From NCBI GenBank assembly GCA_019873685.1, contig JAIOAT010000014.1, positions 41,515-75,809 of the forward strand: a stretch of 34,295 nt of DNA, written 5' to 3'. The stretch is from Chloroflexota bacterium (lineage in GTDB: Bacteria; Chloroflexota; Anaerolineae; Aggregatilineales; Ch27). This document shows, piece by piece, positions 1 through 34,295 of this stretch (position 1 is the first letter of the stretch; each line of letters opens with the position of its first letter). The notes beneath the pieces were generated by a model. That model saw only the letters and a program-made list of their open reading frames with translations, searched no databases and was not told the DNA's origin. Made by a program: the position numbers and the translations under genes.

Positions 1-698
1 GAGTTGATCGATCCTGCCGGGCCTACCGCATCGATGTTGCGGAACGGGATGCGCTTGCGTTCCTTTGTCTCGCGGTCGGTTTCATAGGGCAGGGCGTGGT
101 TGTCAGTCTGCTTGGAGACTTCTACGGAGAAGTTGCTGCTGGTCATCTCCAGCGGATCGAAGATGCGTTGCTGGACAAGCTCTTCCCAGCTGGTCCCGTT
201 CACGTATCCGGCCAGATACCCCGCCGTCACGTACATGAGATTCTGGTATTGCCAGAAGGTGCGGAAGTCTTTGCTCGGCTCCAGGTACTTCAGGCGTTCG
301 ATGAGTTCTTCGCGGCTGGCAGTTGAGTTGTACCAGAGGGCATCATGCCGCGGCAGGCCGGAGCGATGGCAGAGCAGATCGGCCAGATTCATGCGTTCGG
401 TGGCGAATCGATCCTGAAGTTCAAAGGTGGGCAGCCATTTCCGGATTGGCGTATGCCAGTCGAGCTTCTTGTCATCGACCATGATCCCGGCGCTGGTGGC
501 GGTAAAAGCCTTGGAGCTTGAACCGATGGCAAAGATCGTCTCCGGCGTTACCGGCAGTTCGCGCTCAACATCGCGGTAGCCAAAGCCTTCAGCGTAGACC
601 AGTTCGCCATCTCTGACAATGCCAACCGCAACGCCGGGGACCTGCCAGCGCTGCATGGTCTCATGAACGAATTCGGCGAAACCTGCCAGTTCCTTCAT
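1..698 (-). CDS. Serine beta-lactamase family hydrolase (class C / esterase-like), partial
   Basis: The minus-strand frame opens with ATG at 698 behind GGAGGAGA and runs off the left edge of the window, so only the first 232 residues are visible and the C-terminus is missing. The family (PF00144) covers class C beta-lactamases, D-aminopeptidases and esterases that use a serine nucleophile. The SxxK motif is seen at S60-K63 in the context IGSSSKAFT. The second motif YxN is at Y151-N153 (YQN), in the usual setting before a Met-Tyr-x-x-x-Gly-Tyr helix. The third motif (HxG/KTG) would lie beyond the edge. No signal peptide is visible, so a cytosolic location is likely, which argues against a true antibiotic-resistance enzyme. 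It lies 98 nt downstream of a family 5 solute-binding protein on the same strand, so a role on imported peptides or esters is possible. The substrate cannot be told from the sequence. Confidence 0.88.
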   Translation of the reverse strand, partial: MKELAGFAEFVHETMQRWQVPGVAVGIVRDGELVYAEGFGYRDVERELPVTPETIFAIGSSSKAFTATSAGIMVDDKKLDWHTPIRKWLPTFELQDRFATERMNLADLLCHRSGLPRHDALWYNSTASREELIERLKYLEPSKDFRTFWQYQNLMYVTAGYLAGYVNGTSWEELVQQRIFDPLEMTSSNFSVEVSKQTDNHALPYETDRETKERKRIPFRNIDAVGPAGSIN

Positions 699-737
699 CT
701 TGTCTCCTCCATAAGTGCGGAACCGTCCGGCATAATT

Positions 738-772
738 GGGGAGGGACACACCCCCCTGGCGCGTCCCTCCCC
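738..772 (-). terminator. Hairpin between the solute-binding protein and the beta-lactamase-like gene
   Basis: A perfect 10-bp inverted repeat (GGGGAGGGAC at 738-747, GTCCCTCCCC at 763-772) encloses a 15-nt loop. In the minus direction it is followed by AATTAT rather than a real U-tract. It may be a weak or partial terminator or an mRNA-stabilising structure that lets the binding protein be expressed above the downstream gene. Confidence 0.45.
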
Positions 773-796
773 GGGATCATCCAGCTGCCGACGTTG

Positions 797-2404
797 CTAG
801 TCGGTGAGCGTCCATTCCCAGGTTGGCGAGTATCCCCAGGCCGTGAAGCGAGCATTGCCCACACGCGCGCTGGTGACCACATAATCCACAGTGGTGCTGA
901 TGAAGTCAGCCGCCGCTTCCTCGTGAAGGATTTCCTGTAGCCGGTAGTAAAGCGGCTGGCGTGCTTCCATGGCGCAGTCTGCGGTCGCCAGTTCGGCCAG
1001 GATGCTGTCGAACTCCTCGTTGACGAACGAGCCGAAGTTCGTGCCGAAGTCGTTGGCGCTGTTCCACATGAAGTTCAACAGGACGTCCGGCGTTGGCTCT
1101 GGCCAGGAGGCCTGGATGATGAAAACGTCGAAGGTCTGCGAAGCGACATACTCGTTGATGATCACGCCCTGCTCGCCCGTGGTCAGAGTGACATCAACCC
1201 CCAGGTCTGACCAATAGTCGGCGATAACCGCTGCGTAATCTTCAAACCCGGCGATATAGACGACCTCCAGCGCCAGCGGGACGCCGTCCTTCTCCCGGAC
1301 ATCGCCATTAAGCACCCAGCCAGCTTCGTCAAGAAGGGCGGCGGCGGCTTCAGGATCGTAGGGGTAGAGTTCCAGGTTGTTGTTATAGGCATCGGTCAGG
1401 ATCGGGGCAACCGGGCCGACCAGGCGGCGAGCGCCTTCGCCGGTCAGCAGGACGCCGTCATCATGGTTCCACCCCATGATCAGGGCTTTGCGGACACGGG
1501 GATCACCAAGGATGGGGTGGGGCGGCTGGGCAATCAGGTTGCCATTTTCATCGTGCGCTGGCATGGGCTGGGCCGGATCGGCGAGATTAAACAGGGCCAC
1601 TCGCCAGCCGTTGGCCTCCCGTGGATGGAGGGTGAAATTGGGGTTGTCCACAAACGACACAATTTGCTCGCTGTTCAATCCCACCGCGTAATCGGCCTCA
1701 CCGCTCTGCAGGGCCTGGAGGCGCACAGTAGGATCCGGGATGATCTTGATCAGGTACTGATCAATCTGCGGCCTTCCCATGAAGAAGGTATCGTTGGCTT
1801 CAAAGCGCAGGAATTCGTCCGCCAGGCGCTCGGTCAGGATGAACGGGCCGCCGCTGACATCAGGACGCGCGTTGAATTCTGAAGTCATGAAGTCGCTGTA
1901 ATCAGGGGCGAACTTGTGGGCGGGCATGATCCCGATCGCAATCTGGCTGAACAGACCGCAGGTGGGCGCCTGCAAGACGATCTCAAAGTGCTTGTCGTCG
2001 ATGATGTTGATCGAGTCAAGGCCGCTGATTGTCCGGAAGGTCTGCACCTTGTCGCTGGACATGGCGTTCAGCGTGAAGGCCACGTCGGTGGAGGTGATGG
2101 GTACGCCATCGCTCCAGACGGCGTCTTCGCGGATGGTAAAGGTGTAGGTCAGGCCATCCTCAGAGACTACCCAATCTGCCAGGTAGGGTTCGGGTTGCCC
2201 TGTGTCCACGTTTGTGCGCACAAGTGACGGGAAGATGAGGTCCTGGGCGTAGGAATCTACGCTCTCAACCCAGGTGACGGTATTGAACGTCGTCGGATCA
2301 GCGGGGAAAGCATCAATCAGTGTCTTGCCTTCCTGAGCGGAAAGCGTTGACATTCCACCCAGAACAAGACCAATCAACATGAATACTAAGATAGACTTGC
2401 GCAT
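797..2404 (-). CDS. ABC transporter solute-binding protein, family 5 (peptide/nickel type)
   Basis: The 535-residue product is an extracytoplasmic binding protein of the DppA/OppA family (SBP_bac_5, PF00496), which delivers oligopeptides or related solutes to an ABC permease. The ATG at 2404 has a GGAG element 6 nt upstream; an in-frame start at 2455 would add 17 residues with no ribosome site and hide the signal peptide. Residues 1-23 form a Sec signal (Arg-Lys, then a hydrophobic core, then STLSA before Gln24). The family pattern of an early Tyr-x-Phe-x-Ile-Arg segment followed by WSDGVPITSTDV is present. There is no lipobox cysteine, which is unusual if this is a single-membrane organism, where such proteins are normally lipid-anchored. 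No permease or ATPase gene is in the window, so it is an orphan here. Its specificity is unknown. Confidence 0.9.
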   Translation of the reverse strand: MRKSILVFMLIGLVLGGMSTLSAQEGKTLIDAFPADPTTFNTVTWVESVDSYAQDLIFPSLVRTNVDTGQPEPYLADWVVSEDGLTYTFTIREDAVWSDGVPITSTDVAFTLNAMSSDKVQTFRTISGLDSINIIDDKHFEIVLQAPTCGLFSQIAIGIMPAHKFAPDYSDFMTSEFNARPDVSGGPFILTERLADEFLRFEANDTFFMGRPQIDQYLIKIIPDPTVRLQALQSGEADYAVGLNSEQIVSFVDNPNFTLHPREANGWRVALFNLADPAQPMPAHDENGNLIAQPPHPILGDPRVRKALIMGWNHDDGVLLTGEGARRLVGPVAPILTDAYNNNLELYPYDPEAAAALLDEAGWVLNGDVREKDGVPLALEVVYIAGFEDYAAVIADYWSDLGVDVTLTTGEQGVIINEYVASQTFDVFIIQASWPEPTPDVLLNFMWNSANDFGTNFGSFVNEEFDSILAELATADCAMEARQPLYYRLQEILHEEAAADFISTTVDYVVTSARVGNARFTAWGYSPTWEWTLTD

Positions 2405-2789
2405 GTCTCGTCTCCTGAGAAAGCCATGACGAATACAAAAAAGAGGGGAAAACATTGGATTCTTTCTGATGTTAGCATGAATTATGGCAAACGCAAGAAA
2501 GTCGAGTATTCATGTCCGGTGTCATCTCGCTTTCCCGGTGTATCTTACAGGGGCAGGGCGGGCAACCTGCGCGGCGCCGTAGTCCTGTGGAGCCGCTCCA
2601 GAACCGGCGCAGTGTCCGCGCATTCTGGCGCAGGATGGAGGGCTGAGCGGGGTATATCGACACTCGCCAGCCGCCCGACCGGAGCAATAGCAGTAACGGA
2701 ACTTTCCAGACCGATCATCTTCGGCTACAGTATAGTAGAGTCTGCCTGGCAGGCTCCTGTCTGTCTCCTTGCCCGAGCGAGGTGACCCT
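2405..2789. other. Divergent intergenic region, 385 bp
   Basis: This stretch separates the minus-strand binding protein from the plus-strand formate dehydrogenase-type operon. It holds a plausible promoter for the binding protein (2469-2496, listed separately). For the plus direction there is only a weak candidate: TATAGT at 2731-2736 overlapping TACAGT at 2726-2731, with TTTCCA at 2703-2708 placed 17 nt before the latter. A short palindrome GCCTGGCAGGC lies near 2745. No convincing small gene is seen; the open frames here lack ribosome sites. Confidence 0.5.
2469..2496 (-). promoter_or_regulatory. Candidate sigma70-type promoter of the solute-binding protein gene
   Basis: On the minus strand TTGCGT (2496-2491) and TAACAT (2474-2469) are separated by 16 nt, and a TGC directly precedes the -10 hexamer (extended -10). 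The predicted leader is about 58 nt. Seen by eye; each hexamer has 4 of 6 consensus bases. Confidence 0.4.
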
Positions 2790-4505
2790 GTGGTCGATCA
2801 ACCCTCTCCGGAACCGGTCACGCTGGAACGTATTGCCGCTGGCTTTGCGGGCCGCGGGCGCGAGGCGCTGCTGCCCGCGTTGTGGGCGGTACAGACGGCT
2901 TACGGGTACATCGGCCCGGAAGCCGTTCAGGTGCTCTCGCAGGCCCTGAGCGTCCCTGAAGCGGATATTTACGGCGTCATTGGCTTCTACAGCATGTTCT
3001 ACGATCGGCCCACTGGCCGGACGATCATCCGGGTGTGCACCAGCCCTTCCTGTGGATTGGCCGGGGCAGACCGGGCGCTCCACGACCTATGCGATCGGCT
3101 GGGTATCGCTCCCGGGGAAACCACTCCCGACGGTCAGTACACGGTTGAACAGACCACCTGCCTGGGCCTGTGCGAGCACGCCCCGGCGGCGCTGGTCAGC
3201 CGCCAGGGCGCGGGCGAGCAGCAGTACGCCCCGCTCGACATTGATGCAATTCTGGCCGGGCAGCCGGGCCATCACGCCGCCGTGATCGGTAGCATGACCC
3301 GTGTCCTGCTCAGAGACCTGCCCACCGACCGGGCGCAAACACTGGCCGAATACGGTGAATACACGGCGCTCCAGCGGGCGCTGAGCGACCTGATGCCGGA
3401 AGAGGTCATTGCCAAGATCGAGGCGTCAGGACTGGTCGGGCGCGGCGGCGCGGCCTTCCCCACCGGCCTCAAGTGGTCGTTCACCCGGCGGGCGCCGGGC
3501 GCTCCCCATTACGTTGTCTGTAACGCGGATGAGAGCGAACCCGGTACGTTCAAGGATCGCGTGCTGCTGGAGATCCGGCCTCACCTGCTGCTGGAAGGGT
3601 TGGCGATCTGCGCCTATGCCATTGGCGCGGAGCAGGCTTATATCTTCATCCGGGGGGAATACCCGCTGGCAACCGAGCGCCTGCAGCAAGCCATTGCCGA
3701 GGCAGAGGCTGCCGGTTACCTGGGCGAGAATATCCTGGGCAGCGGTTTTTCCCTGCGTGTAGAGGTGCGGCGCGGAGCCGGGGCGTATATCTGCGGGGAA
3801 GAGACGGCCCTGTTCGAAGCCATTGAGGGCAAGCGCGGTTACCCGCGGATCAAGCCGCCTTTCCCGACCACGCATGGCCTGTTCGGCAAACCTACGGTGA
3901 TCAACAACGTGGAGACGCTCTGCAAGGTCCCCGGCATCATCAATCGCGGCGGGCGCTGGTTCCGCCAGTGGGGGACTGATCTCAGCACCGGGATCAAGCT
4001 GGTGGCCGTCAGCGGGCATGTGCGGCGGCCCGGAGTTTACGAAATCCCGCTGGGTGTCACGCTGCGCCATGTGCTGGAGGAGCTATGCGGCGGTGTGGTG
4101 GGCGAGCTGCAGGCTGTGCTGATGGGCGGCGCAGCAGGGACGTTCCTCAAGCCGGAGGAGATCGACGTGCGCCTGACGTTTGAAGACCTGCGGGCTATCG
4201 GCAGCACACTTGGCTCCGGGGCGATCATGGTCTTCAACGACACTGTTGATCTGCGGGATGTGCTGCGCCGGATCGGCGAGTTCTTCCAGCATGAGAGCTG
4301 CGGCAAGTGCTATCCGTGCCAGCTTGGCACGCAGCGTCAGAAGGAAATCCTGGAGCGGCTGGCGGCCCCGTTACCCGGTGACCGCCAGCGTCTGGCCGAC
4401 ATCGGGCAAACGATGACCGAATCATCGCTCTGCGGGCTGGGGCAGACGGCGGCTGCCGCCGTCCTGAGCGCCATGCGCCAGTGGCCGGAGTTGTTCCCCG
4501 CCTAG
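2790..4505 (+). CDS. NuoE-NuoF fusion: NADH-oxidising/NAD-reducing flavin subunit of a formate dehydrogenase-type complex
   Basis: One 571-residue chain joins a NuoE-type thioredoxin-fold [2Fe-2S] domain (about 1-155) to a NuoF-type FMN/NAD domain (about 165-571). [2Fe-2S] ligands are C83, C88, C124 and C128. The NuoF part keeps the NAD-binding GRGGAAFPTGLKW segment, the FMN segment with CNADESEPGTFKDR, the GAGAYICGEETAL block and the [4Fe-4S] ligands C504, C507, C510 and C548. It lacks the extra C-terminal ferredoxin domain of HndC-type subunits. The GTG at 2790 is preferred because GAGGTGA lies just upstream; TTG at 2769 is an alternative in frame. The next gene starts 36 nt after the stop, and fdhD follows, so I infer that this subunit passes electrons between NAD(P) and a formate dehydrogenase rather than acting in complex I. 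A hydrogenase or other partner is possible because the catalytic subunit is not in view. Confidence 0.92.
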   Translation: MVDQPSPEPVTLERIAAGFAGRGREALLPALWAVQTAYGYIGPEAVQVLSQALSVPEADIYGVIGFYSMFYDRPTGRTIIRVCTSPSCGLAGADRALHDLCDRLGIAPGETTPDGQYTVEQTTCLGLCEHAPAALVSRQGAGEQQYAPLDIDAILAGQPGHHAAVIGSMTRVLLRDLPTDRAQTLAEYGEYTALQRALSDLMPEEVIAKIEASGLVGRGGAAFPTGLKWSFTRRAPGAPHYVVCNADESEPGTFKDRVLLEIRPHLLLEGLAICAYAIGAEQAYIFIRGEYPLATERLQQAIAEAEAAGYLGENILGSGFSLRVEVRRGAGAYICGEETALFEAIEGKRGYPRIKPPFPTTHGLFGKPTVINNVETLCKVPGIINRGGRWFRQWGTDLSTGIKLVAVSGHVRRPGVYEIPLGVTLRHVLEELCGGVVGELQAVLMGGAAGTFLKPEEIDVRLTFEDLRAIGSTLGSGAIMVFNDTVDLRDVLRRIGEFFQHESCGKCYPCQLGTQRQKEILERLAAPLPGDRQRLADIGQTMTESSLCGLGQTAAAAVLSAMRQWPELFPA

Positions 4506-4541
4506 CGCAGCGATGCCCGCTTGCTGAGAGAGGAGCGCCGT

Positions 4542-5261
4542 ATGGCAGAGCCAGCCTCAACTGTCACCCTCACGATCGACGGCCAATCGGTCACCGTGCC
4601 GGCCAACACCACCATCCTGGAAGCGGCCCGCAGCATTGGCATCGATATCCCCACCATCTGCGCCCATGACGCCACCACTCCCCGCGGCCTGTGCCGCCTG
4701 TGCGTGGTGGACATCAACCGGGGCCGGTTGTTGCAGCCGGCCTGCATCGTGCCGTGCCAGGATGGTATGGTGGTCGAAACCGCCAATGACCGTGTCCGGA
4801 CGAGCAGACGCACTATTCTGGAAATGCTGAATTCAGCCGTTGATCTCTCCCAGGCTCCAGCGATTCAGCGTTACCTGGCTGAGTACGGCGCCGATCCGCA
4901 GCGCTTCCCGGAGGGTCGCAGACGCGAGCATCCCGTTCTCGATGACAACGCCTTTTACATCCGCGACTACAACAAGTGCGTGATGTGCTGGCGCTGCGTG
5001 CAGGTCTGCGCGGAAGACGCGCAGTACATCTTCGCCCTGAGCATCGATGCACGCGGCTTCAACAGCCACATCACCACCGCTTTCGATATCCCCATGCCGG
5101 AGTCCACCTGCGTGTTCTGCGGGCAGTGCGTGGGCGTCTGCCCGACGAACGCCCTCAAGCCCAAGATCGAGTGGGGCCTGGAACAGGGCTTAAGTCCTGA
5201 CCAGATCCGGGAGGCCAGCCGGGGCCTGCGCCGCCGCCAGAAACCGATTCGGGTGGAATGA
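4542..5261 (+). CDS. NuoG N-terminus/HoxU-like iron-sulfur subunit with one [2Fe-2S] and two [4Fe-4S] sites
   Basis: The 239-residue product is an electron-transfer subunit linking the flavin subunit to a catalytic partner. The ATG at 4542 follows GAGAGGAG by 7 nt. The N-terminal plant-type ferredoxin domain has C40, C51, C54 and C68 with the x10/x2/x13 spacing of NuoG. The C-terminal half has two CxxCxxCxxxC clusters: C146, C149, C152, C156 and C190, C193, C196, C200. The region between, about residues 85-140, should hold the His-Cys [4Fe-4S] ligands (HxxxCxxCx5C) of NuoG/FdhA-type proteins, but no cysteine is present there, so that cluster appears lost. No molybdopterin domain follows: the chain ends soon after the second ferredoxin cluster. 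It lies 3 nt before fdhD, so the genes are probably translationally coupled. Confidence 0.88.
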
Positions 5262-5264
5262 GCC

Positions 5265-6089
5265 ATGGCCGATAGCACGCCGGGCGCCTTCCCCTACACC
5301 TACCTTGCACTGAGCGGCGACCGGCTCGAAGCCGTCCCCGGCGGAGTCGTGGATGAGCTGCTGCTGAGCATTTACGTGAATGCCCAGGAACTGGCGACCC
5401 TCATGTGCAGCCCGCTGGATCAGGAGGCGCTGGCGCTTGGCTTTCTGTTCAATGAGGGCGTGATCCGCTCGCTGGACGAGATTCGCCTGATCCGCCCTAA
5501 CGCCAGCCGTACCGCGGTTGATATCTTTCTCAACCGGGACAGGTTTGATCCGCCGCGGCGCATGGTTTTGACCTCTGGCTGCAGCGGCGGCGTGACCTTT
5601 CAGGACCTGCAGCGCACCCATCCGCCGCTGCAAACCGACCGGACCACCACGCCGGAAGTCATCTTTGAGCTGATGCGGGCGATGAAAAGCGCCGCCCACC
5701 TCTATAACCGGGTGCGCGGAGTCCATACGGCGATCCTGGGTGATGAAAGCGGGTTGCTGCTGGTCGCCGAGGATGTGGGCCGTCACAATACCATCGACAA
5801 GATCGCCGGGAAGGCGCTCCAGGCGGGTATAGAAACCCGCGATCGCATCCTGGTGACTACTGGCCGCATCAGCTCGGAGATGCTCAACAAAGCGCGGATG
5901 ATGGGCGTGCCGCTGGTTGCCAGCCACACCTCGCCCACCAGTATGACCGTCCGGCTGGCCCAGGCCTGGCAGATCTGCGTGATCGGCTACGTGCGGCAGA
6001 ACAGCATGCGCATCTACACCCATCCGGAGCGGCTGGCCCTGCCGCCGGTCAGCGAGGGTAATCACCTCCTGCCAGAAGCGGAAGACTGA
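5265..6089 (+). CDS. fdhD: FdhD, sulfurtransferase for formate dehydrogenase molybdenum cofactor
   Basis: FdhD carries persulfide sulfur from a cysteine desulfurase to the molybdenum cofactor of formate dehydrogenase. The 274-residue protein shows the family blocks [11 protein letters not shown] near residues 57-70, a TSGCSGG segment with the single cysteine C106, and [17 protein letters not shown], followed by [10 protein letters not shown]. coli FdhD has a CxxC pair at the catalytic loop; here only C106 remains, as I recall for many other bacterial and archaeal homologues. The start is the ATG 3 nt after the preceding stop; the ribosome signal is weak (GGTGGA), which fits coupling. It is the best evidence that the two upstream subunits serve a formate dehydrogenase. 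The catalytic fdhA/fdhF gene does not follow. Confidence 0.95.
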
Positions 6090-6117
6090 GCCGCGGGTCA
6101 CCGGCAAGCAGAACGAA

Positions 6118-6149
6118 ACAGGGCGCGCCTGCGCACAGGCCCGCCCTGT
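6118..6149 (-). terminator. Intrinsic terminator in the convergent fdhD / coiled-coil gene gap
   Basis: A hairpin of 8+5 bp (ACAGGGCG..GCCTG / CAGGC..CGCCCTGT) has one C-C mismatch and a CGCA loop. Read on the minus strand it is followed by TGTTTCGTT, so it most likely ends the seven-gene minus-strand operon. It may act weakly in the plus direction as well. Confidence 0.6.
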
Positions 6150-6234
6150 CCGGTGGTCAACAGGCAGCGATCAGCCTGCCATCCGGGGAAGGGGATTGCC
6201 CTCTGGGGAATTGACGCGGCAGCGCCAGCCAGGC

Positions 6235-6771
6235 CTAGCTGGCCGCCTGTTCCGCAGTGACGGCGACTGAAGGCTGTTGTGCAGGCGCTTCCGTGCTGGC
6301 AGCGGGCGACGCCTGACGGGTAGCCGCCTGGCGCTGATTGACCGTGTTGATGCCGTTGCGGACAACCGTCAGCGTGCGGATCAGCTGGCTTTCCAGCTCG
6401 CTGAGCACGTCCATGACATACTTGTCAGCGTCAGCCTGGATCGCCTCGGCTTCCTGACGGGCCTGTTCCAGGATGTTGGCGGCGCGGCTCTGGGCGGCCT
6501 GGGCGATCGCTTCGCGGGAGATCAGGCTGTCGCCGCGTTCGCGGGCCAGTTCCACCAGGCGCGCCGCTTCTTCATTGGCCTGGGCCATCAGGCGGTCGCG
6601 CTGCTGAAGCACCCGATTCGCTTTTTCGATCTCTTCCGGGATCGAAATGCGCATCTGGTCGATGATCTCCAGCGCGCGCTCCTCGTCAATCATCGTGTAC
6701 TTACTGAGCGGGATGTGCCGCCCCTCATCGATCAGGTCTTCGAGGCGGTCGACCAGGTGAAGAATATCCAT
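6235..6771 (-). CDS. Coiled-coil protein resembling mycobacterial SepIVA/DivIVA-like proteins
   Basis: The 178-residue product is charged, mostly helical and soluble. Residues 1-60 hold a conserved-looking head (LVDRLEDLIDEGRHIPL, then ALEIIDQMRISIPEEIEKA, then RVLQQRD). Residues 60-110 form an Ala/Glu/Arg-rich coiled coil. Around 113-135 is a segment DKYVMDVLSELESQL, and the tail is Ala/Pro/Gln-rich and probably disordered. From memory, the head and the YVxxxLxELE segment match the layout of mycobacterial SepIVA (Rv2927c), a septation factor with a shortened coiled coil; no alignment was run. A loose similarity to F0 subunit b is expected from the coiled coil alone. It is the last gene of the recG-coaD operon, 22 nt after coaD. 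A scaffold role in division or envelope synthesis is inference. Confidence 0.75.
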   Translation of the reverse strand: MDILHLVDRLEDLIDEGRHIPLSKYTMIDEERALEIIDQMRISIPEEIEKANRVLQQRDRLMAQANEEAARLVELARERGDSLISREAIAQAAQSRAANILEQARQEAEAIQADADKYVMDVLSELESQLIRTLTVVRNGINTVNQRQAATRQASPAASTEAPAQQPSVAVTAEQAAS

Positions 6772-6793
6772 ATCAAGACTCCCTTCCCCCGAA

Positions 6794-7321
6794 TCAGTCG
6801 GTCATGCTGACCATGTACACCGGGTTATCGCCATTCTGCCGTAGCTCGCTGAACTTGCGGCGCAGCGCCTCCTGGACGTGCAGCGGGACCATGGTGCTCA
6901 CTTCCCCGCCCAGCGAGGCGATCTCGCGCACGGTGCTGGAGCTTAGGTGGACATACGCCTCCCCGGCGATAAGATTGACGATCTCCAGGCTGGGCGCCAG
7001 ACGGCGGTTGGCCAGCGCCATACGGAACTCCAGCTCAAAATCGGAGAACACGCGCAGGCCACGGATGATTGCGATAGCACCCACTTTCTGCGCATAGTCT
7101 ACAGTCAATCCGCTATAAATCGCAAATCGGATGTTGGGGATGTGGCGGAGCGACTCTTCGACCAGTTTGAGCCGTTCCTCCGCGCTGAACAGCAGGCGCT
7201 TATTCGGTCGATCGTAGACCGCCACGATCAGCTCGTCAAACAGGCGGGATGCCCGCATGGCGATGTCGATGTGGCCGTAATGAATCGGATCAAAGGAAGC
7301 AGGATACAACGCCCGGCGCAT
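6794..7321 (-). CDS. coaD: Phosphopantetheine adenylyltransferase
   Basis: CoaD converts 4'-phosphopantetheine and ATP to dephospho-CoA and pyrophosphate, the penultimate step of CoA synthesis, in the cytosol. The 175-residue chain starts ALYPASFDPIHYGHIDIA, with the nucleotidyltransferase HxGH-type motif at residues 14-17. It continues with the family block IIRGLRVFSDFELEFRMALANRRLAP and the SSSTVREIASLGG segment near the C-terminus. The usual Gly before Ser-Phe-Asp-Pro is Ala here, a mild change. The ATG at 7321 has GAGGAGGG about 6 nt upstream. It lies 24 nt after the recG stop and is probably translated from the same mRNA. rsmD, a frequent neighbour of coaD, is absent. Confidence 0.97.
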   Translation of the reverse strand: MRRALYPASFDPIHYGHIDIAMRASRLFDELIVAVYDRPNKRLLFSAEERLKLVEESLRHIPNIRFAIYSGLTVDYAQKVGAIAIIRGLRVFSDFELEFRMALANRRLAPSLEIVNLIAGEAYVHLSSSTVREIASLGGEVSTMVPLHVQEALRRKFSELRQNGDNPVYMVSMTD

Positions 7322-7345
7322 AGATGCCCTCCTCAGGCTGGCGGC

Positions 7346-10117
7346 CTAGCTCAGGTCTGTCGTTGCCGCCTGCCACATGGCAATGCGCTCCGCCAGCAGA
7401 CGATGCTCAGGCAGCGACAGGTCAGGGTCTTCCGCATGGAGTGTCCGCGCTTCGCGTTGCGCCAGAGCGACCAGCTCCGGGCTGAAGCTCTCGGCAAAGC
7501 GGAAGCGCAGCGCGTAGCCGCTCTGGCGCGTGCCCAGGAGGTCTCCTGCGCCACGCAGACGGTAGTCAATCTCGGCCAACTCGAAGCCATCGTTCGTGCG
7601 CACCATCGCCTCCAGGCGCGCCCGCGCATTGTCTCCGTCGGCGTCGCTGATCAGCAGGCAGTACGATGGATGCGGACCGCGTCCCACCCGTCCCCGGAAC
7701 TGATGAAGCTGGGCCAGACCAAAGCGGTTGGCGCCTTCGATCAGGATCACGCTGGCGTTGGGCACATCAATGCCCACTTCCACCACTGCCGTGCTGACCA
7801 GAATATCCAGTTCACCCGCCTGGAAGCGCGCCATGACGGCATCCTTGTCATCGGCGCTCATCCGCCCGTGGAGCAGGCCTAGCCGCCGTCGTGGGAAGAT
7901 CTCGCGGCTCAGGCGCTCGTACTCGTCCACGGCGGCGCGGGTTTCATCTTCGGCGTCTTCCGCCTCGACGAGCGGGTAGATGATGAACGCCTGGCGGCCT
8001 CTATTGATCTGCTGATCGATGAAGCTGTAGGCGCGTTCCCGTTCCAGTTCCGTGAGCAGGTGAGTTTCCACCGGCGTGCGGCCCGGCGGCAATTCATCGA
8101 TCACCGTCAGGTCAAGATCAGCGTGGATCGTCAGGGCCAGGGTGCGCGGGATCGGGGTAGCCGTCATCACCAGAAGATGAGGGTTGACCCCCTTGCCGCG
8201 CAGCAGGCCCCGCTGCGCCACGCCAAAACGATGCTGCTCATCAATGATTGCCAGTGTCAGGTTGGCGAAGTCCACATCAGGCTGGATCAGGGCGTGCGTG
8301 CCGATCACGATGGAGACTGTTCCCGCCGCCAGCCGCGCCAAGGTGTCCGCCCGCTCGGCGGGGGGCGTTGCGCCGGTCAACAGCCGCACGGCGATCTCGC
8401 GTTCCGGCACCAGGGCAGCCAGGGCGCGGGTAATGGCGCGGAAATGCTGCTCGGCCAGGATACCCGTTGGCGCCATCAGCGCTGCCTGCCCGCCGTTCTC
8501 CACCGCTATCAGCATGGCCAGGACGGCCACAATCGTCTTGCCTGATCCCACATCACCCTGCAACAGGCGGTTCATGGGCACGGCGCGGGCCATATCCGCC
8601 CGGATCTCGGCCACGGCGCGTTCCTGCGCGACGGTCAGCGGGAAGGGCAGGTTAGCCAGCACGCCTGCCAGCCAGCTATCGGTTACCGGCTGGGGCACGC
8701 CCGGTTCCTTTTGCCAGGCCCGCCGCCGCGCCAGCATGGCGGTCTGCAGCAGGAAAAGCTCGTCGAAGGCCAACCGCTCGCGGGCGTAGCGCAGATAGTC
8801 CCAGTGCTCCGGGAAGTGCAGCTGCCGCAGCGCCCAGCCCAGGTCGACCAGTTCAGCGCGGTCGAGCACGCTCTCCGGCAGGTAATCGGGTAGCCGTGGC
8901 GCCCAGTAATCCACCGTGCTCTTCATGATCCGGCGCAGGGTGCGGGCGGGTAGTCCTTTGGTCAGTGGATACACCGGGACGATCGCCCGCGTGTGCAGGT
9001 TATCGAATTCCAGCAACTCCCATTCCGGGTTGTTCATGGACGGCTTGCCCAGGTACTGTTCGACCCGGCCACTGACGACAACCTGTTCGCCGCGCTTGAG
9101 CTGGTTCTGCAAATACGGCTGTCCGAAGAAGAAGACGGTCAGGGTAGCTGTGCCATCATCCAGCACGATCTGCAGGGATTGCCGACCGCTGCGCCCGGTG
9201 AAGACCCGACTGTTGACCACCGTGCCGATCAGCGTTGCCACCTCGCCAGGGCGGGCGCGGTTGATCGGCAGCAGGCGTGTGTAATCGTCATGGCGACGCG
9301 GGACATGGTAAAGCAAATCGCCCACAGTGCGGATGCCAAGCTGGGCCAGCTTTTCAGCGTTCTTTTCCCCTACACCTTCGATGACGGTCACCGACGCTTC
9401 CAGCCCGCGCAACAGGTCAAGCTCCTCGGCCAGTTCGCGCGGGCGGCGCGGTCTGCGGCGCGGCTTGGGGCGCGATGGCTCAACCGGCTGGACACCCTCT
9501 TCCATCCCAGCTTCAGCGAGCGCCACCGGTTCCTCCGGTCCCACCGCCTCCGGCGACAAGGTCTCTGGCGCCACTGCTTCCGGCGGCGCTGGTTCGGCCT
9601 CAACCTGTCCGGTGCTCACGGGGGGCACTTCTTCGGCAGGGGAAGGCTCCTGCGCTGGATGGGGCGCTGGCGTCCCTTCACGGCGCGGTGCGGCCTGGGC
9701 TGGCTGTGGGGGCGACGGCCGGGGGCGTTCACGCCGGGGTTCGGCCATCCGCCTCTGCTGCGCGGGTGGACGCGGCGCAGGTCTGGCGGGTGGCTGTTCC
9801 CGGGCCGGCGCTGGCGCAGCAGCAGGTCCCGGCGGCGCTGGCGTACCGGCCGATGGGATGCGCCCGGTGATGCGACCGATCATGTACTTGACCGCCTCAT
9901 GGCGTTCATCGTGGTTGGTGATCTGCTCGTAGCGGCGCATCAGACCGGCCAGTTCATCGACCAGCGCGTGGTGCTCAGGCCGCTTGGCCTGGGCGTGCGC
10001 GTCACTCTGCCAGCGGTCGGTGAACGCGCCCAGGCCGCCGATCACGGCAGTGTTCTTGTACCCCTGCTCGCGTTCGAGCTTGAGGATTTTCATCAGGGTT
10101 TCAAGTGCAGAAGGCAT
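7346..10117 (-). CDS. recG: ATP-dependent DNA helicase RecG with a long N-terminal extension
   Basis: RecG remodels stalled replication forks and recombination intermediates. The 923-residue chain is about 230 residues longer than E. coli RecG. Residues 1-105 form an extra helical segment (KILKLEREQGYKNTAVIGGL and onward), and about 105-235 is a Pro/Ala/Glu-rich linker. The RecG core then starts with a helix-hairpin-helix-like VIEGVGEKNAEKLAQLGI, followed by the OB/wedge domain. Walker A (GDVGSGKT) is at 521-528 and the DEQH box at 626-629. MTATPIPRT, STAVVEVGIDVPNA and the QFRGRVGRG motif VI follow, with the C-terminal GTRQSG block. The ATG at 10117 has only a weak AGG ribosome signal, consistent with coupling to fakB 15 nt upstream. 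The start could also be a few codons later. Confidence 0.96.
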   Translation of the reverse strand: MPSALETLMKILKLEREQGYKNTAVIGGLGAFTDRWQSDAHAQAKRPEHHALVDELAGLMRRYEQITNHDERHEAVKYMIGRITGRIPSAGTPAPPGPAAAPAPAREQPPARPAPRPPAQQRRMAEPRRERPRPSPPQPAQAAPRREGTPAPHPAQEPSPAEEVPPVSTGQVEAEPAPPEAVAPETLSPEAVGPEEPVALAEAGMEEGVQPVEPSRPKPRRRPRRPRELAEELDLLRGLEASVTVIEGVGEKNAEKLAQLGIRTVGDLLYHVPRRHDDYTRLLPINRARPGEVATLIGTVVNSRVFTGRSGRQSLQIVLDDGTATLTVFFFGQPYLQNQLKRGEQVVVSGRVEQYLGKPSMNNPEWELLEFDNLHTRAIVPVYPLTKGLPARTLRRIMKSTVDYWAPRLPDYLPESVLDRAELVDLGWALRQLHFPEHWDYLRYARERLAFDELFLLQTAMLARRRAWQKEPGVPQPVTDSWLAGVLANLPFPLTVAQERAVAEIRADMARAVPMNRLLQGDVGSGKTIVAVLAMLIAVENGGQAALMAPTGILAEQHFRAITRALAALVPEREIAVRLLTGATPPAERADTLARLAAGTVSIVIGTHALIQPDVDFANLTLAIIDEQHRFGVAQRGLLRGKGVNPHLLVMTATPIPRTLALTIHADLDLTVIDELPPGRTPVETHLLTELERERAYSFIDQQINRGRQAFIIYPLVEAEDAEDETRAAVDEYERLSREIFPRRRLGLLHGRMSADDKDAVMARFQAGELDILVSTAVVEVGIDVPNASVILIEGANRFGLAQLHQFRGRVGRGPHPSYCLLISDADGDNARARLEAMVRTNDGFELAEIDYRLRGAGDLLGTRQSGYALRFRFAESFSPELVALAQREARTLHAEDPDLSLPEHRLLAERIAMWQAATTDLS

Positions 10118-10132
10118 ACCTGTACCAGTTCG

Positions 10133-10975
10133 CTATCCCGCCGTTACCAGCGCCAGACCCAGCGCGGCGGCCCCAACGTGAGTGCCCAGCGCCGGGTTCA
10201 CATTGACAATAAGGGTGTCGCCAGGCGGAGTAACATCCGCCAGTGTGTCACGCAGTTCCTCGGCCATCGCCTGGTTGTTGGTGTGCAGGATGGCCAGCCG
10301 TTCCAGCGGAGCGTACTGCCGGGCCAGTTCCACCAGCCGGGCGGCCGCCCGCTTGAACGTGCGGACGTTATCCAGAGATTTTACATTGCCTTCGGTCAAC
10401 TGGACGACCGGCTTGATCTGCAGCAGGCGTCCCGCGATGGCCGTCACCCAGCCGACCCGCCCGCTCCGGCGCAGATTCTCCAGTGTGTTGAGCGCCCCAA
10501 AGACGTGAACACGGGGACGCATCCGCGCCAGCGTCAGCGCGATCTTCGCAGCGCTCGCCCCGGCAGCGGCCATCTCCGCCGCCTGAATCACCTGGAAGCC
10601 TGCACCCATGGTCACCTGCCCGGAGTCGATCAGCGTGTAACGGCCCGGCACAACTTCCTCCGCTGCCAGGTGAAACGTGTTGTAGATGGCACTCAAGTGG
10701 GCCGGGGCGGCGATCAGGATCAGGTGGTCGGCTTCGGCTGCCTTGCGGGCGATCATCTCCCGCGTCACCCCCAGCGGGCAGGCTGAGGTTGTGGGCAGTT
10801 GCGGCAGGTCGGGTAGCCTGGTGTAAAACGCCTCCCGTGTGAGTTGCACGCCATCGTCCAGGTAACTCTGGCCGTCCATCACCACCACAGCCGGAATCAG
10901 GGTGATATCCAGCCGTTTAGCTACTTCCGCCGGCACATCACATACGCTATCCGCCAGCACTTTCAGAATGGCCAC
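10133..10975 (-). CDS. fakB: DegV-family fatty-acid-binding protein (FakB), second copy
   Basis: FakB proteins carry a fatty acid to FakA for phosphorylation to acyl-phosphate. This 280-residue protein shows the DegV pattern: KVLADSVCDVP at the N-terminus, PTTSACPLG at the usual acyl-pocket loop, then LENLRRSGRVG and an IKPVVQL strand. I prefer the GTG at 10975, 4 nt after the stop of the first fakB, because it puts the DegV first strand at the N-terminus. The upstream ATG at 11011 would overlap the preceding gene by 32 nt and add a basic, non-homologous tail. AGAGG and TAGGA elements precede the GTG. Two FakB copies beside one FakA suggest different acyl-chain preferences, as known for S. 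aureus FakB1 and FakB2. The preference cannot be read here. Confidence 0.9.
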   Translation of the reverse strand: MAILKVLADSVCDVPAEVAKRLDITLIPAVVVMDGQSYLDDGVQLTREAFYTRLPDLPQLPTTSACPLGVTREMIARKAAEADHLILIAAPAHLSAIYNTFHLAAEEVVPGRYTLIDSGQVTMGAGFQVIQAAEMAAAGASAAKIALTLARMRPRVHVFGALNTLENLRRSGRVGWVTAIAGRLLQIKPVVQLTEGNVKSLDNVRTFKRAAARLVELARQYAPLERLAILHTNNQAMAEELRDTLADVTPPGDTLIVNVNPALGTHVGAAALGLALVTAG

Positions 10976-10979
10976 CGTC

Positions 10980-11843
10980 CTACGCCTCTTCTTCAGCCTC
11001 GCAGACCACAATCCCTACCCCGTCCGGGCCGAGATGCGCAGCCAGGGAAGGGCCATACACTATCACCGGAAAGTCCTGCTCACCAAATTCCAGCGCCAGC
11101 CGATCCTGGATCAGGCGGGTTTGCTCGGTGATCTGGGTGGTGTTCTGTACAATCACCAGGCGCTGGATGTCGGCGAATTCAGTCACAAACTCCAGCAGTT
11201 TGTCCACCGCCTGCGCCCGCGTCCGCACTTTTTCCATAGGCACCAGGCAACCATCTTCGATGGTCAGGAAGGGCTTGATGCCCAGGATTTTCCCCAGGAT
11301 CGCCTGCGCTTCGCCGATCAGATGGCCACGGAAAAGATATTCCAGCGTTTCCACATAGAACACGCTGTAGACTCGCGGCACCGCTGCGCGCACAGTCCGG
11401 ACCACACTTTCCAGTGGTGCATTGTCTTCCACCGCCCGGACTGCTATTTCCACGAGAAAGGCCAGCCCGACCGAAGCCGTCAGCGAATCGATGACCACAA
11501 TATCCGAGCGTCCACGCATGATCTCCGCCGCCGCCAGCGCATTGCGGTACGACTGGCTCAGGCCGCTGGCCATTGGCAGGACAAGGATGTGATCGGCCTG
11601 TTCGCCCAGCCTTCCAAAGAGTTCTACATACTCGGCTACGGTGGGCGCTTCCAGAACCGGTGCAGGCGCTCCTTCAGCAAGTATGCGCCGAAAGAAGCCC
11701 TCGGCGTCCAGATCGACGCCTTCCCGGAAGGTCTGTTCCCCCAGGCGGATGGTCGCCGGGATCACCGTGATATCGTGCTGACTAACAAACGCCGGATCGA
11801 GAAACTGCGCCGAGCTATCGGTAACAATGCTGACTTTAGCCAA
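10980..11843 (-). CDS. fakB: DegV-family fatty-acid-binding protein (FakB), first copy
   Basis: This 287-residue DegV protein starts with VSIVTDSSAQF, has FREGVDLDAEGFFRRI, a central SGLSQSYRNALAAAEI segment and IVVIDSLTASVG, and ends with PSLAAHLGPDGVGIVV. These are family positions for acyl-chain binding. The start is a TTG at 11843 supported by AGAGGGGG 6 nt upstream; no ATG fits. The loop that reads TSQPS in most homologues is LEAPT here, unlike the second copy (TTSACP), so the two copies differ at the ligand pocket. It lies 91 nt after fakA. Role: presents fatty acid to FakA in the cytosol, giving acyl-phosphate for phospholipid synthesis or signalling. Confidence 0.92.
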   Translation of the reverse strand: MAKVSIVTDSSAQFLDPAFVSQHDITVIPATIRLGEQTFREGVDLDAEGFFRRILAEGAPAPVLEAPTVAEYVELFGRLGEQADHILVLPMASGLSQSYRNALAAAEIMRGRSDIVVIDSLTASVGLAFLVEIAVRAVEDNAPLESVVRTVRAAVPRVYSVFYVETLEYLFRGHLIGEAQAILGKILGIKPFLTIEDGCLVPMEKVRTRAQAVDKLLEFVTEFADIQRLVIVQNTTQITEQTRLIQDRLALEFGEQDFPVIVYGPSLAAHLGPDGVGIVVCEAEEEA

Positions 11844-11934
11844 GCGCTTCCCCCTCTAAACGTGCGTGTTGCCAGATTTTCACTCGCCCGTACTCAGTGC
11901 TGGAAGCCAGCGGCCCCGGCACAGCGGACGCTGA

Positions 11935-13632
11935 TCACTCGATGCTCAACAGGTAGAAGTAGTGGGGCTGCCCTCCGGGAATGACCTCAAACGTGAACGA
12001 GTCATAGGCGGAGGCCAGCACTTCCGCCAGCGCTTCGGCATCCTTCGGTTTGACATCCGCGCCGTAGTAGAGCGTGACCAGCTCGTAGGCATTGCGGTCC
12101 AGCTTGCCGATCAGATCATGCATCAACTGGTTCAGGTCGTCGTGAGCCGCGACGATCTTGCCTTCCAGCAGGCCGATCACCTGCCCAGCCCTGGCCCGCA
12201 CGCCATCCATCTCCACGCTGCGCACCGCCACCGTGACTTCGCCGGAAACCACATCGTCCAGCGCGGCGGTCATCCCCTCGGCAATGTAGGCCAAGTCCCC
12301 GCGCCGATCTTCGTGCAGGCGGGCATTGGCATAGAACAGCATGGCCGCGATCCCCTGGGGAACATTCTTGCTGGGGACGACCACAACCTCTTTGTTGCGG
12401 GCCTTGCGGACGGCCTGCTGAGCGGCCAGGATGATGTTGCCGTTGTTGGGAAGGATGATCGCTTTGCTCACCGGCACATCGCTCAGGGCTTTGTAGATTT
12501 CCTCTGTGCTGGGGTTCATCGTCTGGCCGCCGCTGACCAGCCGGGCCGCGCCCTGCTCGTAGAAGATGCGGGCCAGACCATCGCCGGGAGCCACGGCAAT
12601 CACGGCTACGTCGTCCGGCTGCAGATCCACCGTGGGCATTGGGGGCGCTTCCGCCGGCTGCGGGGCGCCGATGTTGTCCAGGTACTGCTCATACATATTC
12701 TCGACGACCACATCGCTGACCACACCCAGCTTGACCGCGTAACTGATTGGCTGGCCCGGATCGTAGACATGGACATGAATCTTGACGGTGGTCTCGCCAT
12801 CGCTGGTCACAATGGCCGAATCGCCCATCGCCTGGATGGCCGCGCGGATGCGGTCGACATCCAGCTTCTCGCCGGTCAGCAGGAGCTGCACATCATACGG
12901 GTGACCGAATTCGGTCGCGCTCATCACATGAGCAGGCTTGCGGGCGGGAGCCGCTGCGGCGGCCCTGGCCAGGTCGGATTCCAGGGACTCGCCGCGTAGC
13001 TGCCGCAACATGCCCTCCAGGATGTAGGTCAACCCCTGGCCGCCTGAATCGATCACCCCGGCTTCTTTGAGGATCGGCAACAGTTCCGGCGTACGTTGCA
13101 GCGTTTCGTTGGCCTGCACCACCAGCGCCTCAAACAGGCGGACGATATCGCTCTCCTCACGGACAACCGCTTGCGCCCGTTCGGCGACCTCGCGGACAAC
13201 GGTCAGGATGGTGCCTTCGCGGGGCGGTTTTGGGGCGGCGTCATAGGCAAAGGTGGTGCCCATCTGCAGGGCGCTGGCCATGCCGCTGGCGTCCACTGTC
13301 TCTGATTCGCGCAGGGCCACCCCGAAGCCGCGCCAGATCTGTGACAGAATCACGCCGGAGTTCCCGCGGGAGCCGTTCACCGCGCCCTTGGCAAAACGCC
13401 GCGCCAGCGAACCCACATGGGGTTCATCTAGCTCGGCGATCTCCGCAAAGGCGCTCTGCATGGTCAGCAACATGTTGATCCCGGTATCGCCGTCAGGCAC
13501 CGGGAACACATTGAGCTGGTTCACAATCTGGTAGTGCCGCTCCAGCCAGGACATCCCGGCCAGCAGCAACTGTTTGAGCTGATGGCCATCCAGTTTCAGG
13601 CACGCATCTTGGGTTGGCGTCTGCTCGGTCAT
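11935..13632 (-). CDS. fakA: Fatty-acid kinase catalytic subunit FakA (DAK2/YloV family)
   Basis: FakA phosphorylates fatty acids held by FakB, letting exogenous or recycled fatty acids enter phospholipid synthesis through acyl-phosphate. The 565-residue length is typical. The N-terminal DhaL-like kinase domain (about 15-205) has the Mg-nucleotide motif NVFPVPDGDTGINM with D47 and D49, and the GSRGNSGVILSQIWRGF block. A middle domain and a C-terminal domain with LPNNGNIILAA and VVPSKNVPQGIAAM follow. The ATG at 13632 has a weak GAGAGA ribosome signal. It follows asp23 by 31 nt, the common asp23-yloV pairing. With the two fakB genes downstream it forms a full kinase set. plsX/plsY are not in the window. 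Confidence 0.95.
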   Translation of the reverse strand: MTEQTPTQDACLKLDGHQLKQLLLAGMSWLERHYQIVNQLNVFPVPDGDTGINMLLTMQSAFAEIAELDEPHVGSLARRFAKGAVNGSRGNSGVILSQIWRGFGVALRESETVDASGMASALQMGTTFAYDAAPKPPREGTILTVVREVAERAQAVVREESDIVRLFEALVVQANETLQRTPELLPILKEAGVIDSGGQGLTYILEGMLRQLRGESLESDLARAAAAAPARKPAHVMSATEFGHPYDVQLLLTGEKLDVDRIRAAIQAMGDSAIVTSDGETTVKIHVHVYDPGQPISYAVKLGVVSDVVVENMYEQYLDNIGAPQPAEAPPMPTVDLQPDDVAVIAVAPGDGLARIFYEQGAARLVSGGQTMNPSTEEIYKALSDVPVSKAIILPNNGNIILAAQQAVRKARNKEVVVVPSKNVPQGIAAMLFYANARLHEDRRGDLAYIAEGMTAALDDVVSGEVTVAVRSVEMDGVRARAGQVIGLLEGKIVAAHDDLNQLMHDLIGKLDRNAYELVTLYYGADVKPKDAEALAEVLASAYDSFTFEVIPGGQPHYFYLLSIE

Positions 13633-13663
13633 ACGTCGGTTCTCTCTGTGGCTGCTCTGGAAC

Positions 13664-14029
13664 TCAGGAGTCCGGGTGCGTTACGCGCAGGCCCTGAACA
13701 TGGACATTCACCTGAGCGACCGGGGAGCCAACGGTCTTCTCCACTTGATAACGGACAGCATTGATCAGGCTGTTGGCAACGGTGGCGATCCGGGTGCCGT
13801 ATTCGATGATGACATACAGGTCGATGGTGATCTCGCCGTTGTTTACCGTGACCTCAACGCCGCGATGGACATCCCGCGACAGGACGGCAGCGACTTCTGA
13901 GGCCAGGTTGGGCATGGTCATCCCCACCACCCCATAGCTTTGCAGCGCTGCCCGCGAGGCAATCGCCGCAATCACCGCCGGAGCGATGTGAATGTCGCCA
14001 GGAATGACTTGTTCTTGGGTCATGGTCAT
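13664..14029 (-). CDS. Asp23/Gls24 family (DUF322) envelope stress-type protein
   Basis: The 121-residue protein matches the Asp23 fold: IHIAPAVIAAIASRAALQSYGVVGM at the front, then EVTVNNGEITIDLYVIIEYGTRI and NSLINAVRYQVEKTVG, and a final VNVHVQGLRV. Members are small, abundant, often membrane-associated and linked to envelope stress; the companion next to yloV/fakA is conserved in many monoderm bacteria. I chose ATG 14029 (GGA 5 nt upstream); ATG 14023 is also possible. The longer frame reaching 14140 adds a Cys/Arg-rich stretch without homology. It is the first gene of the seven-gene operon, behind an extended -10 promoter. Function in this organism is unknown. Confidence 0.88.
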   Translation of the reverse strand: MTMTQEQVIPGDIHIAPAVIAAIASRAALQSYGVVGMTMPNLASEVAAVLSRDVHRGVEVTVNNGEITIDLYVIIEYGTRIATVANSLINAVRYQVEKTVGSPVAQVNVHVQGLRVTHPDS

Positions 14030-14148
14030 TGATCCAGTCGACTTGGAACACCCTGCAATGCGGCGTGCCCGGCGGCATAAAGTCTTCGCCCCGGCGCCCG
14101 CCCCTGTGCAGCGCACAGACCAGCGCAGTCGCCAGCACAAGCACCTTA

Positions 14149-14157
14149 ATTATAGCA
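14149..14157 (-). promoter_or_regulatory. Extended -10 promoter of the asp23-fakA-fakB-recG-coaD operon
   Basis: On the minus strand the sequence reads TGCTATAAT, a perfect -10 hexamer with an extended TGn element. No good -35 hexamer lies at the right distance. The implied leader to ATG 14029 is about 110 nt. The same nine bases occur at the tRNA-Asp promoter and at the right-end RNA promoter. Confidence 0.55.
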
Positions 14158-14242
14158 GACGACGGGCAAACAACACCCTGTCACTGGCATCGTCCAGTGC
14201 GTGGCCGGATCGGGCATACGGCCTCGCGCACCCGGCTGACCC

Positions 14243-14271
14243 TTGCCAAAGCCGGTCGGCTATGGTAGCAT
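14243..14271 (+). promoter_or_regulatory. Candidate promoter of rpmB
   Basis: TTGCCA (14243-14248) and TAGCAT (14266-14271) are separated by 17 nt, and a TGG precedes the -10 hexamer. The leader to the rpmB ATG would be about 43 nt. Confidence 0.45.
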
Positions 14272-14320
14272 CCAACCCGCAAGTTTCCAAGTGCGTAGAT
14301 CAGCAAACGAGGCATTTACC

Positions 14321-14506
14321 ATGGCGAAGTGCGATTACTGTGGCAAGACGCCCATGCACGGCAACAGCCGCAGTCACTCCATGCGGGCAACCAAGCGCCA
14401 GTTCAAGCCGAATATTCAGCGCGTCAAGGTTATGGTCGATGGCCGCCTCGTCAGCCGCAACGTGTGCATGCGCTGCCTGAAGACTCTGGTCAAAGATCAG
14501 GCGTAA
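14321..14506 (+). CDS. rpmB: Ribosomal protein bL28
   Basis: The 61-residue basic protein is a component of the large ribosomal subunit. It begins AKCDYCGKTPMHGNSRSHS and contains the family pattern ATKRQFKPNIQRV and a C-terminal VCMRCLKTL. Both zinc-binding pairs are intact (C4, C7 and C49, C52), so this is the zinc-containing (C+) form. The ATG at 14321 has GAGG 8 nt upstream; an in-frame start at 14243 would add 26 residues not found in L28 and lies in the promoter. It is monocistronic, divergent from asp23 and convergent with rpe. Confidence 0.97.
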   Translation: MAKCDYCGKTPMHGNSRSHSMRATKRQFKPNIQRVKVMVDGRLVSRNVCMRCLKTLVKDQA

Positions 14507-14535
14507 CTGACCCTGGCCCGCCCTGGCAGGTTAGC

Positions 14536-14568
14536 AAACAGCCCCGCCGCGACGGGGCTATTTGTTTT
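14536..14568 (+). terminator. Intrinsic terminator after rpmB
   Basis: AGCCCCG (14540-14546) and CGGGGCT (14553-14559) pair around a CCGCGA loop. The stem extends through CAAA/TTTG with one mismatch and is followed by TTTT. It sits between the convergent rpmB and rpe genes and may work in both directions. Confidence 0.8.
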
Positions 14569-14594
14569 GCAGCCTGTCCGGCGCCATCAGGCGG

Positions 14595-15278
14595 CTAGAC
14601 AGCGTTATACCGCGCCGCCGCTGCGCCAGCGCGAATCGCCTGGATCGCCGCAGCGATCCCTTCCGCTGCGGCGAAAATCGCATTCCCGGCCACCAGAACA
14701 TTGGCCCCGGCGGCTACCACTTCCCCTACGGTATCCGGTGCGATACCGCCATCAACCTCGATATCCAGTGGATGTCCCAGGGCCGTACTGCGCTCCCGCA
14801 CGGCGCGGATCTTGGGCAGCATAGTCGGCAGGAAAGTTTGCCCACCGAAGCCGGGATTGACCGTCATCACCAGCACCTGATCCAGCAGGTCATACACGTT
14901 TTCGATCATCGCCACCGGCGTATGTGGGTTGAGCGCGACCCCGGCCCGCAAGCCCAGGTCGCGAATCTGCTGCAGGGTGCGATGCAGGTGGACGCTGGCC
15001 TCCACATGGACGGTGAGGGTATTCGCCCCGGCAGCGGCGAAGGCCTCCAGGTGACGTTCCGGTTCCACAATCATCAGGTGCACATCCAGCGGCAGCAACG
15101 TCACCCGGCGGATCGCGCTCAGCACCAGCGGCCCAACCGTGATGTTCGGGACGAAAACCCCATCCATGACGTCGACGTGGATCACATCCGCCCCACCGGC
15201 TTCGGCCTCGTGAATCTGCTCGGCCAGACGCGCAAAATCGGCGGATAGCAGGGATGGGGCGATCTTGATCGTATTCAT
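14595..15278 (-). CDS. rpe: Ribulose-phosphate 3-epimerase
   Basis: Rpe interconverts ribulose 5-phosphate and xylulose 5-phosphate in the pentose phosphate pathway. The 227-residue TIM-barrel protein has [29 protein letters not shown] (metal ligands His and Asp), [24 protein letters not shown] and IEVDGGI followed by an AGNAIF phosphate loop. The ATG at 15278 has GAGGAGA 5 nt upstream; the longer frame to 15341 lacks a ribosome site. It lies 81 nt after the peptidase gene on the same strand and probably belongs to its transcription unit. Confidence 0.97.
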
Positions 15279-15359
15279 GTTGCTCTCCTCAATGCTGGTT
15301 CGCCGCAATGGTACCTGACGGCGGCTGCCCGGCGCAATCAATCGCCCTCCGGCGGTGGA

Positions 15360-16457
15360 TCATCCTGCGGCCCGGCCATAGCGGCGCAGCAGGTCGGCCA
15401 GTTCATCCGTTGGCAGGGCGTACAGCGTGTGACCATCCCGGCCGGTCATGGTGGTAGCTGCTGTCAGCGAATTGAGCACCGCTTCTTCCACGCTTTCCAC
15501 TACGGCCAGAAACAGATCGTCAATCACAGCCTGACCCTCTTCGGCAATCGCCTGCAGGGTGTATACATCCTGCGCCGGTCTGTGCGGTCGCCGATTGGCT
15601 GTGGAGAAGGCGATCACGAAGTCGCCGCTGCCACTGGCGCTGATCGCGCCGGTGCGGGCCAGCCCCAGCGCCGCGCGGCTGGCCAGGCGGCCAAGTTGCC
15701 GGGCTGTCAGCGGGGCATCGGTAGCCAGCACGATCATGACCGAGCCGGACGGCGGCGTGCTCAGCGGGAGCAGACGATCCCGGAAGTGCTGGCCCACGGG
15801 CACGCCCAGCACCTGCAGGTGCTGGCGCGAGCCGAAGTTGCTCTGCACCAGCGCGCCAAGCGTGTACCCGGCTGGAGTCTGGCGTGAGGCGGTGCCGATG
15901 CCACCTTTAAAGCCGAAGCAGGCGGTTCCCGTACCCGCGCCGACCGCTCCTTCGGCAACCGGCCCGCCGCTGGCATGCTGCAGGGCGGCCAGCACATGCT
16001 CCGCCCGAACATGCCGCCCCCGGATGTCGTTGAGAAAGCTGTCGTTGCATTCCCCGACCACCGGGTTCACCGTGCCAGCCGTCAGGCCAATTTCCGGGTT
16101 CTCGGCCAGCATGTAGTCGATAACTGCGTCCGCCACGCGGGGGACATTGAGGGTATTGGTCAGCAGGATTGGCGTCTCGATTGTGCCCAGTTCGCGGACC
16201 TGCTCAAAGCCCATCGCCTTGCCAAAGCCGTTGAAAGTCCGCACGGCAGCAACAACTTTCTCCTGGAAGAGGTTCCCCCCGTGTGGCAGGATGGCCGTCA
16301 CGCCGGTGCGGATCGGCCCGTGCCCCGGGCGTAGCGGCCCCTCGCCGGCGATCAGGGTGACCTGTCCGACCAGGACGCCGGGGACATCGGTGATGGCGTT
16401 ATAGCGGCCTGTCGGCAACACGCCAGGCGTCACACCCAGATCGCGCAGGCGGGGCAT
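15360..16457 (-). CDS. P1/DmpA-family peptidase (S58, aminopeptidase-type, self-cleaving)
   Basis: The 365-residue protein belongs to the DmpA/BapA family of N-terminal nucleophile aminopeptidases, which release N-terminal residues (L-, D- or beta-amino acids) after self-cleavage before a serine. Family blocks visible are ITDVPGVLVGQVTL near the N-terminus, GVTAILPHGG, PILLTNTLNV and GAVGAGTGTACFGFKGGIG. The cleavage site and nucleophile are likely G238-S239 in PPSGSVMIVLATDAPL, which would give alpha and beta chains of about 238 and 127 residues. There is no signal peptide, so it acts inside the cell. AGGAGGTG precedes the ATG. The MTase gene lies 27 nt upstream. Its substrate is not predictable. 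Confidence 0.93.
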   Translation of the reverse strand: MPRLRDLGVTPGVLPTGRYNAITDVPGVLVGQVTLIAGEGPLRPGHGPIRTGVTAILPHGGNLFQEKVVAAVRTFNGFGKAMGFEQVRELGTIETPILLTNTLNVPRVADAVIDYMLAENPEIGLTAGTVNPVVGECNDSFLNDIRGRHVRAEHVLAALQHASGGPVAEGAVGAGTGTACFGFKGGIGTASRQTPAGYTLGALVQSNFGSRQHLQVLGVPVGQHFRDRLLPLSTPPSGSVMIVLATDAPLTARQLGRLASRAALGLARTGAISASGSGDFVIAFSTANRRPHRPAQDVYTLQAIAEEGQAVIDDLFLAVVESVEEAVLNSLTAATTMTGRDGHTLYALPTDELADLLRRYGRAAG

Positions 16458-16484
16458 CTGTACACCTCCTGCCGGGGAACGGAC

Positions 16485-17591
16485 CTAAATGCGCTGCAGG
16501 ACAAAGATGCGCGGGTTCAGGCCCCCCAGCGCGATCCGCTGTTCGTTGACCGGACGCCAGACCGTGCTTTCGCTAAGTAAGCTCTGCATCAGCCTGACCT
16601 CGTGTGTGATCAGAGCAAACAGCGTCCCGGGTCGGGCTACCCGCGCGGCTTCGGTCAGCAGCGCCGGATAGAGCGTTACATTGTCGGCGTGGGAACCCAC
16701 CAGATGGCCAAACGGCAGATCAGCGCACAGCGCGTCAACGCTGCCATCCTCCAGCGGAAGCCGCCGGGCATCCCAATCGTGCAGTTCGGCTACCTGGGTG
16801 TACCCCGCTGCCGCCAGGTTCTCCCGCGCACAGGCCAGCGCTTCCGGGTTGGTGTCGCAGCCCAGCACCCGGCGGGCCGGTCCGGCCAGCAGGCGCTCCA
16901 CCAGAAACGTGCCGGAACCACAGCCAATGTTCAGGAAGATGTCATAGGGCCGCGGATCCGTCATCAGCACCATCGCATGGGCAACGGTAGCGTTTAGCGC
17001 CCCCTCCATGTCGCAGACCCGCCAGGATCGCGTAGCCAGGGGGCGCGGCGAAATGCGCAGCAGCACCTCCCAGCCCTCGCGCCCGTCGAGGGGTCGCCGC
17101 ACGCGCAGCAACAGATCGCCTTCCTCGAAGCCCTCGCTCAGGCCGGTTGCCTCCGCTAATGCCGTTCGCAGGCGTTTCATGACTGCCGTGTTCTCGCCGG
17201 CCGCGCTGATGAAGAACGTCCGGAATGCCTGCGGTGGATGCGCCGCCCGGACCAGGGCGATGTCTTCCAGCAGCGCCCGGAACGCCTGATCGCCCAGCAG
17301 GGCGCGCGGGCGAGGAATGGCGTAGAACCGAACCATGTAGATCGCCTGCACGGTTCTCATCCGCAGCAGGGCACGCAGACCACCGGCATAGTCAAAGCGG
17401 AAAGCCCCGGGCGCGACTCCGGCCTTCGGCAGACGGTGGAGCGTGACACGTCTATCCAGGTGAACGCTCAACTCGCGGCGAGCGATCGCCTCCAGCCCTT
17501 CCACCACATTGGCCTCAAAGCGGCGCACCTCCGGGGCTGGAGGCCGCGGCCTTCGTTTTGGGGCAGGTTTTGGTGGTCGCTGTGTCATCAT
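16485..17591 (-). CDS. THUMP/UPF0020-type RNA (guanine-N2) methyltransferase
   Basis: The 368-residue protein is probably a SAM-dependent RNA methyltransferase of the Trm14/TrmN/RlmL group. Residues 1-25 are Pro/Arg/Lys-rich, useful for RNA contact. Residues about 25-190 fit a THUMP-like region, with FRFDYAGGLRALLRMRTVQAIY inside. The Rossmann MTase domain has motif I NIGCGSGTFLVERLL and a catalytic motif ADLPFGH, in which the usual Asn/Asp-Pro-Pro-Phe/Tyr is Asp-Leu-Pro-Phe, as I recall for the THUMPD3/Trm14 side of the family. ATG 17591 and ATG 17588 are adjacent; AAGGG lies upstream. Whether the target is tRNA or rRNA cannot be decided here. It is followed within 27 nt by the DmpA-like gene. 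Confidence 0.82.
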   Translation of the reverse strand: MMTQRPPKPAPKRRPRPPAPEVRRFEANVVEGLEAIARRELSVHLDRRVTLHRLPKAGVAPGAFRFDYAGGLRALLRMRTVQAIYMVRFYAIPRPRALLGDQAFRALLEDIALVRAAHPPQAFRTFFISAAGENTAVMKRLRTALAEATGLSEGFEEGDLLLRVRRPLDGREGWEVLLRISPRPLATRSWRVCDMEGALNATVAHAMVLMTDPRPYDIFLNIGCGSGTFLVERLLAGPARRVLGCDTNPEALACARENLAAAGYTQVAELHDWDARRLPLEDGSVDALCADLPFGHLVGSHADNVTLYPALLTEAARVARPGTLFALITHEVRLMQSLLSESTVWRPVNEQRIALGGLNPRIFVLQRI

Positions 17592-17669
17592 GGTACCCTT
17601 AAAGCTCCAGACCGGTGTTCTGTGGCCTGCATAAGCATTCAGACGCAGGCAGCGCCGGACATTGACGGT

Positions 17670-18554
17670 TCAGCGCACATCAGTTGACTGAAACCCCTCG
17701 CCATAGGCAGTATGCCCCTGGCCTACCACCATAAAGGCCCGCGGATCGGTAGAGTAAACAAGATGCCGCAGGTCGGCTACTTCCGGGCGGCGCACGGTCA
17801 CGAACAGCACATGCCGGGTCTGGCCGGTGTACATCCCGGTGCCGGTCCAGCTAGTCACGCCGCGCGCCAGCCTGGTCATGATCAGGTCGGCGATTTCCTG
17901 AGGCTTGTTGGTGATCACCATCGCCGTACGGATGGTGCTTGGCCCTTCCAGCACATAATCCGCCGCGGTGCCATCCACATAAATGGCGACGATAGCGTAC
18001 AGAGCGCTTTCCCAGCCGAAGACCAGACCAGCTAACGTGACAACCAGGCCATCTGTATACAGATAGGTGGCGTTAAAGGCCGTTCCCAGTTTCTTCTGCA
18101 AGATCAGGGCCAGGGTTGAACTACCGCCAAAAGAACCGCCGGCGCGGTACACCAGCCCGCCGGCGATGCCTCCCAGTATGCCGCCAAAGATCGCGCTCAA
18201 CAGCCGATCGTTGGTGATGCCGTGAGCCGGAAGGTAGGGCGCCAGTACATCAATCGCCAGCGAGTAAACCCCGACGACGTAAATCGTCTTGAGTACGATT
18301 CGCCAGCCGCCGAGCATCCGGTAAGCCAGCATCTGGATCGGGATGTTCAACAGCAGCACCATCAGGCCGATGGGTGTACCAACCAGGTGGTTAAGGATCA
18401 CTGATAAGCCGGATACGCCACTGGGCGCAATTTCGTATGGCGCGTAGAAGATGTTCAGCGAAATACCGGAAAGCACACCGCCTGTTGTCAACAAGAGAAG
18501 GTCACTGATGATCCCGCGCCAGAGCGCCGGACGTTTGATATCGATCACAGTCAT
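17670..18554 (-). CDS. YitT-family membrane protein with C-terminal DUF2179 domain
   Basis: The 294-residue product has a hydrophobic N-terminal two thirds with five to six membrane segments (family PF02588, YitT), including GGVLSGISLNIFYAPYEIAPSGVSGLSVILNH and a Gly-rich GGILGGIAGGLVYRAGGSFGGS segment. A cytosolic DUF2179 domain starts near residue 205 (STIRTAMVITNKPQEIADLIM), with GMYTGQTRHVLFVTVRR. The biochemical role of the family is not established. The ATG at 18554 has AAAGGAC upstream and a good promoter at 18582-18609. A longer open frame reaches 18902 but reads through the tRNA-Asp gene and is rejected. It is probably the first gene of a unit with the MTase 78 nt downstream. Confidence 0.9.
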   Translation of the reverse strand: MTVIDIKRPALWRGIISDLLLLTTGGVLSGISLNIFYAPYEIAPSGVSGLSVILNHLVGTPIGLMVLLLNIPIQMLAYRMLGGWRIVLKTIYVVGVYSLAIDVLAPYLPAHGITNDRLLSAIFGGILGGIAGGLVYRAGGSFGGSSTLALILQKKLGTAFNATYLYTDGLVVTLAGLVFGWESALYAIVAIYVDGTAADYVLEGPSTIRTAMVITNKPQEIADLIMTRLARGVTSWTGTGMYTGQTRHVLFVTVRRPEVADLRHLVYSTDPRAFMVVGQGHTAYGEGFQSTDVR

Positions 18555-18581
18555 CGCACCCGTCCTTTTGGATACGGGCTG

Positions 18582-18609
18582 ATCATACTCACGGATAGGA
18601 GTTCGGCAA
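18582..18609 (-). promoter_or_regulatory. Candidate promoter of the yitT-type gene
   Basis: On the minus strand TTGCCG (18609-18604) and TATGAT (18587-18582) are separated by 16 nt. The -10 hexamer matches 5 of 6 consensus bases. The predicted leader is about 20 nt and the position directly before the ATG at 18554 supports that start. Confidence 0.6.
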
Positions 18610-18764
18610 TAGCGGAGGGCTGAGAACCTGAGCAGTGACGATACCGCCGGGCGCGGCAGAGGGAAGGCGGCAGATAACCGGTGGCATGTCAGGATGGTGC
18701 AGCAACCGTCACGGGGCATGCCCCCGTTTCTCCAGGCTCTGTGCTCAGGTAAGCACAAAAACCA

Positions 18765-18793
18765 TTGACAGCCCGGAAGGGCACTGCTATAAT
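18765..18793 (+). promoter_or_regulatory. Consensus sigma70-type promoter of tRNA-Asp
   Basis: TTGACA (18765-18770) and TATAAT (18788-18793) are perfect consensus hexamers with a 17-nt spacer. A TGC precedes the -10 hexamer. The discriminator is GC-rich (GCGCCCC), as in stable RNA promoters under stringent control. A near-palindrome centred on GGGGCATGCCCC (18713-18724) lies about 40 nt upstream. Confidence 0.92.
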
Positions 18794-18807
18794 GCGCCCC
18801 GTTGACT

Positions 18808-18880
18808 GGGGGCGTAGTGTAGCGGTTAACATGCCGGCCTGTCAAGCCGGAGATCGCGGGTTCGAATCCCGTCGCTCCCG
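18808..18880 (+). tRNA. tRNA-Asp (anticodon GTC)
   Basis: The 73-nt cloverleaf folds without gaps. The acceptor GGGGGCG (18808-18814) pairs with CGCTCCC (18873-18879) with one G-U pair, and the discriminator is G. The D-arm has the G10-U25 wobble typical of tRNA-Asp. The anticodon stem CCGGC/GCCGG encloses CTGTCAA with GTC at 18841-18843. The T-arm has GCGGG-TTCGAAT-CCCGT. The 3' CCA is not encoded. It has its own promoter and terminator. Confidence 0.97.
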
Positions 18881-18891
18881 CAGTTGCTCTG

Positions 18892-18930
18892 AGTATCCGC
18901 ATCCGATTGGGTGCGGATACTTGTTTTTTT
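18892..18930 (+). terminator. Intrinsic terminator of tRNA-Asp
   Basis: A perfect 10-bp stem, AGTATCCGCA (18892-18901) with TGCGGATACT (18912-18921), has a 10-nt loop and is followed by TG and seven T residues (18924-18930). Confidence 0.93.
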
Positions 18931-19097
18931 GGGGGGGATTCACTTAGTCACATCCACGATTACCCCCAGCGTCCGCGTAGCAGGACAGCCGGCGGGTGGT
19001 CAGCTACGATCTGGCCTGTCCGGGCGGCACATGCCGGGTGCATTCATTCGGATGATAGAGTGTGGCGGAACAGCGGGAAAGCAGGATGGCAGGGAAG

Positions 19098-19523
19098 CTA
19101 CTGCCACTCCCACACTGGCTCACCGCTCAGGATGCGCCGGATCTGATTGGGGAAGCGATCCGGGTCCAGGGGTTTGCCCAGGAAGCCATCGAAGCCAGCC
19201 TGCTGGGCGCGTTTCATCTGCTCCTCGCTGGCCTCGGCGGTTACGGCAACAACCAGGGTATTCTGCAACCGCTGATGAGCGCGGATTTTCTCCAGCGCCT
19301 GGTAGCCGTCTTCATACGGCAGGCGGATGTCCATCAGAATCAGGTCTACCCGCGGTAGAGTGTCAGCGAACTGCACAACCTGCCAGCCGCTGGTTTTCCA
19401 TTCGCAGTGCTGCACTCCCATAAAGGCCAGCATCCGGGCGATCAGGACAAAGTTAGGCACGTTGTCCTCAACAACCAGCACATGCGCCTCGCCCGGTTCG
19501 ATCGGGCTGTGTACTCTGGCCAT
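19098..19523 (-). CDS. Stand-alone response regulator receiver protein
   Basis: The 141-residue product is a CheY-like receiver with no output domain. The acidic pair is E19-D20, the phosphoacceptor is D65 in DLILMDIRLPYEDG, the conserved Thr is T95 in VVAVTAEAS and the Lys is K117 in GFLGKPLDPD, so it should be able to take a phosphoryl group. A short N-terminal tail (HSPIEPGEA) precedes the first strand. The ATG at 19523 is supported by AAGGAG upstream; an upstream frame to 19634 adds non-receiver sequence. It is divergent from the histidine kinase and may be a phosphate sink or a partner of an unlinked kinase. No gene shares its strand nearby. Confidence 0.9.
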   Translation of the reverse strand: MARVHSPIEPGEAHVLVVEDNVPNFVLIARMLAFMGVQHCEWKTSGWQVVQFADTLPRVDLILMDIRLPYEDGYQALEKIRAHQRLQNTLVVAVTAEASEEQMKRAQQAGFDGFLGKPLDPDRFPNQIRRILSGEPVWEWQ

Positions 19524-20008
19524 GAACTGCGAACTCCTTATTAGTTGTGTGCTGCATCGAGACTGCCAAGCGATATGACACCTGACCCTGTCCTGCTGGG
19601 CAGGAAAGCGGGGACAGGCCCAGTCCGACTCCATAATGGGTCAGTGTCTAGTTTACTCTAAATTTGTGTTGCCCCAAAGTTAGAATCTGGCGAATTCCCC
19701 GATGTTTGGCTTTTGCTATGCTTTCGTCTTTTTCGGCGTATGGCTGGCATTCTGTCGTTAGCAGTGTCCGGGAACAAAACCGGCGCTGGTGTTAGACAGC
19801 CCTATTCCATCCCGCTGGCAGGATGCTCTGCTGGTGGAGGCAGGTTGTGTCGTGACATTTTTGCATCTTTGATCCCTGTATATCGTCCGTTATGCTAATA
19901 GTATTCGAGAGTCATACTCAGGGTGACAGGAGACGGTTGGGAAACCGGGTGAATGTTCGGGTGTAGCAGGTGTGCAACCCGGTTTACCCTGTCCGGGGAT
20001 ACAGCCAG
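19524..20008. other. Divergent intergenic region with promoter and structured leader, 485 bp
   Basis: This stretch separates the stand-alone receiver (minus) from the histidine kinase (plus). On the plus side TTGATC (19869-19874) and TATGCT (19891-19896), 16 nt apart, form a candidate promoter. They are followed by a nested inverted repeat at 19925-19993, listed separately. Near 19585-19617 a CCTGTCC/GGGACAGG repeat could fold in the leader of the receiver mRNA. No convincing small gene is seen. Confidence 0.5.
19925..19993 (+). promoter_or_regulatory. Nested inverted repeat in the histidine kinase leader
   Basis: AAACCGGGT (19942-19950) pairs perfectly with ACCCGGTTT (19977-19985), and GACAGG (19925-19930) pairs with CCTGTC (19988-19993) outside it. 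The structure ends 15 nt before ATG 20009 and would bury the alternative GTG start at 19970. It could be a translational control element or a protein-binding site. No known riboswitch consensus is matched with confidence. Confidence 0.4.
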
Positions 20009-22114
20009 ATGGACTCTCAGGTGCAAACCGCAGCGCTGACCCTCGCTTCATTGCTCGAGCAGAACCAGGAAGATATCGCCAATATCTGGACTATTCGGAT
20101 CTTTCAGACGGCCAGCTTTTGCCCTGGCGATCACTGGGTAGATGTTCTGCGCCTCTCCACCAGGCAAGGGCTGGAGGCAATGCGTTTGGCGCTTGCTACG
20201 GGGTCCTTTCAGAAGCTGGAAGTGTATCTCAGTCAGCTCAGCAGCGCGTGTTTGCGCGGAGGCTTTGAGTGTGGCGATACAGCCCAGGCGCTGCTGATGT
20301 GCCGGGAAGCCATTCTACCGGTGATCCGGCGAAGCCGATCGTCTGATGCGGACCTGATCTGGGCGATGATCTCCGAGCTGGACAGGTGCTTGCACTGGAT
20401 GGTTCAGCGGTTCGTTAGCCTCTATATCGCCGAAACAATGCGCAGGCTCCGAGGCCAGCGTGAACGTAAACTGGCCTTGCTCCGTTCCAGCCTGCAGACG
20501 CCGGACTTGTTGGCAACGGAAGATGTGCTGCGACAGACCGCCTTCAGCCTGATCACTGATCTGGAGGTAGAGTGTTGCGATATCTACCTGTTCGATCGGG
20601 ATCATAACCAGCTCAACCCCGTGCTGGGCATGAGCGCTTCCGCTGCCATCGGGCCGGTCCGGTTGTATGAGAACCAGCTTGTCAAGCCGCAGGCTGATCC
20701 TCTGCTGAGGCAAATGCTGGAGCAGGGTGAACCAGTGGCTTGCTGGAATGTACAGCAGGCGGCACAGGCAGGCAAGACCGGATTGCGGGCGACCAATGTG
20801 AAGTCGATTTTGGCGGTGCCACTACCAGGGCACGGCCAAGTACTGGCGGTTGCTATCGCCGGGGTGTTCAGCGACTATCGGGAGTTCACGCCAGAACAAA
20901 TCGAGCTGGCGCAGGAGATCGCTAGAGATGCTGCTCTGGCGTTGGAGAACATCCGGCTGCAAGAAAAGCGGCGTCTTGAGAACCAGAGCATCCAGCGGGT
21001 CATGGCTGTCTTGCTGCAAGATCTTGATCTGGATGGTGTGCTAAGAATTGTCTGTGAAGAGGCGCAGCACCTGACTGGGTCGCGTGGCAGCGCGGTCTAC
21101 CTGTTGTCTGAAAATGGGCAGCGACTCATCCTGATTCTCAACACGGGTGACCGTCCCGTTAGCACGCAGATTCCTGTCGAGGGATCACTGGCGGGGATGG
21201 CGCTGCATGAGGGCCGGATCTTTGTGTCGAACAATCCCGCCAGCGATGAACGGCTATGTGTTCACAATGGCAACATTGTCAATGTGCTGGTCGCACCGTT
21301 GCTTGCTAATGGAATGCGCATTGGCGTGCTTTATGCGGCCAATAAGCCGCAGGATTTTAGCGAGGATGATGTTCGTGTGCTCAGCGTGCTGGCCGGTCAG
21401 GCGGCCATCGCGATTGAACATGCTCGCTTGCTGGACAAAATCCGTTACATTGCCATTCTGGAAGAGCGCGAACGCCTGGCGCGGGAGATTCACGACAATC
21501 TGGCTCAGGCTCTCAGTGTCCTTAAATTACAGGCCTCAAGCGTTGGCGACCTGCTCCTGAGCGGTCAATTTGAACAGGCTCGGCACGGTGTTCAGGAAAT
21601 GGTGCAAACGGCTGCCGAGGCGCACATTGATGCACGAGAAGCGATCTTCAACCTGCGCAACCGGATCGCTGCTGGGGAGAATTTGCCAGCAGTGCTGGAA
21701 GCCTGCCTAGAAAGATACCGCAACGCCTGTGGAATTGATGTTAGGCTGGATGTCCAGGACATCTCGATGGCGCTGTTGTCTGATACGATGCTTCTTCAGA
21801 TTGTCCGAATTATTCAGGAAGCGCTGACCAACGTGCGCAAACATGCAGAGGCCAGCAGCGCCTCGATTCATGTGTATGAGCATGCACATCAACTGGTGGT
21901 TGTTGTGGAAGACAATGGCCGTGGGTTTGACGTAGAGCAGGCCCGCCATTGTGGCGTGGGGCTACAGGTCATGAAGGAACGGGCCGCAAGTCTGGGAGGA
22001 TACCTGGAAATCCACACGGCCACTGGCCATGGGACACGCATCAAGGCGTGTATACCGCTGGGCGAGAGGAGGCATTGGACACATGGAGCCGTTGCGGGTA
22101 TTACTGGTGGATGA
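20009..22114 (+). CDS. Cytosolic GAF-domain histidine kinase, NarX/NreB-DegS type
   Basis: The 701-residue kinase has no membrane segment. Order: a helical N-terminal domain (1-150, beginning LASLLEQNQEDIANIW), GAF domain 1 (about 155-310), GAF domain 2 (about 335-475), a HisKA_3 dimerisation domain with the phosphorylated His H495 in EERERLAREIHDNLAQ, and a HATPase_c domain with N608 (QEALTNVRKHA), DNGRGFD and GVGLQVMKERAASLGG. GAF domains suggest a small-molecule, redox or gas ligand; none is identifiable. ATG 20009 is preferred over GTG 19970 because the latter sits in a strong hairpin. The gene overlaps the NarL-type regulator by 32 nt, so they form a pair. Position just before the flavoprotein-cytochrome cluster suggests control of anaerobic respiration, by analogy with NarXL; this is inference. 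Confidence 0.92.
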   Translation: MDSQVQTAALTLASLLEQNQEDIANIWTIRIFQTASFCPGDHWVDVLRLSTRQGLEAMRLALATGSFQKLEVYLSQLSSACLRGGFECGDTAQALLMCREAILPVIRRSRSSDADLIWAMISELDRCLHWMVQRFVSLYIAETMRRLRGQRERKLALLRSSLQTPDLLATEDVLRQTAFSLITDLEVECCDIYLFDRDHNQLNPVLGMSASAAIGPVRLYENQLVKPQADPLLRQMLEQGEPVACWNVQQAAQAGKTGLRATNVKSILAVPLPGHGQVLAVAIAGVFSDYREFTPEQIELAQEIARDAALALENIRLQEKRRLENQSIQRVMAVLLQDLDLDGVLRIVCEEAQHLTGSRGSAVYLLSENGQRLILILNTGDRPVSTQIPVEGSLAGMALHEGRIFVSNNPASDERLCVHNGNIVNVLVAPLLANGMRIGVLYAANKPQDFSEDDVRVLSVLAGQAAIAIEHARLLDKIRYIAILEERERLAREIHDNLAQALSVLKLQASSVGDLLLSGQFEQARHGVQEMVQTAAEAHIDAREAIFNLRNRIAAGENLPAVLEACLERYRNACGIDVRLDVQDISMALLSDTMLLQIVRIIQEALTNVRKHAEASSASIHVYEHAHQLVVVVEDNGRGFDVEQARHCGVGLQVMKERAASLGGYLEIHTATGHGTRIKACIPLGERRHWTHGAVAGITGG

Positions 22115-22754
22115 CCACGCGCTGTTTCGTCAGGGTGTTAAGTCGCTACTGGATTCCCGCCCGAACATCGAGGTGGTAGGGACGGCCAAGGATGGTTGTG
22201 AAGCCGTCACCCTGGCGCGGCAGATGTTGCCTGATGTCATCCTCATGGATATTGAAATGCCGTATTGCGATGGGCTGGAAGCAACCCGCAAGATCAAGCG
22301 GGAATTGCCGCATGTCCAGATCGTTATGCTTACCGTGGTCGATGACGCCGATGCTATTTACGAAGCCATCCGAGCGGGCGCACAGGGGTATTTGCTGAAA
22401 GACCTGGAAGCGCAGCAACTCTGCGCAATGCTGGATGGGCTGCGTCGCGGCGAAGCGCCGCTTTCCGGGGCTATTGCGGCCAAGATTCTGGAGGAGTTTC
22501 GCCAGATGGTCCCAGTTCCTTCAGAGCAACCGGCATACGCGGATCCGCTCTCTGATCGTGAGCGGGAGGTGCTGCAGTTGCTGGTCTGTGGCAAGTCTAA
22601 TGCCGAGATTGCTGCGGAACTCACGCTGACCGAGAATACGGTGAAGACTCACCTGAGCAACATTCTGGCCAAGTTGCACCTCAAGAATCGGATTCAGGCG
22701 GCTGTGTATGCGGTCAGCCGGGGACTGGTAGATGCACCGAGCCAGGAGTTGTAG
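22083..22754 (+). CDS. NarL/LuxR-family response regulator
   Basis: The 223-residue protein has a receiver domain (1-120) with the acidic pair in LLVDDHALFRQG, phosphoacceptor D56 in VILMDIEMP and K106 in YLLKDLE. A LuxR-type helix-turn-helix follows (about 153-215: LSDREREVLQLLVCGKSNAEIAAELTLTENTVKTHLSNILAKL). It should be phosphorylated by the overlapping kinase and bind DNA as a dimer. The ATG at 22083 lies inside the kinase 3' end; AGGAGG is 11 nt upstream. An in-frame start at 22029 would add 18 residues before the receiver. Targets are unknown; the respiratory genes downstream are natural candidates. Confidence 0.94.
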   Translation: MEPLRVLLVDDHALFRQGVKSLLDSRPNIEVVGTAKDGCEAVTLARQMLPDVILMDIEMPYCDGLEATRKIKRELPHVQIVMLTVVDDADAIYEAIRAGAQGYLLKDLEAQQLCAMLDGLRRGEAPLSGAIAAKILEEFRQMVPVPSEQPAYADPLSDREREVLQLLVCGKSNAEIAAELTLTENTVKTHLSNILAKLHLKNRIQAAVYAVSRGLVDAPSQEL

Positions 22755-22761
22755 TGAGCTT

Positions 22762-22798
22762 CCCCCATCTAGGGGATGGGGGTACGAGATCATCCCCT
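22762..22798 (+). repeat. Two mutually exclusive hairpins after the regulator gene
   Basis: CCCCCATC (22762-22769) pairs with GATGGGGG (22775-22782). AGGGGATG (22771-22778) can instead pair with CATCCCCT (22791-22798). The two 8-bp stems share bases and cannot form together. They lie just before the terminator at 22812. Confidence 0.5.
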
Positions 22799-22811
22799 GA
22801 GTGGGTGAGCT

Positions 22812-22840
22812 AGAGCGATCGAAAGATCGCTCTTTTTTTT
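22812..22840 (+). terminator. Intrinsic terminator of the kinase-regulator operon
   Basis: AGAGCGATC (22812-22820) and GATCGCTCT (22825-22833) form a perfect 9-bp stem with a GAAA tetraloop, followed by a run of eight T residues. It separates the two-component genes from the receiver-like small gene. Confidence 0.95.
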
Positions 22841-22927
22841 CGTCCGAATCGCCCAGTTTGGCGTTAACCGTCTGCGACGGCAGGGGTACGCTGATGGCTG
22901 TCTTCTTCCTTGTGGAAGGCAAGGATT

Positions 22928-23254
22928 GTGAAGCGCGTGTTCGTTTTCGCCAAGTCATCGTTATTTAGCCAGGGCATCAAGAACCTGCTTGATGCCGAAC
23001 CGGGGCTAGACGTGGTTGGTTGGGAAGCTGATCCCACAACAGCGATCAAGAAGATCGGGGAGACGAAACCTGACGCCATTCTCTACATCGCTGAGAATTC
23101 GTGCGCACGTCCATCATTCAGCGCTGAGCACCTCTTGAAGCTCGGGGTGAAAGCCAAGATCGTTGAGCTAAGCCTAGATGACGCCAGTGTCTATGTCTAT
23201 CAGGGTGAACAGCTCACTGTGACGGAGATTGGCGACTTGGTCAGCGCCATCTAA
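22928..23254 (+). CDS. Receiver-like protein lacking phosphorylation residues (pseudo-receiver)
   Basis: The 108-residue product aligns by eye with the receiver of the NarL-type regulator just upstream: RVFVFAKSSLFSQGIKNLLD against RVLLVDDHALFRQGVKSLLD, then LDVVG against IEVVG and PDAILYIAEN against PDVILMDIEM. The acidic pair is Ala-Lys, the phosphoacceptor Asp is Ile, and the conserved Lys is missing. A Ser (IVELSLDD) remains at the Thr/Ser position. No output domain follows. It therefore cannot be phosphorylated in the usual way and may bind a partner or ligand constitutively. GTG 22928 is preferred (GGAAGG 8 nt upstream); TTG 22910 is in frame. It precedes the first flavoprotein by 83 nt and may be co-transcribed with it. 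The name pseudo-receiver is inference. Confidence 0.72.
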   Translation: MKRVFVFAKSSLFSQGIKNLLDAEPGLDVVGWEADPTTAIKKIGETKPDAILYIAENSCARPSFSAEHLLKLGVKAKIVELSLDDASVYVYQGEQLTVTEIGDLVSAI

Positions 23255-23337
23255 AGGCGTTGCCCCTGGAGAAAAGGGCAAAGCGGCGCGGCTTTTCGCA
23301 CAAGGTATACCGTTTATAGCAGGAGATATCGTCAACC

Positions 23338-25026
23338 ATGAGCAACGTGAGTAAGAAGAAGGGACTATCGCGGCGTGAATTCCTGAAGAGTTCCGGCGTA
23401 GTTGCCGCTGCAACGAGCTCTGCCGCCATTCTGGGCGCCTGCAGCCCCCAGGTCGCACCGACCGCTACACCGACCACCGAGTCTGCAGTACCAACGACTG
23501 AGGCGGCCTCGTCGGGGATGAATTGCACCTCTGCCTGGGCTAACCCCCCGGCGCCAGTTGCCGAGTCGGATATCGTGGCAACGATCGATACCGAGGTGGT
23601 TGTGGTGGGCGCCGGGTTCGCCGGTCTGGCAGCCGCGCTGAGCGCCGCTGAACATGGTGCGAAGGTGGTTGTGATCGAGAAGGGCACTACCTGGAGCGGT
23701 CGCGGCGGCGGTATTGGCGTGTTTGAGTCGCGCGTGATGCGCGAGCTAGGCATTCAATTGAATAAGGAAGAGGTTGCCCGCGAATGGATCGAAATGTGCG
23801 GCAACCGTTCCAAGGAGTCGCTTGTCTGGTTGTTCCTGAACAACAGCGGCGAGGCCATGGACTGGTGGCTGGACAAGGCGCAAGCCTACAACCTCACCCC
23901 GATGATCTGGGGGGGCAACTATAAGGGGTCAAACTACACCGAGTATCCCTGCTACCACATGTTCTTCGGCGGCATTATGGAGCAGGGGCGCGATCCCGGT
24001 TCTAATCTCGCTTGGGTGACCTACGAGGAAGCGGTAAAAGCAGGCGTTGATTTCTATTTTGAGACTCCCGGCGAACAGCTGGTCAAGGAGGGCGATCGCG
24101 TTGTCGGCGTGATCGCCCGGAGCAAGGATGGCTACAAGCGCTTCAACGCCTCGAAGGGTGTCATCCTGGCTACGGGTGATATCGGCGGCAATCCGGAGAT
24201 GTGCAAGGACCTGGCTCCCCTGGCATTGCGGGCCAACAAATCTGAGTATTACCCAATCGGCCAGAATACTGGCGATGGTCACCGCATGGGGCTGTGGGCT
24301 GGTGGCGCCTTCCAGGATACGCCTTTCCCGACCATGATTCACCCGCAAGCTTTTTCGTGGTACCAGTTTTGCTTCCTGTTCGTGAACAAGCGCGGTGAGC
24401 GGTTCATGAACGAGGATACCTGGGTTCAGGCGCGTTCCCTGCAAACGATGATGCAGCCGGAAGTACCGTGGGCTTACGCGATCTTCGATTCTAAGTGGCC
24501 TGAATACGTACCGCAGACTCTTCCCTATGGTGGCGGTATGTTCTGGGATAACTGGCGCGCTTATGGCCAGGAATGGACGCCAGACATGACCCAGGCAACC
24601 ATCGACGAGTACATCGAAAAGGGTGAATGGGGCTGGAAGGCGGATACGCTGGAGGAGCTGGCTGAAAAGATTGAGGTACCGGTCGATACCTTTGTGAAAA
24701 CTGTCGCTCGGCTGAACGAGCTGGTTGAGGCCGGCCAGGATGTCGACTTCGGTCGGCGCAAGGAACTACTCTTCCCCATCAAGGATCCGCCTTTCTATGC
24801 TCTCAAGTTCGGCGGTGCGCTGCTGACCGTTGTCGGTGGGCTGAGTGTCGACACCAAGCTGCGTGTTCTGGACGCGAATCAAAACCCGGTGCCAGGCCTG
24901 TATGCGGTTGGCAACGTCTCTGGCGACCTGTATGGTACAGACTATCCCATCCAGATTCCCGGCAACAGCCATGGCCGGTGCCTGACCTGGGGGTATCTCG
25001 TCGGCAAGGCAATCAATGAGGCCTGA
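23338..25026 (+). CDS. Tat-exported lipoprotein flavoprotein, fumarate reductase/FAD_binding_2 family (copy 1)
   Basis: The 562-residue protein has a twin-arginine signal (LSRREFLK, R12-R13), a hydrophobic stretch and a lipobox ILGAC with Cys35, then a Thr/Pro/Ala linker, so it is likely a folded, FAD-loaded lipoprotein on the outer face of the membrane. The FAD domain starts with VVVVGAGFAGLAAALSAAEHGAKVVVIEKG, has the ILATGDIGGN and NTGDGHRMGLWAGGA blocks and ends with GLYAVGNVSGDLYG and PGNSHGRCLTWGYLVGKAI. The C-terminal substrate region lacks the Arg-x-Gly-Gly-Asn pattern expected of fumarate reductases, so fumarate is unlikely. Such proteins reduce varied acceptors (urocanate, steroids, cardiac glycosides) using electrons from a cytochrome. 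AGGAGA lies 11 nt before the ATG. The multiheme cytochrome follows. Confidence 0.9.
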   Translation: MSNVSKKKGLSRREFLKSSGVVAAATSSAAILGACSPQVAPTATPTTESAVPTTEAASSGMNCTSAWANPPAPVAESDIVATIDTEVVVVGAGFAGLAAALSAAEHGAKVVVIEKGTTWSGRGGGIGVFESRVMRELGIQLNKEEVAREWIEMCGNRSKESLVWLFLNNSGEAMDWWLDKAQAYNLTPMIWGGNYKGSNYTEYPCYHMFFGGIMEQGRDPGSNLAWVTYEEAVKAGVDFYFETPGEQLVKEGDRVVGVIARSKDGYKRFNASKGVILATGDIGGNPEMCKDLAPLALRANKSEYYPIGQNTGDGHRMGLWAGGAFQDTPFPTMIHPQAFSWYQFCFLFVNKRGERFMNEDTWVQARSLQTMMQPEVPWAYAIFDSKWPEYVPQTLPYGGGMFWDNWRAYGQEWTPDMTQATIDEYIEKGEWGWKADTLEELAEKIEVPVDTFVKTVARLNELVEAGQDVDFGRRKELLFPIKDPPFYALKFGGALLTVVGGLSVDTKLRVLDANQNPVPGLYAVGNVSGDLYGTDYPIQIPGNSHGRCLTWGYLVGKAINEA

Positions 25027-25037
25027 GAGATCATGGT

Positions 25038-25075
25038 GCCTTCAGGCGTCGGACGGTGCTCCGACGCCTGAAGGC
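25038..25075 (+). repeat. Perfect 16-bp inverted repeat between flavoprotein 1 and the cytochrome
   Basis: GCCTTCAGGCGTCGGA (25038-25053) and TCCGACGCCTGAAGGC (25060-25075) enclose a 6-nt loop. There is no T-tract, so complete termination is unlikely. It may stabilise the upstream message or reduce read-through to set the flavoprotein:cytochrome ratio. Confidence 0.7.
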
Positions 25076-25181
25076 TCAAGCCTGGCTACGGGAACTGGAG
25101 TAGAGCCACGAGGCTACTTCTTGTGGCAGGTTGGGCAGCAATACTCGGCGTTTCGTGCCGGGATAGAGCGGGAAGAATTCG

Positions 25182-25802
25182 ATGTTCAAACGAAAATCCG
25201 GGACATCTGTGACTGCGGAGCTAACAGATCGGTCGAGGCGGTGGAACAAGTTCACTATTAGCGTTGCTATCAACGTGTTGCTTCTCTTGATCATTGCGGG
25301 CCTGGTGAGCGCTTCCGCCATCATTCACCAGACCAACACGAACCCGAACTTCTGCGCAGGTTGTCACGTCATGCGACCGAATGTTGAGTCCTATCTGACC
25401 AGCAACCATCTTGATCATGTCCATGCTGAAGCTGGCGTGATGTGTAAGGATTGCCATTCTGACTATAGCCTGCTGGATGAGATCCGTGCAGGGCTGAACT
25501 TCCTCACCGGAAACTATGTTGTCAATGCCGATGGCACGCTGCCCAAGCGTGATTTCGAGGATGATATTTGCACCCAGTGTCACGGTGGGATGGAGCGCGT
25601 AGCCAGGTCAACCGACTTTCTTGCTCGCAACCCCCACAACAGTGGCATGGGAACCTTCACCTGCGATACCTGTCATGTGTCGCATGGGGCACAGATCGAT
25701 TATTGCAGCCAATGTCATAGCAATGGCGGCCAGCGCATGATCGAGGACAACAGCCCGCGCCGGGAACTGATTGGTATGCCGGAAGCAGCAAAGTATCAGT
25801 AG
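25182..25802 (+). CDS. Membrane-anchored pentaheme cytochrome c, NapC/NirT/NrfH type
   Basis: The 206-residue protein has a basic cytosolic N-terminus, one membrane helix (about residues 24-48) and an extracytoplasmic domain with five CxxCH heme sites: 58-62, 88-92, 130-134, 161-165 and 175-179. The first reads CAGCHVM, with a Met placed as in NrfH heme 1. Family members take electrons from menaquinol and pass them to a soluble or anchored reductase; typical NapC/NrfH have four hemes, so the fifth is notable. It lies between two Tat lipoprotein flavoproteins, so it probably feeds one or both. This layout resembles the cytochrome-flavoprotein pair Cgr1-Cgr2 of Eggerthella (established knowledge, no search run). 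No heme lyase gene is in the window. Confidence 0.93.
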   Translation: MFKRKSGTSVTAELTDRSRRWNKFTISVAINVLLLLIIAGLVSASAIIHQTNTNPNFCAGCHVMRPNVESYLTSNHLDHVHAEAGVMCKDCHSDYSLLDEIRAGLNFLTGNYVVNADGTLPKRDFEDDICTQCHGGMERVARSTDFLARNPHNSGMGTFTCDTCHVSHGAQIDYCSQCHSNGGQRMIEDNSPRRELIGMPEAAKYQ

Positions 25803-25821
25803 CTGTCTACAGGTGATTTTC

Positions 25822-25875
25822 CCGACTCTCTGCCGGGGTGTGGTGGTTTGCGACTGGGTTCTGCCGGAGAGTCGG
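25822..25875 (+). repeat. Inverted repeat between the cytochrome and flavoprotein 2
   Basis: CCGACTCTC (25822-25830) and GAGAGTCGG (25867-25875) are perfect complements around a 36-nt loop, with no following T-tract. As with the repeat before the cytochrome, it could tune expression between operon members. Confidence 0.45.
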
Positions 25876-25958
25876 AGATGCGACCACTGACAGGCGCCCA
25901 GCCTGATATGACCGGAGCTTGCAGTGATGTGCCTGTTGCAGCAAGTGAGGAGTGAGCC

Positions 25959-27686
25959 ATGAGCAAGGAAAACGAAAGAAAAGGGCTATCCAGGCGCGAT
26001 TTTCTGGCGGGTGCAGGGGCCACGCTTGGTGGTAGTATCTTGGCCGGTTGTGCGCCGCAGATCGTTCCGACAGCAACCCCGGAGCCCACACCCGAGCCGG
26101 TAGCTGCGCCAGAGGTGATGACCGCCGAACTCGCAGCCAAGAAGTGGAGCTTTGAAATCCCCCCCGATCCAATTCCCGACAGCGAGATTGCTAACACGGT
26201 GGAAACGGAAATTGTGATCGTAGGCGCCGGGGTATCGGGGTTGGTGTGCGCCAACTCCGCCGCCGACCATGGTGCCAAAGTCGTGCTGATCTCAGCCAGT
26301 TCTGCCCCAGTGTATCGAGGCGGATCGTTTCATGCGCCTCGTAGCAAGGCTATGGAGAGGCTGGGGATCGAACCTTACGATGTCACCACGTTCTTCAGAC
26401 GCGAGTTATCTTCGGCTTCCTTCAATGTCGATCAGGAAAAGTGGTACAAGTTCTACAACAACGCCGAAGAGGCTATGAACTGGCTGATCGACATCATGGA
26501 AGCCAAGGGTTACGAGACGGTTCTGGAGCATGGTAATGTCGAACCTGGCTTCGGTCCGATGCATACCCCTCCCGGCTCGCACTCCTGGATTTCGGAGGAT
26601 ATGCGCATGGCCGGCTTGAGCGCGGGCTTTGTAGTGAATACCCTGGCCGAGCGAGCGCAACAGGCCGGTGTGCAGATCATCTACAAGATGGTGGCCAAGC
26701 AATTGGTCCGGGAAGATAACAACACTGGGCGCGTCACGGCCGTCATTGCCCAGGGTGAAGATGGCACGTACACCAAGTATGTTGGCAGTAAGGCCATTGT
26801 TCTGGCTACTGGCGATTTTTCGGCTGACCGCGAAATGATGGCCAAATACTGCCCGTGGGCTATCCCGCTGCTTCACGATCGAGGTGACCAGGGGTACGAC
26901 AACAACTTCAAGTTCGGTGGCCTGTACAAGGGTGATGGCCACAAGATGGGCCTGTGGGTTGGTGCGGCCTGGCAGCGCACCTTCCCCAATCCGCCAATGA
27001 TCATGGGCAAGTGGGTCGGCGCCAACCAGCCCTATGGAACGCACCGTGGTCTGCTCGTTAATAAGAAAGGCGTCCGTTTTACCAACGAGGACATCAACGG
27101 GCCGTTCGAAGGCATTGCGCAGATGCGCCAGCCTGAAATGAAAGCCTTTGCCATCTGGGACGCTACATATGCGGAAAAGGCGGCCCCGTGGTACACCTTC
27201 GGTATGATCGAAGGCTCCGATCCGATTCCGCCTGAGGCAATCGTTGAGCGTTGGGAAGCTGCGGTCGCTGATGGTTCGATGGTCAAGGCCGACACACTCG
27301 ACGAAGTGATCGAGAAGCTCGGTCTGCCGCTGGAGGCGACCAAGGCCACTATCGAGCGCTATAACCAGTTCTGCGAGCAGGGCGTGGATGAGGACTTCCA
27401 CAAGGGCGCCAAGCATCTGGTGGCTATCAAGGAAGCGCCTTTCTATGGCGGAATGTTAGACGTGCCGGACTTTTTGACCGTGATGGGCGGTCTGCGCACC
27501 AATGCCAATATGCAGGTTTGCGACGAGAATGACGAGCCTATCCCGGGTCTGTTCAATCTCGGCGTGATGGTTGGCGATTATTACGCCAATATCTACAACT
27601 ACCTGATCGCTGGGAATAACCTGGGCGCGTGCTGCCTGACCTTCGGTTACCTTATCGGTCGGGCCATTGCGCAGGGGACCGTCTAA
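25959..27686 (+). CDS. Tat-exported lipoprotein flavoprotein, FAD_binding_2 family (copy 2)
   Basis: The 575-residue protein has the twin-arginine motif LSRRDFLAG (R12-R13) and the lipobox ILAGC with Cys31, then a short Pro/Thr/Glu linker. The FAD domain begins EIVIVGAGVSGLVCANSAADHGAKVVLIS and has IVLATGDFSADREMM and YKGDGHKMGLWVGAAW. It ends with GLFNLGVMVGDYYANIYNYLIAGNNLGACCLTFGYLIGRAI. It is clearly related to copy 1 but divergent; the C-terminal active-site region reads NNLGACCLTFG where copy 1 has NSHGRCLTWG, so the two probably act on different substrates. GAGGAG lies 8 nt before the ATG. It is the last gene of the respiratory cluster, followed by a strong terminator. The substrate is unknown. 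Confidence 0.9.
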   Translation: MSKENERKGLSRRDFLAGAGATLGGSILAGCAPQIVPTATPEPTPEPVAAPEVMTAELAAKKWSFEIPPDPIPDSEIANTVETEIVIVGAGVSGLVCANSAADHGAKVVLISASSAPVYRGGSFHAPRSKAMERLGIEPYDVTTFFRRELSSASFNVDQEKWYKFYNNAEEAMNWLIDIMEAKGYETVLEHGNVEPGFGPMHTPPGSHSWISEDMRMAGLSAGFVVNTLAERAQQAGVQIIYKMVAKQLVREDNNTGRVTAVIAQGEDGTYTKYVGSKAIVLATGDFSADREMMAKYCPWAIPLLHDRGDQGYDNNFKFGGLYKGDGHKMGLWVGAAWQRTFPNPPMIMGKWVGANQPYGTHRGLLVNKKGVRFTNEDINGPFEGIAQMRQPEMKAFAIWDATYAEKAAPWYTFGMIEGSDPIPPEAIVERWEAAVADGSMVKADTLDEVIEKLGLPLEATKATIERYNQFCEQGVDEDFHKGAKHLVAIKEAPFYGGMLDVPDFLTVMGGLRTNANMQVCDENDEPIPGLFNLGVMVGDYYANIYNYLIAGNNLGACCLTFGYLIGRAIAQGTV

Positions 27687-27729
27687 GCGGGCGATACGCT
27701 CATTCTGGATGTCGGCTTTCCTCAGAGGT

Positions 27730-27775
27730 ACTGCCCCGATGTCTCCCCCCCTCATCGGGGCAGTCACTTTTCCCT
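27730..27775 (+). terminator. Intrinsic terminator of the flavoprotein-cytochrome cluster
   Basis: ACTGCCCCGATG (27730-27741) and CATCGGGGCAGT (27753-27764) make a perfect 12-bp stem with an 11-nt loop, followed by CACTTTT. Confidence 0.9.
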
Positions 27776-27830
27776 AGCGCGTATCTCATTCGCAGGTGAT
27801 TGGGACATTTCGATCTGAGTGTAATGAGAA

Positions 27831-27836
27831 TATGAT
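27831..27836 (+). promoter_or_regulatory. Possible -10 element for the sulfur-carrier operon
   Basis: TATGAT lies 53 nt before the leader peptide ATG in an AT-rich stretch after the preceding terminator. No good -35 hexamer is placed correctly, so an activator or alternative sigma factor may be needed. A promoter must exist between 27775 and 27890 if the leader is transcribed separately. Confidence 0.3.
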
Positions 27837-27889
27837 AAATGCCATCGACGATGTTGCGTTTTGAGCAGCTCTGTGTTAAGCTGAGAAAC

Positions 27890-28015
27890 ATGACCACGAC
27901 GATGACTCTGCATCCCCTGCCTGTTTGCGCCATGACCGCCGGCTGCATGTGTATGTGTATGCCGTTCTTCAAGCGCGCCTGGCGGCCAGGCTGCAGGGCG
28001 ATGCAAGGGGGCTAA
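27890..28015 (+). CDS. Cys/Met-rich leader peptide, 41 residues
   Basis: The frame starts MTTTMTLHPLPV and contains five Cys (C13, C19, C21, C23, C35) and seven Met. The core CMCMCM is at residues 19-24, codons 27944-27961. It ends at TAA 28013-28015 inside a GC-rich hairpin. GAG lies 6 nt before the ATG, a weak ribosome site. No protein family is recognised. The stop is 100 nt before a JAMM protease gene, and an intrinsic terminator lies between. This fits a ribosome-stalling peptide for transcription attenuation: scarce Cys-tRNA (or Met-tRNA) stalls the ribosome on the CMCMCM run. Cysteine-rich leader peptides that control sulfur genes are known in actinobacteria, but this one is not familiar to me. 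It is an inference from codon content and position. Confidence 0.62.
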   Translation: MTTTMTLHPLPVCAMTAGCMCMCMPFFKRAWRPGCRAMQGG

Positions 28016-28081
28016 CCCCCGGCGTCGCTGGCTATCTGCAAGTGATTTCAGCCGACCAGGCCCTGGTCGGCTTTTCGTTTT
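27977..28081 (+). promoter_or_regulatory. Candidate transcription attenuator: alternative hairpins and intrinsic terminator
   Basis: Segment 1 GCCTGG (27977-27982) pairs with segment 2 CCAGGC (27986-27991). A second hairpin pairs 28000-28004 with 28022-28026 and GGGGG (28007-28011) with CCCCC (28016-28020), overlapping the leader stop. The terminator is AGCCGACCAG (28050-28059) with CTGGTCGGCT (28063-28072), a 3-nt loop and TTTTCGTTTT. Its left arm and loop contain CCAGGC (28056-28061), identical to segment 2, so segment 1 can pair with the terminator arm instead and block termination. The terminator stands 34 nt before the JAMM gene, inside the apparent 5' leader, which is hard to explain without regulation. 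Confidence 0.6.
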
Positions 28082-28114
28082 GTGCCGGGGTGCCGGCAAA
28101 GGAGATGGCGCACT

Positions 28115-28567
28115 ATGGAGATTGTCCTGCCCCGGCCAGCTGAGGAACAGGCGCTGGCGCATCTGCAGGCGGCGTACCCGAACGAGGGCGGCGGCTTTCT
28201 GCTCGGCCATCAACAGGATGGGCGGGTGATCGTTCTGGACGTCATACCGGTCGCCAATGTCTTTAGCGCTGAGGAGCAGTATCACCGCTATGCCATGCGG
28301 CCTGAGGACTGGATGGCGCTCGAGGATCAGGCGGAGGCGCGCGGCCTGACCCTGGTTGGTTACTTCCACAGCCATCCTGATTCGCCCGCTGTGCCTTCCG
28401 ATTATGACCGGCTCCATGCGCTGCCCAATTTCGTCTATCTGATCGTGCAGGTGGATCAGGGGGCAGTCCAAGCGGCGCGGGCCTGGATACTGGTCGAGGA
28501 TCGCAGCCGCTTTGAGGAACAGACGCTTGTTCGCTCCGATGCAGGCGGCTCTTGGCAGATTCACTGA
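28115..28567 (+). CDS. JAMM/MPN+ metalloprotease of a sulfur-carrier system (Mec-like)
   Basis: The 150-residue protein is a zinc isopeptidase-type protease. The JAMM motif is complete: E24 (in NEGGGFLLG), H85, H87, S95 and D98 in HSHPDSPAVPSDYD. Bacterial homologues act on ThiS/MoaD-like carriers: M. tuberculosis Mec+ releases cysteine from CysO-Cys, and Pseudomonas QbsD and Wolinella HcyD trim the carrier C-terminus to expose Gly-Gly. The next gene, 14 nt downstream, encodes a carrier with residues after Gly-Gly, so trimming is a likely job. The ATG at 28115 has AAAGGAG upstream; an in-frame start at 28082 adds a non-homologous tail. It is the first structural gene after the attenuator. Confidence 0.92.
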   Translation: MEIVLPRPAEEQALAHLQAAYPNEGGGFLLGHQQDGRVIVLDVIPVANVFSAEEQYHRYAMRPEDWMALEDQAEARGLTLVGYFHSHPDSPAVPSDYDRLHALPNFVYLIVQVDQGAVQAARAWILVEDRSRFEEQTLVRSDAGGSWQIH

Positions 28568-28581
28568 AGGAGGATTTCATC

Positions 28582-28860
28582 ATGGCTTACATCAAGATTC
28601 CCACTCCGCTGCGTCAGTACACCGGCAACCAGGCAGAAGTTGCCATCCGCGGGGCGACGGTCGATGAGGCTTTGCGCGATCTGGTCGCCCGTTACCCCGC
28701 GCTGGCACCGCACCTGTATGAGGGAGACGATCTGCGCAGCTTTGTGAACATCTTCCTGGGGGATGAAGATATCCGCTTCCTGCAGGACTTAGCCACGCCG
28801 CTCAGCGAAGATGCCCGCCTGCGGATCATCCCGGCGATCGCTGGCGGGATGTCATTCTGA
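28582..28860 (+). CDS. CysO/ThiS/MoaD-like sulfur-carrier protein with Gly-Gly-Met-Ser-Phe end
   Basis: The 92-residue beta-grasp protein resembles M. tuberculosis CysO as I recall it: IPTPLRQYTGNQAEV near the start, FVNIFLGDEDIRF in the middle and LRIIPAIAGG near the end. Carriers are activated as adenylates at the terminal Gly and converted to thiocarboxylates. Here Gly-Gly is followed by Met-Ser-Phe before the stop (GGC GGG ATG TCA TTC TGA), so the protein must be cut before activation, most simply by the adjacent JAMM protease. AAGGAGGAT lies 7 nt before the ATG. The E1-like MoeB enzyme is three genes downstream. No cysM-type synthase is in the window, so the sulfur acceptor is unknown. 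Confidence 0.92.
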   Translation: MAYIKIPTPLRQYTGNQAEVAIRGATVDEALRDLVARYPALAPHLYEGDDLRSFVNIFLGDEDIRFLQDLATPLSEDARLRIIPAIAGGMSF

Positions 28861-28888
28861 GGACAGGCCCGGGAGAAGGAGGATGGCT

Positions 28889-29347
28889 ATGAATGCCGAA
28901 CGCCGTGTGGATCACAGTGCGCTGCGCACCAATCAGGCGTTTATCATCGCCCTGCTGGCGCTGGCTTTCCTGCTGAATACACCTGCGCTGGTGGCTTTGG
29001 TGGCGGCGGTAATGCTCATCGGGACGATCTGGCCGGGGGCTGGCCTGTTCAAGCGCGTGTACCAGCATCTGCTGCGACCAGCAGGTCTGGTTCGGCCTGA
29101 CGTGCGCCCGGATAATCCAGAGCCACACCGCTTTGCCCAGGGGCTGGGCGGCGTGTTCACGGCGCTGGGGGCGCTGGCCCTGGCGCTGGGGGCGTCTATC
29201 CCCGGCTGGGCGCTGACGGGGCTGGTGATTGGCCTGGCGGCGCTGAATCTGTTTGCCGGATGGTGCGCTGGTTGTACGCTTTACTACTGGCTGGCCCGGC
29301 TGGGAGTGCCCGGCTTTGACCGCCAGCCGGTGGAGGCCAGGCGATGA
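28889..29347 (+). CDS. DUF4395 membrane protein with CxxC
   Basis: The 152-residue protein has about four membrane segments: two around residues 18-50 and two in the Ala/Leu/Gly-rich stretch from about 85-130. A conserved-looking FAGWCAGCTLYYWLARLGVPGF with a CxxC pair follows at the end of the last segment. DUF4395 proteins are often encoded next to thioredoxin-like proteins; their function is unknown. ATG 28889 is chosen because AAGGAGG lies 6 nt upstream, whereas ATG 28883 abuts it. It overlaps the thioredoxin gene by 4 nt (ATGA). A role in moving reducing power or sulfur across the membrane is inference. Confidence 0.85.
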   Translation: MNAERRVDHSALRTNQAFIIALLALAFLLNTPALVALVAAVMLIGTIWPGAGLFKRVYQHLLRPAGLVRPDVRPDNPEPHRFAQGLGGVFTALGALALALGASIPGWALTGLVIGLAALNLFAGWCAGCTLYYWLARLGVPGFDRQPVEARR

Positions 29348-29751
29348 TCGAGCGCCTGCTGGTTCTGGTGATCTTCTTTGCGTTGCTGCTTGCAGCGGTT
29401 GTGCTCTATCGCCGCTGGCAGATGCGCCATGTTACCGCGCTGGCACCAGTCGATCCGGTGCTGGTGGACTGGCAGCCCGGCGTGCCGACCATCGTCTACT
29501 TCAGTTCGCCCCAGTGCGCACCGTGCCAGTTGCAGCAGGAGCCGGCGCTACGTGTACTGCAGGCTGAGCTGGGCGCTGGAGTCCGGATCGTGCCGGTGGA
29601 CGCGCTGGCGCAACCAGAAGCTGCCCGGCGCTGGGGTGTGCTGACCGTCCCAACGACTTTCGTGCTCGATCGGCGTGGCCGCCCGCAGGAAGTCAACTAC
29701 GGTGTGGCCGGTGTCGAAAAGCTTAAGCAGCAGTTGCTGCGGGCAGGTTAG
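29344..29751 (+). CDS. Membrane-anchored thioredoxin-like protein
   Basis: The 135-residue protein has an N-terminal membrane helix (about 4-22) followed by a basic RRWQMR segment, then a thioredoxin fold. The active site is C58-A-P-C61 in YFSSPQCAPCQLQQ, and the cis-Pro loop is TVPTTFVLD. Basic residues right after the helix suggest the thioredoxin domain may face the cytosol, but topology is uncertain. GGAGG precedes the ATG by 7 nt, and the start overlaps the DUF4395 stop. It may reduce persulfides or disulfides formed during sulfur transfer or exchange thiols with the DUF4395 CxxC. Confidence 0.9.
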   Translation: MIERLLVLVIFFALLLAAVVLYRRWQMRHVTALAPVDPVLVDWQPGVPTIVYFSSPQCAPCQLQQEPALRVLQAELGAGVRIVPVDALAQPEAARRWGVLTVPTTFVLDRRGRPQEVNYGVAGVEKLKQQLLRAG

Positions 29752-29778
29752 AACCTGCTCCGGGAAGGGTGGACACGT

Positions 29779-30969
29779 ATGGTAGTTATTCCTGAACGCA
29801 TTGATCCGGCCTCAGTGGTCCTGAGCCATGATGAGATCCGGCGCTACAGCCGCCACCTGATCCTGCCGGAAGTAGGTGTGGAAGGGCAAAAACGGCTGAA
29901 GGCCGCCAGTGTGCTGCTGATCGGGACGGGCGGTCTGGGCAGCCCGCTGGCGTTATATCTTGCCGCCGCCGGGGTGGGACGGATCGGCCTGGTGGATTAC
30001 GACGTGGTTGACGAGAGCAACCTGCAGCGCCAGGTCATTCATGGCACCAGGGATGTCGGGCGGTCCAAGCTCGATTCAGCGGCGGAGACGATCGCCGATC
30101 TCAACCCGTTTGTGGCCATCGATCGCTATAACGTTCCGCTGAGCAGCGCCAATGCGCTGGACATCCTGTCCGGCTATGACGTGATCGTCGATGGCACTGA
30201 CAACTTCCCGACTCGCTATCTGGTCAACGACGCCTGCGTGCTGCTGGGCAAGCCCAATGTCTATGGCAGTGTCTTCCGCTTTGAAGGCCAGGTCAGTGTG
30301 TTTTACGCCAGGGAAGGCCCCTGCTATCGCTGCCTGTTTCCTGCCCCGCCGCCGCCCGGCCTGGTGCCCAGTTGCGCCGATGGCGGGGTGCTGGGTGTGC
30401 TGCCGGGTACGATCGGGACTCTGCAGGCCACCGAAGCGATCAAGCTGATCACCGGAATCGGCCAGCCGCTGATTGGCCGCTTGCTGCTGTATGACGCCCT
30501 GGAGATGAGTTTCGAGACGATCAAGCTGCGCAAGAACCCGGCCTGCCCGATCTGCGGGCTGAACCCGACGGTCACCGAACTGATCGACTACGAAGCTTTC
30601 TGTGGCGTTCCGGCCCACGACCGCAGCACATTCAGCAGCGAGGGGGCGCCTGTGCGGGCGATCACGGTGGACGAGGTCAAGGCCCGCTTGGATGCGGGTG
30701 ATAACCTGCTGATCCTGGATGTGCGTGAACCGCAGGAGTGGGCGATCAGCGCCATCCCCGGTACGTTGCGCATCCCCAAAGGGGAAGTCCTCGCCCGGTT
30801 GGATGAGCTACCAACCGACCACGACATTGTCGTCCATTGCCGGACGGGAATCCGTTCCGCGGATGTCATCCGGGTGCTGCAGGAGCGCGGTTACACGCGG
30901 CTGTACAACATGGCCGGCGGGATAAACGCCTGGGCGCGGCGAATTGACCCTACATTGCCGGTGTACTGA
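29779..30969 (+). CDS. MoeB/ThiF-type E1 adenylyltransferase fused to rhodanese
   Basis: The 396-residue enzyme adenylates the C-terminal Gly of the carrier and transfers sulfur to it. The E1 domain (about 15-270) has the nucleotide loop GTGGLG at 49-54, VDYDVVDESNLQRQ, the DGTDNFPTRY block, a candidate catalytic Cys C199 in PSCADGGVLGVLPG, and zinc ligands C182/C185 and C256/C259. The rhodanese domain (about 290-392) has the persulfide Cys C354 in HCRTGIRS. This architecture matches MoeZ/MOCS3-type proteins that thiocarboxylate CysO or MoaD. AAGGGTGG lies just before the ATG. It is the last gene of the operon; gene symbols moeB or moeZ would be defensible but the carrier specificity is inferred from the neighbour. 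Confidence 0.93.
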   Translation: MVVIPERIDPASVVLSHDEIRRYSRHLILPEVGVEGQKRLKAASVLLIGTGGLGSPLALYLAAAGVGRIGLVDYDVVDESNLQRQVIHGTRDVGRSKLDSAAETIADLNPFVAIDRYNVPLSSANALDILSGYDVIVDGTDNFPTRYLVNDACVLLGKPNVYGSVFRFEGQVSVFYAREGPCYRCLFPAPPPPGLVPSCADGGVLGVLPGTIGTLQATEAIKLITGIGQPLIGRLLLYDALEMSFETIKLRKNPACPICGLNPTVTELIDYEAFCGVPAHDRSTFSSEGAPVRAITVDEVKARLDAGDNLLILDVREPQEWAISAIPGTLRIPKGEVLARLDELPTDHDIVVHCRTGIRSADVIRVLQERGYTRLYNMAGGINAWARRIDPTLPVY

Positions 30970-31011
30970 GTTTTCCGCTCTGCCCGTTGCACTACTTCCA
31001 TAGCTACCTTG

Positions 31012-31038
31012 CGCCGGGAGCGACCGTTCCCGGCGTTC
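31012..31038 (+). terminator. Possible terminator after the sulfur-carrier operon
   Basis: CGCCGGGA (31012-31019) and TCCCGGCG (31028-31035) form a perfect 8-bp stem with an 8-nt loop, followed by TTCTACTTGTT. The weak T-tract makes efficiency uncertain. Confidence 0.5.
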
Positions 31039-31102
31039 TACTTGTTGCCAGGTAATCGCCTCCCTTGCTGATGACTGTCGCGGGAATTCCGCCGTTTGCC
31101 AG

Positions 31103-31132
31103 TTGGGCTGGGCTGGCAAGGCATGTTATTGT
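31103..31132 (+). promoter_or_regulatory. Weak candidate promoter of the CoA-transferase gene
   Basis: TTGGGC (31103-31108) and TATTGT (31127-31132) are 18 nt apart. The hexamers match poorly (4 of 6 at -10). The leader would be about 80 nt. Nothing better is seen between 31038 and 31219. Confidence 0.25.
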
Positions 31133-31218
31133 AGGGGACAGGGGAAGCGGGTGCTGTGCGCCAGCGGGTGAGTCCCCGTTGTGATCGGGCAATCCTACTT
31201 CGGAGCGTATGCACACGG

Positions 31219-32520
31219 ATGAACAGGAACAAGAAACCGCTGTACCTTACGGCGGAGGAAGCCGTCCGGTTCGTCAAATCTGGCGACCGCGTGTTCATGA
31301 CCGGCAACTGCTCGGTGCCCCGCCAGCTGCTGACCGCGCTGGTGGATTATGCTCCCAACCTTTCGAATGTCGAGCTGGTGCATCTGCTGACGATCAGCGA
31401 CGTTGATTATGTGGCACCGGAACTGGCGGGCCATCTGCGCGTTAACGCCATGTTCATCGGGGAAAATGTCCGAGCGGCGGTCAATGATGGCCGCAGTGAC
31501 TTCACACCGATTCTGCTCTCCGATGTGCCGCGGCTCTTCCGGCGCAAGGACAAGTTTCCGATCAATGTTGCCCTGGTGCACCTCAGTCCGCCAGACATCC
31601 ATGGCTATTGCTCGTTCGGGGTCGAGGTGGGCCTGACCAAGACAGCCGCTGAAGTCGCGGATGTGGTCATTGCCGAGGTCAACGCGCAAATGCCGCGCGC
31701 GCTTGGCGACAGCATGATTCACCTCAACAACATCGATGTCATTGTTGAGGTGGATTATCCCGTGCCGACCGTGACCATGACCGAAGCAAACGAGTTGCAG
31801 CAGCAGATCGCCCAGCATATCGTCGAGTTAATCCCGGATGGCGCGACGCTGCAGACCGGTATCGGCGGCGTCCCGGATGCGGTGCTGCGGTTGCTGACTA
31901 ACCACCGCGATCTGGGGATTCACACCGAGTTGTTTTCGGATGGCGTGATCGATCTGGTTGAACAGGGGGTGATCACCTGCCGGGCCAAGACCCTGCACAC
32001 CGGCAAGATCATCGCCGGGTTTGTGCTGGGCACCAAGCGCCTGTATGATTTCGTGCACGATAACCCGATCTGCGAGTTTCACCCGACCGAGTATGTCAAC
32101 AACCCCAGCGTGATCGCTCAGAACGCCCGGATGGTGGCGATCAACAGCGCGCTGGAAGTTGATCTCACCGGCCAGGTCTGCGCCGATAGTATGGGGCATT
32201 ACTTCTACAGCGGCGTGGGCGGTCAGCTTGACTTCATCCGGGGGGCGGGGCGGTCGGAAGGCGGCGTGCCGATCATCGCTCTGCCTGCCACGGCGAAGGG
32301 TGGCACAGTCAGCCGAATTGTGCCGGAACTGAAGCCGGGGGCGGGCGTCACTACCACGCGCAACGATGTGCACTACATCGTGACGGAGTTTGGCGCGGTG
32401 GACCTGTTTGGCGTGCCCGTGCGGGAACGAGCGCGGCGGCTGATTAGCATCGCCCACCCCGACTTTCGGGAAGAACTGGCTCGCATTGCCCATGACCGCT
32501 ACCACCTCAATGTGGATTGA
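31219..32520 (+). CDS. Acetyl-CoA hydrolase/4-hydroxybutyrate CoA-transferase family protein
   Basis: The 433-residue protein is close in length to 4-hydroxybutyrate CoA-transferase (about 438). It transfers CoA between carboxylic acids, or hydrolyses acyl-CoA. Visible blocks are GYCSFGVEVGLTKTAAEVADVVIAEVN, LQTGIGGVPDAVL, GIHTELFSDGVIDLVEQG and a C-terminal GGTVSRIVPELKPGAGVTTTRNDVHYIVTEFGAVDLFG. E237 in HTELFSDG lies where the catalytic Glu of the Clostridium enzyme (E238, from memory) would be. ATG 31219 starts the conserved N-terminus; an in-frame start at 31156 has no ribosome site. The likely role is acetate, propionate or butyrate-type acid metabolism in the cytosol. The exact substrate is not readable. 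Confidence 0.92.
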   Translation: MNRNKKPLYLTAEEAVRFVKSGDRVFMTGNCSVPRQLLTALVDYAPNLSNVELVHLLTISDVDYVAPELAGHLRVNAMFIGENVRAAVNDGRSDFTPILLSDVPRLFRRKDKFPINVALVHLSPPDIHGYCSFGVEVGLTKTAAEVADVVIAEVNAQMPRALGDSMIHLNNIDVIVEVDYPVPTVTMTEANELQQQIAQHIVELIPDGATLQTGIGGVPDAVLRLLTNHRDLGIHTELFSDGVIDLVEQGVITCRAKTLHTGKIIAGFVLGTKRLYDFVHDNPICEFHPTEYVNNPSVIAQNARMVAINSALEVDLTGQVCADSMGHYFYSGVGGQLDFIRGAGRSEGGVPIIALPATAKGGTVSRIVPELKPGAGVTTTRNDVHYIVTEFGAVDLFGVPVRERARRLISIAHPDFREELARIAHDRYHLNVD

Positions 32521-32523
32521 GGA

Positions 32524-32772
32524 TCACTTTGCCCGCTCAGGGCGGGTCGCAGTAGGGCGGGAAGCGCGCCAGACGAAACGGCGGCAGGTCGGCGCGGGCA
32601 GCAGATCGGTTTCGCTGACCGTACTGTGGCAGTTGGAGCAGGTCCAGAGGGTCACGACCGGCGGCAGACCGTGCAGGCGGGCGATAGCTGGCGGCCAGTG
32701 TTGCTGACCACTGAACTGAAAACTACCAGCATGCCAGCAGGTCGGGCAAAGCGCGTAGCGGGTGGCGTTCAT
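32524..32772 (-). CDS. Small zinc-ribbon protein, function unknown
   Basis: The 82-residue frame has two CxxC pairs, C9/C12 (LCPTCWHAG) and C45/C48 (LWTCSNCHSTVSETDLLPA), the layout of a zinc ribbon. The C-terminus is basic. AGAGGA lies 11 nt before ATG 32772. An open frame continues upstream to 33198 but that part is antisense to the esterase signal and linker and is low complexity, so the short form is preferred. It is convergent with the CoA-transferase (3-nt gap) and divergent from the esterase. No function is assigned. Confidence 0.6.
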   Translation of the reverse strand: MNATRYALCPTCWHAGSFQFSGQQHWPPAIARLHGLPPVVTLWTCSNCHSTVSETDLLPAPTCRRFVWRASRPTATRPERAK

Positions 32773-32956
32773 CGTTGTAGTGTCCTCTATGAGCCATCGA
32801 CGCGCTGATCCTACAGGGTTGTGGCGCGGATGACTGGTCGGCTTCCTGACGGCTGACCTGTGCTTGTCAGGCGCTGGTGGGTTATAGACGTTTGTTGCGC
32901 GGAGGGGGTTCCGCAGGCGCAGGATGCTGGCGCTCCTGCATTGGTGAATCAGGCCT

Positions 32957-33955
32957 ATGAAGACGACAGCTCGAGTTCTTGCCCTGGTGATTCTCATGAG
33001 TGTGGCGGTGCTGGTGGGGTGCGAGCCGCTGGTGCCGACGCCTACCCCGCAACTGATCATCATCACCGCGACGGCCAGTCCGACGCCGGTGCTGACGCCG
33101 ACGCCCACGCTGACGCCCACGCCAGAGGTCAGCCCTACGCCCGTGCCCACGGCGTCGCCCACGGCGCTCGCCTGCCCGGAGACAGCGGGGCAGGTCATCG
33201 TTTTCGCGGAGTTCCCCAGCGAGATCGCCGGGCGGAATATGCCCTATCGTGTGTATGTGCCGCCCTGCTACTTCCAGCTGGCCCGCCGGTACCCGGTAGT
33301 TTACCTGCTGCATGGCGCCAGCCAGGATGATACGCAGTGGGAAGACCTGGGGCTGCCGGAGGTACTGGATCGCGGGATACAGCTGGGCGAATATCCGCCG
33401 ATGATTGTGGTCATGCCTTACGGGGCTGGCCTGTTGCCGGATAACACTTTTCCCCCGGACGCTTCATTGGAAAACTACCTGCTGGAAGAGTTGATGCCGC
33501 GCATCGAGAAGGACTTTTGCACGTGGGAAGATCGCATTTACCGGGCGATTGGCGGCAACAGCCGTGGCGGTTTCTGGGCGCTGAGCATTGCCTTCCGCCA
33601 TCCTGAGCTGTTCAGTAAGGTCGGTGCGCATAGCCCGGCGCTGGATACGGATATCACGCCGGCGGCCTACAACCCGCTGGAGCTTGCCCTGAGCGCCCCC
33701 TTCCTGGATACGCTGCGCATCTACCTGGACAACGGAGCGGAAGATCCGGTACGCCCGGAGGTGGAGCGGCTGAGTACGCGGCTGGTGCAGCGGCGGGTGG
33801 CGCACGAGTACGTGATCGACCCTCTGGGTACGCATAGCGATACCTACTGGGCGAAGCATCTGCCGGACTATCTGGCGTTCTATGGCGGCACAGCGATCGA
33901 TGGCTGGCCGCGGGATGCAGGTCAGTTGCCAAGTTGCCTGGAACCAAGCCCTTGA
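32957..33955 (+). CDS. Secreted lipoprotein esterase (alpha/beta hydrolase, putative esterase family)
   Basis: The 332-residue protein has a lipoprotein signal (MKTTARVLALVILMSVAVL then VGC, Cys22), a Thr/Pro-repeat spacer (about 27-70) and an esterase D/Fes-like alpha/beta hydrolase domain (about 78-315). The nucleophile is S202 in GGNSRGGFWAL, the likely acid is D258 in YLDNGAED and the His is H293 in GTHSDTYW. The oxyanion strand reads YPVVYLLHGASQDD. Such enzymes cleave acyl esters, feruloyl groups on polysaccharides or siderophore esters outside the cell. The spacer is typical of surface proteins in Chloroflexota. CAGG is the only ribosome-like element before the ATG. The substrate is unknown. 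Confidence 0.9.
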   Translation: MKTTARVLALVILMSVAVLVGCEPLVPTPTPQLIIITATASPTPVLTPTPTLTPTPEVSPTPVPTASPTALACPETAGQVIVFAEFPSEIAGRNMPYRVYVPPCYFQLARRYPVVYLLHGASQDDTQWEDLGLPEVLDRGIQLGEYPPMIVVMPYGAGLLPDNTFPPDASLENYLLEELMPRIEKDFCTWEDRIYRAIGGNSRGGFWALSIAFRHPELFSKVGAHSPALDTDITPAAYNPLELALSAPFLDTLRIYLDNGAEDPVRPEVERLSTRLVQRRVAHEYVIDPLGTHSDTYWAKHLPDYLAFYGGTAIDGWPRDAGQLPSCLEPSP

Positions 33956-33979
33956 TCGGGCGGGGCTTGCTGCTATAAT
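33952..33979 (+). promoter_or_regulatory. Strong promoter 1 at the right end
   Basis: TTGATC (33952-33957) and TATAAT (33974-33979) are separated by 16 nt, with TGC just before the -10 hexamer and a GC-rich region after it. The inverted repeat CGGGGC (33961-33966)/GCCCCG (33983-33988) brackets the -10 hexamer and could be an operator. It overlaps the esterase stop. Confidence 0.7.
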
Positions 33980-34049
33980 ACTGCCCCGTGCACCTTACGA
34001 GTGGGCAAAACAAGGCGGAAGAAGGATGGCGGGAGCTTCAAAAAAGCTC

Positions 34050-34078
34050 TTGACATCCCCCGGTGACTGCGCTACACT
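34050..34078 (+). promoter_or_regulatory. Strong promoter 2 at the right end
   Basis: TTGACA (34050-34055) is a perfect -35 hexamer and TACACT (34073-34078) a 4/6 -10 hexamer, with a 17-nt spacer. It lies directly after a small GAGCTT-CAAAA-AAGCTC hairpin (34033-34049). Transcription would start near 34085. Confidence 0.7.
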
Positions 34079-34084
34079 GATGGG

Positions 34085-34214
34085 GCACTGGAAAAACAGG
34101 GAGTGCAGACTACTTGAACCGAGTATACGCCAAAGTTCGAACTGAATAGCCTCTACATCGCATGGCGTACGGAATGCAAGTGAGCAGCCCGGCGTGATGC
34201 CGGGCTGTTGTCGT
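34085..34214 (+). ncRNA. Candidate stable small RNA, about 130 nt
   Basis: The stretch lies between promoter 2 and a strong terminator and has no open frame with a ribosome site. It can form GCACT/AGTGC near 34085-34104, contains the palindrome GTTCGAAC near 34134, and GCAT/ATGC near 34160-34177. It ends in the terminator stem. No match to tRNA, SRP RNA (no domain IV pattern), tmRNA or a T-box is seen. It could instead be a leader region cut by termination. Ends are estimated. Confidence 0.45.
34185..34214 (+). terminator. Intrinsic terminator of the right-end transcript
   Basis: CAGCCCGGC (34185-34193) and GCCGGGCTG (34199-34207) form a perfect 9-bp stem with a GTGAT loop, followed by TTGTCGT. 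From here to 34295 I see no gene. Confidence 0.75.
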
Positions 34215-34295
34215 GAGGGTGTGTGACTGGCGGCTGGGCTGGAGGGGATGTCTTCCAGGGCAGCGGCGGGTGACAGACCCGGCGGGCGGGGAACC

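Follow-up and report, generated by a model that had tools for sequence, protein, structure and literature searches.

The question raised by this locus is what a short reading frame rich in Cys codons, followed by hairpins and an intrinsic terminator, does immediately upstream from a sulfur-carrier operon. A preliminary description of the window (by which we mean the whole stretch of 34,295 nt analysed) had proposed that the frame encodes a leader peptide with Cys and Met codons and belongs to an attenuator. From the comparison of related loci and from RNA folding models, we consider it very probable that transcription of the operon is attenuated by a ribosome on an apparently leaderless leader peptide rich in Cys and Met codons, the operon being turned on at low levels of charged Cys-tRNA and perhaps also of Met-tRNA.

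Leader region and operon in the window

The features considered are the following, all on the + strand.

27730..27764, +: 12-bp perfect hairpin (arms 27730-27741 and 27753-27764) with a short T tract, 3' of the upstream flavoprotein gene
27853..27881, +: candidate promoter TTGCGT-17 nt-TAAGCT with the extended -10 box TGTTAAGCT; TGNTANNNT 6-8 nt before the ATG is recurrent in most relatives
27890..28015, +: leader-peptide ORF MTTTMTLHPLPVCAMTAGCMCMCMPFFKRAWRPGCRAMQGG, 41 codons with 5 Cys, putatively leaderless
27944..27961, +: putative regulatory codon run CMCMCM (TGC ATG TGT ATG TGT ATG)
27977..27986, +: antiterminator left strand GCCTGGCGGC, pairing with 28051-28061 over 10 bp with A28055 bulged
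27977..27991, +: competing local hairpin GCCTGG-CGG-CCAGGC, forming when the antiterminator does not
27998..28029, +: stop-codon hairpin, standing in the antiterminator loop; its GGGGGCTAACCCCC (28007-28020) has the leader stop in the loop
28050..28079, +: intrinsic terminator AGCCGACCAG-GCC-CTGGTCGGCT (28050-28072) followed by TTTTCGTTTT: 10-bp stem, loop GCC, T-rich tail
28115..28567, +: JAMM/Prok-JAB metalloprotease (PF14464, E=1e-23), first structural gene, with AGGAG before its ATG
28582..28860, +: ThiS/MoaD-like sulfur carrier ending ...AIAGGMSF (PF02597, scanned from 28552; SAMP1-like below the cut-off)
28883..29347, +: DUF4395 protein (PF14340, E=2e-32)
29344..29751, +: thioredoxin-like protein (domain search)
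29779..30969, +: ThiF-rhodanese (MoeZ-like) sulfur-carrier activating enzyme (domain search)

The frame with its five Cys codons and CMCMCM core, the hairpin over its stop codon and the 10-bp terminator with a T tract had all been noted in the preliminary description, and we recovered each of them at the same positions, with about 34 nt between the terminator tail and the JAMM ATG (28115). What had been missed is the probable leaderless start. Precisely, no Shine-Dalgarno sequence precedes the leader ATG and the extended -10 box ends about 7 nt 5' of it; the transcript would therefore be leaderless, as in mycobacteria, and from the position of the -10 box its start would lie at or beside the ATG at 27890. 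The congeneric locus L010 keeps only three of the five Cys codons, those in CMCMCM, the remaining two being Gly and Ser, and for this reason we considered CMCMCM as the functional part of the leader. The folding z of the leader region is -3.5. No riboswitch or other Rfam class (T-box, SAM etc.) was matched at gathering score, the whole window giving one tRNA only.

The JAMM protein, the ThiS-like carrier and the MoeZ-like activator are all encoded in the window, whose operon contains neither metX nor metY and has no adjacent cysM; cysM adjoins such genes only in other families. The carrier of the window ends with GG and a short tail (GGMSF, 28846-28860); in many relatives other tails of 1-11 residues follow GG, and some carriers end at GG; from these variable tails, JAMM may trim the carrier before its activation. 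Upstream from the leader, the region 23338-27686 encodes two FAD_binding_2 flavoproteins, the first with a TAT signal, separated by a NapC/cytochrome c3-type multihaem protein (25182-25802), and looks like a fumarate-reductase-like respiratory module. Transcription from the second flavoprotein gene, the one upstream from the leader, is probably ended by the hairpin at 27730-27764.

Leader, terminator and operon layout among relatives

We gathered JAMM homologues in 61 genomes and in 80 named contigs, the labels of which were nearly all Anaerolineae or Chloroflexi/Chloroflexota, for a set of 94 distinct sequences. Most of the collected loci have a short ORF with a Cys-rich core 5' of JAMM. For the strict scan, carried out on 91 loci, we considered as a leader any frame of 8-60 codons whose ATG was 6-8 nt past TGNTANNNT. 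A density of 3 or more Cys per 10 codons was reached in 60 of the 91 loci and one of 2 or more in 71, compared with 0/91 on the reverse strand; dinucleotide shuffles gave 0.1 out of 91 for at least 2 Cys and none for at least 3. Leaders beyond the strict scan were picked partly by Cys content, and the statistical claim is hence the one made by the strict scan with its shuffles. Cys represents 13% of leader residues and 0.3% of JAMM residues in 18 thinned representatives.

The Cys run is nearly universal in the leaders, the peptide being otherwise variable, with little shared in divergent relatives. The core itself is of different types (CCCTC, CTCTC, CLCCC, MCMCM), neither the spacing of the Cys nor the flanking residues being conserved, and some relatives have consecutive Cys where the window alternates Cys with Met. 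A terminator-like hairpin stands before the first gene in 78 of 80 leader-bearing loci (2.5 in shuffles); where the leader was mapped (68 loci), this hairpin starts 19-67 nt past the leader stop, and 17-70 nt separate its end from JAMM. The leader is lacking in some relatives, e.g. L020 and L026. JAMM operons of Anaerolineae type were also found in records titled Pleurocapsa minor, Proteobacteria and Bacteroidetes (L091, L075 and L102), which are probably mislabelled or mis-binned MAGs; L091 and L025 are one contig, and L025 is assigned to the order of the window.

The leader keeps to the front of the operon and not to JAMM. L034, L035 and L038, which belong to one family, have a cysM-JAMM-ThiS-DUF4395-Trx-MoeZ operon with the leader (MLTCCMCMCENQGR and similar) ahead of cysM; in such cysM-first operons the terminator, too, stands ahead of the first gene. 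In the cysM-JAMM operons of another Anaerolineae family (f9) no leader was visible. Many genomes have metY and metX (O-acetylhomoserine sulfhydrylase and homoserine acetyltransferase) between JAMM and ThiS. In G055 and G059 the JAMM operon has no metXY within the DNA read, and a metY located elsewhere is preceded by a leader and a terminator of its own (L163, L164), so that some genomes have more than one such leader. In L163 and L164 the leader is of leaderless CMC type and, on the reverse strand, stands about 260 nt 5' of metY. The gene sets described here are similar, by homology, to the cysteine route CysO-CysM-Mec-MoeZ and the thiocarboxylate methionine route. In L044, a gene whose product, by eye, looks like a sulfite-oxidase/molybdopterin-type oxidoreductase (6816-7922) lies between thioredoxin and MoeZ.

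In the genome of the window, a scan of one promoter spacing gave no second Cys-run leader among 35 TGNTANNNT-N7-ATG sites, and no such leader was found at its cysK/cysM-type (PF00291) and metB-like genes. Two CMCM-type DNA matches in this genome, L119 and L122, were discarded as they lie inside longer genes (L119 looks like CTP synthase).

Antiterminator pairing and position of the ribosome

The left arm of the terminator, and often its loop as well, is matched by a complementary leader segment situated about 20-27 nt 3' of the last Cys codon. Since simple shuffles of the leader segment are weakly informative (own-arm pairing against mononucleotide shuffles gave a modest mean z of -1.0 overall and of -1.5 in the representatives), we permuted the terminator arms among species, a pairing test that assumes no structure. 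In 35 representatives, pairing with the own arm reached -14.9 kcal/mol, compared with -12.2 (sd 0.44) for permuted arms (P ≤ 5e-5). Decoy segments, subjected to the same permutation, had no preference for the own arm either 5' of the Cys run (P 0.27) or further downstream (P 0.74). The antiterminator is thus supported by covariation, as measured on the pairing with the own partner. The preliminary description had left to comparison both the conservation of a short Cys-enriched frame and the covariation of the stems, and relatives bear out the two of them.

In order to model the position of the ribosome, nascent RNA was folded up to the terminator loop with a ribosome mask at either the Cys codons or the stop codon. 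The mean antiterminator probability was 0.60 when the mask covered the Cys codons and dropped to 0.22 when it was moved to the stop codon, a decrease that occurred in 65 of 68 loci; a control mask of equal size just before the terminator gave 0.61. Three loci, L010, L014 and L025, showed hardly any such loss of antiterminator pairing.

In the window, GCCTGG (27977-27982) is complementary to CCAGGC at both 27986-27991 and 28056-28061, and the choice between these two partners, already pointed out in the preliminary description, is the same that the folding simulation yields. The antiterminator had a probability of 0.80 with a stalled ribosome, compared with 0.12 once the ribosome had reached the stop codon, in which case the local hairpin 27977-27991 took its place. 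Constrained folding with a ribosome at the stop codon disrupted the stop-codon hairpin 27998-28029. The footprint of that ribosome lies just 3' of the antiterminator strand, hence in these models the effect passes through the stop-codon hairpin and not through direct masking; located within the antiterminator loop, this hairpin apparently serves as a position sensor. When the complete transcript of the window was folded, the terminator was favoured at equilibrium in both states (0.975 and 0.976, stalled or not), from which it would follow that any switch must be kinetic, as it is in other attenuators.

We infer translation of the leader, stalling and induction from these results, as well as the function of the operon in metabolism, along the following lines. 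With plentiful Cys-tRNA, the ribosome would proceed to the stop codon and its footprint would block the stop-codon hairpin; 27977-27991 would be left to fold as the local hairpin, the terminator 28050-28072 would form and transcription would end ahead of JAMM. With scarce Cys-tRNA, and possibly Met-tRNA also, the ribosome would stall in CMCMCM and leave 27977-27986 free to capture the emerging left arm of the terminator (28051-28061), with read-through into JAMM-ThiS-DUF4395-Trx-MoeZ as the predicted outcome.

The same features could be read in other ways. The closest functional precedent, the mycobacterial polycysteine leader, is described as translation attenuation (PMC13236596), and JAMM has its own AGGAG, hence stalling might act by making the ribosome-binding site of that gene accessible, with a secondary role for the terminator-like hairpin. 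We consider this unlikely: an intrinsic terminator, strong and followed by a T tract, separates leader and gene in nearly all the leader-bearing loci, cysM-first operons included, its arm is the partner in the covarying pairing, and the ribosome-binding site of JAMM lies beyond the terminator tail. The nascent peptide might instead be the sensor, its Cys and Met side chains binding copper or another metal, or reacting with oxidants, and so arresting the ribosome. CMCMCM is indeed similar to soft-metal ligands, with Cys and Met enriched together; however, it is the Cys content alone that is conserved, and not spacing or flanks, and the downstream genes have sulfur-carrier, cysM or metXY functions and not metal handling, which makes such a sensor very unlikely. 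Finally, the frame is long for a leader, with its 41 codons, and might encode a small protein with a function of its own, the terminator after it being an ordinary one and no switching taking place. We find this scarcely credible, given that in divergent relatives the peptide is not conserved beyond the Cys run, that the leader segment pairs preferentially with its own terminator arm and that the operon would be silenced by a terminator of full efficiency.

Predicted sensing of cysteine alone or with methionine, and known systems

The preliminary description had also suggested that the alternating Cys-Met codons let the leader sense both sulfur amino acids. This suggestion is less well supported than the sensing of cysteine: Met is enriched in the core and tracks metX/metY, but phylogeny confounds the link, and the window itself is a mixed case, with a Met-rich core and no metXY in the operon. 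Precisely, Met represents 14% of core residues (Cys run ± 2), compared with 4% outside the core and 2.8% in JAMM. The mean core Met was 3.6 in the 32 loci with metX/metY in the operon and 0.87 in the 45 loci without (Mann-Whitney p=3e-10), core Cys being equal in the two groups (3.66 and 3.58). PGLS on a single-gene tree, which is poorly resolved, gave a metX/metY effect of +1.4 core Met (p=0.001); among its controls, whole-leader Met had p=0.049, Cys had no effect and Thr had p=0.012. In view of these controls, we considered the effect as suggestive and not proven, and counting of independent pairs on the tree gave one supported pair. The tracking of metX/metY by Met codons is in this sense suggestive support for dual sensing. 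In one clade (L090, L097, L102 and L111) the leaders are unusually Met-rich, e.g. MCMSCMPMTMAMCC and SCMPMMMGMCR, all of them before metY, and they represent the best natural test of Met sensing.

Two readings are therefore weighed. According to one, this is a two-amino-acid attenuator with a codon content that depends on the product of the operon: Met/Cys alternation and sensing of both amino acids in leaders ahead of metX/metY operons, and Cys codons alone in one large clade, the operons of which are of the JAMM-ThiS-MoeZ-only type. Leaders of this design, placed ahead of cysM, JAMM or metY, would then form a leader-peptide-based sulfur regulon in Anaerolineae; to this reading we would give slightly less than an even chance. 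According to the other, Cys-tRNA alone is sensed and the core Met codons are incidental, either spacers or alternative start codons; in our judgement its chance is about the same. The latter agrees with Cys runs that are nearly universal, whereas about 28 leaders have a Met-free core; these are mostly of one clade, so that the link between Met and metX/metY may be ancestry, and both the Thr control and the operon of the window point the same way. It has more difficulty with the Met enrichment in the core, with the dependence of core Met, and not of Cys, on metX/metY, with the PGLS effect and with the leaders of metY genes away from the JAMM operon, which show CMC/MM runs as well. The Cys/Met codon variation over about 80 leaders is a ready test of whether one leader can report two amino acids, and it may also show the sulfur-amino-acid route of each genome.

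Mycobacterial polycysteine leaders are reportedly cysteine-responsive. Cys-rich leader peptides, without terminators, were predicted in mycobacteria (PMC1262725), and polycysteine leaderless short ORFs were first proposed there in PMC4633059, where they were seen as leaderless small ORFs. There, a leaderless short ORF with clustered Cys codons lies directly 5' of sulfur/cysteine operons, with a proposed sensing of cysteine; the leaders described here, which would likewise be leaderless, are similar in codon content and placement. The Chloroflexota leaders belong to another phylum and, unlike the mycobacterial ones, have a terminator and a covarying antiterminator, which points to transcription attenuation; moreover, many of them, that of the window included, alternate Cys with Met in place of the consecutive Cys runs of mycobacteria. 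In the one paper collection searched, no earlier report of a Cys-leader attenuator in Chloroflexota was found. Cysteine-codon attenuation would thus be extended to this phylum, in a transcription-terminating form and with an apparently leaderless peptide.

The genes downstream recall two known pathways, that of M. tuberculosis to cysteine (CysO-CysM-Mec-MoeZ; PMC3227635) and that of Wolinella to methionine by way of a protein thiocarboxylate (as far as it is cited in PMC5764234 and PMC6225789). The likeness consists of JAMM, a ThiS-like carrier and a MoeZ-like activator, with cysM or metY/metX adjacent in relatives; unlike both pathways, the operon of the window has no neighbouring cysM or metXY. 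No description of Cys-leader regulation of either pathway was found in the literature examined, and the leader would be regulatory evidence that the Chloroflexota JAMM/ThiS/MoeZ operons serve cysteine and methionine synthesis.

As to the mechanism, the uORFC-8-2 motif before cysS in Rhodobacterales is a predicted terminator-type Cys attenuator (PMC8632094), with which the leader of the window shares predicted ribosome-mediated attenuation at Cys codons and an intrinsic terminator. The motif has two tandem Cys codons before a cysteinyl-tRNA synthetase gene in Alphaproteobacteria, with no Met codons described and no sulfur-carrier or metXY operon behind it, whereas in the window the first gene is JAMM and not cysS, and the Cys codons alternate with Met. 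The trp/ilv attenuators (e.g. mycobacterial ilvB1, PMC13236596) have, like this leader, regulatory codons, a stop codon and mutually exclusive antiterminator and terminator; they differ from it in the amino acid sensed, in that the Chloroflexota leader would be leaderless and in that its stop-codon hairpin is placed within the antiterminator loop.
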